A stretch of 64,000 nucleotides of DNA, from positions 1-64,000 of the forward strand of contig NZ_WMIC01000009.1 of the NCBI RefSeq assembly GCF_009711135.1. The letters are read 5' to 3'. Below are positions 1-64,000 of the stretch, one piece after another. The stretch's first letter is position 1; every line of letters starts with the position of its first letter. A program made the translations under genes and the position numbers. A model generated the notes under the pieces. It was not told where the DNA came from. It ran no database searches and saw only the letters and a list, made by a program, of their open reading frames with translations. The DNA is from Flavobacterium sp. LC2016-01. Its GTDB lineage: Bacteria > Bacteroidota > Bacteroidia > Flavobacteriales > Flavobacteriaceae.

Positions 1-63
1 AGTAGTTAAGCCCGCCTGCGCAGATGGTACTGCAGTTATGTGGGAGAGTATGTCGTCGCCTTT
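1..63 (+). rRNA. rrf: 5S ribosomal RNA, 3' part
   Basis: The first ~63 bases match the 3' half of a bacterial 5S rRNA: the GCCCGCCTGCGCAGATGGTA and GGGAGAGTATGTCGTCGCC blocks are typical of the Flavobacteriaceae molecule. The 5' half lies outside the window, so this is the end of an rRNA operon. The exact 3' end is estimated. Confidence 0.85.
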
Positions 64-68
64 CTTTT

Positions 69-102
69 GAAAACCCTATTCTTTATTGAATAGGGTTTTT
101 TA
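69..102 (+). terminator. rRNA operon terminator
   Basis: A hairpin with arms AAACCCTATT and AATAGGGTTT around a short loop is followed by a T-run. It directly follows the 5S rRNA and looks like the rho-independent end of the rRNA operon. Confidence 0.8.
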
Positions 103-137
103 TTCTCACTTTGTTCATTTGTATAAAATGAATAAAT

Positions 138-210
138 GGTACCTTAGCTCAGATGGTAGAGCAATGGACTGAAAATCCATGTGTCCCTGGTTCGATCCCT
201 GGAGGTACCA
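138..210 (+). tRNA. tRNA-Phe (GAA)
   Basis: Seven-base acceptor arms GGTACCT and AGGTACC pair at the ends. The anticodon stem ATGGA/TCCAT encloses the loop CTGAAAA, which gives anticodon GAA. The T-loop TTCGATC is standard, and the discriminator base is A. CCA is not fully encoded. It sits just after the rRNA terminator and 6 bases before tRNA-Leu. Confidence 0.95.
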
Positions 211-216
211 CATAAT

Positions 217-302
217 GCTCGGATGGTGAAATTGGTAGACACGCTGGACTTAAAATCCAGTGAACAGCAATGTTCGTGCGGGTTCAAGTCCCGCTCTGAG
301 TA
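217..302 (+). tRNA. tRNA-Leu (TAA)
   Basis: An 86-base class II tRNA with a long variable arm. The anticodon loop CTTAAAA gives anticodon TAA and the T-arm is GCGGG-TTCAAGT-CCCGC. Acceptor arms GCTCGGA and TCTGAGT pair with two G-U pairs, one of them at position 1-72. It is probably co-transcribed with tRNA-Phe. Confidence 0.93.
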
Positions 303-304
303 CT

Positions 305-342
305 AAAACTTCAATTGGCTTCGCTAATTGAAGTTTTTTTTT
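305..342 (+). terminator. tRNA operon terminator
   Basis: Hairpin AACTTCAATT / AATTGAAGTT followed by a run of T residues, directly downstream of tRNA-Leu. Confidence 0.85.
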
Positions 343-454
343 GCATTAAGGTTTCCTTTAGATTTTTCATATACTTTAATTTAAATGGGTTTATCTAGCG
401 TTTATGTTATCATCTTGAAAATAATGATAAATTTGTTTCCTTAGAAATCAAATT

Positions 455-1018
455 ATGAACGAGCTGATTAGGGTTATTAAAAGTTTTCAAAAGTTAGATT
501 CTGAGACTGAAGATGCCATTCGGAGATTTTTTGTTGAAGAAAAATTTGCGAAGAACGAATTTATTATTGAAGAACATAAAATTTGCGATAAAATTTATTT
601 TATCAATTCTGGTGCTGTTCGAAGATTTTGCTTTGAGAATGATGAAGAAGTTACTAAGTGGATTTATACCGATAATCAATTTATAACTTCAATGAGCAGC
701 TTTTTTGAACAAAAACCTTCCTTTGAAATTTTTCAGACTTGTGAGGATACAGTTGTTTATTCGTTATCATATTCTGATGAACTGCTTTTACTGGAATATC
801 CATTATTTTTAAAATTTCATCTAAAACAACTTCGACATTATCTTTCTAAAATAAATGAATTTCATCATTTATTTCGTGTAATGACGGCTGAGAAAAAATA
901 TCTATTTCTATTAGAATCGTTTCCTCAAATTATTCAAAAAGCTAAGCTGAAACATATTGCTTCACTAATTGGCGTAAGCCAGGAAACTTTAAGCCGAATT
1001 CGCGCTTCAATTATTTGA
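455..1018 (+). CDS. Crp/Fnr-family transcriptional regulator
   Basis: A 187-residue protein with the layout of Bacteroidota Crp/Fnr proteins. It has an N-terminal cyclic-nucleotide-binding-like beta-roll (about residues 15-120, with the usual FINSGAVRRF strand), a dimer helix, and a C-terminal helix-turn-helix whose recognition part reads IGVSQETLSRIR. Lengths near 190 residues are usual for this family. The residues that contact cAMP in E. coli Crp are not obvious, so the ligand is unknown. The ATG at 455 is the first in frame, and a TAnnTTTG-like -7 element (TAAATTTG, 428-435) lies close upstream. The lpxA-like gene follows 43 bases downstream, so the two may be co-transcribed. Confidence 0.85.
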   Translation: MNELIRVIKSFQKLDSETEDAIRRFFVEEKFAKNEFIIEEHKICDKIYFINSGAVRRFCFENDEEVTKWIYTDNQFITSMSSFFEQKPSFEIFQTCEDTVVYSLSYSDELLLLEYPLFLKFHLKQLRHYLSKINEFHHLFRVMTAEKKYLFLLESFPQIIQKAKLKHIASLIGVSQETLSRIRASII

Positions 1019-1061
1019 TATTAGGTCAAAAATTAAATTTATCTTTTTTTCAATATTTGCC

Positions 1062-1853
1062 GTGTTATTAAATGAAGTAATATTGAAAAATACTGTAATA
1101 GAAAAAGGTGCAATTATAGGAAAGAATGTCCATTTTGGAAATTTTTCTACAATTGAAAATGATGTAATCATAGGAGATAATTCATGGTTGGGTAATAACG
1201 TTACAATTTTAAGCGGTTCGAGAATTGGTAATAACTGTCAAATTCATTCTGGAGCTGTAATTGGCGGTATTCCTCAGGATTTAAAGTTTGACAATGAATA
1301 TACTTTGCTTGAAATTGGCGATAACAATATTATTCGTGAAAATGTTACTATAAATCGGGGTACTATATCAAAGGGAAGAACCAGTATAGGAAATTCAAAT
1401 TTGATTATGGCAAACGCTCATATTGGCCATGATTGTATTATTGGCAGCAATTGCATAATTGGATTTAGTGTTGGTATGGCCGGAGAAGTCATCACGGGTG
1501 ACTGGGTTAATATCAGCGGATTGACTGCTGTCCATCAATTTTCTTCTATTGGCAGTCATTCTATGGTGAGTGGCTTGAGCAGAATTGTTAAAGATATTCC
1601 ACCTTATATCACTGTCGCGCACGAACCTTTGAGGTATGTTGGGTTAAATAGTATTGGACTCCGTAGAAGGGGTTTTTCTTCCGCAAAAATTGAGGAGATT
1701 AAAGCAATTTACAGAATCATTTTTCAGGAAAAAAGAAATACTCATTCAGCTTTGGAATTTATTGAGCAAAATTTTGAGCCTACTTTTGAGCGTAATGAAA
1801 TTTTGCATTTTATTAGAATGTCAAAACGTGGAATTGTCAAAGGGGTTGAATAA
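1062..1853 (+). CDS. LpxA-like UDP-GlcNAc acyltransferase, divergent paralog
   Basis: A 263-residue left-handed beta-helix protein with hexapeptide repeats through residue ~180 and a C-terminal helical part, the length and layout of LpxA, the first acyltransferase of lipid A synthesis. LpxA signatures are GGIPQDLKF, the NRGT strand, NAHIGHDC (His123 matches catalytic His125 of E. coli), AVHQF (His158) and GLRRRGF. The residue matching E. coli His144 (in LAGHV) is Glu142 here (MAGEV), which is unusual. Flavobacteria normally carry their main lpxA beside lpxD, lpxC/fabZ and efp, so this isolated copy is probably a second paralog with altered acyl or sugar specificity. The start is GTG at 1062; no ATG in frame fits. 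Confidence 0.75.
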   Translation: MLLNEVILKNTVIEKGAIIGKNVHFGNFSTIENDVIIGDNSWLGNNVTILSGSRIGNNCQIHSGAVIGGIPQDLKFDNEYTLLEIGDNNIIRENVTINRGTISKGRTSIGNSNLIMANAHIGHDCIIGSNCIIGFSVGMAGEVITGDWVNISGLTAVHQFSSIGSHSMVSGLSRIVKDIPPYITVAHEPLRYVGLNSIGLRRRGFSSAKIEEIKAIYRIIFQEKRNTHSALEFIEQNFEPTFERNEILHFIRMSKRGIVKGVE

Positions 1854-1859
1854 ATAATT

Positions 1860-1902
1860 TAAACAAGACTTCAATAGATTATATTAAAGTCTTGTTTTTT
1901 GA
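1860..1902 (+). terminator. Terminator after the lpxA-like gene
   Basis: Hairpin ACAAGACTT / AAGTCTTGT followed by a T-run, placed between the lpxA-like gene and the convergent permease gene. Confidence 0.75.
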
Positions 1903-1939
1903 ATTATAATTTATAATTAAAGTAAAAGGAAAACTATTT

Positions 1940-4363
1940 CTATTCGTACTTCAAATATTTTAAAATATCCGTTTTTGTTGCTGTATATGCTCTTGACAGT
2001 ACAATTATTAAGGTCAGTAGTAATAAGGTGACAAAACCTATAATAAAGGGAAATAACGTTATGTCTATTCTAAAAGCAAAATTTTCAAGCCATTTGGTTA
2101 GTAAATAATAAACAGGAAATAATGCAATTAAAAATCCGATGATGCAATATAGAATGTATTGTTTTGATAATTCTTTTATTAAAACGCTAGTTTCTGCACC
2201 AAGGGTTTTCCTGATTGCGATCTCTTTCATTCGTCTTTGTATTGAATAAGAAGCCAAAGAAAATAATCCGAAAAGGGCAATTAGAATCACAATGACATTT
2301 AGCAATGAAAAAAGATTTTTTTGTTTTATGTATGCCTCGTATGTTCTCGCATATTGCTTATCAACAAAATCGTATTTAAAAGGATATTCTTTGTCAACAT
2401 TTGCTGTCCAGAATTTCTTGATGTTTGCAATTGTATTTTCAATGTTTTGCGATTTTAGTTTTACATAAACGACATTCATATTTTCAGCCATACGCAAGGT
2501 TTCTATATGATAAAAAGTCATTGGAGGAACTTTGACTTCAGGGCTTAATAAATTGAAATCTTTTACAACTCCAATAATTTTTAAGTTTTGATTTCTAATT
2601 AAAATTTCTTCTCCAATCGGGTTTTTCATGTTCATCAACTTTGCAGCGGTTTCATTTATCATGATTGAATTTATAGTATCAGAAGCAAGTTTTCTATCAA
2701 GTCCTCTGCCTTGTGCCATCTTGATTTTTAACATTTCAAGCATGCCAAAATCTATCCCAATATGTTTTGCTTTAAAAAGCACATCGTGATATAAAAGTGG
2801 CGCTAACGAATTGTCTGCACCATCAAAAGATACAAGTCCGGTCGAAACGTTTTCAACTCCGTTAATTTTGCCCAACTCTTGTTTTATTGTACCGTATTTA
2901 TTGAAAATATTTTTATCAATGTTTTCTCCTTCGTAATCTGAAGGCAGAAGATTTAAGTCTATTGCAATCAACTGATTTCCTTTAAAGCCTAGATCTTTAT
3001 CGTTTAAGTATTTTACTTGCTGATAGACAATACTTGAACCAATAATAAAAAATGTTGCAATAGCAAATTGAAAAATCAGCATTCCGTTTCGCAGCCAAAC
3101 GCCATTTTTACTTCTTCCGAAATTGCCTTTTAAAACTTTTAAAGTTTCAAAATTCGAAACATAAACTGCGGGAAATATCCCTGCTGCAAAAATAGTAATG
3201 ACAAAAATTAGAATGAGCTGTAAATAAAATTGGCTTCCAATAATCATTAAATTCTTATTTAAAAAATTATTGTAATAAGGCAAAGTCGATTCTACAATTA
3301 CTAAAGCCAACAAAATTGAAAACAAACTAATCAAAGTTGTTTCAAAAATAAATTGGAATACAATATTGCTTTTTGATGCGCCAATAATCTTCCGAATTCC
3401 GACTTCTTTAGCACGTTTTATTGCATTGGCTGTAGCCAAATTTATATAATTGACGATCGACAAAATGAGAATTAAAATTGACAGTCCTGCCATAATCAGC
3501 AAAAACTGATAATTGCCTCGGCCTTCAGGGTAGCCATCTGTGATGGACTGTAATCTTGCTTTTGAAAGAGGTTCCAAGAAAACTGTAAAATGTCCCACTT
3601 TTTTTGTCATTTCTTCGGGAGTAAAACCAGCTTGTTTTGCTTCTCTCACAATTACATCATCATAATATGCTTTTTCGAGCATTTTACGAGTTTGTTCTAC
3701 TTTTGATGGGTCTTTTACTTTTAAAAGTATTTTTAAAGCAAACAAGCTTCGGCTTTGAGCTGGATCAGCAAGGTCTTTCATTCGATTTACTACAACATTT
3801 GGAGCAATCGAAGAATTACCAGGAATTTGATACACTGCGCGAACTACAAATAAATTATCAAGACAATTAATTTGCTTGCCAATTGGGTTTTCATTCCCAA
3901 AAACGCGCTTTGCAAGATCTTCAGAAATGGCAATACTTGTTCCGTCTTTTATTGCACCGCCAACATTTCCCTGAATAATTTTAAATGGAAATAGCGAAAA
4001 GAAATCACTTTCAACATTGATTATTTTATCAACGAATTCTTTCTTTCCCTTATAAATTATTTTACTCTTTTGATACCAGCTATCCGCAAAAACAATGTTT
4101 TCGATATTGGCATCTTTTTCTAAATGCGCTTTTAATAAAACGGTATTATTAGTGCCAACAGGCGTATCAGTCAGCTGAACTAAAACCTGATAAACATGGT
4201 CTTTTTCAGGATTCCATGCATTGTAGCTTTGTTCGTCGTTCCAATAAAGTAATGCAAAGATTAATCCTGCGATTCCTATTGATAATCCGAGAATATTTAG
4301 CGCAGTAAAAAGTTTACTGTTCTTTATTTGATAAAGGAAAATATTAATCCAGTTTTTAAGCAT
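1940..4363 (-). CDS. ABC transporter permease, FtsX/MacB type (paralog 4)
   Basis: An 807-residue permease with two FtsX-type halves: one helix near residues 18-40, an extracytoplasmic MacB-like domain (~45-280), three helices (~288-308, 338-355, 376-399), a fifth helix (~425-446), a second outer domain (~450-680) and three final helices (~685-788). FtsX motifs include the ANAIKRAKEVGIRKIIGAS and RRMKEIAIRKTLGA loops that contact the ATPase. It is the last of four paralogs with near-identical ends (MLKNWINIF start, KYLKYE finish) and is 1 bp from the previous one. The partner ATPase is encoded at 11625-12335. Family members move lipoproteins, peptides or drugs, or drive cell-wall enzymes mechanically; the substrate here is unknown. 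Confidence 0.9.
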   Translation of the reverse strand: MLKNWINIFLYQIKNSKLFTALNILGLSIGIAGLIFALLYWNDEQSYNAWNPEKDHVYQVLVQLTDTPVGTNNTVLLKAHLEKDANIENIVFADSWYQKSKIIYKGKKEFVDKIINVESDFFSLFPFKIIQGNVGGAIKDGTSIAISEDLAKRVFGNENPIGKQINCLDNLFVVRAVYQIPGNSSIAPNVVVNRMKDLADPAQSRSLFALKILLKVKDPSKVEQTRKMLEKAYYDDVIVREAKQAGFTPEEMTKKVGHFTVFLEPLSKARLQSITDGYPEGRGNYQFLLIMAGLSILILILSIVNYINLATANAIKRAKEVGIRKIIGASKSNIVFQFIFETTLISLFSILLALVIVESTLPYYNNFLNKNLMIIGSQFYLQLILIFVITIFAAGIFPAVYVSNFETLKVLKGNFGRSKNGVWLRNGMLIFQFAIATFFIIGSSIVYQQVKYLNDKDLGFKGNQLIAIDLNLLPSDYEGENIDKNIFNKYGTIKQELGKINGVENVSTGLVSFDGADNSLAPLLYHDVLFKAKHIGIDFGMLEMLKIKMAQGRGLDRKLASDTINSIMINETAAKLMNMKNPIGEEILIRNQNLKIIGVVKDFNLLSPEVKVPPMTFYHIETLRMAENMNVVYVKLKSQNIENTIANIKKFWTANVDKEYPFKYDFVDKQYARTYEAYIKQKNLFSLLNVIVILIALFGLFSLASYSIQRRMKEIAIRKTLGAETSVLIKELSKQYILYCIIGFLIALFPVYYLLTKWLENFAFRIDITLFPFIIGFVTLLLLTLIIVLSRAYTATKTDILKYLKYE

Positions 4364-4364
4364 C

Positions 4365-6782
4365 TTATTCGTATTTTAAATATCGTAAAACATCAACTTT
4401 TGTTACTTGGTATGCTTTTGTTAAAACTATAATAAGTGTCAGGATTAATAAAGACACAAAGGCAATTGCGAATGGCAAAATTGTTATATCAATTCGGAAA
4501 ACGAAATTGGTAAGCCATTTTTGCAATAATAAATAAGCAGGAATAATTCCGATTAGGAAACCAATTACGCAGTAAACGACATATTGCTTAGTGAGTTCTT
4601 TTAATAATGCATTTGTTTCTGCACCGAGCGTTTTTCTGATTGCAATTTCTTTTAATCTTCTTTGAATGGAATAAGATGCCAATGCAAACAAGCCAAACAA
4701 AGCAATAAGAATTACTACAATATTCAGCAACGAAAACAAATTCTTTTGCTTTACATAAGATTCATATGTTCGGGCGTATTCCTTATCTACAAAATCATAT
4801 TTAAAGGGATATTCCGTATCCACTTTCGACCATAATTTTTCAATATCATCAATTGTCTTTCCAGAATCATCAAGTTTTAATTTTATAAAAACTTTATTTA
4901 TGTTATGAGCCATTCCAAAGGTTTTTAAATGATAGAATGAAATGGGTGGCACTTTCAATTCTGGACTTAATAAATTAAAATCCTTAACAATACCAATGAT
5001 TTTTAATTTTTGATTTCGTATTACTAATTCTGCTCCAATCGGATTTTTTATATTCATCAACTTTAAAGCACTTTCGTTTATAATCACTGAATTGATAGTA
5101 TCTGAAGCTAGTTTTCTGTCAAAATTTCTTCCTTTTGCAATTTTGATATTCAACATTTCAAACATGCCATAATCTAATGCGATTGTTCTTTCTTTAAAAA
5201 GCTCATTTTTATAAAGCACAGGACTAATAAAATTGTCAGAACCATCAAAAGAAATAAGACCTGTCGAAATTTCTTCAACGCCTTTAATTTTACTTAATTG
5301 ATCTTTTATAACACTGTATTTGCTGTAGATATTTTTTTCTGTATTTTCTCCTTCATATTCTGAAGAGGGAAAGTTTAATGCTACAGAAATTACCTGATTT
5401 CCTTTAAAACCAAGATCTTTGTTTTGTAAATATTGAATTTGTTCATAAACAATATAAGATCCGATTATAAAAAAAGCTGCAATTGCAAATTGAAAAATGA
5501 GCATCACGTTGCGTAGCCAGATTCCGTTTTTACTTCTTCCAAAATTTCCTTTCAAAACTTTCAAAGTTTCAAAATTGGCTACATAAATCGCAGGAAATAG
5601 TCCAGCAGTAAATACGGTAATTATAAAAATTAAAAGCAATTGCCAATAAAATTGATTTCCAAGAAGTATAAGATCTTTATTTAAGAAATTATTGTAATAA
5701 GGCAAAGTCATTTCTACGATTACTAATGCCAGTAAAATTGAAAAAGAAGTTGTTAAAATAGTTTCAAAAATAAATTGACAGATAATATTTCTCTTAGAAG
5801 CTCCAGTAATTTTGCGTACCCCAACTTCCTTCGCTCGTTTTACTGCATTTGCGGTAGCGAGATTGATGTAATTAATAATTGATAAAATGAGAATCAAAAT
5901 TGATAAACCCATCATAATTATTAAAAATTGATAATTGCCTCTGCCTTCAGGATAACCATCTGTTATAGAATGTAATCTGGCTTGCGAAAGGGGTTCTATT
6001 ACGACATTAAAATACCCTACTTTCTTTCCCATGTCCTCAAACGTAAAGCCTTCTTCTTTTGCTAAACGTTTAATAAAATCATAGTTATAGATCCGTTCCA
6101 GTTTTTTCCTTGTATTTTCAACTTTTGATGGATCTTTAACTTTGAGCAATAATTTAAAAACAAACGGATTTATTATCGTGGAATTTACAAGTTTATCCAT
6201 TTTATTAATTATAACATTTGGAGTGATGGATGAGTTTCCCGGAACTCGATAAACTGCGCGAACAGAAAATAGCTGGTCGAAACATTTAATTTGTTTTCCA
6301 ATTGGGTTTTCGTTGCCGAACACTCTTTTTGCAATATTATCTGAAATTGCAATGCTAGAATCGTCTTTAATCGACGAAATCGCGTCTCCCTTTATGATTT
6401 CAAAAGGAAAAAAGGAAAAAAAGTTATGTTGTACATTAATGATTTTATCTACAAATTCCTTCTTCCCTTTGTAAATAATTTTATTTTTTTGATACCAATC
6501 ATCCCCATACATTATGGTTTCAATATTTGGATCTGCATCTAGGGCTGGTTTTAAAAATAAGGCACAATTTGACCAAGACGTCATATCTTTCAATTGCACT
6601 AAAACCTGATAGACATTATCTTTTTGAGGGTTCCAGGAATCATAACTTTTTTCGTCATTCCAGTATAGAAGCGCAAAAATTAAACCTGAAATCCCAATTG
6701 ATAATCCTAAAACGTTAAGTGCAGTAAATAATTTGTTATTCTTGAGTTGGTAGATAAATATATTGATCCAGTTTTTTAGCAT
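4365..6782 (-). CDS. ABC transporter permease, FtsX/MacB type (paralog 3)
   Basis: An 805-residue protein with the same eight-helix, two-outer-domain plan as its neighbours, and the closest match to the 1940-4363 paralog: shared blocks include YYNNFLNKDL, FGRSKNG, VPPISFYHL and KYPFKYDFVDK-like segments. The outer domains differ more than the membrane helices and coupling loops. It is separated by 1 bp from the genes on both sides, which indicates a single transcript and probably translational coupling. Substrate unknown. Confidence 0.9.
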   Translation of the reverse strand: MLKNWINIFIYQLKNNKLFTALNVLGLSIGISGLIFALLYWNDEKSYDSWNPQKDNVYQVLVQLKDMTSWSNCALFLKPALDADPNIETIMYGDDWYQKNKIIYKGKKEFVDKIINVQHNFFSFFPFEIIKGDAISSIKDDSSIAISDNIAKRVFGNENPIGKQIKCFDQLFSVRAVYRVPGNSSITPNVIINKMDKLVNSTIINPFVFKLLLKVKDPSKVENTRKKLERIYNYDFIKRLAKEEGFTFEDMGKKVGYFNVVIEPLSQARLHSITDGYPEGRGNYQFLIIMMGLSILILILSIINYINLATANAVKRAKEVGVRKITGASKRNIICQFIFETILTTSFSILLALVIVEMTLPYYNNFLNKDLILLGNQFYWQLLLIFIITVFTAGLFPAIYVANFETLKVLKGNFGRSKNGIWLRNVMLIFQFAIAAFFIIGSYIVYEQIQYLQNKDLGFKGNQVISVALNFPSSEYEGENTEKNIYSKYSVIKDQLSKIKGVEEISTGLISFDGSDNFISPVLYKNELFKERTIALDYGMFEMLNIKIAKGRNFDRKLASDTINSVIINESALKLMNIKNPIGAELVIRNQKLKIIGIVKDFNLLSPELKVPPISFYHLKTFGMAHNINKVFIKLKLDDSGKTIDDIEKLWSKVDTEYPFKYDFVDKEYARTYESYVKQKNLFSLLNIVVILIALFGLFALASYSIQRRLKEIAIRKTLGAETNALLKELTKQYVVYCVIGFLIGIIPAYLLLQKWLTNFVFRIDITILPFAIAFVSLLILTLIIVLTKAYQVTKVDVLRYLKYE

Positions 6783-6783
6783 C

Positions 6784-9195
6784 TTATTCGTATTTTAAAT
6801 ATCGTAAAACTTCGACTTTTGTTACTTGGTATGCTTTTGCCAAAACAATTGTCAGTGTTAGAAATAACAAAGACGCAAAGGCAATTATAAATGGTAAAAC
6901 CGGAATGTCAATTCGGAACGCAAAATTTTCAAGCCACTTCTGCAGTAAAAGATAGGCCGGAATAATTCCGATTAAAAAACCAATCACACAAAAAATAACA
7001 TATTGTTTAGATAATTCTTTAAGTAATATATTGGTTTCTGCACCAAGTGTTTTTCGTATCGCGATTTCTCTTAATCTTCTTTCCATTGAAAAAGAAGCAA
7101 GAGCAAACAATCCGAAGACAGCAATAAGGATTACGATGATATTCAGTAAGGCGAATAAGTTTCTTTGGTTTTCATATTTTTTAAAGTTTCGGGCGTAATT
7201 TTTATCCACAAAATTATATTCGAAAGGATATTCAGAATCTACTTTTTGCGTCCAAAATTTATTAATACCAGCAATAGTTTCGGAGATGTTGTCCGGTTTG
7301 ACTTTTATGAAGATATGTCTGATGTCATCCTGAACGCCATTAATTTTTGTTACATAAAAGAAAACCATAGGTGAAATTTCGCTTTCAAGTCCGAAATAGT
7401 TGAAATTTTTAACCACGCCAACAACCTTCACTTTTTCCTCTCTCCATAAAATAATTTTATTTAAAACGTCTTTTTCTCCAATTAATTTGGCAGCTCGTTC
7501 ATTTAAAAGCACGGATGAAATGGTGTCTGAAGAAATTGCAGGATTTAATTTTCGTCCTTTCAATACTTTAATGTCCAAAATATCCAGCATATCTAAATCC
7601 ATTGCCATTTCCTGAATTATAAACGGTTTGTTGTTTTGGTAACTCGCACTTGACCATGAATTTTCCTGAGATCCCATTGCAAATAGTGCAGTCGAAACTG
7701 CTTCGACACCTTTTATTTTTGAAGCTTCTTGTTTGATGACTTTATATCTCTCAAATTGGCTTTTTCCTTTTTTAGGTTTATAGGTGATGTCTAAAACTTG
7801 TGTTCCTTTAAAACCTAAATCTTTTTCGGCCATAAAATTTACCTGTTTGTAAACGATGAAGGACCCAATGATAAAAAAAGCAGCGATAGCAAATTGTAAA
7901 ACCAGCATTCCGTTACGAAGCCAAATTCCTTTTTTACTTCGGGAAAAATTTCCTTTCAACACTTTTAATACTTCAAAATTCGAAACATAAATTGCCGGCA
8001 AAACTCCTGAAACCAGTATGACGATCAAAGTAATTAGTAATAATTGAATGTAAAACTGTGCGCCCACAAGAACCAAGTCTTTATTTAGAAAAGAATTATA
8101 ATATGGTAATAAAATTTCAACTAAAACCAAAGCCAGCAAGGCTGAAAAAATCGTGATTAATGCTGTTTCAAAAACAAATTGCATTATAATTTCTCCTTTT
8201 GTAGCGCCAGTAATTTTTCTTACTCCAATTTCTTTAGCTCTTTTTATAGCGTTTGCAGTTGCCAGATTGATATAATTTACAATCGAAAGCAGTAAAATCA
8301 ATAGAGACAAGCCCATTAAAATCTGCAGATATTGCAAATTTCCGTTTGGCTCAGAAAAAGGCTGACTTCCGTTATATAATTTGGCTTTCGGCAATGGCAG
8401 TAAACTTGTTTTTACAGGATCGCCATACTTTTTCAAAAATTCATCAATTGTTAGACCTTCCTGTTTTGCTTGCGCTTTAGTGCAATTTTCAAAGAAAAGT
8501 TGATCCATGTTTTTTATGATGGCACCCGTCGCATTTGGATTTTTAATTTTCAAAACCAAGCCGTAATGATAACTCCATTCGTCTTTTGTTTTTTTTAGGT
8601 CGTCATCGATAACTGTTGTAACAGCTTCGGGCATTACAGATGATTTTTCAGAAAGCTGATATACACCGCGAACAGTAAAAACCTGACCATCGTATCGGAC
8701 TAATTTACCCATCGGGTTTTCTGTGCCGAAAAGTCGTTCGGCAGTTTCTTCAGATAATGCAATACTGCTTCGATCTTGAATTGCCGTTTTGCCGTTTCCA
8801 TGAATAAATTTGTACGGAAAGAAAGAAAAGAAATTACTTTGTGCCGTAAAAATCTTATTCAGCACTTCTTTCTTGCCATTATATGAAATCACATCTTTGG
8901 CATATTCGGTATAAAAATAACAGTAGCTTTCTAAGTCGGAAGAAACTGCTTTTAGCATCGGTCCGGTTGTAGCCGCATTTGTTGTCCAGATATTATTTCC
9001 GCCAATGTCATTTAGAACCGAATAAATCTTATCTTTTTCCGGATTCCATTGGTCATACGAATGTTCGTCATTCCAAAAAAGAATCGCAAAAATCAACGTC
9101 GCCATTCCGATTGACAATCCTAAAATATTTAGAATCGAAAACAGTTTGTTGTTTTTGATGTGATAAAAAAATGTGTTGATCCAATTTCGTAGCAT
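6784..9195 (-). CDS. ABC transporter permease, FtsX/MacB type (paralog 2)
   Basis: An 803-residue paralog with the same architecture. Its first outer domain is the most different of the four (for example the segment around PLPKAKLYNGSQPFSEPNG in place of the SITDGYPEGRGN region of paralogs 3 and 4). The cytoplasmic coupling loops (AKEIGVRKITGATK and RRLREIAIRKTLGAE) are conserved, so it should use the same ATPase. The start MLRNWINTFFYH parallels the other paralogs and sits 1 bp after the stop of the preceding gene. Confidence 0.9.
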   Translation of the reverse strand: MLRNWINTFFYHIKNNKLFSILNILGLSIGMATLIFAILFWNDEHSYDQWNPEKDKIYSVLNDIGGNNIWTTNAATTGPMLKAVSSDLESYCYFYTEYAKDVISYNGKKEVLNKIFTAQSNFFSFFPYKFIHGNGKTAIQDRSSIALSEETAERLFGTENPMGKLVRYDGQVFTVRGVYQLSEKSSVMPEAVTTVIDDDLKKTKDEWSYHYGLVLKIKNPNATGAIIKNMDQLFFENCTKAQAKQEGLTIDEFLKKYGDPVKTSLLPLPKAKLYNGSQPFSEPNGNLQYLQILMGLSLLILLLSIVNYINLATANAIKRAKEIGVRKITGATKGEIIMQFVFETALITIFSALLALVLVEILLPYYNSFLNKDLVLVGAQFYIQLLLITLIVILVSGVLPAIYVSNFEVLKVLKGNFSRSKKGIWLRNGMLVLQFAIAAFFIIGSFIVYKQVNFMAEKDLGFKGTQVLDITYKPKKGKSQFERYKVIKQEASKIKGVEAVSTALFAMGSQENSWSSASYQNNKPFIIQEMAMDLDMLDILDIKVLKGRKLNPAISSDTISSVLLNERAAKLIGEKDVLNKIILWREEKVKVVGVVKNFNYFGLESEISPMVFFYVTKINGVQDDIRHIFIKVKPDNISETIAGINKFWTQKVDSEYPFEYNFVDKNYARNFKKYENQRNLFALLNIIVILIAVFGLFALASFSMERRLREIAIRKTLGAETNILLKELSKQYVIFCVIGFLIGIIPAYLLLQKWLENFAFRIDIPVLPFIIAFASLLFLTLTIVLAKAYQVTKVEVLRYLKYE

Positions 9196-9196
9196 C

Positions 9197-11620
9197 TTAT
9201 TCGTATTTTAAATAGCGTAAAACATCAACTTTTGTAGCTTGATAAGCGCGCGAAAGAACCACTGCAAGCGTTAGCAATAATAAAGCTGTGAAGCCAATCA
9301 GAAAAGGAGAAATAGAAATAGAAACTCTATAAGCAAAATTCTCTAACCATTTATTTAATAAATAATAAGCTGGAAACGAAGCAATCAAAAATCCGATTAT
9401 ACTGAAAAGAACATATTGCTTGCAAAGATCCTTCAATAAAATAGTGGTTTCGGCTCCAAGTGTTTTTCGAATAGCGATTTCTTTCATACGTCTTTCTATC
9501 GAGAATGAAGCCAGAGCAAATAAACCAATAAGAGCAATTATGATAACAATCACATTTAGTAGTGAAAAAAGATTTTTTTGTCGCACATAACCGCTATACG
9601 ATCTTTTGTATTCTTTATCTACAAAATCATATAAAAAAGGATATTCTGAGTCTACTTTCTTTGACCATAAATTTTCTATATCAGCAATAGTTTGCTGCAT
9701 TGTTTTAGGATCTGCAGTTACATAAATATTGTTCAATAGACTATTAAACCATGCTACACTCTTAAAATGAAAAAAAGTCATTGGAGGAATAGCTTCACCT
9801 GGATTTCCTAAATTGAAATCTTTTACCACTCCTACAATAATAGCTTCTTTACCATCCCAGTTTATTTTTTTTCCTATAGGATCTTTTTCGTTTAATAGTT
9901 TTAAAGCGGTTTCATTAATCAGCATTGAACTGATTGTATCTTGAGAATATTGCGGATTAAAATAGCGCCCTTTGACTATTTTTATTTTCATCATTTCAAG
10001 GAGTCCAAAATCTACCGGAATATTGTTTCCGTCAATATTAATATCTTTATAATGATAAGAAATTACAGATTTTGCGCCACTTCCCATAACAAAGCCACCG
10101 CCAGCAACTTGCTTAACTCCTTTTATGTGTAGCAATTGATTTTTGATGTTGTTGTATTTGGCAAATTGAATTTTACCATCAATTTTTTCACCATAGATAT
10201 TTCGATAAGAGATATTCAGAACCTGATTTCCGTTAAAACCTAAATCCTTAGAATTCATAAAATCAATTTGCTGATAAACAATATAAGACCCAATAATAAA
10301 GAACGCAGCAACAGCAAATTGAAATATCAGCATCCCATTGCGAAGCCAAACGCCATTTTTACTTCGAATAAAATTTCCTCTTAATACCTTTAAAACTTCA
10401 AAATTTGAAACGTAAATTGCCGGAAATATTCCTGCTGTAATTACAGTCCCAATAAAAATAACAACTAACTGCAAATAAAATTGTCCACTTTGCAGTACGA
10501 GATTTTTTTCTAAAAAAGCATTATAATAAGGAATTGAAAGCTCAACAATAACAAGAGAGATTAAAATAGAAAACAATAAAATAAGAGCCGTTTCAAAAAT
10601 AAATTGCTGTATTATATTCGCTTTCGAAGCGCCAATAACTTTTCGAACACCAATTTCCTTCGCTCTTTTTACCGCGTTTGCTGTAGCAGAATTAACATAA
10701 TTGACAATAGATAATATCAAGATTAAGATCGATAAACCAACAAAAATTAATAATAGCTGATAATTTCCGTTATTTTCTATAAGACCGCCAGTTTTGGTAT
10801 GCAAACGAATAGAAGACAAAGCTTCTAAATGAGGTTTTACTTCTCCAAATTTTTTAATAAACTCTTCTGGATTCATACCCTGAGATTTAGCCCGAGGCAC
10901 TGTCATGTTATCATAATAAATTTTTGACAGACTCTTTTCGACTAATGTTGCATCAGTTGGATTTTTTAGTTTTAATAAAAGTATGAATTGAAAATTTCCC
11001 CAATTCTGAATACTATTTTTCACTCGTAAATCCATAAAATTGACGACGCAAGAAGGATTAAAAATCGATTTTTTATCCAGTTTATAAACACCTCTAACAA
11101 CCAAAGTCTGATTCTGCAAAACTATTTTTTTTCCAAATGCGCTTTCGTTTCCAAAGATTTGCATTGCCAAATCTTCAGATAGACAAATGCTATTGCCATC
11201 TGGTAAACCGGTTTTTGCGTTTCCTTCGATAAACTGATAAGGGAAATAATCAAAAAAGTTTTTTTGTGCTACAACAACTTTTTCAGACTGTATTTTTTTA
11301 CCATTATAACGAATGATTTCATTATCATAATTTCCTTTTACATAACAATACGATTCCACTTCTGGTCTAATGTTTTTAATTGTAGAGCCAATTGGTGCAG
11401 AACTTGAAGCCCAATATGTAGTAGGATCCATTTGATTGGCAACTAAAAAAACATTATCCTTATTAGGATTCCATTGGTCATAACTTTGTTCATCATTCCA
11501 GTAAAGAATGGCAAAAACCAACCCGGCAATTCCTATACTCAAACCCAGAACATTCAAAGCTGTAAAAAGCTTGTTGTTCTTTACCTGAAAAATAAAAATA
11601 CTAATCCAATTTTTCAGCAT
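9197..11620 (-). CDS. ABC transporter permease, FtsX/MacB type (paralog 1)
   Basis: An 807-residue paralog, first permease after the ATPase gene with only 4 bases between them. It has the same eight predicted helices and two outer domains. The N-terminus MLKNWISIFIFQVKNNKLF and the C-terminus KYLKYE are shared with the others. The full-length, intact frames of all four copies suggest that each is functional and that they may form alternative homo- or heterodimers with one ATPase. Confidence 0.9.
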   Translation of the reverse strand: MLKNWISIFIFQVKNNKLFTALNVLGLSIGIAGLVFAILYWNDEQSYDQWNPNKDNVFLVANQMDPTTYWASSSAPIGSTIKNIRPEVESYCYVKGNYDNEIIRYNGKKIQSEKVVVAQKNFFDYFPYQFIEGNAKTGLPDGNSICLSEDLAMQIFGNESAFGKKIVLQNQTLVVRGVYKLDKKSIFNPSCVVNFMDLRVKNSIQNWGNFQFILLLKLKNPTDATLVEKSLSKIYYDNMTVPRAKSQGMNPEEFIKKFGEVKPHLEALSSIRLHTKTGGLIENNGNYQLLLIFVGLSILILILSIVNYVNSATANAVKRAKEIGVRKVIGASKANIIQQFIFETALILLFSILISLVIVELSIPYYNAFLEKNLVLQSGQFYLQLVVIFIGTVITAGIFPAIYVSNFEVLKVLRGNFIRSKNGVWLRNGMLIFQFAVAAFFIIGSYIVYQQIDFMNSKDLGFNGNQVLNISYRNIYGEKIDGKIQFAKYNNIKNQLLHIKGVKQVAGGGFVMGSGAKSVISYHYKDINIDGNNIPVDFGLLEMMKIKIVKGRYFNPQYSQDTISSMLINETALKLLNEKDPIGKKINWDGKEAIIVGVVKDFNLGNPGEAIPPMTFFHFKSVAWFNSLLNNIYVTADPKTMQQTIADIENLWSKKVDSEYPFLYDFVDKEYKRSYSGYVRQKNLFSLLNVIVIIIALIGLFALASFSIERRMKEIAIRKTLGAETTILLKDLCKQYVLFSIIGFLIASFPAYYLLNKWLENFAYRVSISISPFLIGFTALLLLTLAVVLSRAYQATKVDVLRYLKYE

Positions 11621-11624
11621 GATT

Positions 11625-12335
11625 CTAATTGTTAGAAGTTACCAAAACATCCACATTTCTATGATTTAATTTTTCAGAAAGAATAACACCGTCTTTCATT
11701 AAAATTGTTTTCTGCGAAAAGGAAGCATCATAATCGGAGTGTGTAACCATCAAGATTGTTGAACCGCTGGCATGAAGATCTGTCAATAATTCCATAACCT
11801 CATTTCCGTTTTTACTGTCCAAGTTTCCTGTTGGCTCATCGGCCAAAATAATTTTCGGATTATTGATTAAAGCTCTCGCAACGGCTACACGTTGTTGCTG
11901 TCCGCCCGAAAGCTGTTGTGGAAAATGTTTCAATCGATGTGAAATTCCTAATATTTTTGCAATCTCATTTACCCTCGCTTTTCTTTCACCAGCAGGAACA
12001 TTATTGTAAATCAAAGGCAATTCGATATTGTCATAAACCGATAATTCATCAATTAAATTAAAGTTTTGAAAAATGAATCCGATATTTTCTTTTCGCGCTT
12101 TTGATTTCAATTTCTCTTTTAAGCCAACCATTTCCTGATCTAATAATTGATAACTTCCGTCTGAAGCACTGTCCAAAAGTCCCACAATATTTAACAAAGT
12201 AGATTTTCCGCTTCCAGACGGTCCCATGATCGAAATAAAATCGCCTTGATTGATTGTTAATGAAATTTCGCTTAATGCTTTGGTTTCTAATTCCTCAGTT
12301 CTAAATACTTTTGAAAGCTTTTTGATTGTGATCAT
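11625..12335 (-). CDS. ABC transporter ATP-binding protein, LolD/MacB type
   Basis: A 236-residue ATPase with Walker A GPSGSGKST (~residues 39-47), Q-loop FIFQNFNL, signature LSGGQQQR, Walker B IILADEPTGNLD and the switch His in MVTHSD. This is the LolD/MacB/FtsE subfamily, which pairs with FtsX-type permeases. It is the first gene of a five-gene minus-strand unit with four permeases. It is divergent from the response-regulator gene at 12607, with a 271-bp shared regulatory region, so the two-component pair probably controls it. Confidence 0.93.
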   Translation of the reverse strand: MITIKKLSKVFRTEELETKALSEISLTINQGDFISIMGPSGSGKSTLLNIVGLLDSASDGSYQLLDQEMVGLKEKLKSKARKENIGFIFQNFNLIDELSVYDNIELPLIYNNVPAGERKARVNEIAKILGISHRLKHFPQQLSGGQQQRVAVARALINNPKIILADEPTGNLDSKNGNEVMELLTDLHASGSTILMVTHSDYDASFSQKTILMKDGVILSEKLNHRNVDVLVTSNN

Positions 12336-12566
12336 AATTGATGTTTTTAGTTTTGATTGATTTTCTTTTTAAAATTTTTCCCTTTGGAAGTAAAAGAAAC
12401 ACATCGGAAAATTAAGATAATTAACAATGCGATTTTTTGTTATTTTTACTTTCGAAAGAGCTTAATAATTAATGATTTATCAGTACAAAAGTGATTTTCA
12501 TGCCAAAGATTTAAACTTTGTAATTGCTTTATTTTTAATGCTTTATTTTCCGAAAAAATAAGATAC

Positions 12567-12594
12567 TGTCCATAATTGGACACCTTTCGTCCAA
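12567..12594. promoter_or_regulatory. Overlapping inverted repeats, candidate operator
   Basis: Two overlapping inverted repeats share their central half-site: TGTCC-N6-GGACA (12567-12582) and TTGGAC-N7-GTCCAA (12576-12594). They lie 13 bases before the ATG of the response-regulator gene and ~230 bp upstream of the divergent ABC operon. Sigma-54 activators commonly bind dyad sites upstream of the promoters they control, so this may be the regulator's own binding site. I could not find a convincing GG-N10-GC -24/-12 element by eye on either strand of the intergenic region. Confidence 0.5.
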
Positions 12595-12606
12595 AACTGA
12601 ACAAAC

Positions 12607-13953
12607 ATGAAAAAAACAAACGCTTCGATTTTAATCATCGACGATCAAGAAGACATTCTTTTTGCGTCGAAAGTGTACCTGAAAAAATATTTTGAGACGA
12701 TTTACACTTTAAATAATCCCAAAAACATTGTCGAATTATTATCGAAAAACACCATTGATGTCGTTTTGCTTGACATGAATTACAGAATTGGTTTTGAAGA
12801 TGGAAGGGAAGGTTTGTATTTATTGAAAGAAATAAAAACGCTTTCACCAAAAACGGTTGTGATTTTAATGACCGCTTTTGGTAAAGTTGAAACTGCTGTT
12901 GAAGGTTTAAAATCGGGTGCTTTTGATTATATCCTGAAACCTTGGGAGAATACTAAATTGCTGGAATCGGTAAAACAAGCGGTCGAGAAAGCAAGGAAAG
13001 AACAGCGAAAAGTTAAAGACGTTGAAATTAAAAACGATTTTTTTGTTGGAAACTCTGAGATTATAAAAAAAGCCTATTCGCTCGCTGACAAAGTAGCAAA
13101 AACCGATGCTAATGTTTTGATTCTCGGTGAAAACGGTACAGGAAAATTTGTTTTGGCGCATCATATTTATATGCAGTCTGAAAGAAAAAATCAGCCTTTT
13201 GTTAATGTTGATTTAGGATCTTTAAATTCCAATATTTTCGAAAGCGAATTATTTGGTTATGCCAAAGGTGCTTTTACAGATGCAAAAATCGATACGCCGG
13301 GACGTTTTGAAATGGCGCAAAACGGAACTATTTTTCTTGATGAAATTGGGAATGTACCGCTTCATTTACAGTCAAAATTGCTTCAGGTTATTCAAACCAA
13401 AACGGTAACAAGATTGGGCGAAACAAAACCAAGACCTTTAAATGTTCGAATAATTACAGCAACCAATTTGAATTTAAAACTCGAAGTTGCCGATAAAAAT
13501 TTTCGTGAAGATTTGTATTACCGAATCAATACGATGGAAATTGTGCTCCCTCCATTACGAGAACGAAACGAAGATAAAATTCCGCTTGCCGAATATCTTT
13601 TAGAAAAAATGACCGAAAAATATGGAAGAAGTCCAATTTCTTTTGATAAAAAAGTATTGGAACAAATCGAGAAACACGCTTGGAATGGAAACATTCGCGA
13701 AATGGAAAACAAGATTGAGCGCGCCGTTATTCTTTGTGAAAATAACAAAATCACAGTTTCAGATTTGGATTTGGAGCAAATCACAGAATATGAAAATCCA
13801 GATGATATTCAGCTTTCTTCGGTAGAAAAAGCCACAGTCGAAAAAGCTTTGTTGAAACACAACAACAATATCAGTAAAACCGCCGAAGAGCTTGGTTTGT
13901 CCAGAGGTTCTTTGTACCGACGTTTGGAAAAATATAATATCAGCACCAACTAA
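12607..13953 (+). CDS. Sigma-54-type response regulator (NtrC family)
   Basis: A 448-residue regulator with three domains. The receiver (~1-120) has acidic Asp13/Asp14, phospho-acceptor Asp56, Thr89 and Lys111. The AAA+ domain (~145-385) has Walker A GENGTGK (Lys180) and Walker B TIFLDEI. The C-terminus is a Fis-type helix-turn-helix (SKTAEELGLSRGSLYRRL). The sigma-54 contact loop reads GAFTDA (221-226) where GAFTGA is canonical; GAFTDA occurs in some family members and the rest of the loop is intact. The kinase gene starts 1 base after its stop. Its likely targets are the divergent ABC operon and its own promoter. Confidence 0.93.
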   Translation: MKKTNASILIIDDQEDILFASKVYLKKYFETIYTLNNPKNIVELLSKNTIDVVLLDMNYRIGFEDGREGLYLLKEIKTLSPKTVVILMTAFGKVETAVEGLKSGAFDYILKPWENTKLLESVKQAVEKARKEQRKVKDVEIKNDFFVGNSEIIKKAYSLADKVAKTDANVLILGENGTGKFVLAHHIYMQSERKNQPFVNVDLGSLNSNIFESELFGYAKGAFTDAKIDTPGRFEMAQNGTIFLDEIGNVPLHLQSKLLQVIQTKTVTRLGETKPRPLNVRIITATNLNLKLEVADKNFREDLYYRINTMEIVLPPLRERNEDKIPLAEYLLEKMTEKYGRSPISFDKKVLEQIEKHAWNGNIREMENKIERAVILCENNKITVSDLDLEQITEYENPDDIQLSSVEKATVEKALLKHNNNISKTAEELGLSRGSLYRRLEKYNISTN

Positions 13954-13954
13954 T

Positions 13955-15283
13955 ATGCTAAAGTCCTTAAAAACCTATCAGCTGCTTTTTGTGCGATTAA
14001 TTTTGATTTTGGCCGGAATAGAATTTTCTATTTATCTGCATAAAATCAAATTTGTTTTTGCGCCTATTTTTGGCTTTTTGATCGTTTTTTTCATGATTGT
14101 CGAATTGTATTTCTATGTCAAAAATATCATTCTGCTTTACGATAAAACCATTTCTTCGATCATTCAAAACGATTTTACTTCTGATTTTTCCAAACATAAA
14201 TCAGAGAAAAATGATTTGTTTCAGTTGTATGATATTTTAAAAAATAAACGAAACGAACAGATTTCGAAAGATATTATTTATACTTCGATTTTAAATAATA
14301 TCGAAACCGGAATTGTCATTTTGCAAAAGCAGGAAAATGACTGGAATATTTTTTTAATGAACGATTATTTTTCGAGTCATTTTAATGTGCCGAAATTTTC
14401 GAAGTGGAAATACCTGAAAAATCAATTGCCTGCATTATGTGAAATTATTGATAAAGATGATTTTCAGGAAATAAAAACGGCAATCGATATCAGCATAAAC
14501 GAACAAAATTCGCAGACATTTGTTTTGCAGGCATCCCGAACGGAGATTTTTGAACGCGATTATTATATTGTTTTGCTTGATTCGATTCAGAATGTTGTGG
14601 AGAAAAAAGAAAAAGATGCTTGGATCAATTTGATGAAAGTGATTTCGCATGAACTTTTAAATTCAATAACGCCAATTCGTTCTATTTGCCAAAACTTGCA
14701 GGATTTGGTAGAACAGGATTCTTTGTCAACCGAAGATTTGGAAGACATCAAAAACAGTGTCGAAACGATGCTCAGACGAAGCGATCATTTACAGAAATTC
14801 GTTGAAGGTTATCGAAAACTGGCCATGCTTCCTTCTCCAAAAAAACAAAAAACAGAACTGCAGGATTTAGTCCAGAATTGCCTTCAAATTATGGAACCTT
14901 TATTTAAAAGGGAAAATATCGAAATCGTAAATACCATTTCTTTTAATTATTTGATAAATGCCGATTCACAGCAAATCGAACAGGTTTTGATTAATCTGTT
15001 GACGAATGCCATAAATGCGTTGAAAAATACTGCTCAAAAACAGATTTCTATTTCGGCGGAAGCCAAAGAAAATAGAACGTTTATTAAAATTACCGACAAC
15101 GGAAACGGAATTGAAAAAGAGATTGAAAGCAAAATTTTCCTTCCGTTTTTCACCACCAGAAATGAAGGCGCAGGAATTGGTCTGACTTTGTCTAAAAATA
15201 TTATCGAAGCGCACGGCGGTTACATCAATTACAGAAATGAAAATGGAAAAACGGCTTTTGAGATTTGTTTGATTGAAGATTGA
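13955..15283 (+). CDS. Sensor histidine kinase
   Basis: A 442-residue kinase starting at the ATG at 13955; a longer frame from 13892 overlaps the regulator gene and adds residues unlike the family. It has two N-terminal helices (~9-27 and 32-54) with almost no loop between them, so it probably senses signals within or near the membrane. A PAS-like region follows, then the H-box with His232 (VISHELLNSITPIRS), N-box NLLTNAINAL, G1 ITDNGNGIE and G2 GAGIGLTLS. It is translationally close to the response-regulator gene and is its cognate kinase. Confidence 0.92.
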   Translation: MLKSLKTYQLLFVRLILILAGIEFSIYLHKIKFVFAPIFGFLIVFFMIVELYFYVKNIILLYDKTISSIIQNDFTSDFSKHKSEKNDLFQLYDILKNKRNEQISKDIIYTSILNNIETGIVILQKQENDWNIFLMNDYFSSHFNVPKFSKWKYLKNQLPALCEIIDKDDFQEIKTAIDISINEQNSQTFVLQASRTEIFERDYYIVLLDSIQNVVEKKEKDAWINLMKVISHELLNSITPIRSICQNLQDLVEQDSLSTEDLEDIKNSVETMLRRSDHLQKFVEGYRKLAMLPSPKKQKTELQDLVQNCLQIMEPLFKRENIEIVNTISFNYLINADSQQIEQVLINLLTNAINALKNTAQKQISISAEAKENRTFIKITDNGNGIEKEIESKIFLPFFTTRNEGAGIGLTLSKNIIEAHGGYINYRNENGKTAFEICLIED

Positions 15284-15335
15284 TTCAGTTCTGCTGAAAT
15301 AAATTTATATTAGCAAAAACTATCTATTTTAATTT

Positions 15336-15839
15336 ATGATTTTAGCCTTCGATACCTATTATTACGATAATAAAGCCAAAACAGTCTGCATTGAATTTAC
15401 AGAATGGAATCAGGAAAAAGATTTTAAAGTTCACACCGAAATTATTGATAATGTAGAAGAATATGTTCCTGGAGCGTTTTATAAAAGAGAATTGCCTTGT
15501 ATTCTCAGTCTATTAAATAATATTGATTTAAAGTTAGTTGATGTAATTATTGTCGATGGTTTTGTATATTTAGATGACGATAAAAAATACGGTTTAGGCG
15601 GGCATTTATATGAAAAACTGAACAAAGAAATTCCGATTATTGGTGTTGCCAAAACGAATTTTGCAAGTATTGAAAAAGACAAAAAGGCACTTTTAAGAGG
15701 CGATAGCATAAAGCCTTTATACATAACTTCTATCGGAATTGATTTGGATGAAGCGTATCAAAAAGTGGAAAGCATGGCCGGTGAATTTCGAATGCCGACT
15801 TTGTTGAAAGAAATGGACAGATTAACAAAAGAACTTTGA
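15336..15839 (+). CDS. Endonuclease V-like protein
   Basis: A 167-residue protein related to endonuclease V (deoxyinosine 3' endonuclease, DNA or RNA inosine repair). Family blocks are an N-terminal acidic strand (Asp6 in ILAFDTYY), YVPGAFYKRELP (Glu52), IIVDGF (Asp74) and IGVAK. These three acids match the usual metal-binding positions. It is shorter than the typical ~220 residues and the DG.G..HP block is altered to DGFVYLDDDKKYGLGGHL, so activity on inosine cannot be assumed. It is 7 bases from the next gene and probably co-transcribed with it. Confidence 0.7.
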   Translation: MILAFDTYYYDNKAKTVCIEFTEWNQEKDFKVHTEIIDNVEEYVPGAFYKRELPCILSLLNNIDLKLVDVIIVDGFVYLDDDKKYGLGGHLYEKLNKEIPIIGVAKTNFASIEKDKKALLRGDSIKPLYITSIGIDLDEAYQKVESMAGEFRMPTLLKEMDRLTKEL

Positions 15840-15846
15840 AATATTT

Positions 15847-17217
15847 ATGGATAAAACGCTTTGGTCAGAAATTGAAAAATTCGATTTAGATAATCCGGGT
15901 GAAGAATATGGATTTTCGACCAGATTGGCATTTGAAAACAGCTGGACAATCTATTTTACAAAAATTGCCATTCTCGAATACAAAAAATTCATGTATCTGG
16001 CCGCAACTTCTAATGAAATGGTTTCCCCTTCAGAAATTGTTGATATTGTTTGGCATCAGCATTTAATCTTTACTAAGTCGTACTCAGATCTTTGCGCCAT
16101 TTTATCCAAAAAAATAGAGCATATTCCTTCAACCCATAACAAAGCCGAATTTGAAAAATTTAAAAGAGCAAAAGAGGCGACTAAAAAATTATACGAGTTA
16201 AATTTTGGAGAACAGCCAAAAGAAATTTGGGATTACGATAATCCGCTCAGTTCACTAAAATTAGATATCTCCAATTTGGATTTGTCGATGTTGAAAATAA
16301 TTTTTTTGGGATGCTTGATACTTCTAATATTTCCGATTTCGTTATTACTTAAACCTATTTTAGTCCAAATTGGAAATCCAGATTTTGTTTGGTATTATAT
16401 TTTCTTATTTGCTGTTGCAACCATTTTATTGATGCAATATGTGAAGAAATATGCCGAGAAATTAATTCAGAATTTAAAAACCACGTTACTCATTAAAAAT
16501 CTCACTCCTTTTGAATTGGTTTTTTTTCGAAAGAATCGACTCGATTTTGTAATTCACGGGGTTGTAAATAATTTAGTTGAAAACAAAAAAGTAGAAGTTT
16601 TGGGCAAGTATTTAAAACTGACCAATGAAACTTTAACCGATAATCAGTATGAAAATTGTGTTATTGAAATTATGAAAGAATATGATTTGATGCCATATTG
16701 GCAATTAAATCAAGCAATAAAAAGCAAACCAATATTTGACCAGCTGAAAAAATCGGTTGAAAAAATCAGAGAAGAGATTATTAATTCGAAACAATTTTTA
16801 TGGATTATAAAAGTCGCATTGTTTGTTTTTGGATTTCTCCTGAGTATTGGTTTCAGCAGAATAATAACCGGAATTTCGAGAGGGAAATCGGTAGGAAACA
16901 TTATTGGAGTGATGATTTTGTTACTATTGATTTCGATTTATTGTTTCAAAAAAATAACAAATTATTTGTTTGAAAAAGCAGTTCATTTCAGTTTTAAAAA
17001 CGAAAAAGATACTAATAGACCAGAACAAGATTGGCAATGGAATTATTTTCTGTACGGTGGACTTTCGTATTCTTTTATTCCGTTAACAACACATTTAAAT
17101 CGAAATTTCAGTTCTTCGGGCACTGGTTCCTCATGCGGAACTTCGTGTGGGAGTTCTTGCAGCAGTTCCTGCGGAAGCTCTTGTGGCAGTTCGTGTGGTG
17201 GCTGTGGCGGAGATTAA
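15847..17217 (+). CDS. Membrane protein with DUF1399-like N-terminus and Cys/Gly/Ser-rich tail
   Basis: A 456-residue protein of unknown function. The first ~130 residues include VDIVWHQHLIFTKSY, which resembles the WH.H block of the glycine-rich-domain/DUF1399 family. Helices follow at ~149-167 and ~178-197, then a soluble stretch and another helix pair at ~318-360. The last ~35 residues are a low-complexity tail of repeated GSSC and GTSC units ending in GGCGGD. This plan resembles bacterial TIGR04222-type membrane proteins, which also end in Cys/Gly runs, but I am recalling that, not measuring it. The tail has about eight Cys, suggesting metal binding or cross-linking. Confidence 0.6.
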   Translation: MDKTLWSEIEKFDLDNPGEEYGFSTRLAFENSWTIYFTKIAILEYKKFMYLAATSNEMVSPSEIVDIVWHQHLIFTKSYSDLCAILSKKIEHIPSTHNKAEFEKFKRAKEATKKLYELNFGEQPKEIWDYDNPLSSLKLDISNLDLSMLKIIFLGCLILLIFPISLLLKPILVQIGNPDFVWYYIFLFAVATILLMQYVKKYAEKLIQNLKTTLLIKNLTPFELVFFRKNRLDFVIHGVVNNLVENKKVEVLGKYLKLTNETLTDNQYENCVIEIMKEYDLMPYWQLNQAIKSKPIFDQLKKSVEKIREEIINSKQFLWIIKVALFVFGFLLSIGFSRIITGISRGKSVGNIIGVMILLLLISIYCFKKITNYLFEKAVHFSFKNEKDTNRPEQDWQWNYFLYGGLSYSFIPLTTHLNRNFSSSGTGSSCGTSCGSSCSSSCGSSCGSSCGGCGGD

Positions 17218-17254
17218 ACTGTTTTTATCTTTTCCACTAAAATAATTATAAATA

Positions 17255-18022
17255 ATGAAATTGACGATTCAATCCCTTTTGCCGGAAGATTCTATTTCGC
17301 ATTTTGTTCACAGCTTTTGGATGGTGGAGAACAAAACGGGAAATGATATTCCAGGAACAGTACTTCCAAACGGAATGATGGATATGACGCTCATGAAAAT
17401 AAATGATGAGAATTGGGAAATGTCAATTCGCGGATTGGATACGGTTGCAAGTCAAGTTAATATTGTCAAAGATGTACGGATATTTTCTGTTGGATTTAAA
17501 CTTTTGGCTGTCGAATATTTATTTGGAGATTCTATAAAAGATGTTTTGAACGGAGGAAAAACAATTCCGAATAATTTTTGGCAATTTGAAGAAATGGATA
17601 CTCAAAGTTTAGAAAATTTTCAGAAGAAAGTAACGCATAAAATCAACGCATTTTCAACCAAACCCATTGATGACAGAAAGAAGAAATTATTTGAACTCAT
17701 TTATGCATCGCAAGGTGCCATAACGGTAAAAGAACTTTCGGAAAAAGTGTTCTGGAGCAGCCGACAGATCAACCGGTATTTTAATCAGCAATTCGGAATT
17801 TCACTTAAAGAGTATTGCAAGATTCTGCGTTTTGGATCTTCTTTTAAAGATTTAAGCGAAGGGCGGCTTTTCCCTGAATTGAACTTTACAGATCAAAATC
17901 ATTTCATAAAAGAAATAAAAAAATACTCAGGCGTGACGCCAAAAGAACTCAGCAAAAATAGGGATGAACGTTTCATGGATATTACAGCGATTAAAAAACT
18001 GCCACCTCAAAAAAACGACTGA
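17255..18022 (+). CDS. AraC-family transcriptional regulator
   Basis: A 255-residue protein. The N-terminal domain (~1-150) has the LPNGMMDMTL and FSVGFKL blocks seen in a small AraC subgroup. The C-terminal AraC DNA-binding domain (~155-250) has two helix-turn-helix parts, the second in NHFIKEIKKYSGVTPKEL. It lies 50 bp upstream of the TetX-like gene in the same direction, and is the obvious candidate to control it. Confidence 0.85.
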   Translation: MKLTIQSLLPEDSISHFVHSFWMVENKTGNDIPGTVLPNGMMDMTLMKINDENWEMSIRGLDTVASQVNIVKDVRIFSVGFKLLAVEYLFGDSIKDVLNGGKTIPNNFWQFEEMDTQSLENFQKKVTHKINAFSTKPIDDRKKKLFELIYASQGAITVKELSEKVFWSSRQINRYFNQQFGISLKEYCKILRFGSSFKDLSEGRLFPELNFTDQNHFIKEIKKYSGVTPKELSKNRDERFMDITAIKKLPPQKND

Positions 18023-18072
18023 TTTTTACTATTTCTGCCAAAACCTTCTTTGCAATTTTGTATCGATATTAA

Positions 18073-19215
<1,143 letters not shown>

Positions 19216-19322
19216 AGGTTTTAGATAGTCAAAAATTTCTGACCTATTGTATGCAGTTTTAGTTTAAACGTTATTTGTTTTATCAAATAAAAAAGTAATT
19301 TTAGTGTATTAAACGATAAATC

Positions 19323-19571
19323 ATGGCTGCCAAAAAACCACAAGAAATGAGCAATGAAGAGTTGCTTAAAAATGAATCAATCTTAAAAACAATAATTTAC
19401 CTTTTGCTGTTTTTTTCAATAGTACTGCTAGCATTAGGAATATGGATTACTATTGTGAAGAAACAGTTTAGTGCTTTGACCGTTATTCCACTTTCATTGG
19501 GAATAATTATAATGGTTAATGCGAATACTTTAAAGACTTTGCAGAAAGAGAAAAAAAGCAGAGAATTGTAA
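19323..19571 (+). CDS. Small two-helix membrane protein, unknown function
   Basis: An 82-residue protein with a charged N-terminus (EEMSNEELL-like), two hydrophobic helices (~22-46 and ~50-68) and a basic C-terminus. I recognise the type as common in Bacteroidota but know no function. ATG at 19323; a strong terminator follows, so it is probably a stand-alone gene. Confidence 0.65.
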   Translation: MAAKKPQEMSNEELLKNESILKTIIYLLLFFSIVLLALGIWITIVKKQFSALTVIPLSLGIIIMVNANTLKTLQKEKKSREL

Positions 19572-19601
19572 AAATCGAATTGTATTTTTTGAAGAAATTC
19601 A

Positions 19602-19642
19602 ATAAAAAACTCCTTAAGAAATTAAGGAGTTTTTTATTGTTT
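19602..19642. terminator. Bidirectional terminator
   Basis: Hairpin AAAAAACTCCTTAA / TTAAGGAGTTTTTT between the convergent small membrane protein gene and VOC gene; A- and T-runs on both sides fit use in both directions. Confidence 0.85.
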
Positions 19643-19666
19643 ACTGCGATCAGACTATATTGTAAA

Positions 19667-20062
19667 CTACATTCCTGGCCAGTATAAAAAATTGAATTTA
19701 TGACCATCGGGATCTGTAAAACCAAAAGTGTAGCCTTGCTGGAAATTTTCGGGTTCAGAGAAGATTGCTGCTCCAGCTTTTTTTACAATTTCATACCATT
19801 CGTCAACATTTTCTCTGCTTTCTGCCGACAATGAAAAAATGATTTCATTCTCTGTTTTGGTATCAGCAGATTTACCTCGTAGGGCATTATCAAATCTTTT
19901 TGGAATAAAAAAATTGATTACAAAGTTATTTTCGCCATAAGTAAAACTTGCCAATTCTTCAGTTTCCTTGCCATTTTGCTTAAATCCTAAATCGGAATAA
20001 AATTTAATTGTTTTTTGCAAATCATGTGAAACCAAGTTTGCCCATATCATTTTCGTTTTCAT
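19667..20062 (-). CDS. VOC-family protein (glyoxalase/dioxygenase fold)
   Basis: A 131-residue single VOC domain: starts with WANLVSHDLQKTIKFYSDLGF and ends with FTDPDGHKFNFLYWPGM, the two beta-alpha-beta-beta-beta halves expected. Proteins of this size include lactoylglutathione lyases, extradiol dioxygenases and antibiotic-binding proteins. The metal ligand pattern is incomplete by eye, so no reaction is assigned. It sits between two flavin monooxygenase genes on the other strand. Confidence 0.85.
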   Translation of the reverse strand: MKTKMIWANLVSHDLQKTIKFYSDLGFKQNGKETEELASFTYGENNFVINFFIPKRFDNALRGKSADTKTENEIIFSLSAESRENVDEWYEIVKKAGAAIFSEPENFQQGYTFGFTDPDGHKFNFLYWPGM

Positions 20063-20187
20063 AAACTTTAGTTTTAGTTAATAGTTAACGAACTAAGTTA
20101 GCAAATAAATGTGTTACATACTTTTAACGAAATTGTAAAGTTTTGTTCTGGCCATCTTTTATCTTAATTTTGTTCCATTGCTGGAAG

Positions 20188-21666
20188 ATGCAAAAAAAGC
20201 TGAAAAATAAAGAAGAAATTAAAGTGAAAAAGGAAGAAACAAGCTGGACGATTTGTGAGGAATGTCAAGGACGCGGAAAAAAAAGTCAGCGCATCAGCAA
20301 AAAAGTGAAGCTTCGTTATCAAATGGAATTAGACCAATTTGAAAATAATAAAGGCGAAGGAAAACCTCCAGTTCCTCCTAAAGCGCATTTAAAGTTGTGT
20401 TTAAATTGTGGCGGATCTGGATTAGTCCACGCTTCAAACTCTCCTTCACCAAATAAAGAAAACTATCCGCATGTTGCCATTATTGGCGGTGGAATTGGCG
20501 GCGTTGCTTTAGCAGTGGCTTGTCTGCACCGCCAAATTCCGTTTACTATTTATGAACGTGACACTAATTTCGATGCCCGATCACAAGGTTACGGACTCAC
20601 TTTGCAGCAGGCGAGTAAAGCCATGACCGGGTTAGGTATTTTGGCTTTAGAAGACGGAGTAGTTTCATCAAGACATTTGGTTCATACTACAGATGGAAAA
20701 GTGATTGGTGAATGGGGAAATAGAAAGTGGATTCAGTCAGAAGAGAAAAAATCTCAAAAACGCTCTAATATACATATCGCAAGACAATCTTTGCGTTTAG
20801 AACTTTTGCAGCAGCTCGGTGGGAGTGATGCCATGAAATGGGGACATCAGTTGATAGATTTTAAACAATTTGAAAGTGATGGAGTTGAGTTAACTTTTAA
20901 TGTTGATGGAGAAATAAAGAAATCAAAAGCAGATTTAGTAGTTGGTGCCGATGGAATTCGCAGTTCCGTGCGTCGATTGCTTTTAGGAGATGATGTAGCT
21001 CCTTTGCGTTATTTGGATTGTATTGTGATATTGGGTATTTGTCCGTTGAGCGCACTAGAAAATGTTGAAAGTCACTTATTAGATTCGGCTACCGTGTTTC
21101 AAACCGCAAATGGCAACGAGCGAATTTATATTATGCCTTACAAAGCAGATTCAGTAATGTGGCAGCTGAGTTTTCCAATGTCAGAAAATGAAGCAAAAGA
21201 GTTAAGTGCTAAAGGTCAAAAAGCACTAAAGGAAGAAGCGATTCGACGAACACAGTGGCACAATCCGATTCCGCAGATTTTGACCGCTACAGAGGAAGCC
21301 CAAGTTTCAGGATATCCTGTTTACGATAGAGAATTACTTGATGCTGAAATATTGAAAAAAGGAAATGCCGTTACTTTAATTGGCGATGCGGCGCACCCAA
21401 TGAGTCCTTTTAAGGGTCAAGGCGCTAATCAGGCACTGCTTGATGCACTTTCTTTGGCTCGAGGCATTACGAGAGGATGCAAATCGTTAAAGCATTGGAA
21501 AAAAGTTGGAATCAGAGAAAGTGTTTTAAACGAATTTGAAGCTGAAATGCTAAAGCGCAGCGCCGTTAAAGTAAAAGATTCTGCTGATGCTGCACAATTC
21601 CTCCATTCTGAAATTGTACTTCATGAAGGTGATGAACCTAGAGGACGCTCTTTGAAGAAAAAATGA
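20188..21666 (+). CDS. FAD-dependent monooxygenase with N-terminal DnaJ-type zinc finger
   Basis: A 492-residue fusion. The first ~80 residues carry two CxxC pairs (Cys23/26 in CEECQGRG and Cys71/74 in CLNCGGSG), the spacing and glycines of DnaJ-type zinc-binding repeats. The rest is a group A flavoprotein monooxygenase with GGGIGG (~100-105) and GDAAHPMSPFKGQGANQAL (~400). Start chosen at the ATG at 20188, preceded by GGAAG; a frame extending to 20143 adds residues unlike the family. The substrate is unknown. The finger may bind a partner, metal or nucleic acid. Confidence 0.8.
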   Translation: MQKKLKNKEEIKVKKEETSWTICEECQGRGKKSQRISKKVKLRYQMELDQFENNKGEGKPPVPPKAHLKLCLNCGGSGLVHASNSPSPNKENYPHVAIIGGGIGGVALAVACLHRQIPFTIYERDTNFDARSQGYGLTLQQASKAMTGLGILALEDGVVSSRHLVHTTDGKVIGEWGNRKWIQSEEKKSQKRSNIHIARQSLRLELLQQLGGSDAMKWGHQLIDFKQFESDGVELTFNVDGEIKKSKADLVVGADGIRSSVRRLLLGDDVAPLRYLDCIVILGICPLSALENVESHLLDSATVFQTANGNERIYIMPYKADSVMWQLSFPMSENEAKELSAKGQKALKEEAIRRTQWHNPIPQILTATEEAQVSGYPVYDRELLDAEILKKGNAVTLIGDAAHPMSPFKGQGANQALLDALSLARGITRGCKSLKHWKKVGIRESVLNEFEAEMLKRSAVKVKDSADAAQFLHSEIVLHEGDEPRGRSLKKK

Positions 21667-21881
21667 TTTTTACCTATTTATAAAAATATCGAAGTTTCTA
21701 TTTGATACTTTCCTTGTAAGTCGATGAAAAACAATATCGTGTAATTATTCATACTTGCGCTAAAAAAAGTCGTACCATTTTTTAAAAACAAATGCGTACG
21801 ACTTTTTTTATTCGGTCGTGCAGCTTCTGCTTCTTTCTCAAATTTGTATCGAAATAAATTTCTAACCTAAAACGCGATACA

Positions 21882-22940
21882 ATGAAAACTTCAGTAAAAT
21901 TTTTAGCAGTTCTATTTTTAATAAGTAGCTTTTCTTTTGGACAAGATATTTCTAAAAGAATTGATTCCATAATAAAAGACAATTATCAAAAAAATCCAAA
22001 CGTTGGTATAAGCGTGGGTTTTATTAAAGATAATGAAGAATATTTTACAGCTTATGGTAATTTGAATGCTGAAAGCCAAATTCAGATTAATAAAAATTCA
22101 CTGTTCGAAATTGCATCAATTACCAAGATTTTAACTTCGAATTTAATTGCTCAGGCCGTTATGGAGAATAAAATAAAAGCAGATGATTATATAGACAATT
22201 ATCTTCCGAAGGAATATCTTCTGCAAAAAAATCTTAAAAACAAAATAAGAATTTCAGATTTGGCTTCGCATCAATCGGGTTTGCCTGATATCGATTTTGG
22301 GAAATTAATAGAATTAAATCCGCAACAGCCTGTAAGCAATGTGACTGAAAAAACATTGGCAGACATAATCAATAATTGCAGTGAACTGAAAGATTACGGT
22401 AAATATCGTTATTCTACAATTGGTTATACTTTACTCGGTCAAATCTTAGAAAAAGTCTATAACAAAAATTACGACCAAATCATTAGAGAGAAAATAATTG
22501 CACCGTTAAAAATGAAAAATACATTAACGAAAGATTTTAATGTAAAGAACATTACTACTGGCCACAATCCTGATGGCGGTATTCAGGAATTTTTTAAATG
22601 GAATGTTACTGCGCCGGCGGGATTAATAAAATCGGATGCAGCTGATATGGTTACGTATTTAAAAGCTGTTTTAAATAGTAAAACTTCAGTAGGCAAATCG
22701 GCAATCATTACCGAGAAAATATTTTACAAAGATGAAAAAAGAGAAATGGGTTTAGGAACAAATATCGTCACAGATGATAAAAACACCATTTATATGAAAT
22801 CAGGTGATTCGATGGGACAATCTTCGATTATCTGTTACAACAGAACTAAAAATTGGGGTATCATTATACTTCTGGATCAAAGAAATTCAAAAATGAGACA
22901 AAACTTGCTGAATGCAATTTATGATACTGTTTTGAAATAA
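21882..22940 (+). CDS. Secreted serine hydrolase, class C beta-lactamase fold
   Basis: A 352-residue protein with a signal peptide (~1-20, ending FSFGQ). The SxxK motif is Ser79-Ile-Thr-Lys82. The second motif reads Tyr177-Ser-Thr, where YxN is usual in penicillin-binding relatives, and the third region is GDSMGQSS. These proteins are mostly esterases or D-Ala-peptidase-like enzymes acting outside the cytoplasm. The Asn to Thr change argues against a typical beta-lactamase. Flanked by an upstream 215-bp gap and a downstream terminator. Confidence 0.82.
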   Translation: MKTSVKFLAVLFLISSFSFGQDISKRIDSIIKDNYQKNPNVGISVGFIKDNEEYFTAYGNLNAESQIQINKNSLFEIASITKILTSNLIAQAVMENKIKADDYIDNYLPKEYLLQKNLKNKIRISDLASHQSGLPDIDFGKLIELNPQQPVSNVTEKTLADIINNCSELKDYGKYRYSTIGYTLLGQILEKVYNKNYDQIIREKIIAPLKMKNTLTKDFNVKNITTGHNPDGGIQEFFKWNVTAPAGLIKSDAADMVTYLKAVLNSKTSVGKSAIITEKIFYKDEKREMGLGTNIVTDDKNTIYMKSGDSMGQSSIICYNRTKNWGIIILLDQRNSKMRQNLLNAIYDTVLK

Positions 22941-22947
22941 TTTATTT

Positions 22948-22994
22948 AAAAAACAGCCTCCAAAAAAAGTTATTTTTGGAGGCTGTTTTTGTAT
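22948..22994. terminator. Bidirectional terminator
   Basis: Strong hairpin AAAACAGCCTCCAAAAA / TTTTTGGAGGCTGTTTT between the convergent serine hydrolase and HD-domain genes. Confidence 0.9.
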
Positions 22995-23012
22995 TGGTAA
23001 TCGTAAAACAAA

Positions 23013-23588
23013 TTAGTTAGAAATACTAAGAAATCGATAATACTCTTTGATTTTATTTTTTAATCTTTCTGCCAAATAGATATTGCCATCTTTCAGTTCA
23101 TTATGAATAATTTGAGCTTCTTCAATATATTTCAGTTTTTTTTCGTCATTCCAATAATACGGAGGTTCATACAGATTGCATATTCTATCGGCCATTTTAA
23201 CAGCCCAGACTTCAATTGGCTGCTGTTTAATTCTGCTTAAACTGTCCAACATTTTTTCAGACGAATCTTCAATTTGATCATTTTTGGTTAATGCTAAAAC
23301 TCCCAATGCTACCTGAGTTCCAAATAAATCGTTTACTTTTTCATAATTAAATGCGGTGTCTTCTATTGTATCATGAAGCATTGCACATTTTACGGCCAAG
23401 TCGGCATTCATGTTTTCTGTTAATCGAACGGCATTCAAAACTTCAAAAACAACGCTCCCGATATGGTTGATATATTCTACTCTTTCATCTTTATTAACGC
23501 CGCCATATTTTTGTCCGTCATGTAGTTTTGAAACCAATTGCCAAACATGCTGAATTTCGTCTATTGACCAGTCTTTTTGTTGTTCCAT
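23013..23588 (-). CDS. HD-domain phosphohydrolase, SpoT/Mesh1-hydrolase-like
   Basis: A ~191-residue stand-alone HD domain. Metal-binding blocks are NHIGSVV, CAMLHDTIEDT and VKMADRICNL, the pattern of the (p)ppGpp hydrolase domain of SpoT and of Mesh1. No synthetase, TGS or ACT domain is present. The start is put at the ATG at 23588; the frame is open to 23648 but the extra residues (MLNCCKYSKK...) look unlike a conserved start. It may degrade alarmones or other nucleotides. Confidence 0.8.
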   Translation of the reverse strand: MEQQKDWSIDEIQHVWQLVSKLHDGQKYGGVNKDERVEYINHIGSVVFEVLNAVRLTENMNADLAVKCAMLHDTIEDTAFNYEKVNDLFGTQVALGVLALTKNDQIEDSSEKMLDSLSRIKQQPIEVWAVKMADRICNLYEPPYYWNDEKKLKYIEEAQIIHNELKDGNIYLAERLKNKIKEYYRFLSISN

Positions 23589-23753
23589 ATGAATTTTAGA
23601 TTTGATGTAATTTATTGCTTTTTTTGAATATTTGCAACAATTCAACATTTGGGCTGTATTTTTCTATTGTTGAAATGATTGTATATTAGCTTAAAAAATC
23701 CTGAATTACTATAAAACAGGCATATAAATACTAACCTATTTCTTAAAAGTAAT

Positions 23754-24740
23754 ATGAACGACTATCTTGAAAAAAATCACAATATTTCTAACTGGTTCTA
23801 TAGCAGTTATTATGGATCTAAACTAGAAAATCTGAAAGGGAATATTCGATTTATGAAGCAGACTGCTTATGATTTTGATACTGAAATTAATGCGTTTAAG
23901 CTGGTAGATGGAACAGCTTGTTTTTCATTAGAGTTCAACAGACAAAAAGAAATTATTAGAGAATTAGATGGAAAAGAAAGATTTGAAACCAAATACAAGA
24001 ATTTTAAAGATCAAAAAGTAAGTTCAAAAGAATATTTACCAGATAATTCCATTGAATTATATGAATATGATGAAGTGACAGATCTAGTTAATAAGTATAT
24101 AAACATTAATAAAAACGGAATAAGAAAAGAAAAAGAATTAAAAATCGAGAAGTTAAAAGACGGCTCGATGATTCATCACAGCGAGCATTTTAGTTACTAT
24201 TATGATGCCTACGATAAGATAACGCTTCAAAAAGCAAACTATAGTGATTTAGAGATTGTTTACGATTATTCTACGTTTGGACGAAGAGGATATTATACAA
24301 AAACAAGCCATCAGAATGATAAAATAAATTCAAGCGAAAGATTCAGTCAGGAAAACTATATTCTTCAAAGCATCATGAATCGTGATGGTGTATTTTCTAG
24401 TAAAAGAATGTTCTTTTATGACGAAACAAATCAATTAATACAACAATTAACCTTTTGGGACGACGATTCATTTGAGAATCATTATTATTTTTATAATGAA
24501 AAAGGACTCTTAATCGAAGATAAAATTTCTTATCCAGGTGGAAAAATTGGAACGTGTGATTTTTTTGAATATGACATCCATGACAATGTAATAAACAGTA
24601 GAGATCGTTCCTACCAATACAAATATGATGAACATGGAAACTGGATAGAAAAAATTGAAATTGCAAGTGCAAGAAATGAAATCCTCTATAAAACAACGAG
24701 AGAGTTTGAATATTTCCCCAAAGGATTACATGTAGTCTAG
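23754..24740 (+). CDS. Uncharacterised protein with RHS/YD-like beta-hairpin repeats
   Basis: A 328-residue protein without a signal peptide or membrane helix. The second half has repeats of the type FYNEKGLLIEDK and YKYDEHGNWIEK, which resemble YD/RHS or MORN-like hairpins. I do not recognise the family. Such proteins occur as cargo-side or immunity-side genes of polymorphic toxin loci, but nothing next to it proves that. Base use is slightly more AT-rich than the neighbours. Confidence 0.6.
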   Translation: MNDYLEKNHNISNWFYSSYYGSKLENLKGNIRFMKQTAYDFDTEINAFKLVDGTACFSLEFNRQKEIIRELDGKERFETKYKNFKDQKVSSKEYLPDNSIELYEYDEVTDLVNKYININKNGIRKEKELKIEKLKDGSMIHHSEHFSYYYDAYDKITLQKANYSDLEIVYDYSTFGRRGYYTKTSHQNDKINSSERFSQENYILQSIMNRDGVFSSKRMFFYDETNQLIQQLTFWDDDSFENHYYFYNEKGLLIEDKISYPGGKIGTCDFFEYDIHDNVINSRDRSYQYKYDEHGNWIEKIEIASARNEILYKTTREFEYFPKGLHVV

Positions 24741-25018
24741 CTGTCGATATTTCTTCGAACTCTTGCTTGATTATGTTTTCTATCGAACTCCTATTTGTCT
24801 AAATTATTTTGCTTGTTGTTGGTCATTAAAATAATGGTAAAATCAAGATTACTAACCAACAAAGTCTGAGATATTATATTGCAAAACATCTTGCTTTCAG
24901 TTATTGTTAAATGTTTCTGCTGTCATATCTCTTTTTTGAAATAAGGAAAAATGAAGAAGTAAATCAATTTTTTCAATGGACCTAATTATATTTATATTAG
25001 CCAAATAAATAGTACTTA

Positions 25019-25549
25019 ATGCAGCAAACGTTAAAAATTACAAGTCTAAATAATGAAGATATAAAATTCCTGAAAGGACAACTCAAAAAAGGATATTTAG
25101 TCTGGTTTATTTTCTCATTATTTTCGATTGTATTTCCGTTTTCTGCTATTTATGGCATCATCAATAATAAAGAATTAGACGACAAAGTATTTTACATTTT
25201 ACTTGTCTTTGTTTTTTTCGGTCTCTGGATTTATCTTACCGTTATGGGAATAAGAGATACTGTCAAAGAACAGCAGAATTTGTTATTGCAGACAAAGATT
25301 GAAGGCAATATAAAAGTTTTAGAAAAAGAAATAGTTACGATTGAAGGACACGATTCGGATACTGTTACTTATCGAATAAAAATGTACTCAGAAGTAGAAG
25401 AAAAACATAAAAGTATTTGGATCGATCAAAAAGACTATGACAAAATCCAGGTTGGTGATTCGATTTGGATTGAATTTTTTTTGGATTGCAATTACATTAA
25501 GACCTTACTTTTTGATGGACAAAAAATTAAATCTAAAATTTTTATCTAA
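25019..25549 (+). CDS. Two-helix membrane protein, unknown function
   Basis: A 176-residue protein with two helices (~28-49 and ~60-82) and a C-terminal cytoplasmic or periplasmic beta-rich part (~90-176) like DUF3592-type proteins. Its stop overlaps the ATG of the next gene (TAATG), so the two are translationally coupled. Function unknown. Confidence 0.65.
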   Translation: MQQTLKITSLNNEDIKFLKGQLKKGYLVWFIFSLFSIVFPFSAIYGIINNKELDDKVFYILLVFVFFGLWIYLTVMGIRDTVKEQQNLLLQTKIEGNIKVLEKEIVTIEGHDSDTVTYRIKMYSEVEEKHKSIWIDQKDYDKIQVGDSIWIEFFLDCNYIKTLLFDGQKIKSKIFI

Positions 25550-26367
25550 TGAAACTAATAAGAACATTTTTATTGATCTTTATTTTTAGTTGGACTTCTT
25601 TTCTTTACTCGCAAAATAAAACACGTGCAATAGAAAGAAAAGAGAGCGGAGTTACCATCGTTCTATATCTTAAAACAGAAAAAGATAATAGTAAAACGGC
25701 AAAATATACTTTGAAAAATAAGGAAGGAAAAGTGCTTCTTAAAGATATAAGAGGAATGGAAAACTTAGGCAGAGGGTACCAGGCTATTGATTCCAAAAAT
25801 AAATTGGTCTATTTTTCTTTGGAAAAAGGAAGTGTCCTATTAAAATTAAGTGTTCAAGAAGTTAAAGATGCTAGTTTTGTTTGCGGGACAGTACCTTACT
25901 ATAAAATTTCTATAAAAGATACCCTAAATCATTATCAGATTATTTTGAAAACAGATAATTCTTGGATGAATCAAAAAGATACAGTGAGTATGATTGGTCA
26001 GATATCAAAAAATGATGCAGATGATTGTTATTGTATAAATAGAGAAAAAGAATATTCATACAGCAATTATCCCTACACGAATCGATTTGTAAACATTAAA
26101 AATGAAGATCCAAACGCAGTTATTTTCAAAAAAAATAACCTGTACGGAATTTTTCCAAAAACAGAAGCAATTTACAGCGAAATAAGAATTGTAAATCTGA
26201 TGACTAAAGTCAAGAAAGACAAACTTTATGGTTATTACGAAATAAATAAAGTTCCGAAATACAAAAAGTTAGCTGATTTTGTGGGTGTGTATGCGAGATT
26301 TGAACTGCCAAATGGTAAAAAAGGTTATGTGACCGGCTCTGGATATGAGTATATGGATGAGAGTTAA
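25549..26367 (+). CDS. Secreted protein of unknown function
   Basis: A 272-residue protein with a clear signal peptide (~1-21, cleavage after FLYS). The C-terminal half has two short repeats (NNLYGIFPKTEAIYSEI and DKLYGYYEINKVPKY) that look like degenerate WG-type repeats. Its start overlaps the stop of the preceding membrane protein by 1 base. No function is assigned. Confidence 0.65.
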   Translation: MKLIRTFLLIFIFSWTSFLYSQNKTRAIERKESGVTIVLYLKTEKDNSKTAKYTLKNKEGKVLLKDIRGMENLGRGYQAIDSKNKLVYFSLEKGSVLLKLSVQEVKDASFVCGTVPYYKISIKDTLNHYQIILKTDNSWMNQKDTVSMIGQISKNDADDCYCINREKEYSYSNYPYTNRFVNIKNEDPNAVIFKKNNLYGIFPKTEAIYSEIRIVNLMTKVKKDKLYGYYEINKVPKYKKLADFVGVYARFELPNGKKGYVTGSGYEYMDES

Positions 26368-26453
26368 TTATTTAATTTCTTAAAATCTTCTTCAATTAAA
26401 ATCATATTAGATTGTTTTGCTAAAACTTCACTTTATCTAGACTAGTGTTAAAG

Positions 26454-26490
26454 CAAAAAAACTCCAAAATCATAAGACTTTGGAGTTTTT
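26454..26490 (-). terminator. Terminator after tRNA-Val
   Basis: Hairpin AAAAACTCCAAA / TTTGGAGTTTTT directly downstream of the minus-strand tRNA; the A/T-runs on both sides could also end the plus-strand gene before it. Confidence 0.75.
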
Positions 26491-26499
26491 GGAATTCTG

Positions 26500-26574
26500 T
26501 GGGCGATGAGGGGTTCGAACCCCCGACCCCCTCGGTGTAAACGAGGTGCTCTGAACCAGCTGAGCTAATCGCCC
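26500..26574 (-). tRNA. tRNA-Val (TAC)
   Basis: On the minus strand the acceptor arms GGGCGAT and ATCGCCC pair, the anticodon stem CCTCG/CGAGG encloses TTTACAC (anticodon TAC), and the T-loop is TTCGAAC. The discriminator base is A. Confidence 0.95.
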
Positions 26575-26641
26575 TATTTTACTAGGTTGCTATCGTTTGT
26601 GATTGCGAGTGCAAATATACGCTTGTTTTTGAGTTCTGCAA

Positions 26642-26684
26642 AGAAAACACACTAAAAATTTAAAGTTTTTTTAATGTGTTTTCT
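26642..26684 (-). terminator. Terminator after the 272-residue secreted protein gene
   Basis: Inverted repeat AGAAAACACA / TGTGTTTTCT with an A/T-rich loop, downstream of the minus-strand gene at 26734. Confidence 0.55.
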
Positions 26685-26733
26685 ATCTTGCTGATGTAGA
26701 ATTTGTTATAAACGAACTTTTTTTGGTTATTTT

Positions 26734-27552
26734 TTATTTTGATAGCGATGGAATGTTCCTGTAGATGTAATCGCTGTGTTTTCCGGTGAAAGATTTTTCT
26801 AATTCATCAAAAAAAGCATCGGCATCTTTCTCATTTGGCCAAGTCGATTTGATCAGTTCGTCTATTTTATCATTTGATTTTTCCATATCGGCTAAAGAAT
26901 CATAATAAAAAGCTTCGAGAAAATCAGTACTATTTGAGCCCCATGAATGTCTTAGCGGATAATAAGCTTTTATGTAAGGATCTTTAAAAGTGATTTTGTC
27001 ATTGAATTCTTTTGCTTTTTTAGAATCCCCTTTCATGCTCAGCTGTGATTTCCGCAAATAAACAATCATTGGTTTTTTCGTTTCGTCTTTGTACTCTTTC
27101 CTGCCGATAGAAGTTACACTTTGATAAATTTCGTCAGAATGTACTGGACCATAAAAAGCATCATATTTTTCAAAAAAAGCTTTTCTGGCCTTTTCATCTG
27201 GCCATCCTTTTTTAACTAAATCATCGCTGAGTGCGTTTGCTTTTTCAATGTCTTCCCAAGTTCTATAAACGGTCACCAAAACAATTTCAGTATTATCATC
27301 AGTGTAATAATGGGTCATAAGTTCTGATCCAATAATGAGGTCGTTTTTGCTGGTCACTTTATCAAAGTATTCCTGTTCTGCAGCTTTCCAGTCTTTGGCT
27401 TTCAATTTCGAATCCAAATTTCGGTGTAAAGTGGTTACCGTAATGAACACAGGTTTTTCTTTTTCTTGTTCTTTTTCCTGCGCGCTGACTTTTGCGCCAA
27501 TAAGAATCATCAACGTGATGATCCCTATAGCAAGGGTTTTTCTCTTTTTCAT
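26734..27552 (-). CDS. Secreted protein with two internal repeats, unknown function
   Basis: A 272-residue protein with a signal peptide (~1-24, cleavage after KVSA) followed by a short EKEQEKEK linker. Two copies of one module are seen: the first ends WPDEKARKAFFEKYD...PVHSDEIYQSV, the second WPNEKDADAFFDELE...GKHSDYIYRNI. Each has a TVYRTWEDIEKAN-like strand-helix part, which suggests a tandem dimeric alpha-beta-barrel (ferredoxin-like) fold. No catalytic motif or known role. Confidence 0.7.
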   Translation of the reverse strand: MKKRKTLAIGIITLMILIGAKVSAQEKEQEKEKPVFITVTTLHRNLDSKLKAKDWKAAEQEYFDKVTSKNDLIIGSELMTHYYTDDNTEIVLVTVYRTWEDIEKANALSDDLVKKGWPDEKARKAFFEKYDAFYGPVHSDEIYQSVTSIGRKEYKDETKKPMIVYLRKSQLSMKGDSKKAKEFNDKITFKDPYIKAYYPLRHSWGSNSTDFLEAFYYDSLADMEKSNDKIDELIKSTWPNEKDADAFFDELEKSFTGKHSDYIYRNIPSLSK

Positions 27553-27659
27553 GTTTTAAATTTGTATTGGTTATTAAAAAAACTAAACAAATTTAAAACA
27601 TTAAAAATCAAGTAGTTATAAAACAACTATGAATTTTGAAGGGTGTTTTTCCCCAAATT

Positions 27660-28895
27660 TTAGCTTTCTTTATTTAATGGGAGTTCAGCGACAACAAACG
27701 TGCTTCCGCCAGCATAAATGAAATCATTTTTTGTAGCGTTTTTCTTTGCATCCAAAAATGCTTTTTCAACCGAATCGTATTTTTCTCCAATTAAATTATA
27801 TTTTTTGGCTGTATCTTGCAGAATTTCAGTGCTTAACCCCCTCGAAGAATCGGGTCTGCAAAAATAATAACGTGCTTTTTGAGGAAAGAGCGGTAAAATA
27901 GAATCTAGGTCTTTATCGTTTACAACACCTAAAACAATGTGTAGATTTTCGTAAGTTTCTTTTTGAAGCTGCTTCATAACAACGGCAAGACCATGTTTGT
28001 TATGAGCAGTGTCACAAATGATTTTTGGATTTTCGCCAAGCTGCTGCCATCTGCCTTGAAGACCTGTGTTTTTTACAACCTGCAATAATCCTGATTTCAG
28101 ACTTTCTTCCGAAACTTTAAAATCGGTGGTTTCATTTAAAATCTGAATTGTCTGCTGTACCGTTTTTTTATTGTGAAACTGATAATCTCCAATTAAATCC
28201 GAAGGAAAAACTTCAGAAATTAAATCCGAAGCAAAGTAAATCGGCGCTTTGTTTTGTTCGGCTTTCGCCAAAAATACAGGCTGGGTTTCATTTGTATATT
28301 CGCCAATAACAACCGGAACATTTGGTTTGATAATTCCAGCTTTTTCGCCGGCAATCAAAGCAGGCGTGTTTCCAAGAAACTGCGTATGATCTAAATCTAT
28401 ATTTGTAATTACCGAAACCAAAGGCGTAATAATATTAGTAGCGTCTAATCTTCCGCCTAAACCAACTTCGATAACAGCAATATCAACTTTTTCTGCTGCA
28501 AAATAATCAAAAGCCAAACCAACAGACATTTCGAAGAAACTCATATCATTGGCTTCAAAAAAACTTTTGTGCTTGTCTATAAATTCGATTACAAATTCTT
28601 CTGAAATCTCTTGGCCGTTTATTCTGATTCTTTCTCTAAAATCTTTTAAATGCGGCGAAGTGTACAATCCAACTTTATACCCAGCTTCCTGCAAGATTGA
28701 AGACAGCATGTGCGAAGTAGAACCTTTGCCGTTTGTTCCCGCAACGTGAATGCACTTTAAATGGTCTTGCGGATTATCAAGATGTCCAGCCAGCAATTTA
28801 ATATTGGTCAAGTCTTCTTTATAGGCCGAAGCGCCCTGCAGCTGATACATTGGAAGCTGATTAAACATCCAGTTTGTGGTCTCTTGATAGTTCAT
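27660..28895 (-). CDS. folC: Bifunctional dihydrofolate/folylpolyglutamate synthase
   Basis: A 411-residue Mur-ligase-type enzyme with P-loop VAGTNGKGSTSHML (~52-65), the second ATP/metal block (LGGRLDATN) and a C-terminal domain with VLGVVNDKD. It adds glutamates to folates in the cytoplasm. Length and motifs are normal for FolC. It is divergent from exbB with a 131-bp intergenic region. Confidence 0.95.
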   Translation of the reverse strand: MNYQETTNWMFNQLPMYQLQGASAYKEDLTNIKLLAGHLDNPQDHLKCIHVAGTNGKGSTSHMLSSILQEAGYKVGLYTSPHLKDFRERIRINGQEISEEFVIEFIDKHKSFFEANDMSFFEMSVGLAFDYFAAEKVDIAVIEVGLGGRLDATNIITPLVSVITNIDLDHTQFLGNTPALIAGEKAGIIKPNVPVVIGEYTNETQPVFLAKAEQNKAPIYFASDLISEVFPSDLIGDYQFHNKKTVQQTIQILNETTDFKVSEESLKSGLLQVVKNTGLQGRWQQLGENPKIICDTAHNKHGLAVVMKQLQKETYENLHIVLGVVNDKDLDSILPLFPQKARYYFCRPDSSRGLSTEILQDTAKKYNLIGEKYDSVEKAFLDAKKNATKNDFIYAGGSTFVVAELPLNKES

Positions 28896-29026
28896 TTATT
28901 TGGATAAAATAGTTGTTGATTGAAATAAATTTCGATTTTTGTAGTTTAATATAACAGCGAAAATTATCTTTAGTGCAAATTTCAAATATTTTTTTTAGAA
29001 TTAATCATAAAAACCAGAATTAAAAT

Positions 29027-29722
29027 ATGTTTAGCTTCATTCAATTACAAACAGATACAATCGCAAACGCAGCATCTAACGTAGTTATCGAAAAAATTGC
29101 TCCAAATAACGAAATCTCAGTTTTAGACTTTATTTTAAAAGGAGGAGTTTTCCTTATTCCAATTGCTATATTATTGTTTTATACTATTTATGTCATTTTT
29201 GAGCGTTATATGTACATTAGTAAAGCGTCGCAAATTGACAGCCGATTAATGCAGGACGTAGGGGATAAATTGAATGCAGGAAATATAGAATTGGCACGAA
29301 CAATTGTAGAAAGAAGCAATACAGCTGCTGCAAATATTTTGAAAGAAGGTGTTCTAGTAATCGGAAGACCAATTGCAGAAATCGAATCAAACATGGACCG
29401 CGCTGCTGATATTGAAATTGGCGAAATGGAAAAGCATTTAGGTCATCTTGGTCTTATTGCCGGTATTGCGCCAACGCTTGGTTTTATTGGAACAATTTCT
29501 GGAGTAATCAAAATTTTCTACAGTATTTCGGTTACAGAAAATATCAGTATCGGAAATATTTCTGGAGGTTTGTATGAAAAAATGATCAGTTCAGGTTCTG
29601 GGTTAATTGTGGGTATTATTGCATATTCTGCTTACCACTTATTAAACGGGAAAATTGATAATTTTGCTTTAAAAATTCAGAAACAAATATTAGAATTTGT
29701 CAATATAATTCAAAGAGCATAA
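29027..29722 (+). CDS. exbB: MotA/TolQ/ExbB proton channel protein
   Basis: A 231-residue inner-membrane protein with three helices (~34-55, ~142-163, ~180-202) and the channel signature HLGLIAGIAPTLGFIGTISGV. It forms the proton channel that, with ExbD, powers TonB-type transport at the outer membrane. exbD follows 3 bases downstream. Confidence 0.95.
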   Translation: MFSFIQLQTDTIANAASNVVIEKIAPNNEISVLDFILKGGVFLIPIAILLFYTIYVIFERYMYISKASQIDSRLMQDVGDKLNAGNIELARTIVERSNTAAANILKEGVLVIGRPIAEIESNMDRAADIEIGEMEKHLGHLGLIAGIAPTLGFIGTISGVIKIFYSISVTENISIGNISGGLYEKMISSGSGLIVGIIAYSAYHLLNGKIDNFALKIQKQILEFVNIIQRA

Positions 29723-29725
29723 GGT

Positions 29726-30121
29726 ATGTCCATTAAAAGAAAAAGAAGATTTCACGCTGAGGTTGCGACCTCGTCATTAAGTGATATTATGTTTTTCCTG
29801 CTGTTGTTTTTCTTAATTATTTCAACGCTGGCAAATCCTAATGTGATTAAAATGACGTTGCCGAAAGCCAAAGCAAATGAAAAGACCAATAAACAATTAA
29901 TCAGTTTATCGGTTACCGAAGATAAAAAATTCTACATTGACAAAGAACCCGTTGATTTTGAAAATCTGGAAACGAGTTTAATGTCTAAAATAGGCACAAA
30001 TAAAGAACAGACAGTTGTAGTTCGAATTCCGTTTAACCTGCAGGTTCAAGATTTAGTTGATGTTTTGCAGATAGGAGTGAAGAACAATTTGAAGTTTGTA
30101 ATTGCTACAAGCCCGAAATAA
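29726..30121 (+). CDS. exbD: ExbD/TolR-family protein
   Basis: A 131-residue protein with one N-terminal helix (~18-38) that carries the proton-relay Asp (LSDIMFFLL) and a periplasmic domain. It is the partner of the upstream ExbB. The stop is followed at once by a repeat/hairpin block. Confidence 0.95.
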   Translation: MSIKRKRRFHAEVATSSLSDIMFFLLLFFLIISTLANPNVIKMTLPKAKANEKTNKQLISLSVTEDKKFYIDKEPVDFENLETSLMSKIGTNKEQTVVVRIPFNLQVQDLVDVLQIGVKNNLKFVIATSPK

Positions 30122-30134
30122 AAAATAAATATTA

Positions 30135-30247
30135 GGGCGTGACCACAATAAAAAAATGGGCTAATCAGCATAACGTTGATAGGCCCATTTTTTTATTGCG
30201 GTCGGGCTATCCGGGCTACTTCGGTAGCTTCCTTCTATCCCTCACGC
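30135..30247. repeat. Interspersed element, copy 1 (GGGCGTG ... CTCACGC)
   Basis: A 113-bp block that starts GGGCGTG and ends TTCTATCCCTCACGC and contains GGGCTATCC. The same borders and internal motif are found at 52354-52446. It also contains a hairpin (AAAAAATGGGC / GCCCATTTTTTT, 30152-30195) that can end the exbB-exbD transcript. Both copies lie just after the stop of a plus-strand gene. This block, the inverted repeat at 30301 and the terminator at 30421 fill the 401 bp between exbD and the TonB-like gene. Confidence 0.65.
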
Positions 30248-30300
30248 GGAAACAAGACGATTTTAGTATTCGAGAAATAAAGTAATTTCAACACAATCTT

Positions 30301-30400
30301 GTCATTCCGAGGAACGAGGAATCTCCACAAGTAACTCGACAAAGATTGGCGATTTTGTTTGCGGAGCTTCTCGCGGGGATTCCTCGTTCCTCGGAATAAC
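30301..30400. repeat. Long imperfect inverted repeat (GTCATTCCGAGGAACGAGGA)
   Basis: Two 26-base arms starting GTCATTCCGAGGAACGAGGA and ending TCCTCGTTCCTCGGAATAAC pair with two mismatches around a ~48-base centre. Sequences of this kind are, from memory, dispersed in many Bacteroidota genomes. A short fragment of an arm is seen again at 46922-46938. Confidence 0.7.
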
Positions 30401-30420
30401 ATACTAGATGAAATAAACAT

Positions 30421-30461
30421 AAAAAAAGGCTTTCTGAAATTTCAGAAAGCCTTTTTTATAT
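30421..30461 (-). terminator. Terminator of the TonB-like gene
   Basis: Hairpin AAAAAAGGCTTTCTGAAA / TTTCAGAAAGCCTTTTTT downstream of the minus-strand gene at 30523. Confidence 0.85.
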
Positions 30462-30522
30462 AATTCGTGTAAATCCGTGACTCGAGCCCGAAGGGCGAAC
30501 AGACGAAGTAAATTCGTGTTTT

Positions 30523-31428
30523 TTAATTCAAACTAAAATTATAAATAATTTTACCAACTTGCTTAACAGGAGCATCACTGTCTGATTCCCATTTCGTATT
30601 CATTGCCGCAATTCTCGCTTGATCTAATAAACAGCTTGCTGTATTTGTAGTCCCTTTTATTCCAGCAGTTGCACTGATTGTTTTTCCGTTTTGATCTACC
30701 GTTACTTCAACCACCACTTTTCCTTCTTCATTGCAATTGTATTTTGGTGCCGGTTTCGATAACGCTTTTCTGTTTCCTAAAGAATATCCAGATCCACCGC
30801 CAGAACCGCCACCGCTTCCGGCTCCGTAACCGCTTCCAGTTCCAATTCCATTTCCGGTACCGTTACCGCCTCCGGTTCCTCCGCCAGAACCTCCAGATCC
30901 GTAATAACCATTAGAACTTAAACTTCCGTTTGATTTTCCTTTGTTTCCAGCTGTTTTATCATCGCCGTCTCCGCCTTTGTTTGAACCTTTCATTATGCTA
31001 GACAAAGCATCGTTTGTAGAGTTAGAAACTTTTGGTTTTTCAGGAACAGGTTTTGTTTCTGGTTTTACTATTGGCGGGGTTTTCTTTGGTTTTTCTTTTG
31101 TTGGAATAACTACGTCATTATCGGCAGTTGTGTTTTCTTGCGAGATGATAGCTTCTTCAGGAACTGCTTTTGGAGCAGCAGTTTGTTTTACGTTATTTTT
31201 TACATCTAGAACTTCACTTTTGTAATTGGCACCAGAACCTAAATCGCTGTCACCAAAATTTACCGTTACGCCTCCGCCACCGCCACCGCCGTCAGCAAGC
31301 GCTACGTTATTTTCCGGATTGTATGGCGGCCAAAAACGTATAAAAAAAAGCAATACTAAAATTGCGGCATATATTGCTGTTGTATAAAGTAGAGATTTCT
31401 TTTTATCTGAAGAATCGGTAGAACTCAT
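30523..31428 (-). CDS. TonB-like energy transducer
   Basis: A 301-residue protein with one N-terminal helix (~12-28), a long Pro/Lys-rich part (~115-145), a Gly/Ser-rich part (~160-220, GGGSGGGSG type) and a C-terminal TonB-like domain (~225-301) that contains KVVVEVTVDQNGK. It should link the ExbB/ExbD motor encoded nearby to outer-membrane transporters or another envelope process. It is convergent to exbD with repeats between. Confidence 0.85.
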   Translation of the reverse strand: MSSTDSSDKKKSLLYTTAIYAAILVLLFFIRFWPPYNPENNVALADGGGGGGGVTVNFGDSDLGSGANYKSEVLDVKNNVKQTAAPKAVPEEAIISQENTTADNDVVIPTKEKPKKTPPIVKPETKPVPEKPKVSNSTNDALSSIMKGSNKGGDGDDKTAGNKGKSNGSLSSNGYYGSGGSGGGTGGGNGTGNGIGTGSGYGAGSGGGSGGGSGYSLGNRKALSKPAPKYNCNEEGKVVVEVTVDQNGKTISATAGIKGTTNTASCLLDQARIAAMNTKWESDSDAPVKQVGKIIYNFSLN

Positions 31429-31506
31429 TTTGATTCTGAATTTTGTAATTGTATTAAATAAAAACGTTTAAAAGTAGTAAAAATTGTTTAGAATCGTAGA
31501 GAGAAT

Positions 31507-31640
31507 TTAACCGCTAGGCACGCAAAGATTTACGCAAGGTGCGCAAAGCTATTTGTTTTTAAATCTCGCAAAGTCGCAAAGAAACTTAAAAAATAAAACT
31601 TTGCGCACCTTGCGTAAATCTTTGCGTGCCTTGCGGTTAA
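31507..31640. repeat. Long inverted repeat with TTAACCGC ends
   Basis: Arms of ~42 bases (left starts TTAACCGCTAGGCACGCAAA, right ends GCGTGCCTTGCGGTTAA) are nearly perfect complements around a ~50-base centre that also holds CGCAAAGTCGCAAAG. It fills most of the gap between the Glu/Leu/Phe/Val dehydrogenase and TonB-like genes. Related AAAGNCGCAAAG blocks are, from memory, common between flavobacterial genes. Confidence 0.75.
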
Positions 31641-31673
31641 AAAAAAAACGAGCTAAAGAATTTAGCTCGTTTA
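31641..31673 (-). terminator. Terminator of the dehydrogenase gene
   Basis: Hairpin CGAGCTAAA / TTTAGCTCG with an A-run on the left (T-run on the minus strand), after the minus-strand dehydrogenase gene. Confidence 0.85.
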
Positions 31674-31691
31674 TAAATGAAGTATAAAAAA

Positions 31692-32918
31692 TTATACTAA
31701 TTGTTTCAGTGCAATTTCAAAAGCTGTTGCGCTGATATTTGTTTTTGATGAACTTAAAGCATGAGCCTTAACAATCGCATTTTTTATAATTTCTGAAGTA
31801 TCATTAAAAATAGCCTCATCTGTCATTTGAACTTTTTTCTCCATGAAATAAGCAAAAACTCTAGCCATTCCGCAGTTTGAAATGAAATCAGGAATCAAAC
31901 TTACTTTATGATCCACTTCTTCCATAATCGATCCGAAGAAAATTTCTTTGTCGGCAAAAGGAACATTTGCACCGCATGAAATAACTTCTAAACCATTTGC
32001 AATTAAATTGTCAATCTGTGCTTGAGTTACTAATCTTGAAGCGGCACATGGAGTGAAAATTTCAGCTCCAATCGTCCAGATTTTAGAATTGATTTCTTCA
32101 AACGGAATCATATTTTCGGCAACTAATTTATTTCCGTCTTTATTTAAAAACAAAGTTCTGATTTCTTCAAACGAAAAACCTTCTTCTTTAATCAATCCTC
32201 CGTCACGGTCAATAATTCCGATAACTTTTGCGCCCATTTCGGCTAAATAAAAAGCAGCAGCAGATCCAACATTTCCAAAACCTTGAACGATTGCTTTTTT
32301 GCCTTTAATTTCACCGCCGTAAGTAGCGTAGAAATGACGAACTGCTTCAGCAACGCCATAACCTGTAATCATATCAGCAACTGTATATTTTCTAGTTACA
32401 TCTGGTGAGAATTTTGGGTTTTCAATTACTTTGATAACACCTTGACGCAATTGCCCAATTCTGTTGATTTTATCAGCTTCTGTTGGTTTGAAATGTCCGT
32501 TGAAAACACCTTCCTGCGGATGCCACACACCACATTCTTCTGTCATTGGGATTACTTCATGAATCTCATCAACATTTAAATCTCCTCCAGTTCCATAATA
32601 GCTTTTTAATAAAGGTGAAACTGCTTTATACCAACGCTGTAAAACGCCTTTTTTGCGAGGATCATTTGGGTCAAAATTAATTCCAGATTTAGCGCCTCCA
32701 ATTGCAGGTCCAGAAACTGAAAATTTAACTTCCATGGTTTTGGCCAAAGACAAAACTTCGTTCATGTCTAAGCCTTTTCTCATTCTAGTTCCGCCTCCCG
32801 CAGCTCCTCCGCGCAAAGAATTAATAACGGTCCATCCTTCAGCTTCAGTTTCAGAATCTTTCCAGTTAAAAACAATTTCAGGTTCCTTATTTTCAAATTG
32901 CTGTAATAAATCTTTCAT
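31692..32918 (-). CDS. Glu/Leu/Phe/Val dehydrogenase
   Basis: A 408-residue NAD(P)-dependent amino acid dehydrogenase. The N-terminal domain has the substrate/catalytic block GPAIGGAKSGINFDP, and the Rossmann domain has VQGFGNVGSAAA (~215). SLRGGAAGGGTRM is the glycine-rich substrate loop. It reversibly deaminates an amino acid to a keto acid plus ammonia. Which amino acid (Glu, Leu or another) cannot be set by eye. Confidence 0.9.
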   Translation of the reverse strand: MKDLLQQFENKEPEIVFNWKDSETEAEGWTVINSLRGGAAGGGTRMRKGLDMNEVLSLAKTMEVKFSVSGPAIGGAKSGINFDPNDPRKKGVLQRWYKAVSPLLKSYYGTGGDLNVDEIHEVIPMTEECGVWHPQEGVFNGHFKPTEADKINRIGQLRQGVIKVIENPKFSPDVTRKYTVADMITGYGVAEAVRHFYATYGGEIKGKKAIVQGFGNVGSAAAFYLAEMGAKVIGIIDRDGGLIKEEGFSFEEIRTLFLNKDGNKLVAENMIPFEEINSKIWTIGAEIFTPCAASRLVTQAQIDNLIANGLEVISCGANVPFADKEIFFGSIMEEVDHKVSLIPDFISNCGMARVFAYFMEKKVQMTDEAIFNDTSEIIKNAIVKAHALSSSKTNISATAFEIALKQLV

Positions 32919-32999
32919 TTTGTTGAGATATGTTTATTTTGCGTAAAAGTATAAAATAGAATAATGCGAATAATGTATTTTATTGCAAATTTAATGAAA

Positions 33000-33043
33000 G
33001 AAAAAAAAGAAAGCCGAAAACTATATGGTTTTCGGCTTTCGGA
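33000..33043 (-). terminator. Terminator of the chalcone-isomerase-like gene
   Basis: Hairpin GAAAGCCGAAAAC / GTTTTCGGCTTTC with an A-run on its left (T-run on the minus strand), just downstream of the minus-strand gene at 33071. Confidence 0.85.
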
Positions 33044-33070
33044 TTTCGAATCTTTTTAAGAAATTCTGAA

Positions 33071-33646
33071 CTATATTCCTAATAAGTGTTTTTTCAAAGT
33101 TTCATCAACTGGTTTGTCTGAAAGCCAGATTCCGAATAATGCTTGTTTAAAATCAAATCCTGTGATTTTTCCTTTTGGAACATCATTTTTAATTACACTA
33201 ACAGTTTGATCAAGCGGATTGTAAAACAAAACAAATACATCTTTTTCTGTGATGGCATCACTTAAAAGTGTTTTGAACTGCTCAATTCTCGGGCGCAAAG
33301 CCTCCAGATTGCTTCCTGCAGATTTTTCAAAACCGGTATTCATTGCTTTTGTCAATTTGTTTGAAGAAACCATAGAAGAAGTGATTTCAATTCGCACAGC
33401 CATTTCAGTATCACTGTCAATAATGAATTTTGGATCTTGGCTTAATTGTGATAAATAAAGTGCCTGGACATAAACTTCCAACCACATTTTTGATCTTCCG
33501 CCAGCACCATTTAGCTGCATTGTTTTATTTTGGACTTCAATTTTTCTTGGAACTGTAACGCCGTTTACTTCTAGTTGAGCTTGTGCCGAAACAGTCGAAA
33601 ATTGCACGCTGAAAATAAGTGCAAATAATAGTAAAATCTTTTTCAT
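33071..33646 (-). CDS. Exported chalcone-isomerase-like protein
   Basis: A 191-residue protein with a signal peptide (~1-21, cleavage after VSAQA or VSA). The mature part has LEVNGVTVPRKIEV, GRSKMWLEVYVQALYL and a C-terminal IWLSDKP block typical of the bacterial chalcone-isomerase-like fold, whose members mostly bind fatty acids or are uncharacterised. No flavonoid chemistry is expected. Confidence 0.8.
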   Translation of the reverse strand: MKKILLLFALIFSVQFSTVSAQAQLEVNGVTVPRKIEVQNKTMQLNGAGGRSKMWLEVYVQALYLSQLSQDPKFIIDSDTEMAVRIEITSSMVSSNKLTKAMNTGFEKSAGSNLEALRPRIEQFKTLLSDAITEKDVFVLFYNPLDQTVSVIKNDVPKGKITGFDFKQALFGIWLSDKPVDETLKKHLLGI

Positions 33647-33942
33647 ACTTCTATCGATAATTTTTGTTTTTTGGCAAAAATACTTTTAATTTCTAAATTC
33701 TGCTCTCTAAAAATACATGTTTTTTATTAAAGTAATGCAATTTTTTTATTTGTATTTATTTCATTATCAATTTAGTAAGACTTGCTTTACGTACATTTAC
33801 GCGTTCCAAAACCGGTTGCGCACTTTTTTTTCTAAAATTTACTAAAACTTTATAATTAATGCCTTTTTGATGTGCAATTATATTCTTAAATTTTAAAGAA
33901 ATCCTTGAAGTATTGCTGTTAGTTTTTTCAAAATGCCGAATT

Positions 33943-33964
33943 ATTACGAAAACGTTATCGTAAT
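33943..33964. promoter_or_regulatory. LacI-type operator-like palindrome
   Basis: Arms ATTACGA and TCGTAAT flank AAACGTTA; 10 of 11 base pairs match about a central CG. A central CG in an AACGTT core is typical of LacI/PurR-family operators. It lies ~55 bp before the candidate -7 element at 34020 of the acyl-CoA dehydrogenase gene. No LacI-type regulator is in this window. Confidence 0.45.
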
Positions 33965-33996
33965 CTTTGCTGATCTATTAATTTTATATGCATGCA

Positions 33997-34027
33997 TTGT
34001 TAATTTGACTTTTAACATTTATCTTTG
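33997..34027 (+). promoter_or_regulatory. Candidate Bacteroidota promoter of the acyl-CoA dehydrogenase
   Basis: TATCTTTG at 34020-34027 matches the Bacteroidota -7 consensus TAnnTTTG fully, with TTG at 33997-33999 after a 20-base spacer matching the -33 element. It would give a ~100-base leader. Confidence 0.45.
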
Positions 34028-34131
34028 AAAGCCTTTTTTAAGCACAAAAACATTTTTAAAAACAAAAAAATATTTCCACCAACGAAAGTTTTTCGATTGT
34101 GGTTCAAAAAAACAATAAACTAAACAAGACT

Positions 34132-35274
34132 ATGGATTTTAATCTTACCGAAGAACACTTAATGATTCAGCAGGCTGCTAGAGATTTTGCTCAAAATGAA
34201 TTACTGCCTGGTGTTATTGAGCGTGACGAAAAACAAATTTTTCCGACAGAACAAGTAAAAAAAATGGGACAATTAGGTTTCATGGGAATGATGGTTGATC
34301 CGAAATACGGAGGAAGCGGACTTGATGCTATTTCATATGTAATTGCTATGGAAGAGATTTCTAAAGTTGATGCATCAGCTTCTGTGGTTATGTCTGTAAA
34401 TAATTCATTAGTTTGCTGGGGTTTACAGGAATTTGGAACTGAAGAACAAAAACAAAAATATTTGCCAGGTTTAGCTTCAGGTGAAATTCACGGAGCTTTT
34501 TGCTTGAGCGAGCCAGAAGCAGGAAGTGATGCAACTTCTCAAAAAACTACTGCCATTGATATGGGTGACCATTACTTGGTAAACGGAACAAAAAACTGGA
34601 TTACTAACGGAAATACGGCTTCAGTATATTTAGTAATCGCTCAAACGCATCCAGAGAAAAAACATAAAGGAATCAATGCTTTGATTATGACCAAAGATAT
34701 GCCTGGTTTTTCGATTGGTCCAAAAGAACAAAAAATGGGAATCCGTGGTTCTGATACACACTCTTTAATGTTTAGTGATGTAAAAGTTCCAAAAGAAAAT
34801 AGAATTGGTGAAGATGGTTTCGGGTTCAAATTTGCAATGAAAACTTTGGCTGGAGGGAGAATCGGAATTGCTTCTCAGGCTTTAGGAATTGCTTCTGGAG
34901 CTTATGAATTGGCTCTTAAATATTCTAAAGAACGTAAAGCTTTCGGAACTGAAATCTGCAATCATCAGGCAATTGCTTTTAAATTGGCAGATATGGCTGT
35001 AAATATCGAAGCAGCGCGTCATTTATGTATGAAAGCGGCTTGGGATAAAGACCAGCATAAAAACTACGACGTGAGCGGTGCAATGGCAAAATTATTCGCT
35101 TCGCAAGTGGCAATGGACACTGCTGTTGAAGCGGTTCAGATTCACGGCGGAAATGGATATGTGAAAGAATATCATGTAGAGCGTTTTATGCGTGATGCAA
35201 AAATTACTCAGATTTACGAAGGTACATCAGAGATTCAAAAAATCGTAATTTCGAGATCAGTTATCGCCGGATAA
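34132..35274 (+). CDS. Acyl-CoA dehydrogenase
   Basis: A 380-residue flavoprotein starting MDFNLTEEHLMIQQAARDFA, the typical family start; the frame runs back to a GTG at 34099 but that extension is not family-like. Motifs include CLSEPEAGSDA, the FAD-binding WITNG block and the C-terminal YEGTSEIQ block with the catalytic Glu. It oxidises short- to medium-chain acyl-CoA and passes electrons to ETF; chain-length choice is unknown. Confidence 0.93.
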   Translation: MDFNLTEEHLMIQQAARDFAQNELLPGVIERDEKQIFPTEQVKKMGQLGFMGMMVDPKYGGSGLDAISYVIAMEEISKVDASASVVMSVNNSLVCWGLQEFGTEEQKQKYLPGLASGEIHGAFCLSEPEAGSDATSQKTTAIDMGDHYLVNGTKNWITNGNTASVYLVIAQTHPEKKHKGINALIMTKDMPGFSIGPKEQKMGIRGSDTHSLMFSDVKVPKENRIGEDGFGFKFAMKTLAGGRIGIASQALGIASGAYELALKYSKERKAFGTEICNHQAIAFKLADMAVNIEAARHLCMKAAWDKDQHKNYDVSGAMAKLFASQVAMDTAVEAVQIHGGNGYVKEYHVERFMRDAKITQIYEGTSEIQKIVISRSVIAG

Positions 35275-35299
35275 ATTTAGATTTTCAATTCAATAGAAA

Positions 35300-35341
35300 T
35301 AAAACCCTTTCAGCTTATGCAGCTTCGAAAGGGTTTTTTGT
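35300..35341 (+). terminator. Terminator of the acyl-CoA dehydrogenase gene
   Basis: Hairpin AAAACCCTTTC / GAAAGGGTTTT followed by T residues. Confidence 0.85.
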
Positions 35342-35344
35342 TTA

Positions 35345-35370
35345 GATGTTAAAATTGTTACATTTACATC
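35345..35370. promoter_or_regulatory. TTTACATC half-site before the Crp/Fnr gene
   Basis: GATGT (35345-35349) and ACATC (35366-35370, within TTTACATC) form a gapped inverted repeat just 15 bases before the ATG of the Crp/Fnr gene. The same TTTACATC half-site makes a perfect dyad before the peroxiredoxin gene at 36119-36144, which suggests autoregulation. Confidence 0.4.
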
Positions 35371-35385
35371 AAGAAAATTTATTCT

Positions 35386-36063
35386 ATGTACGAAGATTTA
35401 AAATATTGGTACTTGCGGGATCATAAATTATTTAGAACGCTGAGTTATTCACAAATCAAACAATTGTGTATTATTACCGGTTTTAAAAAAGCATCAAAAG
35501 GAGAAATTATTTATTTTTCTTCTTCAGATGTGCCTCGTATCTTTTTGCTTAAAAAAGGGAATATAAAAATTGTTGCCATTGATGATGATGGCAATGAAAC
35601 CATAAAAGACATTATTCAAAAAGGAGATTTATTTGGCGAATTGACTTTGGAAACAGACAATAAAGTCGAAGAATATGCAAAAGTTCTTTCTGATGATGTT
35701 GTAATCTGCAGTTTCTTAATGTCTGATTTTGAAGATTTATTGTTGCGAAATCCAACATTGGCAATTTCATACACCAAGTTTGTGGGTTTGAAAATGAAAC
35801 GTGTTAAAAACAGTTATGCCAATTTAATCTCTAAAGACGCCAAAACCAGATTGTACCAATTCTTAAAAGATTGGGCAGAACAAGAAGGAATTAGAAACGG
35901 AAATACGGTAGCAATTGAAAATTATTTAACCCAAAATGATATTGCCCAAATTATCTGCACTTCAAGACAGACTGCTACACAATTACTTAATGAAATGGAA
36001 ACGAACCAGCTGTTAAGTTATAATAGAAAAGAAATTATCATTCAAGATATCACCAAATTATAA
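35386..36063 (+). CDS. Crp/Fnr-family transcriptional regulator
   Basis: A 225-residue regulator with an N-terminal cyclic-nucleotide-binding-like roll (~15-125; FLLKKGNIKIVAIDDDG and GDLFGEL), a long dimer helix and a C-terminal winged helix-turn-helix (~165-220; NDIAQIICTSRQTATQLLNE). The GDLFGEL segment resembles the phosphate-binding cassette, but the Arg/Ser pair that binds cAMP is not evident. No Fnr-type N-terminal Cys cluster is present. It heads an eight-gene plus-strand unit and probably controls it. Confidence 0.88.
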   Translation: MYEDLKYWYLRDHKLFRTLSYSQIKQLCIITGFKKASKGEIIYFSSSDVPRIFLLKKGNIKIVAIDDDGNETIKDIIQKGDLFGELTLETDNKVEEYAKVLSDDVVICSFLMSDFEDLLLRNPTLAISYTKFVGLKMKRVKNSYANLISKDAKTRLYQFLKDWAEQEGIRNGNTVAIENYLTQNDIAQIICTSRQTATQLLNEMETNQLLSYNRKEIIIQDITKL

Positions 36064-36118
36064 TTATTTTATGCGAAGTGTAAATTAGCCGACATTTTGC
36101 TTTTTCATAGTATCATAA

Positions 36119-36144
36119 TTTTACATCATCAAAAAGATGTAAAA
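36119..36144. promoter_or_regulatory. Perfect dyad TTTTACATC-N8-GATGTAAAA
   Basis: A perfect 9+9 inverted repeat with an 8-base spacer lies 10 bases before the ATG of the peroxiredoxin gene and just overlaps a -7-like TAATTTTA. It is the right size for a dimeric Crp/Fnr-type regulator such as the one encoded immediately upstream. A repressing position is suggested by its place between promoter and start codon. Confidence 0.55.
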
Positions 36145-36154
36145 CCACTACACT

Positions 36155-36751
36155 ATGAAAAAAATATTTTTAATTTTTGTGGCAGCATTAACCTCGGCTG
36201 CTCATGCTCAAAGCGAGATTCCTAAATCTGCGCTCGACATTGCTCCTTTATTAATAGGAGAAAAAATCCCGGAGTTTACTTTAAAAACTGCTGAAAATGC
36301 AGATGTAAACCTTTCAGAATTACTTAAAAAGAAAAAAACAGTTCTTGTTTTTTATCGCGGTGGCTGGTGCCCGTATTGCAATTTACATTTGCAGTCATTG
36401 GCTGAGGCTGAAAAACAAATTATCGATCTTGGTTATCAAATTATTGCCATAAGCCCGGATTCTCCTGAAAACTTAAAAATAACAGAAGAAAAAGACAAAG
36501 TAAAATACACTTTACTCTCTGATTCAAAAGGAGAATTGATAAAAGCGGCAGGAATTGCCTATCAGGCTCCAGAAAACTACAAAACAGTAATTAACGTACA
36601 TTCTAATGGAATCAATACCAGTTTACTGCCTGTTCCTTCTGTTTTTGTTGTTAATACTGAGGCTGATATACTTTTTGAATATATCTCGCCAGATTTTAAA
36701 CAGCGTATCTCCGCGGAATTATTAGTGTCAGTATTAAAAAACCTTAAATAA
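36155..36751 (+). CDS. Exported peroxiredoxin-like (AhpC/TSA) protein
   Basis: A 198-residue thioredoxin-fold protein with a signal peptide (~1-18, cleavage after AHA) and the motif GGWCPYC (Cys72 and Cys75). This CxxC with the VLVFYRGGWCPYC context is typical of an atypical peroxiredoxin/AhpC-TSA group that reduces peroxides or acts as a thiol oxidoreductase. It acts in the periplasm if the signal peptide is real. First gene after the dyad operator. Confidence 0.85.
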   Translation: MKKIFLIFVAALTSAAHAQSEIPKSALDIAPLLIGEKIPEFTLKTAENADVNLSELLKKKKTVLVFYRGGWCPYCNLHLQSLAEAEKQIIDLGYQIIAISPDSPENLKITEEKDKVKYTLLSDSKGELIKAAGIAYQAPENYKTVINVHSNGINTSLLPVPSVFVVNTEADILFEYISPDFKQRISAELLVSVLKNLK

Positions 36752-36759
36752 AAACAAAG

Positions 36760-37218
36760 ATGAAAAAGTTAGTAGTATTGTTATTGATTTTAGTTTCAGG
36801 CAGTTCATTTGCTCAAAATGATGCCAAAAGAGTTAGCCAGTATAATTTAGAAAATAAAATAGCGATTCAGGGTTATGATCCAGTTGGTTATTTTAATCAG
36901 GGAAAAGCAATTAAAGGGAAAAAAGAAATTTCAACTTCGTATCAGGGAGTGATTTATAATTTTTCATCAACTGAAAATAAAAATGTCTTTTTGAAAAACC
37001 CATCAAAATATGAGCCTCAATATGGCGGATGGTGTGCGTATGCAATGGGAAGCGCTGGCAAAAAAGTTGAAATTAATCCGGAGACTTTTAAAATTAGCGA
37101 TGGTAAACTTTATCTGTTCTACAATGCTTATTTTAATAATACGCTAAAAAGCTGGAATCCGGATGAAGCTAATTTAAAAGTTAAGGCAGATAACAACTGG
37201 AAAAAAATATACAAATAA
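36760..37218 (+). CDS. Exported YHS-domain protein
   Basis: A 152-residue protein with a signal peptide (~1-18, cleavage after SFA) and a YHS-type domain: IAIQGYDPVGYFNQGKAIKG, YEPQYGGWCAYAMG. YHS domains are small and often metal-linked; in this exported form they have no settled function. It is 8 bases from the previous gene. Confidence 0.85.
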   Translation: MKKLVVLLLILVSGSSFAQNDAKRVSQYNLENKIAIQGYDPVGYFNQGKAIKGKKEISTSYQGVIYNFSSTENKNVFLKNPSKYEPQYGGWCAYAMGSAGKKVEINPETFKISDGKLYLFYNAYFNNTLKSWNPDEANLKVKADNNWKKIYK

Positions 37219-37227
37219 CCCGAAGCC

Positions 37228-37608
37228 ATGAAAAAGGAAATTATAATATGGATTCTAAGAATAACGGCTTCGGTTATTTTATTGCAAACCTTGTTTTTTA
37301 AATTCAGTGGAGCAGAAGAAAGTATTTATATTTTCTCCACTTTAGGAGTGGAACCTTATGGAAGAATTGGTTCTGCAATTGCCGAATTAATCGTTGCAAT
37401 TTTGATTTTAATTCCCAAAACAACCTGGCTTGGAGCTTTTGGCGCTACCGGAATTATGATTGGAGCTATTTTGTCACATTTATTTGTTTTAGGAATTGAA
37501 GTTCAAAATGACGGCGGATTACTTTTTGCCTTGGCTGTTATTACGTTGTTATGCAGTTTAGGTTTGCTTTATTTCTATAAAAACAAATTGTTTAATCTTG
37601 TAAATTAG
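37228..37608 (+). CDS. DoxX-like membrane protein
   Basis: A 126-residue protein with four predicted helices (~7-25, ~44-63, ~70-89, ~97-118) and an early FFKFSGAEE motif as in DoxX-like proteins. DoxX relatives are linked to thiol and redox balance in some bacteria. The gap to the previous gene is 9 bases. Confidence 0.75.
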   Translation: MKKEIIIWILRITASVILLQTLFFKFSGAEESIYIFSTLGVEPYGRIGSAIAELIVAILILIPKTTWLGAFGATGIMIGAILSHLFVLGIEVQNDGGLLFALAVITLLCSLGLLYFYKNKLFNLVN

Positions 37609-37613
37609 AAGTT

Positions 37614-38102
37614 ATGTTACTAAAATCAATACACCGCAGTTTAGATGAGTTAACGGATTTATTGAATCAATTATCTAATAGAGATTATTCAGAATCCTGC
37701 CAGGCTTTAAGCAATGCCACTATTGGCGAACATACAAGGCATATTCTTGAAATGTTTCAATGTCTTCAAAACGGATATGATTCAGGAATTGTAAATTATG
37801 ATAATCGCGAGAGAAACAACAGAATTCAAACTGAAACCGAATTTGCAAAACAATGCATCACTGAAATTAAAGCAGATTTGCAAAGCGAGAATAAAATAAT
37901 GTTTCTGGAGCAGTTTATTGATGGACTTAACATGAGAATTCAAAGTAATTATTACAGAGAATTGCTTTATAATCTAGAACATTGTGTGCATCATCAGGCT
38001 TTAATAAAAGTGGCTGTACTGCAATTTGAAAATATTTTAATAGATGACAATTTTGGCGTAGCGCGTTCAACTATCGAATATAGAAAACAATGTGTACAGT
38101 AA
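37614..38102 (+). CDS. DinB-fold protein
   Basis: A 162-residue four-helix-bundle protein with spaced His residues (IGEHTRHI near residue 40, EHCVHHQAL near residue 127) that match the metal triad of the DinB/YfiT/BstA family. Some members are thiol-S-transferases; the rest are unassigned. Its stop overlaps the next gene by 13 bases, so the two are translationally coupled. Confidence 0.8.
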   Translation: MLLKSIHRSLDELTDLLNQLSNRDYSESCQALSNATIGEHTRHILEMFQCLQNGYDSGIVNYDNRERNNRIQTETEFAKQCITEIKADLQSENKIMFLEQFIDGLNMRIQSNYYRELLYNLEHCVHHQALIKVAVLQFENILIDDNFGVARSTIEYRKQCVQ

Positions 38103-38800
38103 GTTTTATAAATAATAAAGGAGTTGCTATTATTACTTCAAACCGGGACGAAAAAGTAATTCGTCCCGGTGCTGTTGTGCCTAGAAATTACTGTCACAAC
38201 GGTAAAAATATAATGTATCCAAAAGATTCAAAAGCAGGAGGAACCTGGTTTGCAATGGATGAAAACGGAACTGTTTTGGTTTTATTAAATGGCGGGATTA
38301 CAAAACACATTCCCATACTTCCGTATCGAAAAAGCCGCGGATTAATTGTTCTGGATATTATTGAAAAAGATTCACCAAAGGATTTTTGGAAACAAATTGA
38401 TCTCCATAATATCGAACCATTTACGCTGGTTTTGTATCAGGAAAAAGATTTGTACGAATTGATTTGGGATGGAAGCAGTAAAAGAAAAACAAAACTTGAT
38501 GAAACTCAAAGTCATATTTGGTCATCGGTCACTTTATATCCAGAAGAAATTAGAAAACAACGATCCAATTGGTTTTTTGAATTTGTAAAAGATAAAAATG
38601 AAATCTCAGCCTTAGATATGCTGGATTTTCATAAAAACACACACAGCGATGACACACAAAATGGTTTAATCATTAATAGAGAAAATTCAATGAAAACCTT
38701 AAGTGTAACGCAAGTGGTAATAGAACAAAATAAAGGTGCAATGAATTATTATGATTTAATAAAAACAGAAGATTTTTCAACCTCTTTTATTCGAATCTAA
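38090..38800 (+). CDS. NRDE/TANGO2-family protein
   Basis: A 236-residue protein starting MCTVSF and keeping the NRDE block as SNRDEKVIRP, then GGTWFAMDENGTVLVLLNGG. The Cys2 position is family-typical (Ntn-hydrolase-like). TANGO2-type proteins are linked to haem or lipid handling in eukaryotes; the bacterial role is open. The ATG lies within the end of the DinB-fold gene. Confidence 0.88.
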   Translation: MCTVSFINNKGVAIITSNRDEKVIRPGAVVPRNYCHNGKNIMYPKDSKAGGTWFAMDENGTVLVLLNGGITKHIPILPYRKSRGLIVLDIIEKDSPKDFWKQIDLHNIEPFTLVLYQEKDLYELIWDGSSKRKTKLDETQSHIWSSVTLYPEEIRKQRSNWFFEFVKDKNEISALDMLDFHKNTHSDDTQNGLIINRENSMKTLSVTQVVIEQNKGAMNYYDLIKTEDFSTSFIRI

Positions 38801-38811
38801 AATATAAATCT

Positions 38812-39846
38812 ATGAAACTATTTCTTCACAAAGTAACCAATTGGGAATATTGGCCATTTCAGGTTTTGTACTTTCCTATTTATTTTCTTTGGGCATATTA
38901 CGCAATCAAAGCAAGGTCGATTTTTTTCTTTAACGCCTCAAATCCCAAAATTAAAAATGGCGGTTTTATCATGGAAAGTAAAAAACAGATTTATGATTTA
39001 CTGCCTAAAAAACATTATCCCAAAACTATTTTAGTTCGGGAAAAATCTGATTTAAAAGATATTGTCAATCTACTGGTCGAAAAACAAATCTATTTTCCAT
39101 TAATTGCAAAACCAGATATTGGCCTGCGCGGTTCCGGAGTAAAAAAAATTAAAACCGTTTCTGAGCTGACAGATTATGCGTCTAAAGCAAATTTTGATTT
39201 TTTACTGCAAGATCTTATTCCGTTTGAAAAAGAAGTAGGTGTTTTTTATGTACGCAGTCCGCTTGAAAAAAATGGAAAAATTACAGGAATTGTTTCTAAA
39301 GAGTTTTTGATTGTAACCGGAGATGGAAAATCAACGATTGAAAATTTAATCAAGCAAACGCCAAGATTTGAACTGCAGTTTGAGGTTTTGAAACAAGAAT
39401 ATGGAGAAGAACTGCAGCGAATTTTACCTAAAGACGAAACCTTAAATTTAGTTCCGTTTGGTAATCATGCCCGAGGCGCAAAATTTCTTGACGGCAGTGA
39501 TTGGATTACTTCAGAATTAACAAAGACAATTAATGAAATTGCAATTCAAATTCCAGGATTCTATTTCGGACGTTTCGATATCATGTACAATACTTTTCAA
39601 GAATTAGAGCGAGGAGAAAATTTTCAAATTGTAGAACTTAACGGAGCGGCGAGCGAACCTACGCATATATACGATCCCAAACATTCCGTATGGTTTGCCT
39701 GGAAAGAACTGGCAAGACATATTACTTATATGTATGAAATAAGTGCTGAAAACCATAAATTGGGAGTTCCTTATTTAGATTATAAAGTGGGAATCCGTGA
39801 ATACAAATTGCATTTAGTTCAAAATAATAAAATTATAAATTTTTAA
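38812..39846 (+). CDS. ATP-grasp ligase-like protein
   Basis: A 344-residue protein. An N-terminal hydrophobic stretch (~15-35) is followed by an ATP-grasp domain with PLIAKPDIGLRGSGV (ATP-binding loop), FLLQDLIPFEKEVGVFYV and the metal-binding FQIVELNGAASEPTHIYDP. It resembles D-Ala-D-Ala ligase-like proteins in sequence annotations, but the N-terminal substrate domain is not that of Ddl. It may ligate an amino acid or peptide to an unknown acceptor. The next gene starts 2 bases later. Confidence 0.75.
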   Translation: MKLFLHKVTNWEYWPFQVLYFPIYFLWAYYAIKARSIFFFNASNPKIKNGGFIMESKKQIYDLLPKKHYPKTILVREKSDLKDIVNLLVEKQIYFPLIAKPDIGLRGSGVKKIKTVSELTDYASKANFDFLLQDLIPFEKEVGVFYVRSPLEKNGKITGIVSKEFLIVTGDGKSTIENLIKQTPRFELQFEVLKQEYGEELQRILPKDETLNLVPFGNHARGAKFLDGSDWITSELTKTINEIAIQIPGFYFGRFDIMYNTFQELERGENFQIVELNGAASEPTHIYDPKHSVWFAWKELARHITYMYEISAENHKLGVPYLDYKVGIREYKLHLVQNNKIINF

Positions 39847-39848
39847 AA

Positions 39849-40505
39849 ATGAAGAGTTTAATGAATATCTTAGTTGGATTTCTCGTAAGTTTTTTGGGAT
39901 CAATTCCCTTAGGATATTTAAACCTTGTTGGATTAGAAATTTATACCAAATCAGGACTTCATGATTTAGTTTTCTTTTTATTCGGAGTTATTCTAGTAGA
40001 AACCTTTGTTATTTATTTCACGCTTCTTTTTGCAAAACAACTCATTAACAATAAAAAGTTAATGAAGATCATTGATTTTTTTGCGGTAGGATTTATGTTT
40101 GTTTTGTCTTTTGCTTTTTATTTCAATTTTAATCAAGAAATAAAATCAGATGAAATTTTGTCCAAATATTTAATCTATTCACCGTTTATGATTGGAATTG
40201 TTTTAAACTGTTTTAATTTTTTACAGCTTCCTTTTTGGGCCAGCTGGAATTTATATCTGCTTAACGGAAAGTACATTGCCATTGAAAGAAAATTAAAATA
40301 TTATTATATTGCAGGAACTTTGATTGGTGTTTTTTTTGGAATGTTTAGCTTGATTGTAATTTTGCAGACTTTTTTTCAAAAAACAAATCAGTTTTCAAAG
40401 TACATAATGCCAGTTTTTATTCCAGTTTTTTTTATAATTCTGGGAAGTATCCAAGTATTAAAAGTGTATAAAAAATATTTTAAATCAGCAGCTTTAGAAA
40501 TTTAA
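39849..40505 (+). CDS. LysE/ArgO-type transporter-like protein
   Basis: A 218-residue protein with six predicted helices and the LysE-like start FLVSFLGSIPLGYLNLVGLEI. LysE members export amino acids and related small molecules. In this unit it could export a product of the ATP-grasp enzyme encoded just upstream. Confidence 0.7.
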   Translation: MKSLMNILVGFLVSFLGSIPLGYLNLVGLEIYTKSGLHDLVFFLFGVILVETFVIYFTLLFAKQLINNKKLMKIIDFFAVGFMFVLSFAFYFNFNQEIKSDEILSKYLIYSPFMIGIVLNCFNFLQLPFWASWNLYLLNGKYIAIERKLKYYYIAGTLIGVFFGMFSLIVILQTFFQKTNQFSKYIMPVFIPVFFIILGSIQVLKVYKKYFKSAALEI

Positions 40506-40532
40506 AAGCTAAAGTGCATCAAATTTTTATTT

Positions 40533-41474
40533 ATGAAAAAACTATACTTTCTCCTTCCGTTTATTTTATTTGGATGTAAATCAAATACTTCTACGGTTGG
40601 TGAGATAAATTATAAAGTTTCGCAGACCGAAGTTTCAGACTTTTTAAAATATCTTTCTTCAGATGAATTACAAGGGCGAGAAACCGGAACTAAAGGAATC
40701 GAAAAAGCGGCTGTTTTTTTAGAAGACTTTTTTAAGGAGAATAAAATCAAACCTTATTTTGCAACTTATCGCGATACGCTGACGAATTTTAAATCGCCCG
40801 CTTATAATATTGTTGGCGTTTTAGAAGGAACAGATCCAGTTTTAAAAAAGGAATTTGTGGTTTTGAGTGCGCATTATGATCATATTGGTTTGGAGACTAA
40901 ACAGCAGGCTGATCAAATTAATAATGGAGCTAATGACGATGCTTCGGGCGTAACTGCCGTGGCGCAGATGGCTAAATATTTTGCCAAAACAAAATCGAAC
41001 AAACGAAGTATTCTTTTTGTGTTTTTTGCAGGAGAAGAAAAAGGTTTATTGGGCTCTGAAAGTTTGGTAGAAAAATTAAAAAAGAGAAATTTTAATTTGT
41101 ACGCACAATTGAATATCGAAATGATCGGCGTGCCAATGAAACGCGATTATTTAGCTTATATAACGGGTTTTGACAAATCGAATATGGCGCAGAAAATCAA
41201 TGAATATACTGGGAAAAATACAATTGGATTTTTGCCGAAAGAAGCAGAGTATAAATTGTTTTACAGATCTGATAATTATTCCTTTTTCGAGGCTTTCGGA
41301 AAACCTTGCCAGTCGATAAGTACTTTCGATTTTGAGAATTTTGATTTTTATCATCATGTTTCAGACGAATTTAAAGTGATGGATATTTCGCATATGACTT
41401 CATTTATTCAGGAATTTTTGCCTGCTGTCACGAAGATTGCTTCTACACCAACAGAAGAAATAACAATGAATTAA
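40533..41474 (+). CDS. M28-family zinc peptidase lipoprotein
   Basis: A 313-residue protein with a lipoprotein signal (Cys15 in LFGCKSN). The M28 metal-binding residues are seen in order: His in SAHYDHIG, Asp in NDDASG, Glu-Glu in AGEEKGLLGS, Glu in NIEMIG and His in DFYHHVSD. It cleaves peptides, probably as an aminopeptidase, anchored to a membrane. The start lies 27 bases after the LysE-like gene, so it could be the end of that transcript. Confidence 0.88.
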   Translation: MKKLYFLLPFILFGCKSNTSTVGEINYKVSQTEVSDFLKYLSSDELQGRETGTKGIEKAAVFLEDFFKENKIKPYFATYRDTLTNFKSPAYNIVGVLEGTDPVLKKEFVVLSAHYDHIGLETKQQADQINNGANDDASGVTAVAQMAKYFAKTKSNKRSILFVFFAGEEKGLLGSESLVEKLKKRNFNLYAQLNIEMIGVPMKRDYLAYITGFDKSNMAQKINEYTGKNTIGFLPKEAEYKLFYRSDNYSFFEAFGKPCQSISTFDFENFDFYHHVSDEFKVMDISHMTSFIQEFLPAVTKIASTPTEEITMN

Positions 41475-41512
41475 TAACACCGCTTTTTATTGGATTTGAT
41501 TATTTTTGCAGA

Positions 41513-42190
41513 ATGAAAAATATTATTGTTACCGGAACGAGCAGAGGAATTGGTTATGAATTAGCATTGCAGTTTGCCAATGCAGGAAATCAGGTTTTAG
41601 CGATTTCAAGAAAAACTCCGCAAGCACTTTTAGAACATAAAAATGTTACGTGCTTATCAATTGATTTGGCTGATGAAACAGCTTTAGCAGACGTAGAAAA
41701 TTTTCTTTCGTCAACATGGAAAAAAGTTGATGCAGTTGTTCATAATGCTGGTGCTTTAATTTGGAAACCTTTTGCAGAAACCACCCAAGCTGATTTCGAA
41801 AAAATTTATAAAGTGAATGTTTTTGCAGTTGCAAATCTTACTAGAATTTGTCTTCCATATTTACAGAAAGGCAGTCATGTTGTAACAATCAGTTCGATCG
41901 GTGGCGTTCGCGGAAGCTTGAAATTTGCAGGTTTGGCCGCTTACAGTTCAAGTAAAGGTGCGGTAATTACTTTAACAGAATTATTGGCTGAAGAATATAA
42001 AGAAAAAGGCATTTCATTTAATGTTCTGGCTTTAGGTTCTGTTCAGACCGAAATGCTGAACGAAGCTTTCCCAGGTTATCAAGCGCCAATTTCGGCAGAA
42101 GGAATGGCAACTTACATTTATGATTTTACGCTAAACGGAAACAAATATTTTAACGGAAAAGTATTGGAAGTTTCTTCAACGAATCCGTAG
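41513..42190 (+). CDS. Short-chain dehydrogenase/reductase
   Basis: A 225-residue SDR with NAD(P)-binding TGTSRGIGYE (~6-15), NNAG-type HNAGA (~83), catalytic Ser in TISSIGG and YSSSK (Tyr and Lys). Substrate unknown. Confidence 0.92.
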   Translation: MKNIIVTGTSRGIGYELALQFANAGNQVLAISRKTPQALLEHKNVTCLSIDLADETALADVENFLSSTWKKVDAVVHNAGALIWKPFAETTQADFEKIYKVNVFAVANLTRICLPYLQKGSHVVTISSIGGVRGSLKFAGLAAYSSSKGAVITLTELLAEEYKEKGISFNVLALGSVQTEMLNEAFPGYQAPISAEGMATYIYDFTLNGNKYFNGKVLEVSSTNP

Positions 42191-42203
42191 TTAAATATAA
42201 ATT

Positions 42204-42227
42204 GTCAGGCTGAGCGGAGTCGAAGCC
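42204..42227. repeat. Dispersed-repeat fragment (GTCAGGCTGAGCGGAGTCGA)
   Basis: A 24-base stretch GTCAGGCTGAGCGGAGTCGA plus AGCC sits between the SDR and SprT-like genes. It resembles half of a GTC..GAC palindrome that I recall as frequent between flavobacterial genes; the other half is missing here. Confidence 0.5.
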
Positions 42228-42287
42228 TTTTTTGTTCTTTTAACTAATCGAAAAAATATAACTCAAAATTCAAAATTCATAATTAAA

Positions 42288-42884
42288 TTGAGCGATACAT
42301 TAGCAAAATATATTCCGGAGCACGCTGTAAAGCCTGTTTTTGATTTGATTGTAGCCAATCAGGTTCATCTGAAAATTGTAAATGAACGTCAGACGCGTCA
42401 TGGAGATTATCGCAGAGGACCAAGCGGTAAACATGAAATCACGGTTAATGCGAGCTTAAATAAGTACCGTTTTTTGATTACGCTGATTCATGAAATCTCG
42501 CATTTAGTTGCATTCGAAAAATTCGGAAGAAATATAAAACCACATGGAAATGAATGGAAATATACTTTTCAGCGTTTAATGGTTCCTTTTATTCGGCCAG
42601 AAATATTTCCAGGTCAGATTTTACCTTTGCTTGCGAGACATTTTAAAAATCCGTCGGCGAGCAGTGATACTGATACGACTTTGTCACTGGCATTGAAACA
42701 ATATGATGCAAACAGTGATAAAAATTATGTTTTTGAAATTCCATACGGAAGTGTTTTCAAAATAAAAAATGGCAAAGTATTTAAAAAAATTGCCGTTAGA
42801 ACCAAACGTTTCGAATGCCTCGAAATAAGTACAGGAAAAACCTATCTTTTTAATCCAAATGCAGAAGTTGAGCTGATGGATTAA
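42288..42884 (+). CDS. SprT-like zinc-binding protein
   Basis: A 198-residue protein with HEISHLVAFEKFG (HExxH) followed by HGNEWK, the SprT-type metal site; SprT-like proteases act on DNA-protein cross-links in other organisms. The start is TTG at 42288 in front of SDTLAKYIPEHA, the only in-frame choice that keeps the N-terminus. Confidence 0.85.
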   Translation: MSDTLAKYIPEHAVKPVFDLIVANQVHLKIVNERQTRHGDYRRGPSGKHEITVNASLNKYRFLITLIHEISHLVAFEKFGRNIKPHGNEWKYTFQRLMVPFIRPEIFPGQILPLLARHFKNPSASSDTDTTLSLALKQYDANSDKNYVFEIPYGSVFKIKNGKVFKKIAVRTKRFECLEISTGKTYLFNPNAEVELMD

Positions 42885-42907
42885 AGGTTTAAATATTTCA
42901 AAATAGA

Positions 42908-42956
42908 AAAATCCAAATTCCAATTTTATATGAGATTGAAATTTGGATTTTTTTTG
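42908..42956 (+). terminator. Terminator of the SprT-like gene (TCCAAATTCCAA hairpin)
   Basis: Hairpin AAATCCAAATT / AATTTGGATTT followed by a long T-run. Its stem is shared by hairpins near 43785 and 46320 (see findings). Confidence 0.75.
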
Positions 42957-43046
42957 TTGGGATTTGTCATAAGAAATTTAATATTAATTTTAAATACAGC
43001 TTACTCTACGTTTGTAGAATTGTATTATCTTTACAAAAAGATCTTT

Positions 43047-43769
43047 ATGAAAAATACAGTAATTTTATTTGCGTTATTATTTTCATTGGTTTCCTGCGAC
43101 AAGGATCCTGTATTAATTAAATCTGGAATTGAAACTAAAGTGAGCGGAAATGTCACTGATAATCATGATACGCCAATTTCAAATTTAATTGTAAAAGTTG
43201 GAGAATATAAAGTGACAAACACTGGCTCCTATATCATGTCTTATGAAGATCATGAATTTATAAAATGGGTTGATTCGACTCATACGGATAATAATGGAAA
43301 TTATAATTTTACCTTTAAAACTAGCGGTAAAGGAAATTTTTATAATTTAGTGATAGGTAAAGAAGTAAAGCCACATGAAACTCCAGTTATCTTTGGAGAA
43401 TGTTATGTTCGTATTACAGAGGATGCAAATGATATGAGATTTATTGGGAAACAATTTGAGTTTAATACAAATGATTTAATTCGATTATATCCATGCCAAG
43501 TAACATTTAAGCTCAATAATATTGAAACTTTTCCTGTACAAATTATGCATGAATATACAAATGCATCCAATTTAACTTATTTGACTGCTAATGGAACTTC
43601 TGAGCAAACGATATACATACAGCGTTACAATAAAGAAAAAGTTATTTTGTCAAGGATGAAAAATGGAATTAGGCAGATAGCATCATATGAGTTTCCTGCA
43701 AGTAATGTAGAAGGAATAACCTATCAAACAATAGCAGTTTTAGAAACTGATTTTAAAGATATAAAATAA
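43047..43769 (+). CDS. Lipoprotein with carboxypeptidase-regulatory-like domain
   Basis: A 240-residue protein with lipoprotein signal (LFSLVSCDKD, Cys at ~17). The mature part has VSGNVTDNHDTPISNLIVKVGEYKV and HTDNNGNYNFTF, typical of the carboxypeptidase-regulatory-like beta-sandwich common in Bacteroidota surface proteins. Start placed at the ATG at 43047; the longer frame to 42930 lies in the terminator/repeat region. Confidence 0.7.
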   Translation: MKNTVILFALLFSLVSCDKDPVLIKSGIETKVSGNVTDNHDTPISNLIVKVGEYKVTNTGSYIMSYEDHEFIKWVDSTHTDNNGNYNFTFKTSGKGNFYNLVIGKEVKPHETPVIFGECYVRITEDANDMRFIGKQFEFNTNDLIRLYPCQVTFKLNNIETFPVQIMHEYTNASNLTYLTANGTSEQTIYIQRYNKEKVILSRMKNGIRQIASYEFPASNVEGITYQTIAVLETDFKDIK

Positions 43770-43781
43770 TTAGGTATCAAT

Positions 43782-43834
43782 AAAAAAATCCCAAATTCCA
43801 ATCTTAGTAAAATTAGGAATTTGGGATTTTAAAT
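43782..43834. terminator. Bidirectional terminator (CCAAATTCC hairpin)
   Basis: Hairpin AAAATCCCAAATTCC / GGAATTTGGGATTTT between the convergent lipoprotein and MlaF-type genes. Confidence 0.8.
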
Positions 43835-43852
43835 ATTGGAATTTTAGAGAAC

Positions 43853-44614
43853 TTAACCTTTCAAATAAGCTTCTCTTACTTTCTTGAATAAATTTGAAGA
43901 ATAAACAAATTTCACGATATCTTTATTGTCAGTTCTAAAGATTTCTTCTTTAGTTCCTTGCCACGCTTTTAATCCTTTTTTTAAGAAAACAATATTCTCG
44001 CCAATTTCCATCACCGAGTTCATATCATGCGTATTAATTACGGTTGTAATGTTGTATTCTTTTGTAATCTCCTGAATCAGGTTATCAATCAAAGTTGAGG
44101 TATTCGGATCTAAACCTGAGTTAGGTTCATCACAAAACAAATACTTCGGATTATTTACGATTGCACGTGCAATCGCCACACGTTTCTGCATTCCTCCTGA
44201 AATTTCAGATGGAAGTTTTTTATGTGCATCAACAAGATTTACTCTTTCTAAAACGAAATCAACGCGTTCTTTAATTTTGGCTTTGTTGTCGTTTGTAAAC
44301 ATTTTTAAAGGGAAAGCTACGTTTTCTTCAACTGTCATCGAATCAAACAAAGCACTTCCTTGAAATACCATTCCAATTTCCGTTCTCAATTCTCTTTTTT
44401 CATCCGGATTTAATTCAGAATAAACTCTTCCGTCAAACTCAATTGTTCCAGAATCAGGAGTATGAATTCCAAGTAAAGTTTTTAATAAAACTGTTTTTCC
44501 AGATCCACTTTGTCCAATAATCAGATTGGTTTTTCCAGTTTCAAAAACGGTCGAAACACCTTTTAGAACTTTGCTGTCCCCAAATGATTTTACTACATTT
44601 TTTACTTCTATCAT
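43853..44614 (-). CDS. mlaF: MlaF-type ABC transporter ATP-binding protein
   Basis: A 253-residue ATPase starting MIEVKNVVKSF with Walker A GQSGSGKT, Q-loop MVFQGSALF, signature SGGMQKR and Walker B FCDEPNSGLDP. MlaF-type ATPases drive phospholipid transport between the two membranes. The ATG at 44614 overlaps the stop of the permease gene (ATGA), so the frame to 44674 is not used. Confidence 0.9.
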   Translation of the reverse strand: MIEVKNVVKSFGDSKVLKGVSTVFETGKTNLIIGQSGSGKTVLLKTLLGIHTPDSGTIEFDGRVYSELNPDEKRELRTEIGMVFQGSALFDSMTVEENVAFPLKMFTNDNKAKIKERVDFVLERVNLVDAHKKLPSEISGGMQKRVAIARAIVNNPKYLFCDEPNSGLDPNTSTLIDNLIQEITKEYNITTVINTHDMNSVMEIGENIVFLKKGLKAWQGTKEEIFRTDNKDIVKFVYSSNLFKKVREAYLKG

Positions 44615-45360
44615 GATCCTAATAACAATTGGGTTAATATGTAATTGAAAAGAATGATGGATACTGATGTCCAAACAAACGAAACCGTACTGGCCTTACC
44701 AACTTCTAACGCGCCGCCTTTCATATAATAACCATGAAAAGATGGGATAGTTGCCAATAACATAGCAAATATTAAGGTTTTAATAAATGCATAAGTAATG
44801 TGAAACGGAATGAAATCCATTTGTGCTCCAGCAATAAAGGCGTCACTCGTTGTAAATCCGCCGTAAACTCCAGCAAGCCATCCACCAAAAATCCCTAAAA
44901 ACATACTGATTCCAATAACAAACGGATACAAAAGCAAAGCGATAATTTTAGGAAAAACTAAGTAATTAAGTGAATTTACTCCCATAACTTCCAATGCGTC
45001 GATTTGTTCAGTTACACGCATTGTTCCGATACTTGAAGTGATAAATGAACCCATTTTTCCGGCCATAATTACCGATATAAAAGTAGGAGCAAACTCCAGA
45101 ATCACCGATTGTCGTGTAGCAAAACCAATTAAATATTTTGGAATTAAAGGATTTGTTAAGTTTAATGCAGTTTGAATGGCAACAACACCTCCAACGAAGA
45201 ATGAGATGAAGCAAACGATACCAAGAGAGTCAATAATTAAATCATCAATTTCCTTGAAAATCAAATTTTTCATAACAGGCCATTTAGTCTGTTTATTGAA
45301 AATTTCCTTTAGCATTAAAAAATATCTTCCTATTTGAGATAGGTAACGAATTAGCATCAT
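44611..45360 (-). CDS. mlaE: MlaE-type ABC transporter permease
   Basis: A 249-residue membrane protein with five to six helices and the MlaE/DUF140 blocks GTMRVTEQIDALEVMGV and FVGGVVAIQ. It pairs with the downstream ATPase (4-base overlap). The MCE-domain partner MlaD is not encoded next to it. Confidence 0.92.
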   Translation of the reverse strand: MMLIRYLSQIGRYFLMLKEIFNKQTKWPVMKNLIFKEIDDLIIDSLGIVCFISFFVGGVVAIQTALNLTNPLIPKYLIGFATRQSVILEFAPTFISVIMAGKMGSFITSSIGTMRVTEQIDALEVMGVNSLNYLVFPKIIALLLYPFVIGISMFLGIFGGWLAGVYGGFTTSDAFIAGAQMDFIPFHITYAFIKTLIFAMLLATIPSFHGYYMKGGALEVGKASTVSFVWTSVSIILFNYILTQLLLGS

Positions 45361-45391
45361 AGTTTTTGAAATATTGGCTAAATTAAGGATT

Positions 45392-45424
45392 AGTTTACAG
45401 TTTACAGTTTCAGTTTACAGTTTT
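45392..45424. repeat. Short direct repeats of AGTTTACAGT
   Basis: AGTTTACAGTTT is repeated three times within 33 bases upstream of the MlaE-type gene. Together with the CAGTTTACAGT near 47036 it is a recurring low-complexity motif of this chromosome. Confidence 0.5.
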
Positions 45425-45440
45425 TTAATTTTTTTTAAGA

Positions 45441-46289
45441 TTAAAAAAGCTTTTGTTTCATTTTCTGCAAACGATAATTTCTAATAAATTTAGCTTGTTC
45501 ATGGGTTACCAATAAAGGAGTTTTTGCTTTTTTAGCTTTCAGAAATCCTTTAATGTAGTCTAAAAAGAGAAATGGTTTTTTCTTCATCATCGCCAATTTT
45601 GCCGATGCAATTGAAGTAATCCAGAAACCATATCCTAAAGTATAAAAAGCTTCTCCTTGTTTATAACGGGCTGTTTTATTGTAATTTGCTCCGGTTGGTT
45701 TTAGGTGTTTTACATGTAAAGATTCATCGGTAACTATTTTCCAGTCGTAATATTTACAAAGCAATTCATCAACGGTATCCCATCCCATTGCGGGTTTTAA
45801 ACCGCCAATTTGCTGATAAGTTTCTTTTCTATAGGCTTTTAATGCACCGCGGATGTGATCTTTATCGGTCAGGTTTTCTAAAACCCATTCGCCATTTTTA
45901 TCGATATAACAGAAACCGCCTACCATTCCGATTTTTGGATCAGATTCAAAATGTTTGATTATGGTTTCAAAATAATTCGGAGGAAAAATTAAATCACCGT
46001 CAATTTTTACAATAATATCGTAATCAGAATCCAAGGTTTCAAAACCTTTCTGGAAAGCCTGAATTACTTTGCTCCCCGGCATGTGAATCGCATCTGAAGT
46101 TTTGTTTACCACAGAAATGTATGGGTTTTCTTTGGCAAAATTTAAAACAACTTCTTCTGTTTTATCAGTCGAATTATCATTTACAACAACAATTTTTGAA
46201 GGCAAAACCGTTTGCGAAACCAAAGATTGTAAAGTTAAACCAATTAAATCTTGCTCATTGTGCGCGGGAATAACGATGTAATACTTCAT
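45441..46289 (-). CDS. Family 2 glycosyltransferase
   Basis: A 282-residue GT-A enzyme starting MKYYIVIPAHNEQD, with VVNDNSTD, DGDLIFPP (metal-binding DxD-type) and GGLKPAMGWDTVDELLCKYY. It transfers a sugar from a nucleotide donor, probably to an envelope glycan or lipid. The acceptor is unknown; a methyltransferase gene follows on the same strand. Confidence 0.9.
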   Translation of the reverse strand: MKYYIVIPAHNEQDLIGLTLQSLVSQTVLPSKIVVVNDNSTDKTEEVVLNFAKENPYISVVNKTSDAIHMPGSKVIQAFQKGFETLDSDYDIIVKIDGDLIFPPNYFETIIKHFESDPKIGMVGGFCYIDKNGEWVLENLTDKDHIRGALKAYRKETYQQIGGLKPAMGWDTVDELLCKYYDWKIVTDESLHVKHLKPTGANYNKTARYKQGEAFYTLGYGFWITSIASAKLAMMKKKPFLFLDYIKGFLKAKKAKTPLLVTHEQAKFIRNYRLQKMKQKLF

Positions 46290-46299
46290 AAATTTTCAA

Positions 46300-46380
46300 T
46301 TTAAAATTCCAATTCTTTTAAATTCCAAATTCCAATCTTACCTGTGTGGTTAAAATTGGAATTTGGATTTTTTTTATTGG
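46300..46380. repeat. TCCAAATTCCAA palindromic block
   Basis: AAATTCCAATT and TTCCAAATTCCAA on the left pair with AATTGGAATTTGGA on the right, with a long T-run after it. It lies between the methyltransferase and glycosyltransferase genes (both minus strand). It belongs with the hairpins near 42908 and 43782. Confidence 0.6.
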
Positions 46381-46389
46381 AATTTGCTG

Positions 46390-46917
46390 TTAGGCTTTTA
46401 CTTTCTCAGCTACAACAATATAATATCTCGGAGTGAAATATCTTAATAAAGGTCTGAATCCAAACTTTTTTACGGGATGTGTAAATTGCAGACGATCTGT
46501 AATTTTCCAGCCTGTTTTTTCTAAAAGCCAATCTAGCTGCCAGTCTTCAAATTCGTGATAATGTCTGTCCCACATATCAGTTTTAGAACGATATGCCGGA
46601 GAAAACCATAAACGCAGCGGAATTGAAATTAACAATTTATCGCATTTTACGTTTTCTAGAATGGTGTATGGGTTCAGCAAATGTTCGAAAATTTCAAATG
46701 CTGTAAAAACAGTATAATCTTCTGTTTGTAAAGCAGTTTGATCGTTGTCTAAATCTTCACCTTTTGTGTTTTTTACCGTATAACCATTTTCTTCCATTAT
46801 CTTAGAAAACGGATTTGGCACACCAAAATCAAAAATGACTTCTGATGTTTTAACGTGTTTTTGTAAAAACTCTAAAGTAAGTTTGAATCTTTTATTTGGA
46901 AACGTTTTTTCGTACAT
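46390..46917 (-). CDS. SAM-dependent methyltransferase-like protein
   Basis: A 175-residue protein with VIFDFGVPNPFSK (SAM-loop position) and FEIFEHLLNPY (motif of class I methyltransferases with EH), then LISIPLRLWF. It is small and may act on a sugar or lipid in the same pathway as the nearby glycosyltransferase. Substrate unknown. Confidence 0.75.
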   Translation of the reverse strand: MYEKTFPNKRFKLTLEFLQKHVKTSEVIFDFGVPNPFSKIMEENGYTVKNTKGEDLDNDQTALQTEDYTVFTAFEIFEHLLNPYTILENVKCDKLLISIPLRLWFSPAYRSKTDMWDRHYHEFEDWQLDWLLEKTGWKITDRLQFTHPVKKFGFRPLLRYFTPRYYIVVAEKVKA

Positions 46918-46921
46918 AGTC

Positions 46922-46938
46922 GTTGCGAGGAACGAAAT
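46922..46938. repeat. Fragment of the GAGGAACGA inverted repeat
   Basis: CGTTGCGAGGAACGAAAT just upstream of the methyltransferase start shares GAGGAACGA with the arms at 30301-30400. Confidence 0.4.
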
Positions 46939-46978
46939 TATCTCTCGTTCTTGATTTAATTATTTAGGTCGCAAATAT

Positions 46979-47017
46979 ACTAAAAAAGTCCGCACTATAA
47001 GATGCGGACTTTTTTAG
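46979..47017 (-). terminator. Terminator of the ketoacyl synthase gene
   Basis: Hairpin AAAAAAGTCCGCA / TGCGGACTTTTTT, downstream of the minus-strand gene at 47078. Confidence 0.85.
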
Positions 47018-47028
47018 TTTTGAGTCTC

Positions 47029-47067
47029 AGTCACAGTTTACAGTCAGCTAAACTGAATACTGTGACT
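47029..47067. repeat. Inverted repeat AGTCACAGT / ACTGTGACT
   Basis: Two 9-base arms (47029-47037 and 47059-47067) with a 21-base loop just after the ketoacyl synthase stop. No known role. Confidence 0.5.
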
Positions 47068-47077
47068 GCAAACTAAT

Positions 47078-48136
47078 TTAATGTCTATAAACAAAAGCAT
47101 TGATATTCATTCCTGCCCCAACTGAAGCAAAAATGATAACATCACCTTTGTTGATTTCTTGATTCTCAATTTTTCCTTGTAGAATTAAATCGTATAAAGT
47201 CGGAACGGTTGCAACACTGCTGTTTCCTAAATCATGAATGCTCATTGGCATAATATCTTTAGGCGCAGTTTTGTCGTATAATTTGTAGAAACGTTCGATA
47301 ATCGCTTCGTCCATTTTTTCATTTGCCTGATGAATCAGAATTTTTTTCACTTCATCGATGCCGATACCGCTTTTATCTAAACAGCTTTTCATTGCGCACG
47401 GAACATTGCTTAAAGCAAATTCGTAAATTTTACGTCCGTACATTTTAATGTATTTAATATCTGGATCTAAATCTGGATTGTATGATTTTCCGAAATAAAG
47501 GTAATTTGCCTCATCATTTGCATAAGTGGCACTTTCATAAGATAAAAGACCAGCTTCGTCAGTTGATGCTTCTAAGATTGAAACTCCCGCTCCATCAGAA
47601 TAAATCATTGAATCACGATCGTGATCATCGACAACTCTTGATAAAGTTTCGGCACCAATTACCATTACTCTTTTTGCCATTCCAGATTTGATGAATGCAT
47701 TGGCCTGAAGTACACCTTCAATCCATCCCGGGCATCCAAAAAGAATATCATAAGCCACACATTTAGGGTTTTTGATTCCTAATTTGTTTTTAACACGAGT
47801 GGCCAAACTTGGTAAAATATCCGTTTGATGTGTTCCGGTTTTTACATCTCCAAAATTATGAGCGAAAATAATATAATCTAAAGTTTCGGCATCAATTCCG
47901 GCATTTGCAATTGCTTTTTCAGCTGCAAAAAAAGCTAAATCAGATGCTGTATATTCTGGTTCGGCATAACGTCGGTTTTGAATTCCGGTAATACCTTTGA
48001 ATTTTTTTATAACAACTTCATTCGGGTAACCAAAAGGAGTTCCATCTTCATTTAAAAAAATATGCTTGTCAAAGTCTGTGTTTTTTACTTCTAAATTGGG
48101 AATGTAACTCCCAATGCCAATAATTTTTATTTTCAT
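47078..48136 (-). CDS. 3-oxoacyl-ACP synthase III family protein
   Basis: A 352-residue thiolase-fold condensing enzyme. The FabH triad is present: Cys135 (FGCPGW), His269 (LIHQAN) and Asn305 (LGNSSVAT). FabH starts fatty acid synthesis in the cytoplasm, but flavobacteria also carry variants for other acyl chains. The protein is longer than the E. coli enzyme (317 residues) and the Cys context is unlike it, so a specialised role is likely. Confidence 0.88.
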   Translation of the reverse strand: MKIKIIGIGSYIPNLEVKNTDFDKHIFLNEDGTPFGYPNEVVIKKFKGITGIQNRRYAEPEYTASDLAFFAAEKAIANAGIDAETLDYIIFAHNFGDVKTGTHQTDILPSLATRVKNKLGIKNPKCVAYDILFGCPGWIEGVLQANAFIKSGMAKRVMVIGAETLSRVVDDHDRDSMIYSDGAGVSILEASTDEAGLLSYESATYANDEANYLYFGKSYNPDLDPDIKYIKMYGRKIYEFALSNVPCAMKSCLDKSGIGIDEVKKILIHQANEKMDEAIIERFYKLYDKTAPKDIMPMSIHDLGNSSVATVPTLYDLILQGKIENQEINKGDVIIFASVGAGMNINAFVYRH

Positions 48137-48290
48137 TTCTTCCTTTAATTATCCGATAAATTTATTGCTAAAGTATAAATAAAATCATGATAACTATCAT
48201 AAAAAGTACTATGCATGCATATAATTATGAAATAACAATTTTTTGGGTGATATAATGGTTATTTTCTAATGATTTTTTAATTTTTCCGAG

Positions 48291-48308
48291 ATTTCAAACG
48301 TTTGAAAT
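48291..48308. promoter_or_regulatory. 18-bp perfect palindrome ATTTCAAACGTTTGAAAT
   Basis: A perfect 18-base palindrome in the 325-bp gap between gcvP (3' end) and the ketoacyl synthase gene, ~155 bp upstream of the latter's start. It looks like an operator; the regulator is unknown. The rest of the gap has repeats (48333-48394), the gcvP terminator (48404-48436) and nothing else that I can name. Confidence 0.4.
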
Positions 48309-48332
48309 GAAATATTGGAGAAAGTTTTTTTA

Positions 48333-48394
48333 GTTTCAGGTTTCAAGTTTCAAGTTCCTGCATAACGTGAAACCTGAAACCTGAAACCTGAAAC
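48333..48394. repeat. GTTTCAGG palindrome with direct repeats
   Basis: GTTTCAGGTTTCA and GTTTCAAG on the left pair with TGAAACCTGAAAC on the right, in which GAAACCT is repeated three times. The same GTTTCAGG motif occurs at 62769-62792. Confidence 0.6.
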
Positions 48395-48403
48395 AAAAAA
48401 CAA

Positions 48404-48436
48404 AACCCGACAGGTTTTTAAAACTGTCGGGTTTGG
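48404..48436 (-). terminator. Terminator of gcvP
   Basis: Hairpin ACCCGACAG / CTGTCGGGT, with a T-run on the minus strand. The same stem occurs at 54970. Confidence 0.85.
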
Positions 48437-48461
48437 ATATTTATATGTAAACTAAAAAATC

Positions 48462-51311
48462 TTAGTTCTCCATGTAAGCTTCAATAGGAGCACAGCTACA
48501 AACTAAGTTTCTGTCACCGTATGCGTCATCTACACGACGAACAGATGGCCAGAATTTATTTTCAGCGATGTATTCTAATGGATAAGCCGCTTTTTCTCTA
48601 GTGTAAGGGAAAACCCAATTGTCAGTAGTTAACATGGCCAATGTGTGCGGTGCATTTTTCAATACATTGTTTTTATCATCGGCTGTTGCTGCTTCAATCT
48701 CTTTTCTGATTGAGATAAGAGCATCACAGAAACGATCTAACTCAGCTAAATCTTCAGATTCAGTTGGCTCGATCATTAAAGTTCCAGCAACTGGGAAAGA
48801 AACCGTAGGAGCGTGGAAACCGTAATCCATTAAACGTTTTGCGATATCACCAACTTCAATTCCGTTTTCTTTAAATGAACGGCAATCTAAAATCATTTCG
48901 TGAGCTGCTCTTCCGCATTCTCCAGTATAAAGAATTGGGTAGTGTCCTTCGAAACGCGCTTTCATATAGTTTGCATTCAAGATTGCGTGTTCAGTAGCAC
49001 TTTTTAATCCTTCAGCACCCATCATTGTGATGTAACCGTAAGAAATTAGACAAACTAAAGCTGATCCGTAAGGTGCAGATGAAATTGCCGTAATAGCTTG
49101 TTCACCGCCTACTTTTAAGATTGGGTTTGTAGGTAAAAATGGAACTAGTTTCTCGTTCACACAGATTGGTCCAACTCCAGGTCCACCGCCACCGTGAGGA
49201 ATAGCGAATGTTTTGTGTAAGTTTAAGTGACAAACGTCAGCGCCAATTGTAGCAGGATTTGTTAATCCAACTTGTGCGTTCATGTTTGCACCATCCATAT
49301 ATACTAATCCGCCGTTTTCGTGGATTAATTTTGTGATTTCAATAATTGAAGATTCGAAAACTCCGTGAGTAGATGGATACGTTACCATTAAACAAGATAA
49401 ATCATCTTTATGTTCAATCGCTTTTTCTCTTAAATCTTCTACATCAATATTTCCTTCCGGAGTCGTTTTAGTAACAATGATTTTCATTCCGGCCATCGCT
49501 GCAGAAGCAGGATTGGTTCCGTGAGCTGATGAAGGAATCAAACATACATTACGGTGACTATCGCCTCTTGACAAATGGTAAGCACGAATCGCCATTAAAC
49601 CAGCATATTCTCCCTGAGCTCCAGAGTTTGGCTGTAATGTTGTTCCAGCAAAACCAGTAATTACATTTAATTGCTGCTCTAATTTTTTAAGCATTGTGAT
49701 ATAACCCTCAGCTTGCTCCACTGGTGCAAACGGGTGAATGCTGTTCCAGTTTGGCATTGATAAAGGCAACATTTCTGAAGCTGCGTTTAATTTCATTGTA
49801 CAAGAACCTAATGAAATCATGGAGTGATTCAATGATAAATCTTTACGCTCTAATTTTTTGATGTAACGCATGATCTGACTTTCTGAATGATGATTGTTGA
49901 AAACATCATGCGTTAAGAAAGGCGACGTTCTTTCTAATGAAGCCGGTAATTGACTTGCTTCAGTTAATTCAGAAACAGTGAAAGTTTCTTTTCCTAAAGC
50001 TTCAGCAAAAATGGCAATAATTTGGTTGATGTCGTTAATCGAAGTTGTTTCGTTAAACGAAATAGAAATCGTATCGGCATCAGGATAGAAGAAGTTTACT
50101 TCGTTTTTCTCCGCTAGAGTTTTTACTTTTTGAGCATCTGCTTTTACTAAAATAGTATCAAAGTAAGCGGTGTTAGTTTGGAAAACTCCTAATTTATTTA
50201 AAGCTTCAGCAGCAGTAACTGCCGATGCATGAACTTTGTTTGCAATATATTTTAATCCTTCAGGTCCGTGGTAAACGGCATACATTCCAGCCATAACTGC
50301 AAGTAAAACCTGAGCTGTACAAATATTTGAAGTTGCTTTTTCACGTTTAATGTGCTGCTCACGAGTTCCTAAAGCCATACGTAGAGCGCGGTTTCCATTT
50401 ACATCAATAGAAACTCCAATAATACGACCCGGCATAGATCGTTTGTATTCGTCTTTAGTTGCAAAAAATGCAGCGTGAGGGCCACCATAACCCATTGGTA
50501 CACCAAAACGTTGTGTAGTTCCAACAACAACTGCAGCTCCCATTTCTCCTGGAGAAGTTAAAGCAGCAAGTGATAAAATATCAGCAGCAAAGGCAACTTT
50601 GATTTCATTTTCTTTTGCTTTAGTAACAAAAGCACTGTAATCGTTTACTTGACCATATTTTCCTGGGTATTGTAAAATAGCTCCAAAAAATTCATTTGAA
50701 AAATCAAAGTTTTCGTGGTTTCCAACAACTAATTCAATTCCGATTGGAGTTGAACGTGTCTGCAGGATAGATAAAGTCTGAGGTAAAATTTCTTCAGAAA
50801 CGAAGAATTTATTGGTGTTGTTTTTCTTTTGATCTCTCGTACGAACGTCAAATAATAACGCCATAGCTTCAGCAGCAGCTGTACCTTCATCTAATAAAGA
50901 GGCATTGGCAATTTCCATTCCTGTTAATTCAATAACAGTAGTCTGGAAATTTAAAATCGCTTCAAGACGACCTTGAGCAATTTCTGCTTGATAAGGCGTG
51001 TAAGCCGTATACCATCCTGGGTTTTCGAAGATATTTCTCTGAATTGGAGCCGGAACAATAGTTGGGTGATAACCCAAACCAATATACGATTTGAACACTT
51101 TATTTTTCTTTCCTAATTCCTGAATATGATTTGCAAATTCATATTCTGTCATTGCAGGATCTAAATTCAAAGGTGCTTTTAAACGAATATCGTCCGGAAG
51201 GGTTTCGTAAACAAGTTGTTCAATAGATTCAACCCCGATAGTTTGTAACATGTGTTGAAGATCTGTTTCTCTTGGACCAATGTGTCTTAAAGCAAAAGCG
51301 TCTGTTTTCAT
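48462..51311 (-). CDS. gcvP: Glycine dehydrogenase (decarboxylating), P-protein
   Basis: A 949-residue full-length P-protein. The PLP lysine is Lys700 in LNLHKTF, with GGGGPGVGP after it. It decarboxylates glycine and passes the aminomethyl group to the H-protein. The other gcv genes are not in the window. The start MKTDAFALRHIGPRE matches the family. Confidence 0.97.
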   Translation of the reverse strand: MKTDAFALRHIGPRETDLQHMLQTIGVESIEQLVYETLPDDIRLKAPLNLDPAMTEYEFANHIQELGKKNKVFKSYIGLGYHPTIVPAPIQRNIFENPGWYTAYTPYQAEIAQGRLEAILNFQTTVIELTGMEIANASLLDEGTAAAEAMALLFDVRTRDQKKNNTNKFFVSEEILPQTLSILQTRSTPIGIELVVGNHENFDFSNEFFGAILQYPGKYGQVNDYSAFVTKAKENEIKVAFAADILSLAALTSPGEMGAAVVVGTTQRFGVPMGYGGPHAAFFATKDEYKRSMPGRIIGVSIDVNGNRALRMALGTREQHIKREKATSNICTAQVLLAVMAGMYAVYHGPEGLKYIANKVHASAVTAAEALNKLGVFQTNTAYFDTILVKADAQKVKTLAEKNEVNFFYPDADTISISFNETTSINDINQIIAIFAEALGKETFTVSELTEASQLPASLERTSPFLTHDVFNNHHSESQIMRYIKKLERKDLSLNHSMISLGSCTMKLNAASEMLPLSMPNWNSIHPFAPVEQAEGYITMLKKLEQQLNVITGFAGTTLQPNSGAQGEYAGLMAIRAYHLSRGDSHRNVCLIPSSAHGTNPASAAMAGMKIIVTKTTPEGNIDVEDLREKAIEHKDDLSCLMVTYPSTHGVFESSIIEITKLIHENGGLVYMDGANMNAQVGLTNPATIGADVCHLNLHKTFAIPHGGGGPGVGPICVNEKLVPFLPTNPILKVGGEQAITAISSAPYGSALVCLISYGYITMMGAEGLKSATEHAILNANYMKARFEGHYPILYTGECGRAAHEMILDCRSFKENGIEVGDIAKRLMDYGFHAPTVSFPVAGTLMIEPTESEDLAELDRFCDALISIRKEIEAATADDKNNVLKNAPHTLAMLTTDNWVFPYTREKAAYPLEYIAENKFWPSVRRVDDAYGDRNLVCSCAPIEAYMEN

Positions 51312-51522
51312 TTGTAGCAGTCTATTTTTTAAAGATCAAAAGTAATTTGCCGAGTGTTTTTCTACGATTTCACAGGGTTTATTACATTTTATAGTAAATG
51401 TGTTGTTTTTTTGTCGCGCAAAATTAAGTATTATTAATAATTTAATGGGTATTTTTAACTTCAATTTTTATCAAATTTATAACTAAAGAGTTGATTTGTT
51501 ACCAATTGATTAGATTTGAGCT

Positions 51523-52329
51523 ATGAAACTCCTAAAACAAATTTTAGATTTTTATTTAAACAGCAGTATTCACGTGGCTTTATCGTGTTATGCTTTGGTC
51601 CGAATTACTTTTTATGTCTTTCATATTCAATATGATGAACCGATGGCGTTATTTGTTTTTTTCGGAACAATTGTTGGCTATAATTTTGTTAAATACGATG
51701 CTTTGGTTCGTGTTAAAAGAAAACCGGTTGGCATTCAATTAAAAATTATCGCTGTTTTAAGTTTTATTTCGCTGATTTTGGTTGGTTATTATTTCTTTCA
51801 ATTGAAACGCATTACCCAAATTGTGTCAGTTGGAATTTTTGCGATAACCGCACTTTATACGTTGCCATTTTTTCCAAACAGAAAAAATGCCCGAAACTGG
51901 GCAGGCGTAAAAATTTATATGGTCGCCATTTGCTGGGTAGGAGCAAGTTTGGTTTTACCGTACATCAATGCCGAAATTCCGTTTACAGCCAACTTTTTTA
52001 TAAAATGCATTCAGCGTTTTGTGCTGGTTTTTGTGCTGATTTTAGTTTTTGAAATTCTGGATTTGGCCAATGACGATCCGCATTTAAAAACCGTTCCGCA
52101 AACCATTGGCGTCAAGAAAACAAAAATTCTAGGGTTTTCACTTTTAGTTCCCTTTTGGATTTTAGGAATCCTGACTTTTACGTTTCACGATCTCATCATC
52201 AATCTGATCATGGTGGTGACTTTGATGTTGTTTATTTTCTTTGCCAACACCAATCGCTCGAAATATTATACTTCCTTTTGGGTCGAAAGCGTACCGATTT
52301 TTTGGTGGCTGATGATTGTGTTTTTATAA
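51523..52329 (+). CDS. UbiA-like prenyltransferase-family membrane protein
   Basis: A 268-residue protein with about seven to eight helices, the NFVKYDALV segment near residue 55 and DLANDDPHLKTVPQTIGV, where the second Asp-rich motif and TVPQTIG block of UbiA enzymes are recognisable. The first NDxxD motif is not clear, so catalytic activity is uncertain. Confidence 0.7.
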   Translation: MKLLKQILDFYLNSSIHVALSCYALVRITFYVFHIQYDEPMALFVFFGTIVGYNFVKYDALVRVKRKPVGIQLKIIAVLSFISLILVGYYFFQLKRITQIVSVGIFAITALYTLPFFPNRKNARNWAGVKIYMVAICWVGASLVLPYINAEIPFTANFFIKCIQRFVLVFVLILVFEILDLANDDPHLKTVPQTIGVKKTKILGFSLLVPFWILGILTFTFHDLIINLIMVVTLMLFIFFANTNRSKYYTSFWVESVPIFWWLMIVFL

Positions 52330-52353
52330 GAAGATAAAGTTTCTGAATAGTTT

Positions 52354-52446
52354 GGGCGTGTTTCGCCGTGGCGAACCGGGCTATCCGCTACAAGTCCTCG
52401 CACTTCCTTCGTCAGGCTGTGGGCTATCCGCTTCTATCCCTCACGC
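52354..52446. repeat. Interspersed element, copy 2 (GGGCGTG ... CTCACGC)
   Basis: Starts GGGCGTG and ends TTCTATCCCTCACGC, with two internal GGGCTATCCG. It matches copy 1 at 30135-30247 in its borders but differs inside. It lies 24 bp after the UbiA-like gene stop, and with the palindrome at 52507 it fills the 358-bp gene-free gap. Confidence 0.65.
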
Positions 52447-52506
52447 AAACCGTAAAATAAGAAAATTCATTTTCGAAAGAGAATTTCTGATTTATTAAAT
52501 TTTTAA

Positions 52507-52629
52507 TTGCCTCCAGCTTTAGCTGGAGGTAAAAAGAAGTCTTCGATCTAGGCTTTAGCCAAATGACAAAGTTAGGCTAAAGCCAAAAAATCTTCCACAT
52601 ATTTCTCCTCCAGCTAAAGCTGGAGGCAA
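52507..52629. repeat. Nested palindrome CCTCCAGCTTTAGCTGGAGG
   Basis: The left arm (52507-52529) and right arm (52607-52629) are exact 23-base complements, and each arm is itself nearly palindromic around CCAGCT. Between them GGCTTTAGCC (52551) and GGCTAAAGCC (52575) form an inner stem. It can fold into a large multi-stem structure. I recall similar blocks between genes in other flavobacteria. Confidence 0.8.
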
Positions 52630-52687
52630 TAAAATAATATCTTAAATCTGCCAAATCAGCTAAATCTGCGTGAAAAAATAATTAATT

Positions 52688-53143
52688 TTAACTCAGTTTT
52701 TCTGAAACCTCTTTCAAAACTTTATTCCTTTCCAAAAGAAAATGAGTAAGATGTTTTTCCAAAAATAAAATATCAAAAAGTTCTCCGAACATTCCAAACG
52801 GCGTTTCGTATTGCAATATATCCTTCATAATTGTTACTCCATTTTCTTCTTCAAAAATATGCTCATGTCTGAAAGATTTGAATTTGCCTTTTTCCATTTC
52901 GTCTACAAAATAATCGTAGAGATTCATTTCGGGAATTCGGGTTTTATGTGTGAGATAAAAACCGAAATGTTTACCGCGCCAAGTCACCGTTTCATTTAAA
53001 TTGATCAAACCTGATGTCACTCCGGCAATTGCCTTTTCGTTTGTTGGACTTGCAGATTGCTGATGAATATCGATATTTCTTGAAGCATCAAAAACGATTT
53101 GTTTTGATGCTTTTATTTTGGTTGTGAGGTTTATAGTTGTCAT
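52688..53143 (-). CDS. SRPBCC-fold protein
   Basis: A 151-residue lipid-binding-type (START/Bet v1) fold protein: LTTKIKASKQIVFDASRNIDIHQQS at the start and FEEENGVTIMKDILQYETPFG. Such proteins bind hydrophobic ligands; none is assigned. Its ATG overlaps the stop of the upstream membrane SRPBCC gene by 4 bases. Confidence 0.82.
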   Translation of the reverse strand: MTTINLTTKIKASKQIVFDASRNIDIHQQSASPTNEKAIAGVTSGLINLNETVTWRGKHFGFYLTHKTRIPEMNLYDYFVDEMEKGKFKSFRHEHIFEEENGVTIMKDILQYETPFGMFGELFDILFLEKHLTHFLLERNKVLKEVSEKLS

Positions 53144-54093
53144 AATTCGTTTTCACTTCTTTCTTTAATAACTTTTAAAATATTATTCTGTATGTCTTTC
53201 ATAATCCACTCTCCCCAAACTCCGGCATAGGAATTAAAAGTAGTTTTCATTGAAAAATTACTGTAAAGAATTAGTTTGTATTGATGTTCATTTATTTTTT
53301 CTAATTCGTATGTACCGTTCAGCATATCAAAATATTCACCGCCAATCAAAATGTGTTCATCTAAAGTGGTTGAAGGAATTTCATAAGTATTGGCTTTTAT
53401 TTTAAATCGCATCAATTTTAAATCTTGGTATTCGGTTACTGTTTCATGAAAAATGAGTCCTTTTTCAAAAATGGCTTTTCGATAACCTCCAACTTCTTGT
53501 TTGTTCAGTTCGGCTTTGATTGGTTTAGGAAACCCGAGCCATTTTGTTAAAGTTGAAGAATCTTCTGTTGCTTTTATTTCTCTGACAGAAGTTACATTTT
53601 GCCATATTTTAGCTTTGTTGCTATTTATTATAATTGAAGTGTAAGTTTTAAAAACTTCAGGGTTTCTTGGAATACTGTTTTCTATTGGTCCAATGATAAA
53701 AGGAAGCAAAATAAGAATTGACAGATTTAAATTTTCCTGCTTTTTAGATTTCTTTATTTTAAAATATCCCGCAATTAATCCTCCAATAGAACTAAAAATC
53801 AAGAATAAAGGTGAAATCATGATCCAGCATGCCCAGCCTTCGAGACCAATTAAGATAGTTAAAAAAATGACCGATATAATGGGCACCCATGGCGCAAAAA
53901 ACCGATAGTTCATCGATTTTACTTTTTCGATGCTTGAGTAATAAATGGTAAGCGCTCCGATCACAGAGGGAACTAACAAGAAAAAAGTCCAAGTCATTAC
54001 AGATAAAAAATCATCAAAAATAGAAGCACCAAATATGATTCGGAGTAATAAGGCAAACAAAATAGGGATTATAATTATTTTTAAATATTTCAT
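53140..54093 (-). CDS. Membrane protein with C-terminal SRPBCC-like domain
   Basis: A 317-residue protein with four to five N-terminal helices (up to residue ~150) and a soluble C-terminal part (~160-317) with EYFDMLNGTYELEKINEHQYKL, typical of an SRPBCC domain attached to the membrane. With the cytosolic SRPBCC gene next to it (4-base overlap), a lipid-handling function is likely but unproven. Confidence 0.7.
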   Translation of the reverse strand: MKYLKIIIIPILFALLLRIIFGASIFDDFLSVMTWTFFLLVPSVIGALTIYYSSIEKVKSMNYRFFAPWVPIISVIFLTILIGLEGWACWIMISPLFLIFSSIGGLIAGYFKIKKSKKQENLNLSILILLPFIIGPIENSIPRNPEVFKTYTSIIINSNKAKIWQNVTSVREIKATEDSSTLTKWLGFPKPIKAELNKQEVGGYRKAIFEKGLIFHETVTEYQDLKLMRFKIKANTYEIPSTTLDEHILIGGEYFDMLNGTYELEKINEHQYKLILYSNFSMKTTFNSYAGVWGEWIMKDIQNNILKVIKERSENEL

Positions 54094-54163
54094 TGGTTAG
54101 TTTTTCTTTAGTTAAATTTTAAAAAGCATTTAAGGGAATTAGCAGCAAACTATATTTTACAAT

Positions 54164-54946
54164 TTAAAAAGTATTTTTTTTCTCAATATCAGGAAGTGCT
54201 TCATCAATTCTTCTTGCCAGTTCCGGCAGTTTGATAGTCGGAACTGCTGGAAATAAATGATGTTCTAAATGATAAAACATGCTAAATGTGATTTTGTTTT
54301 TCCACGTTCCACGTTGTGTTCTCGCAAATTCTGGAGATTCTTCTGTATCATGATGCACCGTCCAAACCGCGAAAAAAGCCATTAGAAATTCGGCGAAAAC
54401 CATAATTATTACATGATAAATCAAAAAATGGATTTGAAAATAAAAAATAAGGAATGTTACGACAGCAATAGAAACTAATTCTAAAATTACATTCTTCACA
54501 TAATTTCTATTTCCTTTCTGCAATGTTACTTTATGAATCAAAAACATATGAATTGGGCCATAAAGTATAGCGCCGTACCAAGTCATGCGAGCTGATTTTC
54601 CTTCATAATCTTCTTCAGACAAACAATATTTATGGTGACGAATATGATTGAATTTGACGGCATGAATTGAAACCATCAATAAAATACTGTTCGTATACAA
54701 AGTAAACCACGTTAAAAGTTTATTTGTCCCTAATGAATTATGAAAACCATTATGAACTTGTCTCAAACCAGCTAAAAAGAAAAAAGCTGAAAAAGGCAGA
54801 GCAAATAAATAATATCCAAAATAGGCCAGCGTCATAGAAATTAAAAACCACGGAATGGTCAAGTTGTTTTCAATCAGCATTTCTTTAAAGCTGAGCGTTT
54901 TTAAATCTTTCCACTGCACTTTTTTGAGTATTTCCTGATGTGTCAT
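54164..54946 (-). CDS. Fatty acid desaturase-family protein
   Basis: A 260-residue membrane enzyme with the three His boxes HNGFH (~66), HIRHH (~104) and YHLEHHLFP (~234), plus HHDTEES, which bind the di-iron centre. It introduces double bonds in acyl chains or hydroxylates related substrates. It follows a hairpin at 54970, so it may have its own promoter or be only partly read through from the upstream genes. Confidence 0.88.
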   Translation of the reverse strand: MTHQEILKKVQWKDLKTLSFKEMLIENNLTIPWFLISMTLAYFGYYLFALPFSAFFFLAGLRQVHNGFHNSLGTNKLLTWFTLYTNSILLMVSIHAVKFNHIRHHKYCLSEEDYEGKSARMTWYGAILYGPIHMFLIHKVTLQKGNRNYVKNVILELVSIAVVTFLIFYFQIHFLIYHVIIMVFAEFLMAFFAVWTVHHDTEESPEFARTQRGTWKNKITFSMFYHLEHHLFPAVPTIKLPELARRIDEALPDIEKKNTF

Positions 54947-54969
54947 TTTTTATGATTTAGGATTTTTTT

Positions 54970-55016
54970 AAAACCCGACAGTCCCGAAGCCTCGGGATAA
55001 AACCTGTCGGGTTTGT
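54970..55016 (-). terminator. Terminator-like hairpin between small membrane protein and desaturase genes
   Basis: Outer stem AACCCGACA / TGTCGGGTT with an inner CCCGA..TCGGG stem; on the minus strand it ends in TTTTAAAAAAA. The stem equals that of the gcvP terminator. It may attenuate transcription into the desaturase gene. Confidence 0.65.
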
Positions 55017-55024
55017 TTATGATG

Positions 55025-55411
55025 TTAAGCTTTAAAAACTAATCTTTCTTCTCTTTGAGCTTCTTTAGCTTTTCTTTTTCCTCTAAAAAAGAAATATAAA
55101 TTGAAGAATAACATGATACCAAGATAGATAGAAAATCCTCCAATTTTATAACTTAATCTTTCAATTAATTCCTGATAACTGTCCTGATTTAATTGCAATT
55201 CTAAAATCATTAAGGCAAAACCAATATTTAAAAGATAGAATCCGGTTTCAAAAAGTTTGTTGGTTGCCTCAGCGATTTCTTCGCGTCCTTTAAAGATGTC
55301 AAGCATAAAGATTTTCCCATTTTTAAAAAGCGTTTTAGAAACATAATAAGTTAAAAATAAAGCAACTGGCAGATAAATTCCGTAACCGATTAAGATTTTT
55401 GTAGTTTCCAT
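55025..55411 (-). CDS. Small membrane protein, paralog A
   Basis: A 128-residue protein with three helices (~6-25, ~58-75, ~92-112) and a basic/acidic tail. It aligns with the preceding gene's product: GYGIYLPVALF, NGKIFMLDIF and FYLLNIGFALMIL match GYLIYLSITTF, NGNIYVADLI and YYLLNIGYCAMTL. Function unknown. Confidence 0.7.
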   Translation of the reverse strand: METTKILIGYGIYLPVALFLTYYVSKTLFKNGKIFMLDIFKGREEIAEATNKLFETGFYLLNIGFALMILELQLNQDSYQELIERLSYKIGGFSIYLGIMLFFNLYFFFRGKRKAKEAQREERLVFKA

Positions 55412-55430
55412 GATATTAGGGTTTTAGTTG

Positions 55431-55778
55431 TTATTTGATTAATTTTTGAATGTATTTTGTTATAATTAAAATGTTGAAATAATGCAGAACTGAAATAATA
55501 AAAATTATGACAGCTGTTTTTATACAAATTGTTTCAATCAACTGAGTGGAAGAAATAATTTTTTGCCAGGAAATCAATGTCATGGCGCAATAACCAATAT
55601 TTAAAAGATAATAAGCCAAAAGCAAAACCTGATTTATTTTTTGACAAACGTCAGCGTGATTTGGGATTAAATCTGCAACATAAATATTTCCGTTGTTATA
55701 GCAGATTTTTCCAACTTTTAGAATGATGAAAGTTGTAATGCTGAGGTAAATTAAATACCCAATAATGTTGAAGTTCAT
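55431..55778 (-). CDS. Small membrane protein, paralog B
   Basis: A 115-residue protein with three helices, clearly homologous to the next gene's product over its whole length. The start is taken at the ATG at 55778, 2 bases after the stop of the upstream gene; a TTG at 55784 is also open. Function unknown. Confidence 0.65.
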   Translation of the reverse strand: MNFNIIGYLIYLSITTFIILKVGKICYNNGNIYVADLIPNHADVCQKINQVLLLAYYLLNIGYCAMTLISWQKIISSTQLIETICIKTAVIIFIISVLHYFNILIITKYIQKLIK

Positions 55779-55780
55779 AA

Positions 55781-56224
55781 TCAAAGCAGTTTATAATGAC
55801 CAATTAAATTATAAATGAACAACGCTGAATTTACTGTTGCAAACAATACAAAAAGTGTATTCATAAAATAGCTCCCAATTTTGAAAATTATTTTCTGCGG
55901 AATTTGATACATTGGATAATATGCAATTTGAGTAGCAACTTTTCCAACCCAATACAAAGCAATTAGCCCCGTTAATGCAACTGCCAAAGCTGATTGTTCC
56001 TTTAGTTCAGTTGTAAATACGATCGCAATTAATCCAAAACAAAAGTTTAGTCCTTGAATATATCTTCCGTAAGTTTTAGCAATTTCCTGATTTAGGGGTT
56101 TGAGTTGTTTTACATCATTGTACCAGTCAAAAACGTTGTGACGGATATATGGGTAAATAAGTGCTGTAAATATTTGGCCAATTCCGCTTAGAATTATTAA
56201 CCAATTTGGTATAGTTAAGTTCAT
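55781..56224 (-). CDS. Small membrane protein, four helices
   Basis: A 147-residue protein with four predicted helices and a conserved-looking loop RHNVFDWYNDVKQLKPLNQEI between helices 1 and 2. The start is the ATG at 56224 (MNLTIPNWLIILSGIGQIF); the extension to 56281 is not protein-like. Function unknown. Confidence 0.65.
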   Translation of the reverse strand: MNLTIPNWLIILSGIGQIFTALIYPYIRHNVFDWYNDVKQLKPLNQEIAKTYGRYIQGLNFCFGLIAIVFTTELKEQSALAVALTGLIALYWVGKVATQIAYYPMYQIPQKIIFKIGSYFMNTLFVLFATVNSALFIYNLIGHYKLL

Positions 56225-56284
56225 AGTTTTTGTTTTTTTTAAATTTTTTTTGATGATTTTGAGAATAAAAACCTGGAACAATTT

Positions 56285-56638
56285 TCAGTGTACAAAGCCT
56301 AAATTCTCGCACTTAATCAATATTCGATAAAAGTAAATTGCAGTGATATTCGGGATTATAGTTACGAAAACGACTTGTAAAAAATCATTCCACATAATGT
56401 AATTAAAAAACGAAAAAAGAATAATGGCATTTAAAACTGTAACTGCCCAATAGGTTTTTATCTGTTTTTTAATTTTATAATTATTTGGTTTTGGAAAGAT
56501 TTCAATAGTTAAAAAAATTGCCGAAATTGATTGTATTAGGAGTAAAAAAGCTTGTCCCGCAAAACGTAAATAACATGTTAAATAGAATAGAAAGCAGATT
56601 ATTATAGCTAATTTATTGATGCTTTTTGTTGGTATCAT
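56285..56638 (-). CDS. Small membrane protein, four helices
   Basis: A 117-residue very hydrophobic protein, first gene after the regulator gene and preceded by the AAACTTTCA-N8-TGAAAGTTT dyad (56655-56680). It has no recognised motif. Confidence 0.6.
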   Translation of the reverse strand: MIPTKSINKLAIIICFLFYLTCYLRFAGQAFLLLIQSISAIFLTIEIFPKPNNYKIKKQIKTYWAVTVLNAIILFSFFNYIMWNDFLQVVFVTIIPNITAIYFYRILIKCENLGFVH

Positions 56639-56654
56639 AGTTATTGATTGTTTT

Positions 56655-56680
56655 AAACTTTCAGAAAAAATTGAAAGTTT
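56655..56680. promoter_or_regulatory. GbsR/MarR-type operator candidate, copy 2 (perfect dyad)
   Basis: AAACTTTCA-N8-TGAAAGTTT, a perfect 9+9 inverted repeat, lies 17 bases upstream of the first small membrane protein gene. The same motif with the same 8-base spacer is found at 57223-57248 before the regulator. It could also act as a weak terminator for the regulator gene, but the shared sequence favours an operator. Confidence 0.6.
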
Positions 56681-56693
56681 TGATTAAATTTTT

Positions 56694-57197
56694 TTATTTC
56701 ATGATTTTGATAATCAATTTTCCTAACCAGTTTTCATTGAATTCAGTCATTTTATCTAACATATTATCTGCTTTTAAAACGAAATCATATAGCTTAGTGG
56801 TCTGATCCACAAAATGTTTTTCTTCTTCCGAATCTTTGGCTTCGATGGTCGAAACTTCTTTTAAGATTTTAAGTGCCGGTTTGATTTCTCTTTTACTTCT
56901 TTCTCTTGAAATTTTAGCGGCCAATTCATCTAAATCTTTTTCAGCAGTAAAAAATTCTCTTCTTTCCCCAGCTTTAAATTCTTTATATACAATTCCCCAA
57001 TCCATTAATGCCCTAATGTTCATGCTGGCATTTCCGCGGGAAATCTGTAATTCTTCCATTATATCTTCCATAGAAACAGCTTCGTTTGAGACCATTAATA
57101 AAGCGTGGATTTGTGCCATCGTTTTATTAATTCCCCATTGAGAACCTAATGCTCCCCAGGTTTGTACAAACTTATTTTTTGCTTCTTTGAATTCCAT
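56694..57197 (-). CDS. GbsR/MarR-family transcriptional regulator
   Basis: A 167-residue winged-helix regulator: KTMAQIHALLMVSNEAVSMEDIMEELQISRGNASMNIRALMDWG is the DNA-binding part (~26-70), with a C-terminal helical dimer part. In Bacillus GbsR senses choline or betaine precursors. Ligand unknown here. It is divergent from the antiporter gene and precedes the membrane-protein unit. Confidence 0.88.
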   Translation of the reverse strand: MEFKEAKNKFVQTWGALGSQWGINKTMAQIHALLMVSNEAVSMEDIMEELQISRGNASMNIRALMDWGIVYKEFKAGERREFFTAEKDLDELAAKISRERSKREIKPALKILKEVSTIEAKDSEEEKHFVDQTTKLYDFVLKADNMLDKMTEFNENWLGKLIIKIMK

Positions 57198-57222
57198 GGA
57201 TCAAATGTAAGTAAAAGTTTTT

Positions 57223-57248
57223 AAACTTTCAAAAATAATTGAAACTTA
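57223..57248. promoter_or_regulatory. GbsR/MarR-type operator candidate, copy 1
   Basis: AAACTTTCA-N8-TGAAACTTA lies 25 bases before the regulator's start codon and ~87 bases before the divergent antiporter gene. It shares the half-site and 8-base spacing with 56655-56680. Confidence 0.6.
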
Positions 57249-57334
57249 TTTTGTGGATTATAAAGTTATGTTAATTCAAGCTCCGAAATTTCCGATTAAA
57301 TAATGATACAGCTATTTTTGTAAAAATCACTTTT

Positions 57335-58597
57335 ATGGAATTATACTACACCTTTTCAGTACTTATTGTATTGGCTTCTTTCTTCGCCTATTTAAATTTA
57401 AGATTTTTAAAACTTCCGGGAACTATTGGAATTATGATTATTGCAATGTTGGTTTCAGTAGGAATTCGTCTTTTAGGAGATTCTTATTTTCCTGCTACTA
57501 CCAAACATTTTTTTGATTTGATAAAAGAATTTGATTTCAACGAAATCTTAATGGGAGCTATGTTGAACTTTCTTTTGTTCGCAGGCGCACTGCACGTAAA
57601 CATGTCAGATCTCAAAGAACAGAAAGTGCCGATTATGATTTATTCTACAGTAAGTGTAGTATTGTCAGCCTTAATTATTTCTCTTTTACTTTATTATGTC
57701 GCACCACTTTTAGGAATAAAAATCCCTTATATATTTTGTTTGGTTTTTGGAACATTGATTTCTCCAACCGATCCAATCGTAGTTTTGGGCGTTTTAAAAG
57801 AAGCAAAAGTTCCGAAGAGAATCGAAACCAAAATTGTTGGTGAATCATTATTTAATGATGGAGTTGCGGTAGTCATGTTTGCTGTTGTTTTGAAAATGGC
57901 AACCGATCCAACTTTTGATGTAAGTTTTGGTTCTATTGCTTGGCTTTTTGCAAAAGAAGGAATTGGCGGACTTTTACTAGGAGCTGTCTTTGGATTTAGC
58001 GCATCAAAGGTTATGAAGAGAATTGACGATTATAAAGTCTCGGTTTTAATAACGCTTTCCATCGTAATGGGAGGATTTTTGATTGCTCAAAGTTTACACG
58101 TTTCTAGTCCGCTAGCAATGGTTGTTGCTGGATTGATTATTGGAAATTACGGTAAAAAAGTCGCGATGAGCGAAGTAACTAAAGATTATTTAGGGAAATT
58201 CTGGGAACTTATAGATGAAATATTAAATGCTATTTTATTCTTATTTATTGGTTTCGAATTACTATTGCTGCCCGATTTAAATAAACAATTAGTAACAGGT
58301 TTTGTTGCTATTTTTATCGTTTTATTTTCGAGAATTGCCTCTATAGTTTTACCGTGGAAATTCTTCGATATATTCAAGTTTTTCGGAATCAGATCGGCTT
58401 ACAACAAAGGTTCTTTGATGGTTTTGGTTTGGGGAGGAATTCGTGGCGGAGTTTCTATCGCTTTGGTACTTTCAATGCCAGAAGGAGAATATAAAAACCT
58501 GCTTTTAGAAGTCACTTATATTGTGGTATTATTTTCAATTGTTGTGCAAGGCTTAACTGTTGGGAAATTAGCGAAAAGAGTTTTGGAGAAAGAGTAA
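57335..58597 (+). CDS. CPA1-type cation:proton antiporter (NhaP-like)
   Basis: A 420-residue protein with about 12 helices and the CPA1 motifs FLLFAGALHVN, FGTLISPTDPIVVLGVLKEA (the ion-binding region) and GESLFNDGVAVV. It exchanges sodium or potassium for protons and helps with pH or salt stress. It is divergent from the GbsR-type regulator, with the copy-1 operator between them. Confidence 0.92.
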   Translation: MELYYTFSVLIVLASFFAYLNLRFLKLPGTIGIMIIAMLVSVGIRLLGDSYFPATTKHFFDLIKEFDFNEILMGAMLNFLLFAGALHVNMSDLKEQKVPIMIYSTVSVVLSALIISLLLYYVAPLLGIKIPYIFCLVFGTLISPTDPIVVLGVLKEAKVPKRIETKIVGESLFNDGVAVVMFAVVLKMATDPTFDVSFGSIAWLFAKEGIGGLLLGAVFGFSASKVMKRIDDYKVSVLITLSIVMGGFLIAQSLHVSSPLAMVVAGLIIGNYGKKVAMSEVTKDYLGKFWELIDEILNAILFLFIGFELLLLPDLNKQLVTGFVAIFIVLFSRIASIVLPWKFFDIFKFFGIRSAYNKGSLMVLVWGGIRGGVSIALVLSMPEGEYKNLLLEVTYIVVLFSIVVQGLTVGKLAKRVLEKE

Positions 58598-58668
58598 TAG
58601 AATATAGAACATAGAAAATAGAACAAAGAAAATAGAATCAAGAATAAAGATTTTATTTTTAAAACTTA

Positions 58669-58706
58669 AAAAAGGACTGTTTCAAAAATGAGCCAGTCCT
58701 TTTTTA
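58669..58706. terminator. Bidirectional terminator
   Basis: Hairpin AAAAAAGGACTG / CAGTCCTTTTTT between the convergent antiporter and SanA/YdcF genes. Just upstream, 58600-58650 has short AGAAAATAGAACA direct repeats of no known role. Confidence 0.85.
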
Positions 58707-58740
58707 GACTGCTCCAGAGGAGCGATATGTTTATTAATTT

Positions 58741-59400
58741 TTATCGTTTATCGTCTTTAGAATAATTTGAAACACCATTAATATCAATTGGATTTCCTAA
58801 AAAATGAGGTTCTCTATTTCTCAAAACATCAAAAAAAGATTTGAAAATAGAACCACATTCTCTAAAAGTCACATATTTATAGCCTAGATATTCACCATTG
58901 TTTGCAGAAAAACCAACCGATTTTATTCCGAGTTTCTGTCCGATGTAAATCGCACGGTTTAAATGATATTCTTGAGAAATCAACGTTGCTTTTTTAATCT
59001 TGAAAATATGTTTTGCACGATACATGGTTGAATATGTGTCAAATCCTGCATAGTCAATAAAAATTTTTGTGGTATCAACTCCATGATCAAAACAGTATTT
59101 TTTCATAACCGTTAATTCATCATATTCATCACGGCCATTATCTCCCGAAAGTAAAATTTTATTGATACGTTTTGCTTTCCAAAGCATAATTCCAGCATCT
59201 AAACGATCTTTTAGATATTTGCTTGGCTGATTTTCCTTGATTCCCGCGCCAAAAATAATTCCGACATCATTTTTAGGAAACTTTTTTACCGAATAATGAA
59301 TTTTAGTTTTAGTTGAAGATTTTACATAATAATTCACTGAAATAACAGCAATTAATCCAATAAGAAAAAAGTAAAGCAAGATTCTGAAGTATTTTTTCAC
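58741..59400 (-). CDS. SanA/ElyC/YdcF-family envelope protein
   Basis: A 219-residue protein with one N-terminal helix (~7-25) and a DUF218 fold: DVGIIFGAGI, KYLKDRLDAGIMLWK, ILLSGDNGRDEYDE and STMYRAKHI, ISQEYHLNRAI. SanA members affect vancomycin exclusion and envelope integrity. The start is GTG at 59400. Confidence 0.88.
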   Translation of the reverse strand: MKKYFRILLYFFLIGLIAVISVNYYVKSSTKTKIHYSVKKFPKNDVGIIFGAGIKENQPSKYLKDRLDAGIMLWKAKRINKILLSGDNGRDEYDELTVMKKYCFDHGVDTTKIFIDYAGFDTYSTMYRAKHIFKIKKATLISQEYHLNRAIYIGQKLGIKSVGFSANNGEYLGYKYVTFRECGSIFKSFFDVLRNREPHFLGNPIDINGVSNYSKDDKR

Positions 59401-59458
59401 GGTATATTTTTGTAAGATTAAGATTCGAAAAATGCTAAGATAGGTAAAGTAAAATCAA

Positions 59459-59493
59459 ATAAAAAACCGAAGCATTTTCGCTTCGGTTTTAAT
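59459..59493 (-). terminator. Terminator of the M3 peptidase gene
   Basis: Hairpin AAAACCGAAGC / GCTTCGGTTTT, with an A-run on its left (T-run on the minus strand). Confidence 0.85.
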
Positions 59494-59523
59494 CTAAAAT
59501 CTTATATCTAAAATCTAAAATTT

Positions 59524-61551
59524 TTATAGTAATCCTGCTCTTTTTAACAAAGCTTCAGGTTTAGGTTCCTGACCTCTAAAACGTTTGTACAAAATCATCG
59601 GATGTTCTGTTCCTCCTTTTGAAAGCACATTATCTTTGAATTTGGTAGCAACTTCTTTATTGAAAATTCCTTTTTCCTGAAAATATTCAAAAGCATCAGC
59701 ATCTAAAACTTCTGCCCATTTGTAGCTGTAGTATCCAGAAGAATAGCCGCCTTGAAAAATGTGAGAAAATGCAGTACTCATCGCATTTTCTTTTACATCA
59801 GGATACAATTGCGTGTTGGCAAATTGTTCTGTTTCAAAAGCTTTTAAGTCGGTAATATTTGTTGGATCTTGTCCGTGCCAAGCCATGTCTAATAATCCAA
59901 AACTTAATTGGCGCAACGTTGCTAAACCTTCCTGGAAACTGGCACTTTCTTTAATTTTTTGCACATATTCAATCGGAATGATTTCTCCCGTTTCGTAATG
60001 ATTCGCAAACAAAGCCAAAGCTTCCGGCTCGTAACACCAGTTTTCCATAATCTGACTTGGCAATTCTACAAAATCCCAAAAAACAGAAGTTCCAGATAAA
60101 CTCGGATAAACCGTGTTGGCTAACATTCCGTGCAACCCATGTCCGAATTCGTGGAATAAAGTGGTCACTTCATTAAAAGTCAATAAAGATGGTTTTGTTT
60201 CTGTTGGTTTTGTAAAATTGCAAACGTTCGAAATGTGTGGTCTTTCGTTTACGCCGTCTTTAATATATTGTGATTTGAATGAAGTCATCCAAGCGCCGTT
60301 TCTTTTTCCTTTTCTTGGAAAGAAATCAGCATAGAAAATCGAAACCAAATTATTTTCAGCATCTCTTACTTCATAAGTGGTAACTTCTTCGTGGTATTTG
60401 TCAATATCAAAAACTTCGGTAAAAGTTAAGCCGTATAATTTTTTGGCAACTGTAAATGCGCCGTCCAATACTTTTTCTAATTGAAAATAAGGTTTCAGCT
60501 TTTCATCGTCTAAATTAAAAAGCTGCTGTTTTAATTTTTCAGAATAATAGGCACCGTCCCATTTCTCTAATTGTTCGATTCCGTCCAGTTCTTTTGCGAA
60601 AGCCGTTAATTCTGAAAATTCTTTTTGTGCCGCAGGTTTTGCTTTTGCCAATAAATCATTTAAAAAAGAGAAAACTTTCTCCGGACTCTCGGACATTCTT
60701 TCTTCCAAAACAAAATGTGCGTGTGTTTTGTAACCTAATAAATTAGCTCTTTCAAAACGCAGTTTGGCAATTTTTAAAACATTTTCCTGATTGTCGAATT
60801 CATTATTCTGAAACGCTTTTGCGCCAAACGCAATCGCCATTTTTTTACGCAATTCGCGATTGTCAGCATAAGTCAAAAACGGAACATAACTTGGATAATC
60901 TAAAGTGAAAATCCAGCCTTCTTTTTCCTGATTTTTGGCTAATAATCTTGCTGCTTCAATTGTACCTTCTGGTAAACCGGCTAAATCTTTTTCATTAGTC
61001 AAATGCAATTCGAAAGCATTGGTTTCTGCCAAAACATTTTCGCCAAACTGCAAGCTCAATCTTGATAATTCTTTGTCGATTTCTCTTAATTGATCTTTTT
61101 TATCTTCGGGTAAATTGGCTCCGTTTCTGGAGAAACTTTTGTATTTTTTATCTAATAAAGTCGTTTGCTCCGGATTTAAATTCAGATTTTCTTTTTGATC
61201 GTAAACCGCTTTTATTTTGGCAAATAGAGCAGCGTTTAATGTAATGTCATTTCCAAATTCTGAAAGCAAAGGTGAAACTTCCTGAGCAATTTTCTGCATT
61301 TCGTCATTCGTTTCAGCCGAATTCAAATTGAAGAAAATACTCGAAAGACGATCTAAAATATCGCCTGAAAAATCCATTGCAACAACGGTGTTTTCAAAAG
61401 TCGGTGCATCTGGATTATTTACAATTGCATCGATTTCGGCTTTAGCCAAAGCAATTCCTTCGTTGAAAGCGGGAACATAATCTTCGATTTTAATTTGCGA
61501 AAAAGGTGCAGTATTATGTTTGGTGTTAAAGTATTGTGTTAATACGCTCAT
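59524..61551 (-). CDS. M3-family metallopeptidase (Dcp/oligopeptidase A type)
   Basis: A 675-residue peptidase with HEFGHGLH (His467, Glu468, His471) and the downstream third-ligand Glu in WDFVELPSQIMENW. The M3 family cuts short peptides in the cytoplasm or periplasm. No signal peptide is seen, so it is probably cytoplasmic. Confidence 0.95.
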   Translation of the reverse strand: MSVLTQYFNTKHNTAPFSQIKIEDYVPAFNEGIALAKAEIDAIVNNPDAPTFENTVVAMDFSGDILDRLSSIFFNLNSAETNDEMQKIAQEVSPLLSEFGNDITLNAALFAKIKAVYDQKENLNLNPEQTTLLDKKYKSFSRNGANLPEDKKDQLREIDKELSRLSLQFGENVLAETNAFELHLTNEKDLAGLPEGTIEAARLLAKNQEKEGWIFTLDYPSYVPFLTYADNRELRKKMAIAFGAKAFQNNEFDNQENVLKIAKLRFERANLLGYKTHAHFVLEERMSESPEKVFSFLNDLLAKAKPAAQKEFSELTAFAKELDGIEQLEKWDGAYYSEKLKQQLFNLDDEKLKPYFQLEKVLDGAFTVAKKLYGLTFTEVFDIDKYHEEVTTYEVRDAENNLVSIFYADFFPRKGKRNGAWMTSFKSQYIKDGVNERPHISNVCNFTKPTETKPSLLTFNEVTTLFHEFGHGLHGMLANTVYPSLSGTSVFWDFVELPSQIMENWCYEPEALALFANHYETGEIIPIEYVQKIKESASFQEGLATLRQLSFGLLDMAWHGQDPTNITDLKAFETEQFANTQLYPDVKENAMSTAFSHIFQGGYSSGYYSYKWAEVLDADAFEYFQEKGIFNKEVATKFKDNVLSKGGTEHPMILYKRFRGQEPKPEALLKRAGLL

Positions 61552-61587
61552 ATTGTTTATGCTGTTTAAAAATATAAAATTAGAAAA

Positions 61588-61875
61588 TCATAATTTAAAT
61601 TTCTTCGTATCCTGAAAAGTATTCCAAAAACGAAGTAATTCTAAATTAGTGTTTTCGATACGGTAATAAAGTGAAATTTGTTTGGTAATGACAATTTTAT
61701 AAACGCTTTTGAAGTTTGTTTTTATAAATAAAACATTGTCATTTTTTAAAAGTTCTATAGTGGTATTTACTTTTTCGATGAAACTAAGAGCAACTCTTTC
61801 TGACCATTCTGCTTCTAAATAATCAATGTTGTTCCAAAAGTCTTTTTTAGCTTGTGGAGCCCAAATTACATTCAT
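61588..61875 (-). CDS. RelE/ParE-family toxin
   Basis: A 95-residue protein with the ParE/RelE pattern: WAPQAKKDFWNNIDYLEAEW at the start, YKIVI and LYYRIENTNLELLRFWNTFQDTKK at the end. It should inhibit gyrase or cleave mRNA. It starts directly at the end of the antitoxin gene, with no gap. Confidence 0.85.
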   Translation of the reverse strand: MNVIWAPQAKKDFWNNIDYLEAEWSERVALSFIEKVNTTIELLKNDNVLFIKTNFKSVYKIVITKQISLYYRIENTNLELLRFWNTFQDTKKFKL

Positions 61876-62103
61876 TTATTTAAAATATTTTGAATAACGA
61901 TTTTTGGTTTCTTCCATTACAACATCATGCTGAATTCCTTCATTATTGTCTAAAGAATAAATCGCCTCATTTATATTGTTTTTTTGCTCTTCTGAAAGGC
62001 TTTCTTTGGATTGAATTAAATCCACAATTTCCTGAATTAAATCGGGATTATCAATGTCTAAAACAATTTTTGCCAGTTCTATTTTAGAAGTTTGAATGTT
62101 CAT
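61876..62103 (-). CDS. Antitoxin of a ParE/RelE-type module
   Basis: A 75-residue protein with an acidic, helix-rich N-terminus (KIELAKIVLDIDNPDLIQEIVDLI region) and a C-terminal basic tail, typical of antitoxins that have no separate DNA-binding domain. It is the first gene of the pair. Confidence 0.8.
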   Translation of the reverse strand: MNIQTSKIELAKIVLDIDNPDLIQEIVDLIQSKESLSEEQKNNINEAIYSLDNNEGIQHDVVMEETKNRYSKYFK

Positions 62104-62139
62104 TTTGCTTTTTTTTCAAAGTTAAGTTTTTCTTTTAGA

Positions 62140-62264
62140 AATTTTTATAAGGATTAGTTAATAATTCCGATGTGGATTATTTCGCAAAATTTCTCAAAGA
62201 AAAAACACAGAGATTCACAAAAAAATTGTGTGCCTCTGTGTCTTATATGTGTATTTCTGTGAAA
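62140..62264. repeat. CTCTGTGT palindromic region upstream of the toxin-antitoxin genes
   Basis: AAAAACACAGAGATTCAC and GTGCCTCTGTGTC form an imperfect inverted repeat in the gap between purE and the antitoxin gene; it is the same type of structure as the long inverted repeats earlier in the window. Confidence 0.5.
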
Positions 62265-62750
62265 TTATTTTTTCAAACCTTCAGCTGCTTTATTAACCGC
62301 TACTTTCAATTCTTCTTTATAAGAAATAATAGTTTCTAAAACTTTTTTATCGTGGCTTCCGATGATTTGTGCCGCTAAAATTCCGGCATTTTTTGCTCCA
62401 TTTAAAGCTACAGTGGCAACTGGAACGCCGCCTGGCATTTGTAGAATAGATAATACCGAATCCCAGCCATCAATAGAATTACTTGATTTTACAGGAACTC
62501 CAATTACAGGAAGCGGCGACATTGAAGCGACCATTCCTGGTAAATGTGCTGCTCCACCAGCTCCGGCAATAATTACCGAAATACCGCGTGTATGTGCATT
62601 TTTACTGAAATCGAATAATTTTTCCGGCGTTCTGTGTGCCGAAACAATATCTACTTCAACTTCTACATTAAATTGTTTTAATATGTCGATTGCATCCTGC
62701 ATAACTGGCATGTCGGAGATGCTTCCCATTATAATGGCTACTTTGCTCAT
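62265..62750 (-). CDS. purE: 5-(carboxyamino)imidazole ribonucleotide mutase
   Basis: A 161-residue PurE with MGSISDMPVM, SAHRTPEKLF and GVPVKSSNSIDGWDS. It converts N5-CAIR to CAIR in purine synthesis. The purK gene lies upstream on the same strand, 111 bp away, with GTTTCAGG repeats between. Confidence 0.97.
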   Translation of the reverse strand: MSKVAIIMGSISDMPVMQDAIDILKQFNVEVEVDIVSAHRTPEKLFDFSKNAHTRGISVIIAGAGGAAHLPGMVASMSPLPVIGVPVKSSNSIDGWDSVLSILQMPGGVPVATVALNGAKNAGILAAQIIGSHDKKVLETIISYKEELKVAVNKAAEGLKK

Positions 62751-62768
62751 GTGTTTTTTGTTTGTTTT

Positions 62769-62792
62769 GTTTCAGGTTTAAAGTTTCAGGTT
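62769..62792. repeat. GTTTCAGG direct repeat
   Basis: GTTTCAGGTTTAAAGTTTCAGG in the purE-purK gap repeats the motif seen at 48333-48394. Confidence 0.5.
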
Positions 62793-62861
62793 GTTGCAAA
62801 CTGTAAACACTGTTTGTTTAGTTTTAACTGAATATTGCGACTAAAAACTGACCACTAAAAA

Positions 62862-64000
62862 TTACTGACCACTGATCACTCTAATAGTATTCTTAACTTC
62901 CTCAGCAATTCGTCTTGCTTCCTGCATGTCACTATTTACAATCGTAACGTGGCCCATTTTTCTAAAGGGACGTGTTTGTTTTTTACCGTAAATATGTGGT
63001 GTAACGCCGTTCCATCCTAAAATGGTTTCGATGTTTTCATAAACGACATCGCCTGAAAATCCTTCTGCACCGACCAAATTTACCATAACTCCGGCAACTT
63101 TGCTGTCCGTATTTCCTAACGGAAGATCTAAAATAGCACGTAAATGATTTTCGAATTGTGAAGTATAACTTGCTTCAATTGAATAATGTCCAGAATTGTG
63201 TGGGCGAGGAGCAACCTCATTTACTAAAATTTCATCCTCCTGAGTTTGGAACATTTCAACAGCCAAAAGTCCAACATGATTGAATTTTTCAGAAACATTT
63301 AAGGCAATTGCTCTTGCTTTTTCGGCTACTTTTTCATCAATTCTTGCAGGACAGATTACATATTCAACCTGGTTGGCTTCTGGATGAAATTCCATTTCAA
63401 CAACAGGATAGGTTTTGATTTCGCCTGATGGATTTCTTACTACAATTACGGCCAATTCATTTTTGAACGGAACCATAGTTTCTGCAATACATTCCACATT
63501 TGGCAAATCATCCATATCAGAAATTTGACGAATCACTTTTACGCCATTTCCGTCGTAACCAAATTCGGTACATTTCCAAACAAATGGAATGGTGATTTCA
63601 TTATTTCCGACCGATTTTTGCAAATGCGCTGGACTTCCAAATCGTAAATATGATGCTGTCGGGATATTGCTTTCGGTATAAAAATCTTTTTGAGTTCCTT
63701 TATTCTGAATTCCTTTTAAAGTTTTTGGAGATGGATATACTTTTAGACCTTCGTTTTCTAATTGCGTTAAGGCTTCAAGATTTACCAATTCGATTTCGAA
63801 AGTCAGAACATCAACTTGTTTTCCAAAATTGTAAACCGTTTCATAATCCATTAAATCGCCCTGAAAGAATTTATTGCAGGCAATTTTGCTCGGTGCTTCG
63901 TCGCTTGGATCCAGAACGTAAGTTTGTATATCAAATTTTCTAGTGTCGAACAAAAGCATTTTACCTAATTGTCCTCCGCCTAATATTCCTAATTTAAAAT
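62862..64000 (-). CDS. purK: 5-(carboxyamino)imidazole ribonucleotide synthase, 5' end cut
   Basis: An ATP-grasp enzyme that makes N5-CAIR with ATP and bicarbonate for PurE. At least 378 residues are seen. Beyond the ATG at 63959 the frame stays open and encodes FKLGILGGGQLGK, the conserved PurK N-terminus, so the true start lies beyond the window. VNEVAPRPHNSGHYSIEA and the lysine-binding ATP site are present. Confidence 0.95.
   Translation of the reverse strand, partial: FKLGILGGGQLGKMLLFDTRKFDIQTYVLDPSDEAPSKIACNKFFQGDLMDYETVYNFGKQVDVLTFEIELVNLEALTQLENEGLKVYPSPKTLKGIQNKGTQKDFYTESNIPTASYLRFGSPAHLQKSVGNNEITIPFVWKCTEFGYDGNGVKVIRQISDMDDLPNVECIAETMVPFKNELAVIVVRNPSGEIKTYPVVEMEFHPEANQVEYVICPARIDEKVAEKARAIALNVSEKFNHVGLLAVEMFQTQEDEILVNEVAPRPHNSGHYSIEASYTSQFENHLRAILDLPLGNTDSKVAGVMVNLVGAEGFSGDVVYENIETILGWNGVTPHIYGKKQTRPFRKMGHVTIVNSDMQEARRIAEEVKNTIRVISGQ

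Follow-up and report, generated by a model that had tools for sequence, protein, structure and literature searches.

Two short inverted repeats frame the gene of a GbsR-type regulator in a Flavobacterium contig, and they raise the question of which protein recognises them and which genes are controlled from them. The window, meaning the whole stretch of 64,000 nucleotides analysed here, belongs to a genome of 5.24 Mb in 34 contigs. Our reading, to which we assign a probability of about 0.8, is that the GbsR-type repressor whose gene lies between the upstream dyad (O1) and the downstream dyad (O2) uses both as operators. O1 would serve autorepression, and at O2 the following gene cassette would be repressed through a roadblock or through occlusion of a non-canonical promoter.

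The regulator and its two flanking dyads

The pattern AAACTTTCA-N8-TGAAA(G/C)TT was found at 57223-57248 (O1) and at 56655-56680 (O2), both on the reverse strand, as is the regulator gene between them. O1 is the candidate operator over the -33 element of the regulator promoter, has 16 matching positions of the 18 in its arms and ends 25 nt before the regulator ATG (57197). O2, the candidate operator before the cassette, carries CTG in place of TTG and is separated by 16 nt from the ATG (56638) of the first membrane-protein ORF. The sequence-only reading had placed the same half-sites, with an 8-base spacer, before the regulator and before this membrane-protein gene and had called the second site a perfect dyad; both sites are indeed there, and the 9+9 symmetry of O2 around its 8-base spacer was confirmed.

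In the window the exact pattern is confined to O1 and O2, which appear as three match rows because the perfect dyad O2 matches on both strands. With up to three mismatches the window held 10 matches against 3.45 expected, a number reached in 2 of 100 shuffles. The genome-wide motif search suggested in the sequence-only reading returned, at zero mismatches, the two flanking sites alone in 5.24 Mb. Allowing two mismatches gave 12 forward and 14 reverse matches genome-wide, compared with 3 and 5 for a reversed control pattern. The off-locus matches at this threshold correspond to 16 distinct places, and a wider regulon is unsupported since 14 of the 16 lie in ORFs. One of the two intergenic places (on L232) is situated 75 bp before an ORF and has a broken right arm, the other (on L242) has convergent genes on either side. 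Five off-locus sites were seen in relatives, three in ORFs, one overlapping an ORF end (L184) and one intergenic (L181). The place at L242:1474-1498 of the own genome is a near-perfect dyad of similar sequence between the two convergent genes and is perhaps a terminator.

The regulator gene (56694..57197, reverse strand) encodes a protein of 167 aa, 98% identical to that of Flavobacterium sp. LHD-80 and assigned by sequence and fold to the GbsR type within the MarR superfamily. Pfam MarR_2 matched it with 31.5 bits against a cut-off of 27 (2e-07), and both the Pfam match and the fold search identify a winged helix-turn-helix of the MarR superfamily. A profile built from 39 orthologs gave MJ223 (PDB 1KU9) as the best solved relative with 9.3e-24 over profile positions 3-151, and hence homology over the whole length to the template used for modelling GbsR. 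The AlphaFold model of the regulator had a mean pLDDT of 89; Foldseek placed 1ku9 first by E-value (1.3e-09, TM 0.58-0.62), with 5jbr reaching a higher TM-score. The GbsR-type assignment made earlier from the sequence is thus borne out by profile and by fold. On the CudC equivalog model NF047500 the protein scored 52.1 bits, below the curated cut-off of 218; the regulator is GbsR-type but not CudC. In a paralog check within its own genome it matched itself alone.

No betaine synthesis or Opu transporter genes were present among the Pfam matches of the ten window proteins around the regulator. The gene neighbourhood of the osmostress group was not found here, and the cassette families of relatives (ten representatives) are of other kinds. 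Excerpts of PMC6207618 describe, as a feature of this osmostress GbsR/OpuAR/OpcR group, an aromatic cage close to the linker in which choline or glycine betaine is bound.

Conservation of the dyads with the regulator

Conservation was followed in 116 loci, consisting of the window, 80 Flavobacterium loci kept from 364 confirmed stretches (regulators 90-98% identical) and 35 loci from other genera, out of 37 family genomes with the regulator (44-73% identical). Two genomes were left out of this set: G075, where the gene lies at the contig start and O1 is not visible (O2 15/18), and G139, with a short contig (sites 17/18 and 16/18). A further 27 genus loci (L090-L116), in which both sites scored 16-18, were excluded because they are possibly repeats of the same species. 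The stop positions of L164 and L172 are slightly misplaced, which affects only their distances from the stop.

Both dyads were present on either side of the regulator gene in all 116 loci, and the order O1-regulator-O2 was identical throughout. TTTCA and TGAAA of the core TTTCA-N8-TGAAA were invariant at O1 and O2 in every locus. O1 scored 15-18 of 18 in all cases and O2 in 115, the remaining O2 scoring 13; none of 580 control windows of 160 bp taken from the same loci exceeded 14/18, and 13-14 was reached in 16 of them. In the 35 other-genera loci the commonest base had a mean frequency of 0.97 over the arms of O1 and 0.90 over those of O2, compared with 0.43-0.64 in the measured flanks.

The motif was then compared with the regulator genome by genome. 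A genus sample of 61 genomes had the regulator in 28 and the motif (at most one mismatch) in 29, with 28 in common; the single motif genome without regulator (G036) has its site inside an ORF. In a family sample of 199 genomes the regulator was found in 39 and the motif, at the same threshold, in 37, with 35 in common, and the sites in the two motif genomes without regulator are located inside an ORF (G110) or overlap an ORF end (G125). The four family regulator genomes without a motif at this threshold carry weaker sites, scoring 16 and 15 in G255 and G178 and 15 and 15 in G203, while in the fourth, G075, O2 scored 15 and O1 lies beyond the contig end. The reversed control pattern matched in 4 of 61 genus and 6 of 199 family genomes. 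Two regulator genomes have an extra off-locus site, inside an ORF in G079 and intergenic in G056. DUF2071 proteins, one of the cassette families, occur at the regulator locus in 16 genus genomes and elsewhere too; they are present in 12 of the 33 genus genomes without regulator, and since all 12 are without the motif, the motif accompanies the regulator and not the cassette. The epimerase of the cassettes was found in 17 of 61 genus genomes, always within about 3 kb of the regulator. Taking the genome-wide counts, the control windows and the co-occurrence into consideration, a chance origin of the dyads is ruled out.

A profile search of 296 Bacteroidota genomes found relatives in 95, and 34 distant loci were examined, 20 of them of ortholog type (166-170 aa) and 14 with other GbsR-type proteins (169-214 aa). 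At the ortholog-type loci O1 scored at least 13 in 18 of 20; downstream DNA is missing at L198, and of the other 19 loci 11 reached this score at O2. The weakest of these scores rest on position too, because 13-14 was also seen among the control windows. The expectation of the sequence-only reading that orthologs carry the dyads upstream holds for O1 in all 116 loci and gives way in part among the distant orthologs, of which 2 of 20 were without O1 and 8 of 19 without O2. At the 14 other GbsR-type loci no dyads were found, the best score being 11 on either side. Bacteroidota also contain a second, longer GbsR-type group (181-214 aa; L218-L228, L230, L231) without these dyads. At several of the 14 other loci, those of the longer group included, the gene that follows looks by eye like yraN.

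The earlier proposal of a candidate operator for the GbsR-type regulator is supported by the dyads framing the gene at every one of the 116 loci, by their co-occurrence with it and by their absence from 14 of 14 distant GbsR-type loci. The overlap of O1 with the -33 element, the missing promoter features at O2 and the variability of the downstream genes go beyond that sequence-only reading. Both dyads are very probably the landing sites of the regulator that they flank, because they were kept with its gene where the genes behind were exchanged.

Promoter elements and competing explanations

The TTG of O1 at dyad positions 16-18, the predicted -33 element (57230..57232, reverse strand), was present in 110 of 116 loci. 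It is followed in the window by TACATTTG (57202..57209, reverse strand), the predicted -7 element of the form TAnnTTTG, for which the box position was taken from PMC9723704; according to excerpts of that paper TAnnTTTG lies at -12 to -5 in F. psychrophilum and leaderless mRNAs make up 5.5%. An exact TAnnTTTG was found at offset 37-39 from O1 in 113 of 116 loci, in 108 of these 113 with TTG 18-22 nt upstream, so that O1 contains the predicted -33 TTG of a Bacteroidota sigma-A promoter (TTG at -33, TAnnTTTG at -7). The predicted +1 is the A of the regulator ATG (57197 in the window) in 107 of the 115 loci with a scorable box. We therefore predict a leaderless repressor mRNA, as TAnnTTTG at its fixed distance puts +1 on this A. 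A second exact TAnnTTTG inside the O1 spacer, seen in 82 of 116 loci and preceded by TTG at 18-22 nt in just 3, could add a second start and a leadered mRNA.

O2 reads CTG in 106 of 116 loci and TTG in 10. A canonical Bacteroidota sigma-A promoter was sought at O2 in the 116 loci and not found, and exact TAnnTTTG was present in 0 of 116 at offsets from -60 to +59. The one-mismatch boxes at offset 37 from O2 (n=48) contain the next start codon (47 ATG, 1 GTG), and transcription from them would thus begin inside the gene. Just 5' of O2 lies a TTTAA block (56684..56688 in the window, reverse strand), found at a distance of up to 14 nt in 103 of 116 loci, whereas for O1 this was the case in 17 of 116. 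From the end of O2 to the next ORF the gap is 12-17 nt in 95 of 116 loci, with exactly 16 nt in 58 of them. The notable feature is this constancy of O2 and its leader next to genes that turn over. Between the stop codon of the regulator and O2, a hairpin resembling a terminator and bearing a T-run is absent in the window and was seen in 11 of 127 loci (L150, L152, L153, L154, L167, L201, L203, L204, L206, L208 and L211), as judged by eye and without a shuffle control among 12 gaps of at least 28 nt, all of which fold below -4 kcal/mol and one of which (L049) is not terminator-like. In those lineages the T-run hairpins favour a promoter of the cassette's own and argue against read-through as the sole source of its transcription.

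On these grounds the locus may work as follows. A repressor dimer on O1 would shut out RNA polymerase and so lead to autorepression, by occlusion because O1 covers the -33 element. A dimer on O2 would keep the cassette from being transcribed. It might stand as a roadblock in the path of polymerase that started at the repressor promoter, or it might occlude a non-canonical promoter of the cassette lying across O2. An inducer would release O1 and O2 alike. The positions, the conservation, the co-occurrence with the regulator and the promoter geometry, present at O1 and absent at O2, were observed directly; that the regulator binds and represses, that it does so at O2 by roadblock or by occlusion, and that an inducer exists we infer. 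A broader view, tentative and in our estimate clearly less likely than not, is that the leaderless repressor and its matched operators (O1 with TTG and merged with a promoter, O2 with CTG and stripped of one) would form a self-contained dock, at which lineages across Bacteroidota insert and exchange different sets of small membrane proteins and enzymes; these would be placed under one shared control and bring no regulatory DNA of their own.

Other explanations have to be weighed against operators of the flanked repressor. Two dimers might join O1 and O2 in a DNA loop, O2 then mainly strengthening repression at O1, and the distance between the starts of the two sites would agree with this, as it stays within 562-683 bp throughout the 116 loci and is exactly 568 bp in 47 of them. 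This distance, however, largely tracks the constant gene length, and the helical phase is spread. Since O2 also keeps its position before the start codon when the next gene changes, which points to a role for the cassette, we consider the loop unlikely. It is very unlikely that some other regulator, which happens to control the locus, binds the dyads. The link between the dyads and the neighbouring protein is drawn from sequence and would leave room for such a factor, but the motif is found in 28 of 28 genus and 35 of 39 family regulator genomes and in none of the 12 regulator-less genus genomes, of 33, that hold DUF2071 relatives.

Being inverted repeats, the dyads could also act as RNA hairpins, in the role of a terminator or attenuator, and O2 would sit in a read-through transcript. 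Of the 1044 pairing cells at each site, however, 77 were broken and 0 compensated at O1, and 61 were broken and 2 compensated at O2; outer arm changes that are almost never compensated fit a protein site and not an RNA stem. The O2 stem is moreover without a T-run after it, and O1 lies upstream of the predicted start. The uncompensated changes together with this position of O1 make the hairpin extremely improbable, and it was rejected. Arms of 9 bp around a spacer of 8 bp bring loxP to mind, and sites for site-specific recombination that move the gene or the cassette would suit these lengths as well as the variable cassette adjoining O2. Yet the spacers of O1 and O2 within one locus are equal in just 1 of 116 loci, the order O1-regulator-O2 is constant in all 116, and variability upstream of O1 equals that on the side of the cassette. 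Because the two spacers differ at 115 of 116 loci and rearranged forms were not seen, this explanation is hardly tenable and was likewise rejected.

The cassette and related systems

The cassette behind O2 (52688-56638, reverse strand) begins in the window with a membrane protein of 117 aa without Pfam match (56285..56638). It continues with a protein of 147 aa (55781..56224, the start codon being chosen over the TTG start of the ORF list), a relative of which is weakly DUF4345-like, two small membrane proteins of 115 aa (55431..55778) and 128 aa (55025..55411, DUF4149-like below the cut-off), a fatty acid desaturase (54164..54946, PF00487) and two proteins without Pfam match, of 317 aa (53140..54093) and 151 aa (52688..53143). 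We take the last of these, by eye, to be SRPBCC-like.

In relatives the first ORF after O2 fell into 12 clusters in the 80 Flavobacterium loci and 18 in the other-genera loci. The 80 Flavobacterium loci gave 67 distinct ordered gene lists, largely of recurring families, and the 25 loci whose regulator shares 95% identity or more with that of the window gave 24. These counts are approximate and maybe inflated, because the ORF caller used was a simple one that accepted only ATG starts and a minimum of 70 aa. Representative cassettes contain DUF2071, an epimerase with DUF1731, a DoxX-like protein, methyltransferases and family-less membrane proteins, as well as a DCC1-like protein below its cut-off. 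The idea that turnover sets the cassette apart was rejected: the lists of the first three genes numbered 41 distinct upstream of O1 and 39 downstream, and as the upstream side is equally variable, gene turnover belongs to the whole region. The divergent antiporter gene (57335-58597) was also discarded as a target, its cluster being the nearest upstream neighbour in just 24 of 80 loci. An operator that stays the same before a cassette that changes points to a single conserved signal for interchangeable membrane-associated functions, and the many membrane-associated cassette genes suggest that this signal may be a condition of the envelope or the membrane.

Autoregulated GbsR-type repressors with A/T-rich inverted-repeat operators are already known. 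GbsR of B. subtilis (gbsAB, opuB), as described in excerpts of PMC7396694, is like the regulator here a MarR repressor of the GbsR type with an A/T-rich inverted-repeat operator, and it is autoregulated, as we propose for the present case. It acts as a roadblock repressor, with operators downstream of the transcription start, a position that we liken to the arrangement found here. Its half-sites, however, are spaced by 4 bp and not by 8 bp, gbsR is divergent from its target whereas here the gene runs in the same direction as the cassette and has a site on either side, and the cassette of the window holds no osmoprotectant genes. According to the same excerpts OpcR (opuB, opuC) represses by occlusion, its operator overlapping a promoter upstream element and excluding polymerase, as proposed for O1; it differs in its operator and targets, and opcR is described there as not autoregulated without salt stress.

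GbsR-family members from Bacteroidetes, of the same family and phylum as the regulator here, are treated in PMC6207618, excerpts of which report no consistent gene neighbourhood for this sub-group and give no operator for its members. The closest solved relative, MJ223 of M. jannaschii (PDB 1KU9), is archaeal, and its operator is called unknown in excerpts of PMC7396694. Among the titles and abstract openings listed from the open-licence literature we found no description of the present operator sites, and the operator sequence, the 8-bp spacer, the flanking layout, the promoter-bearing and promoter-lacking twins and the variable cassette are apparently new to that literature. For the GbsR-type group in Bacteroidota, where the neighbourhood analysis excerpted from PMC6207618 gave no consistent function, a putative operator sequence, promoter overlap and target position can now be offered on sequence grounds. 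The locus is a small unit, testable in non-pathogenic Flavobacterium, with a natural pair of sites that share their half-sites and differ in promoter bases, a difference that should help to tell occlusion from roadblock. Elsewhere in the window, at 61588-62103, two adjacent short ORFs (95 and 75 aa) look by eye like a toxin-antitoxin pair of the ParE/RelE type.
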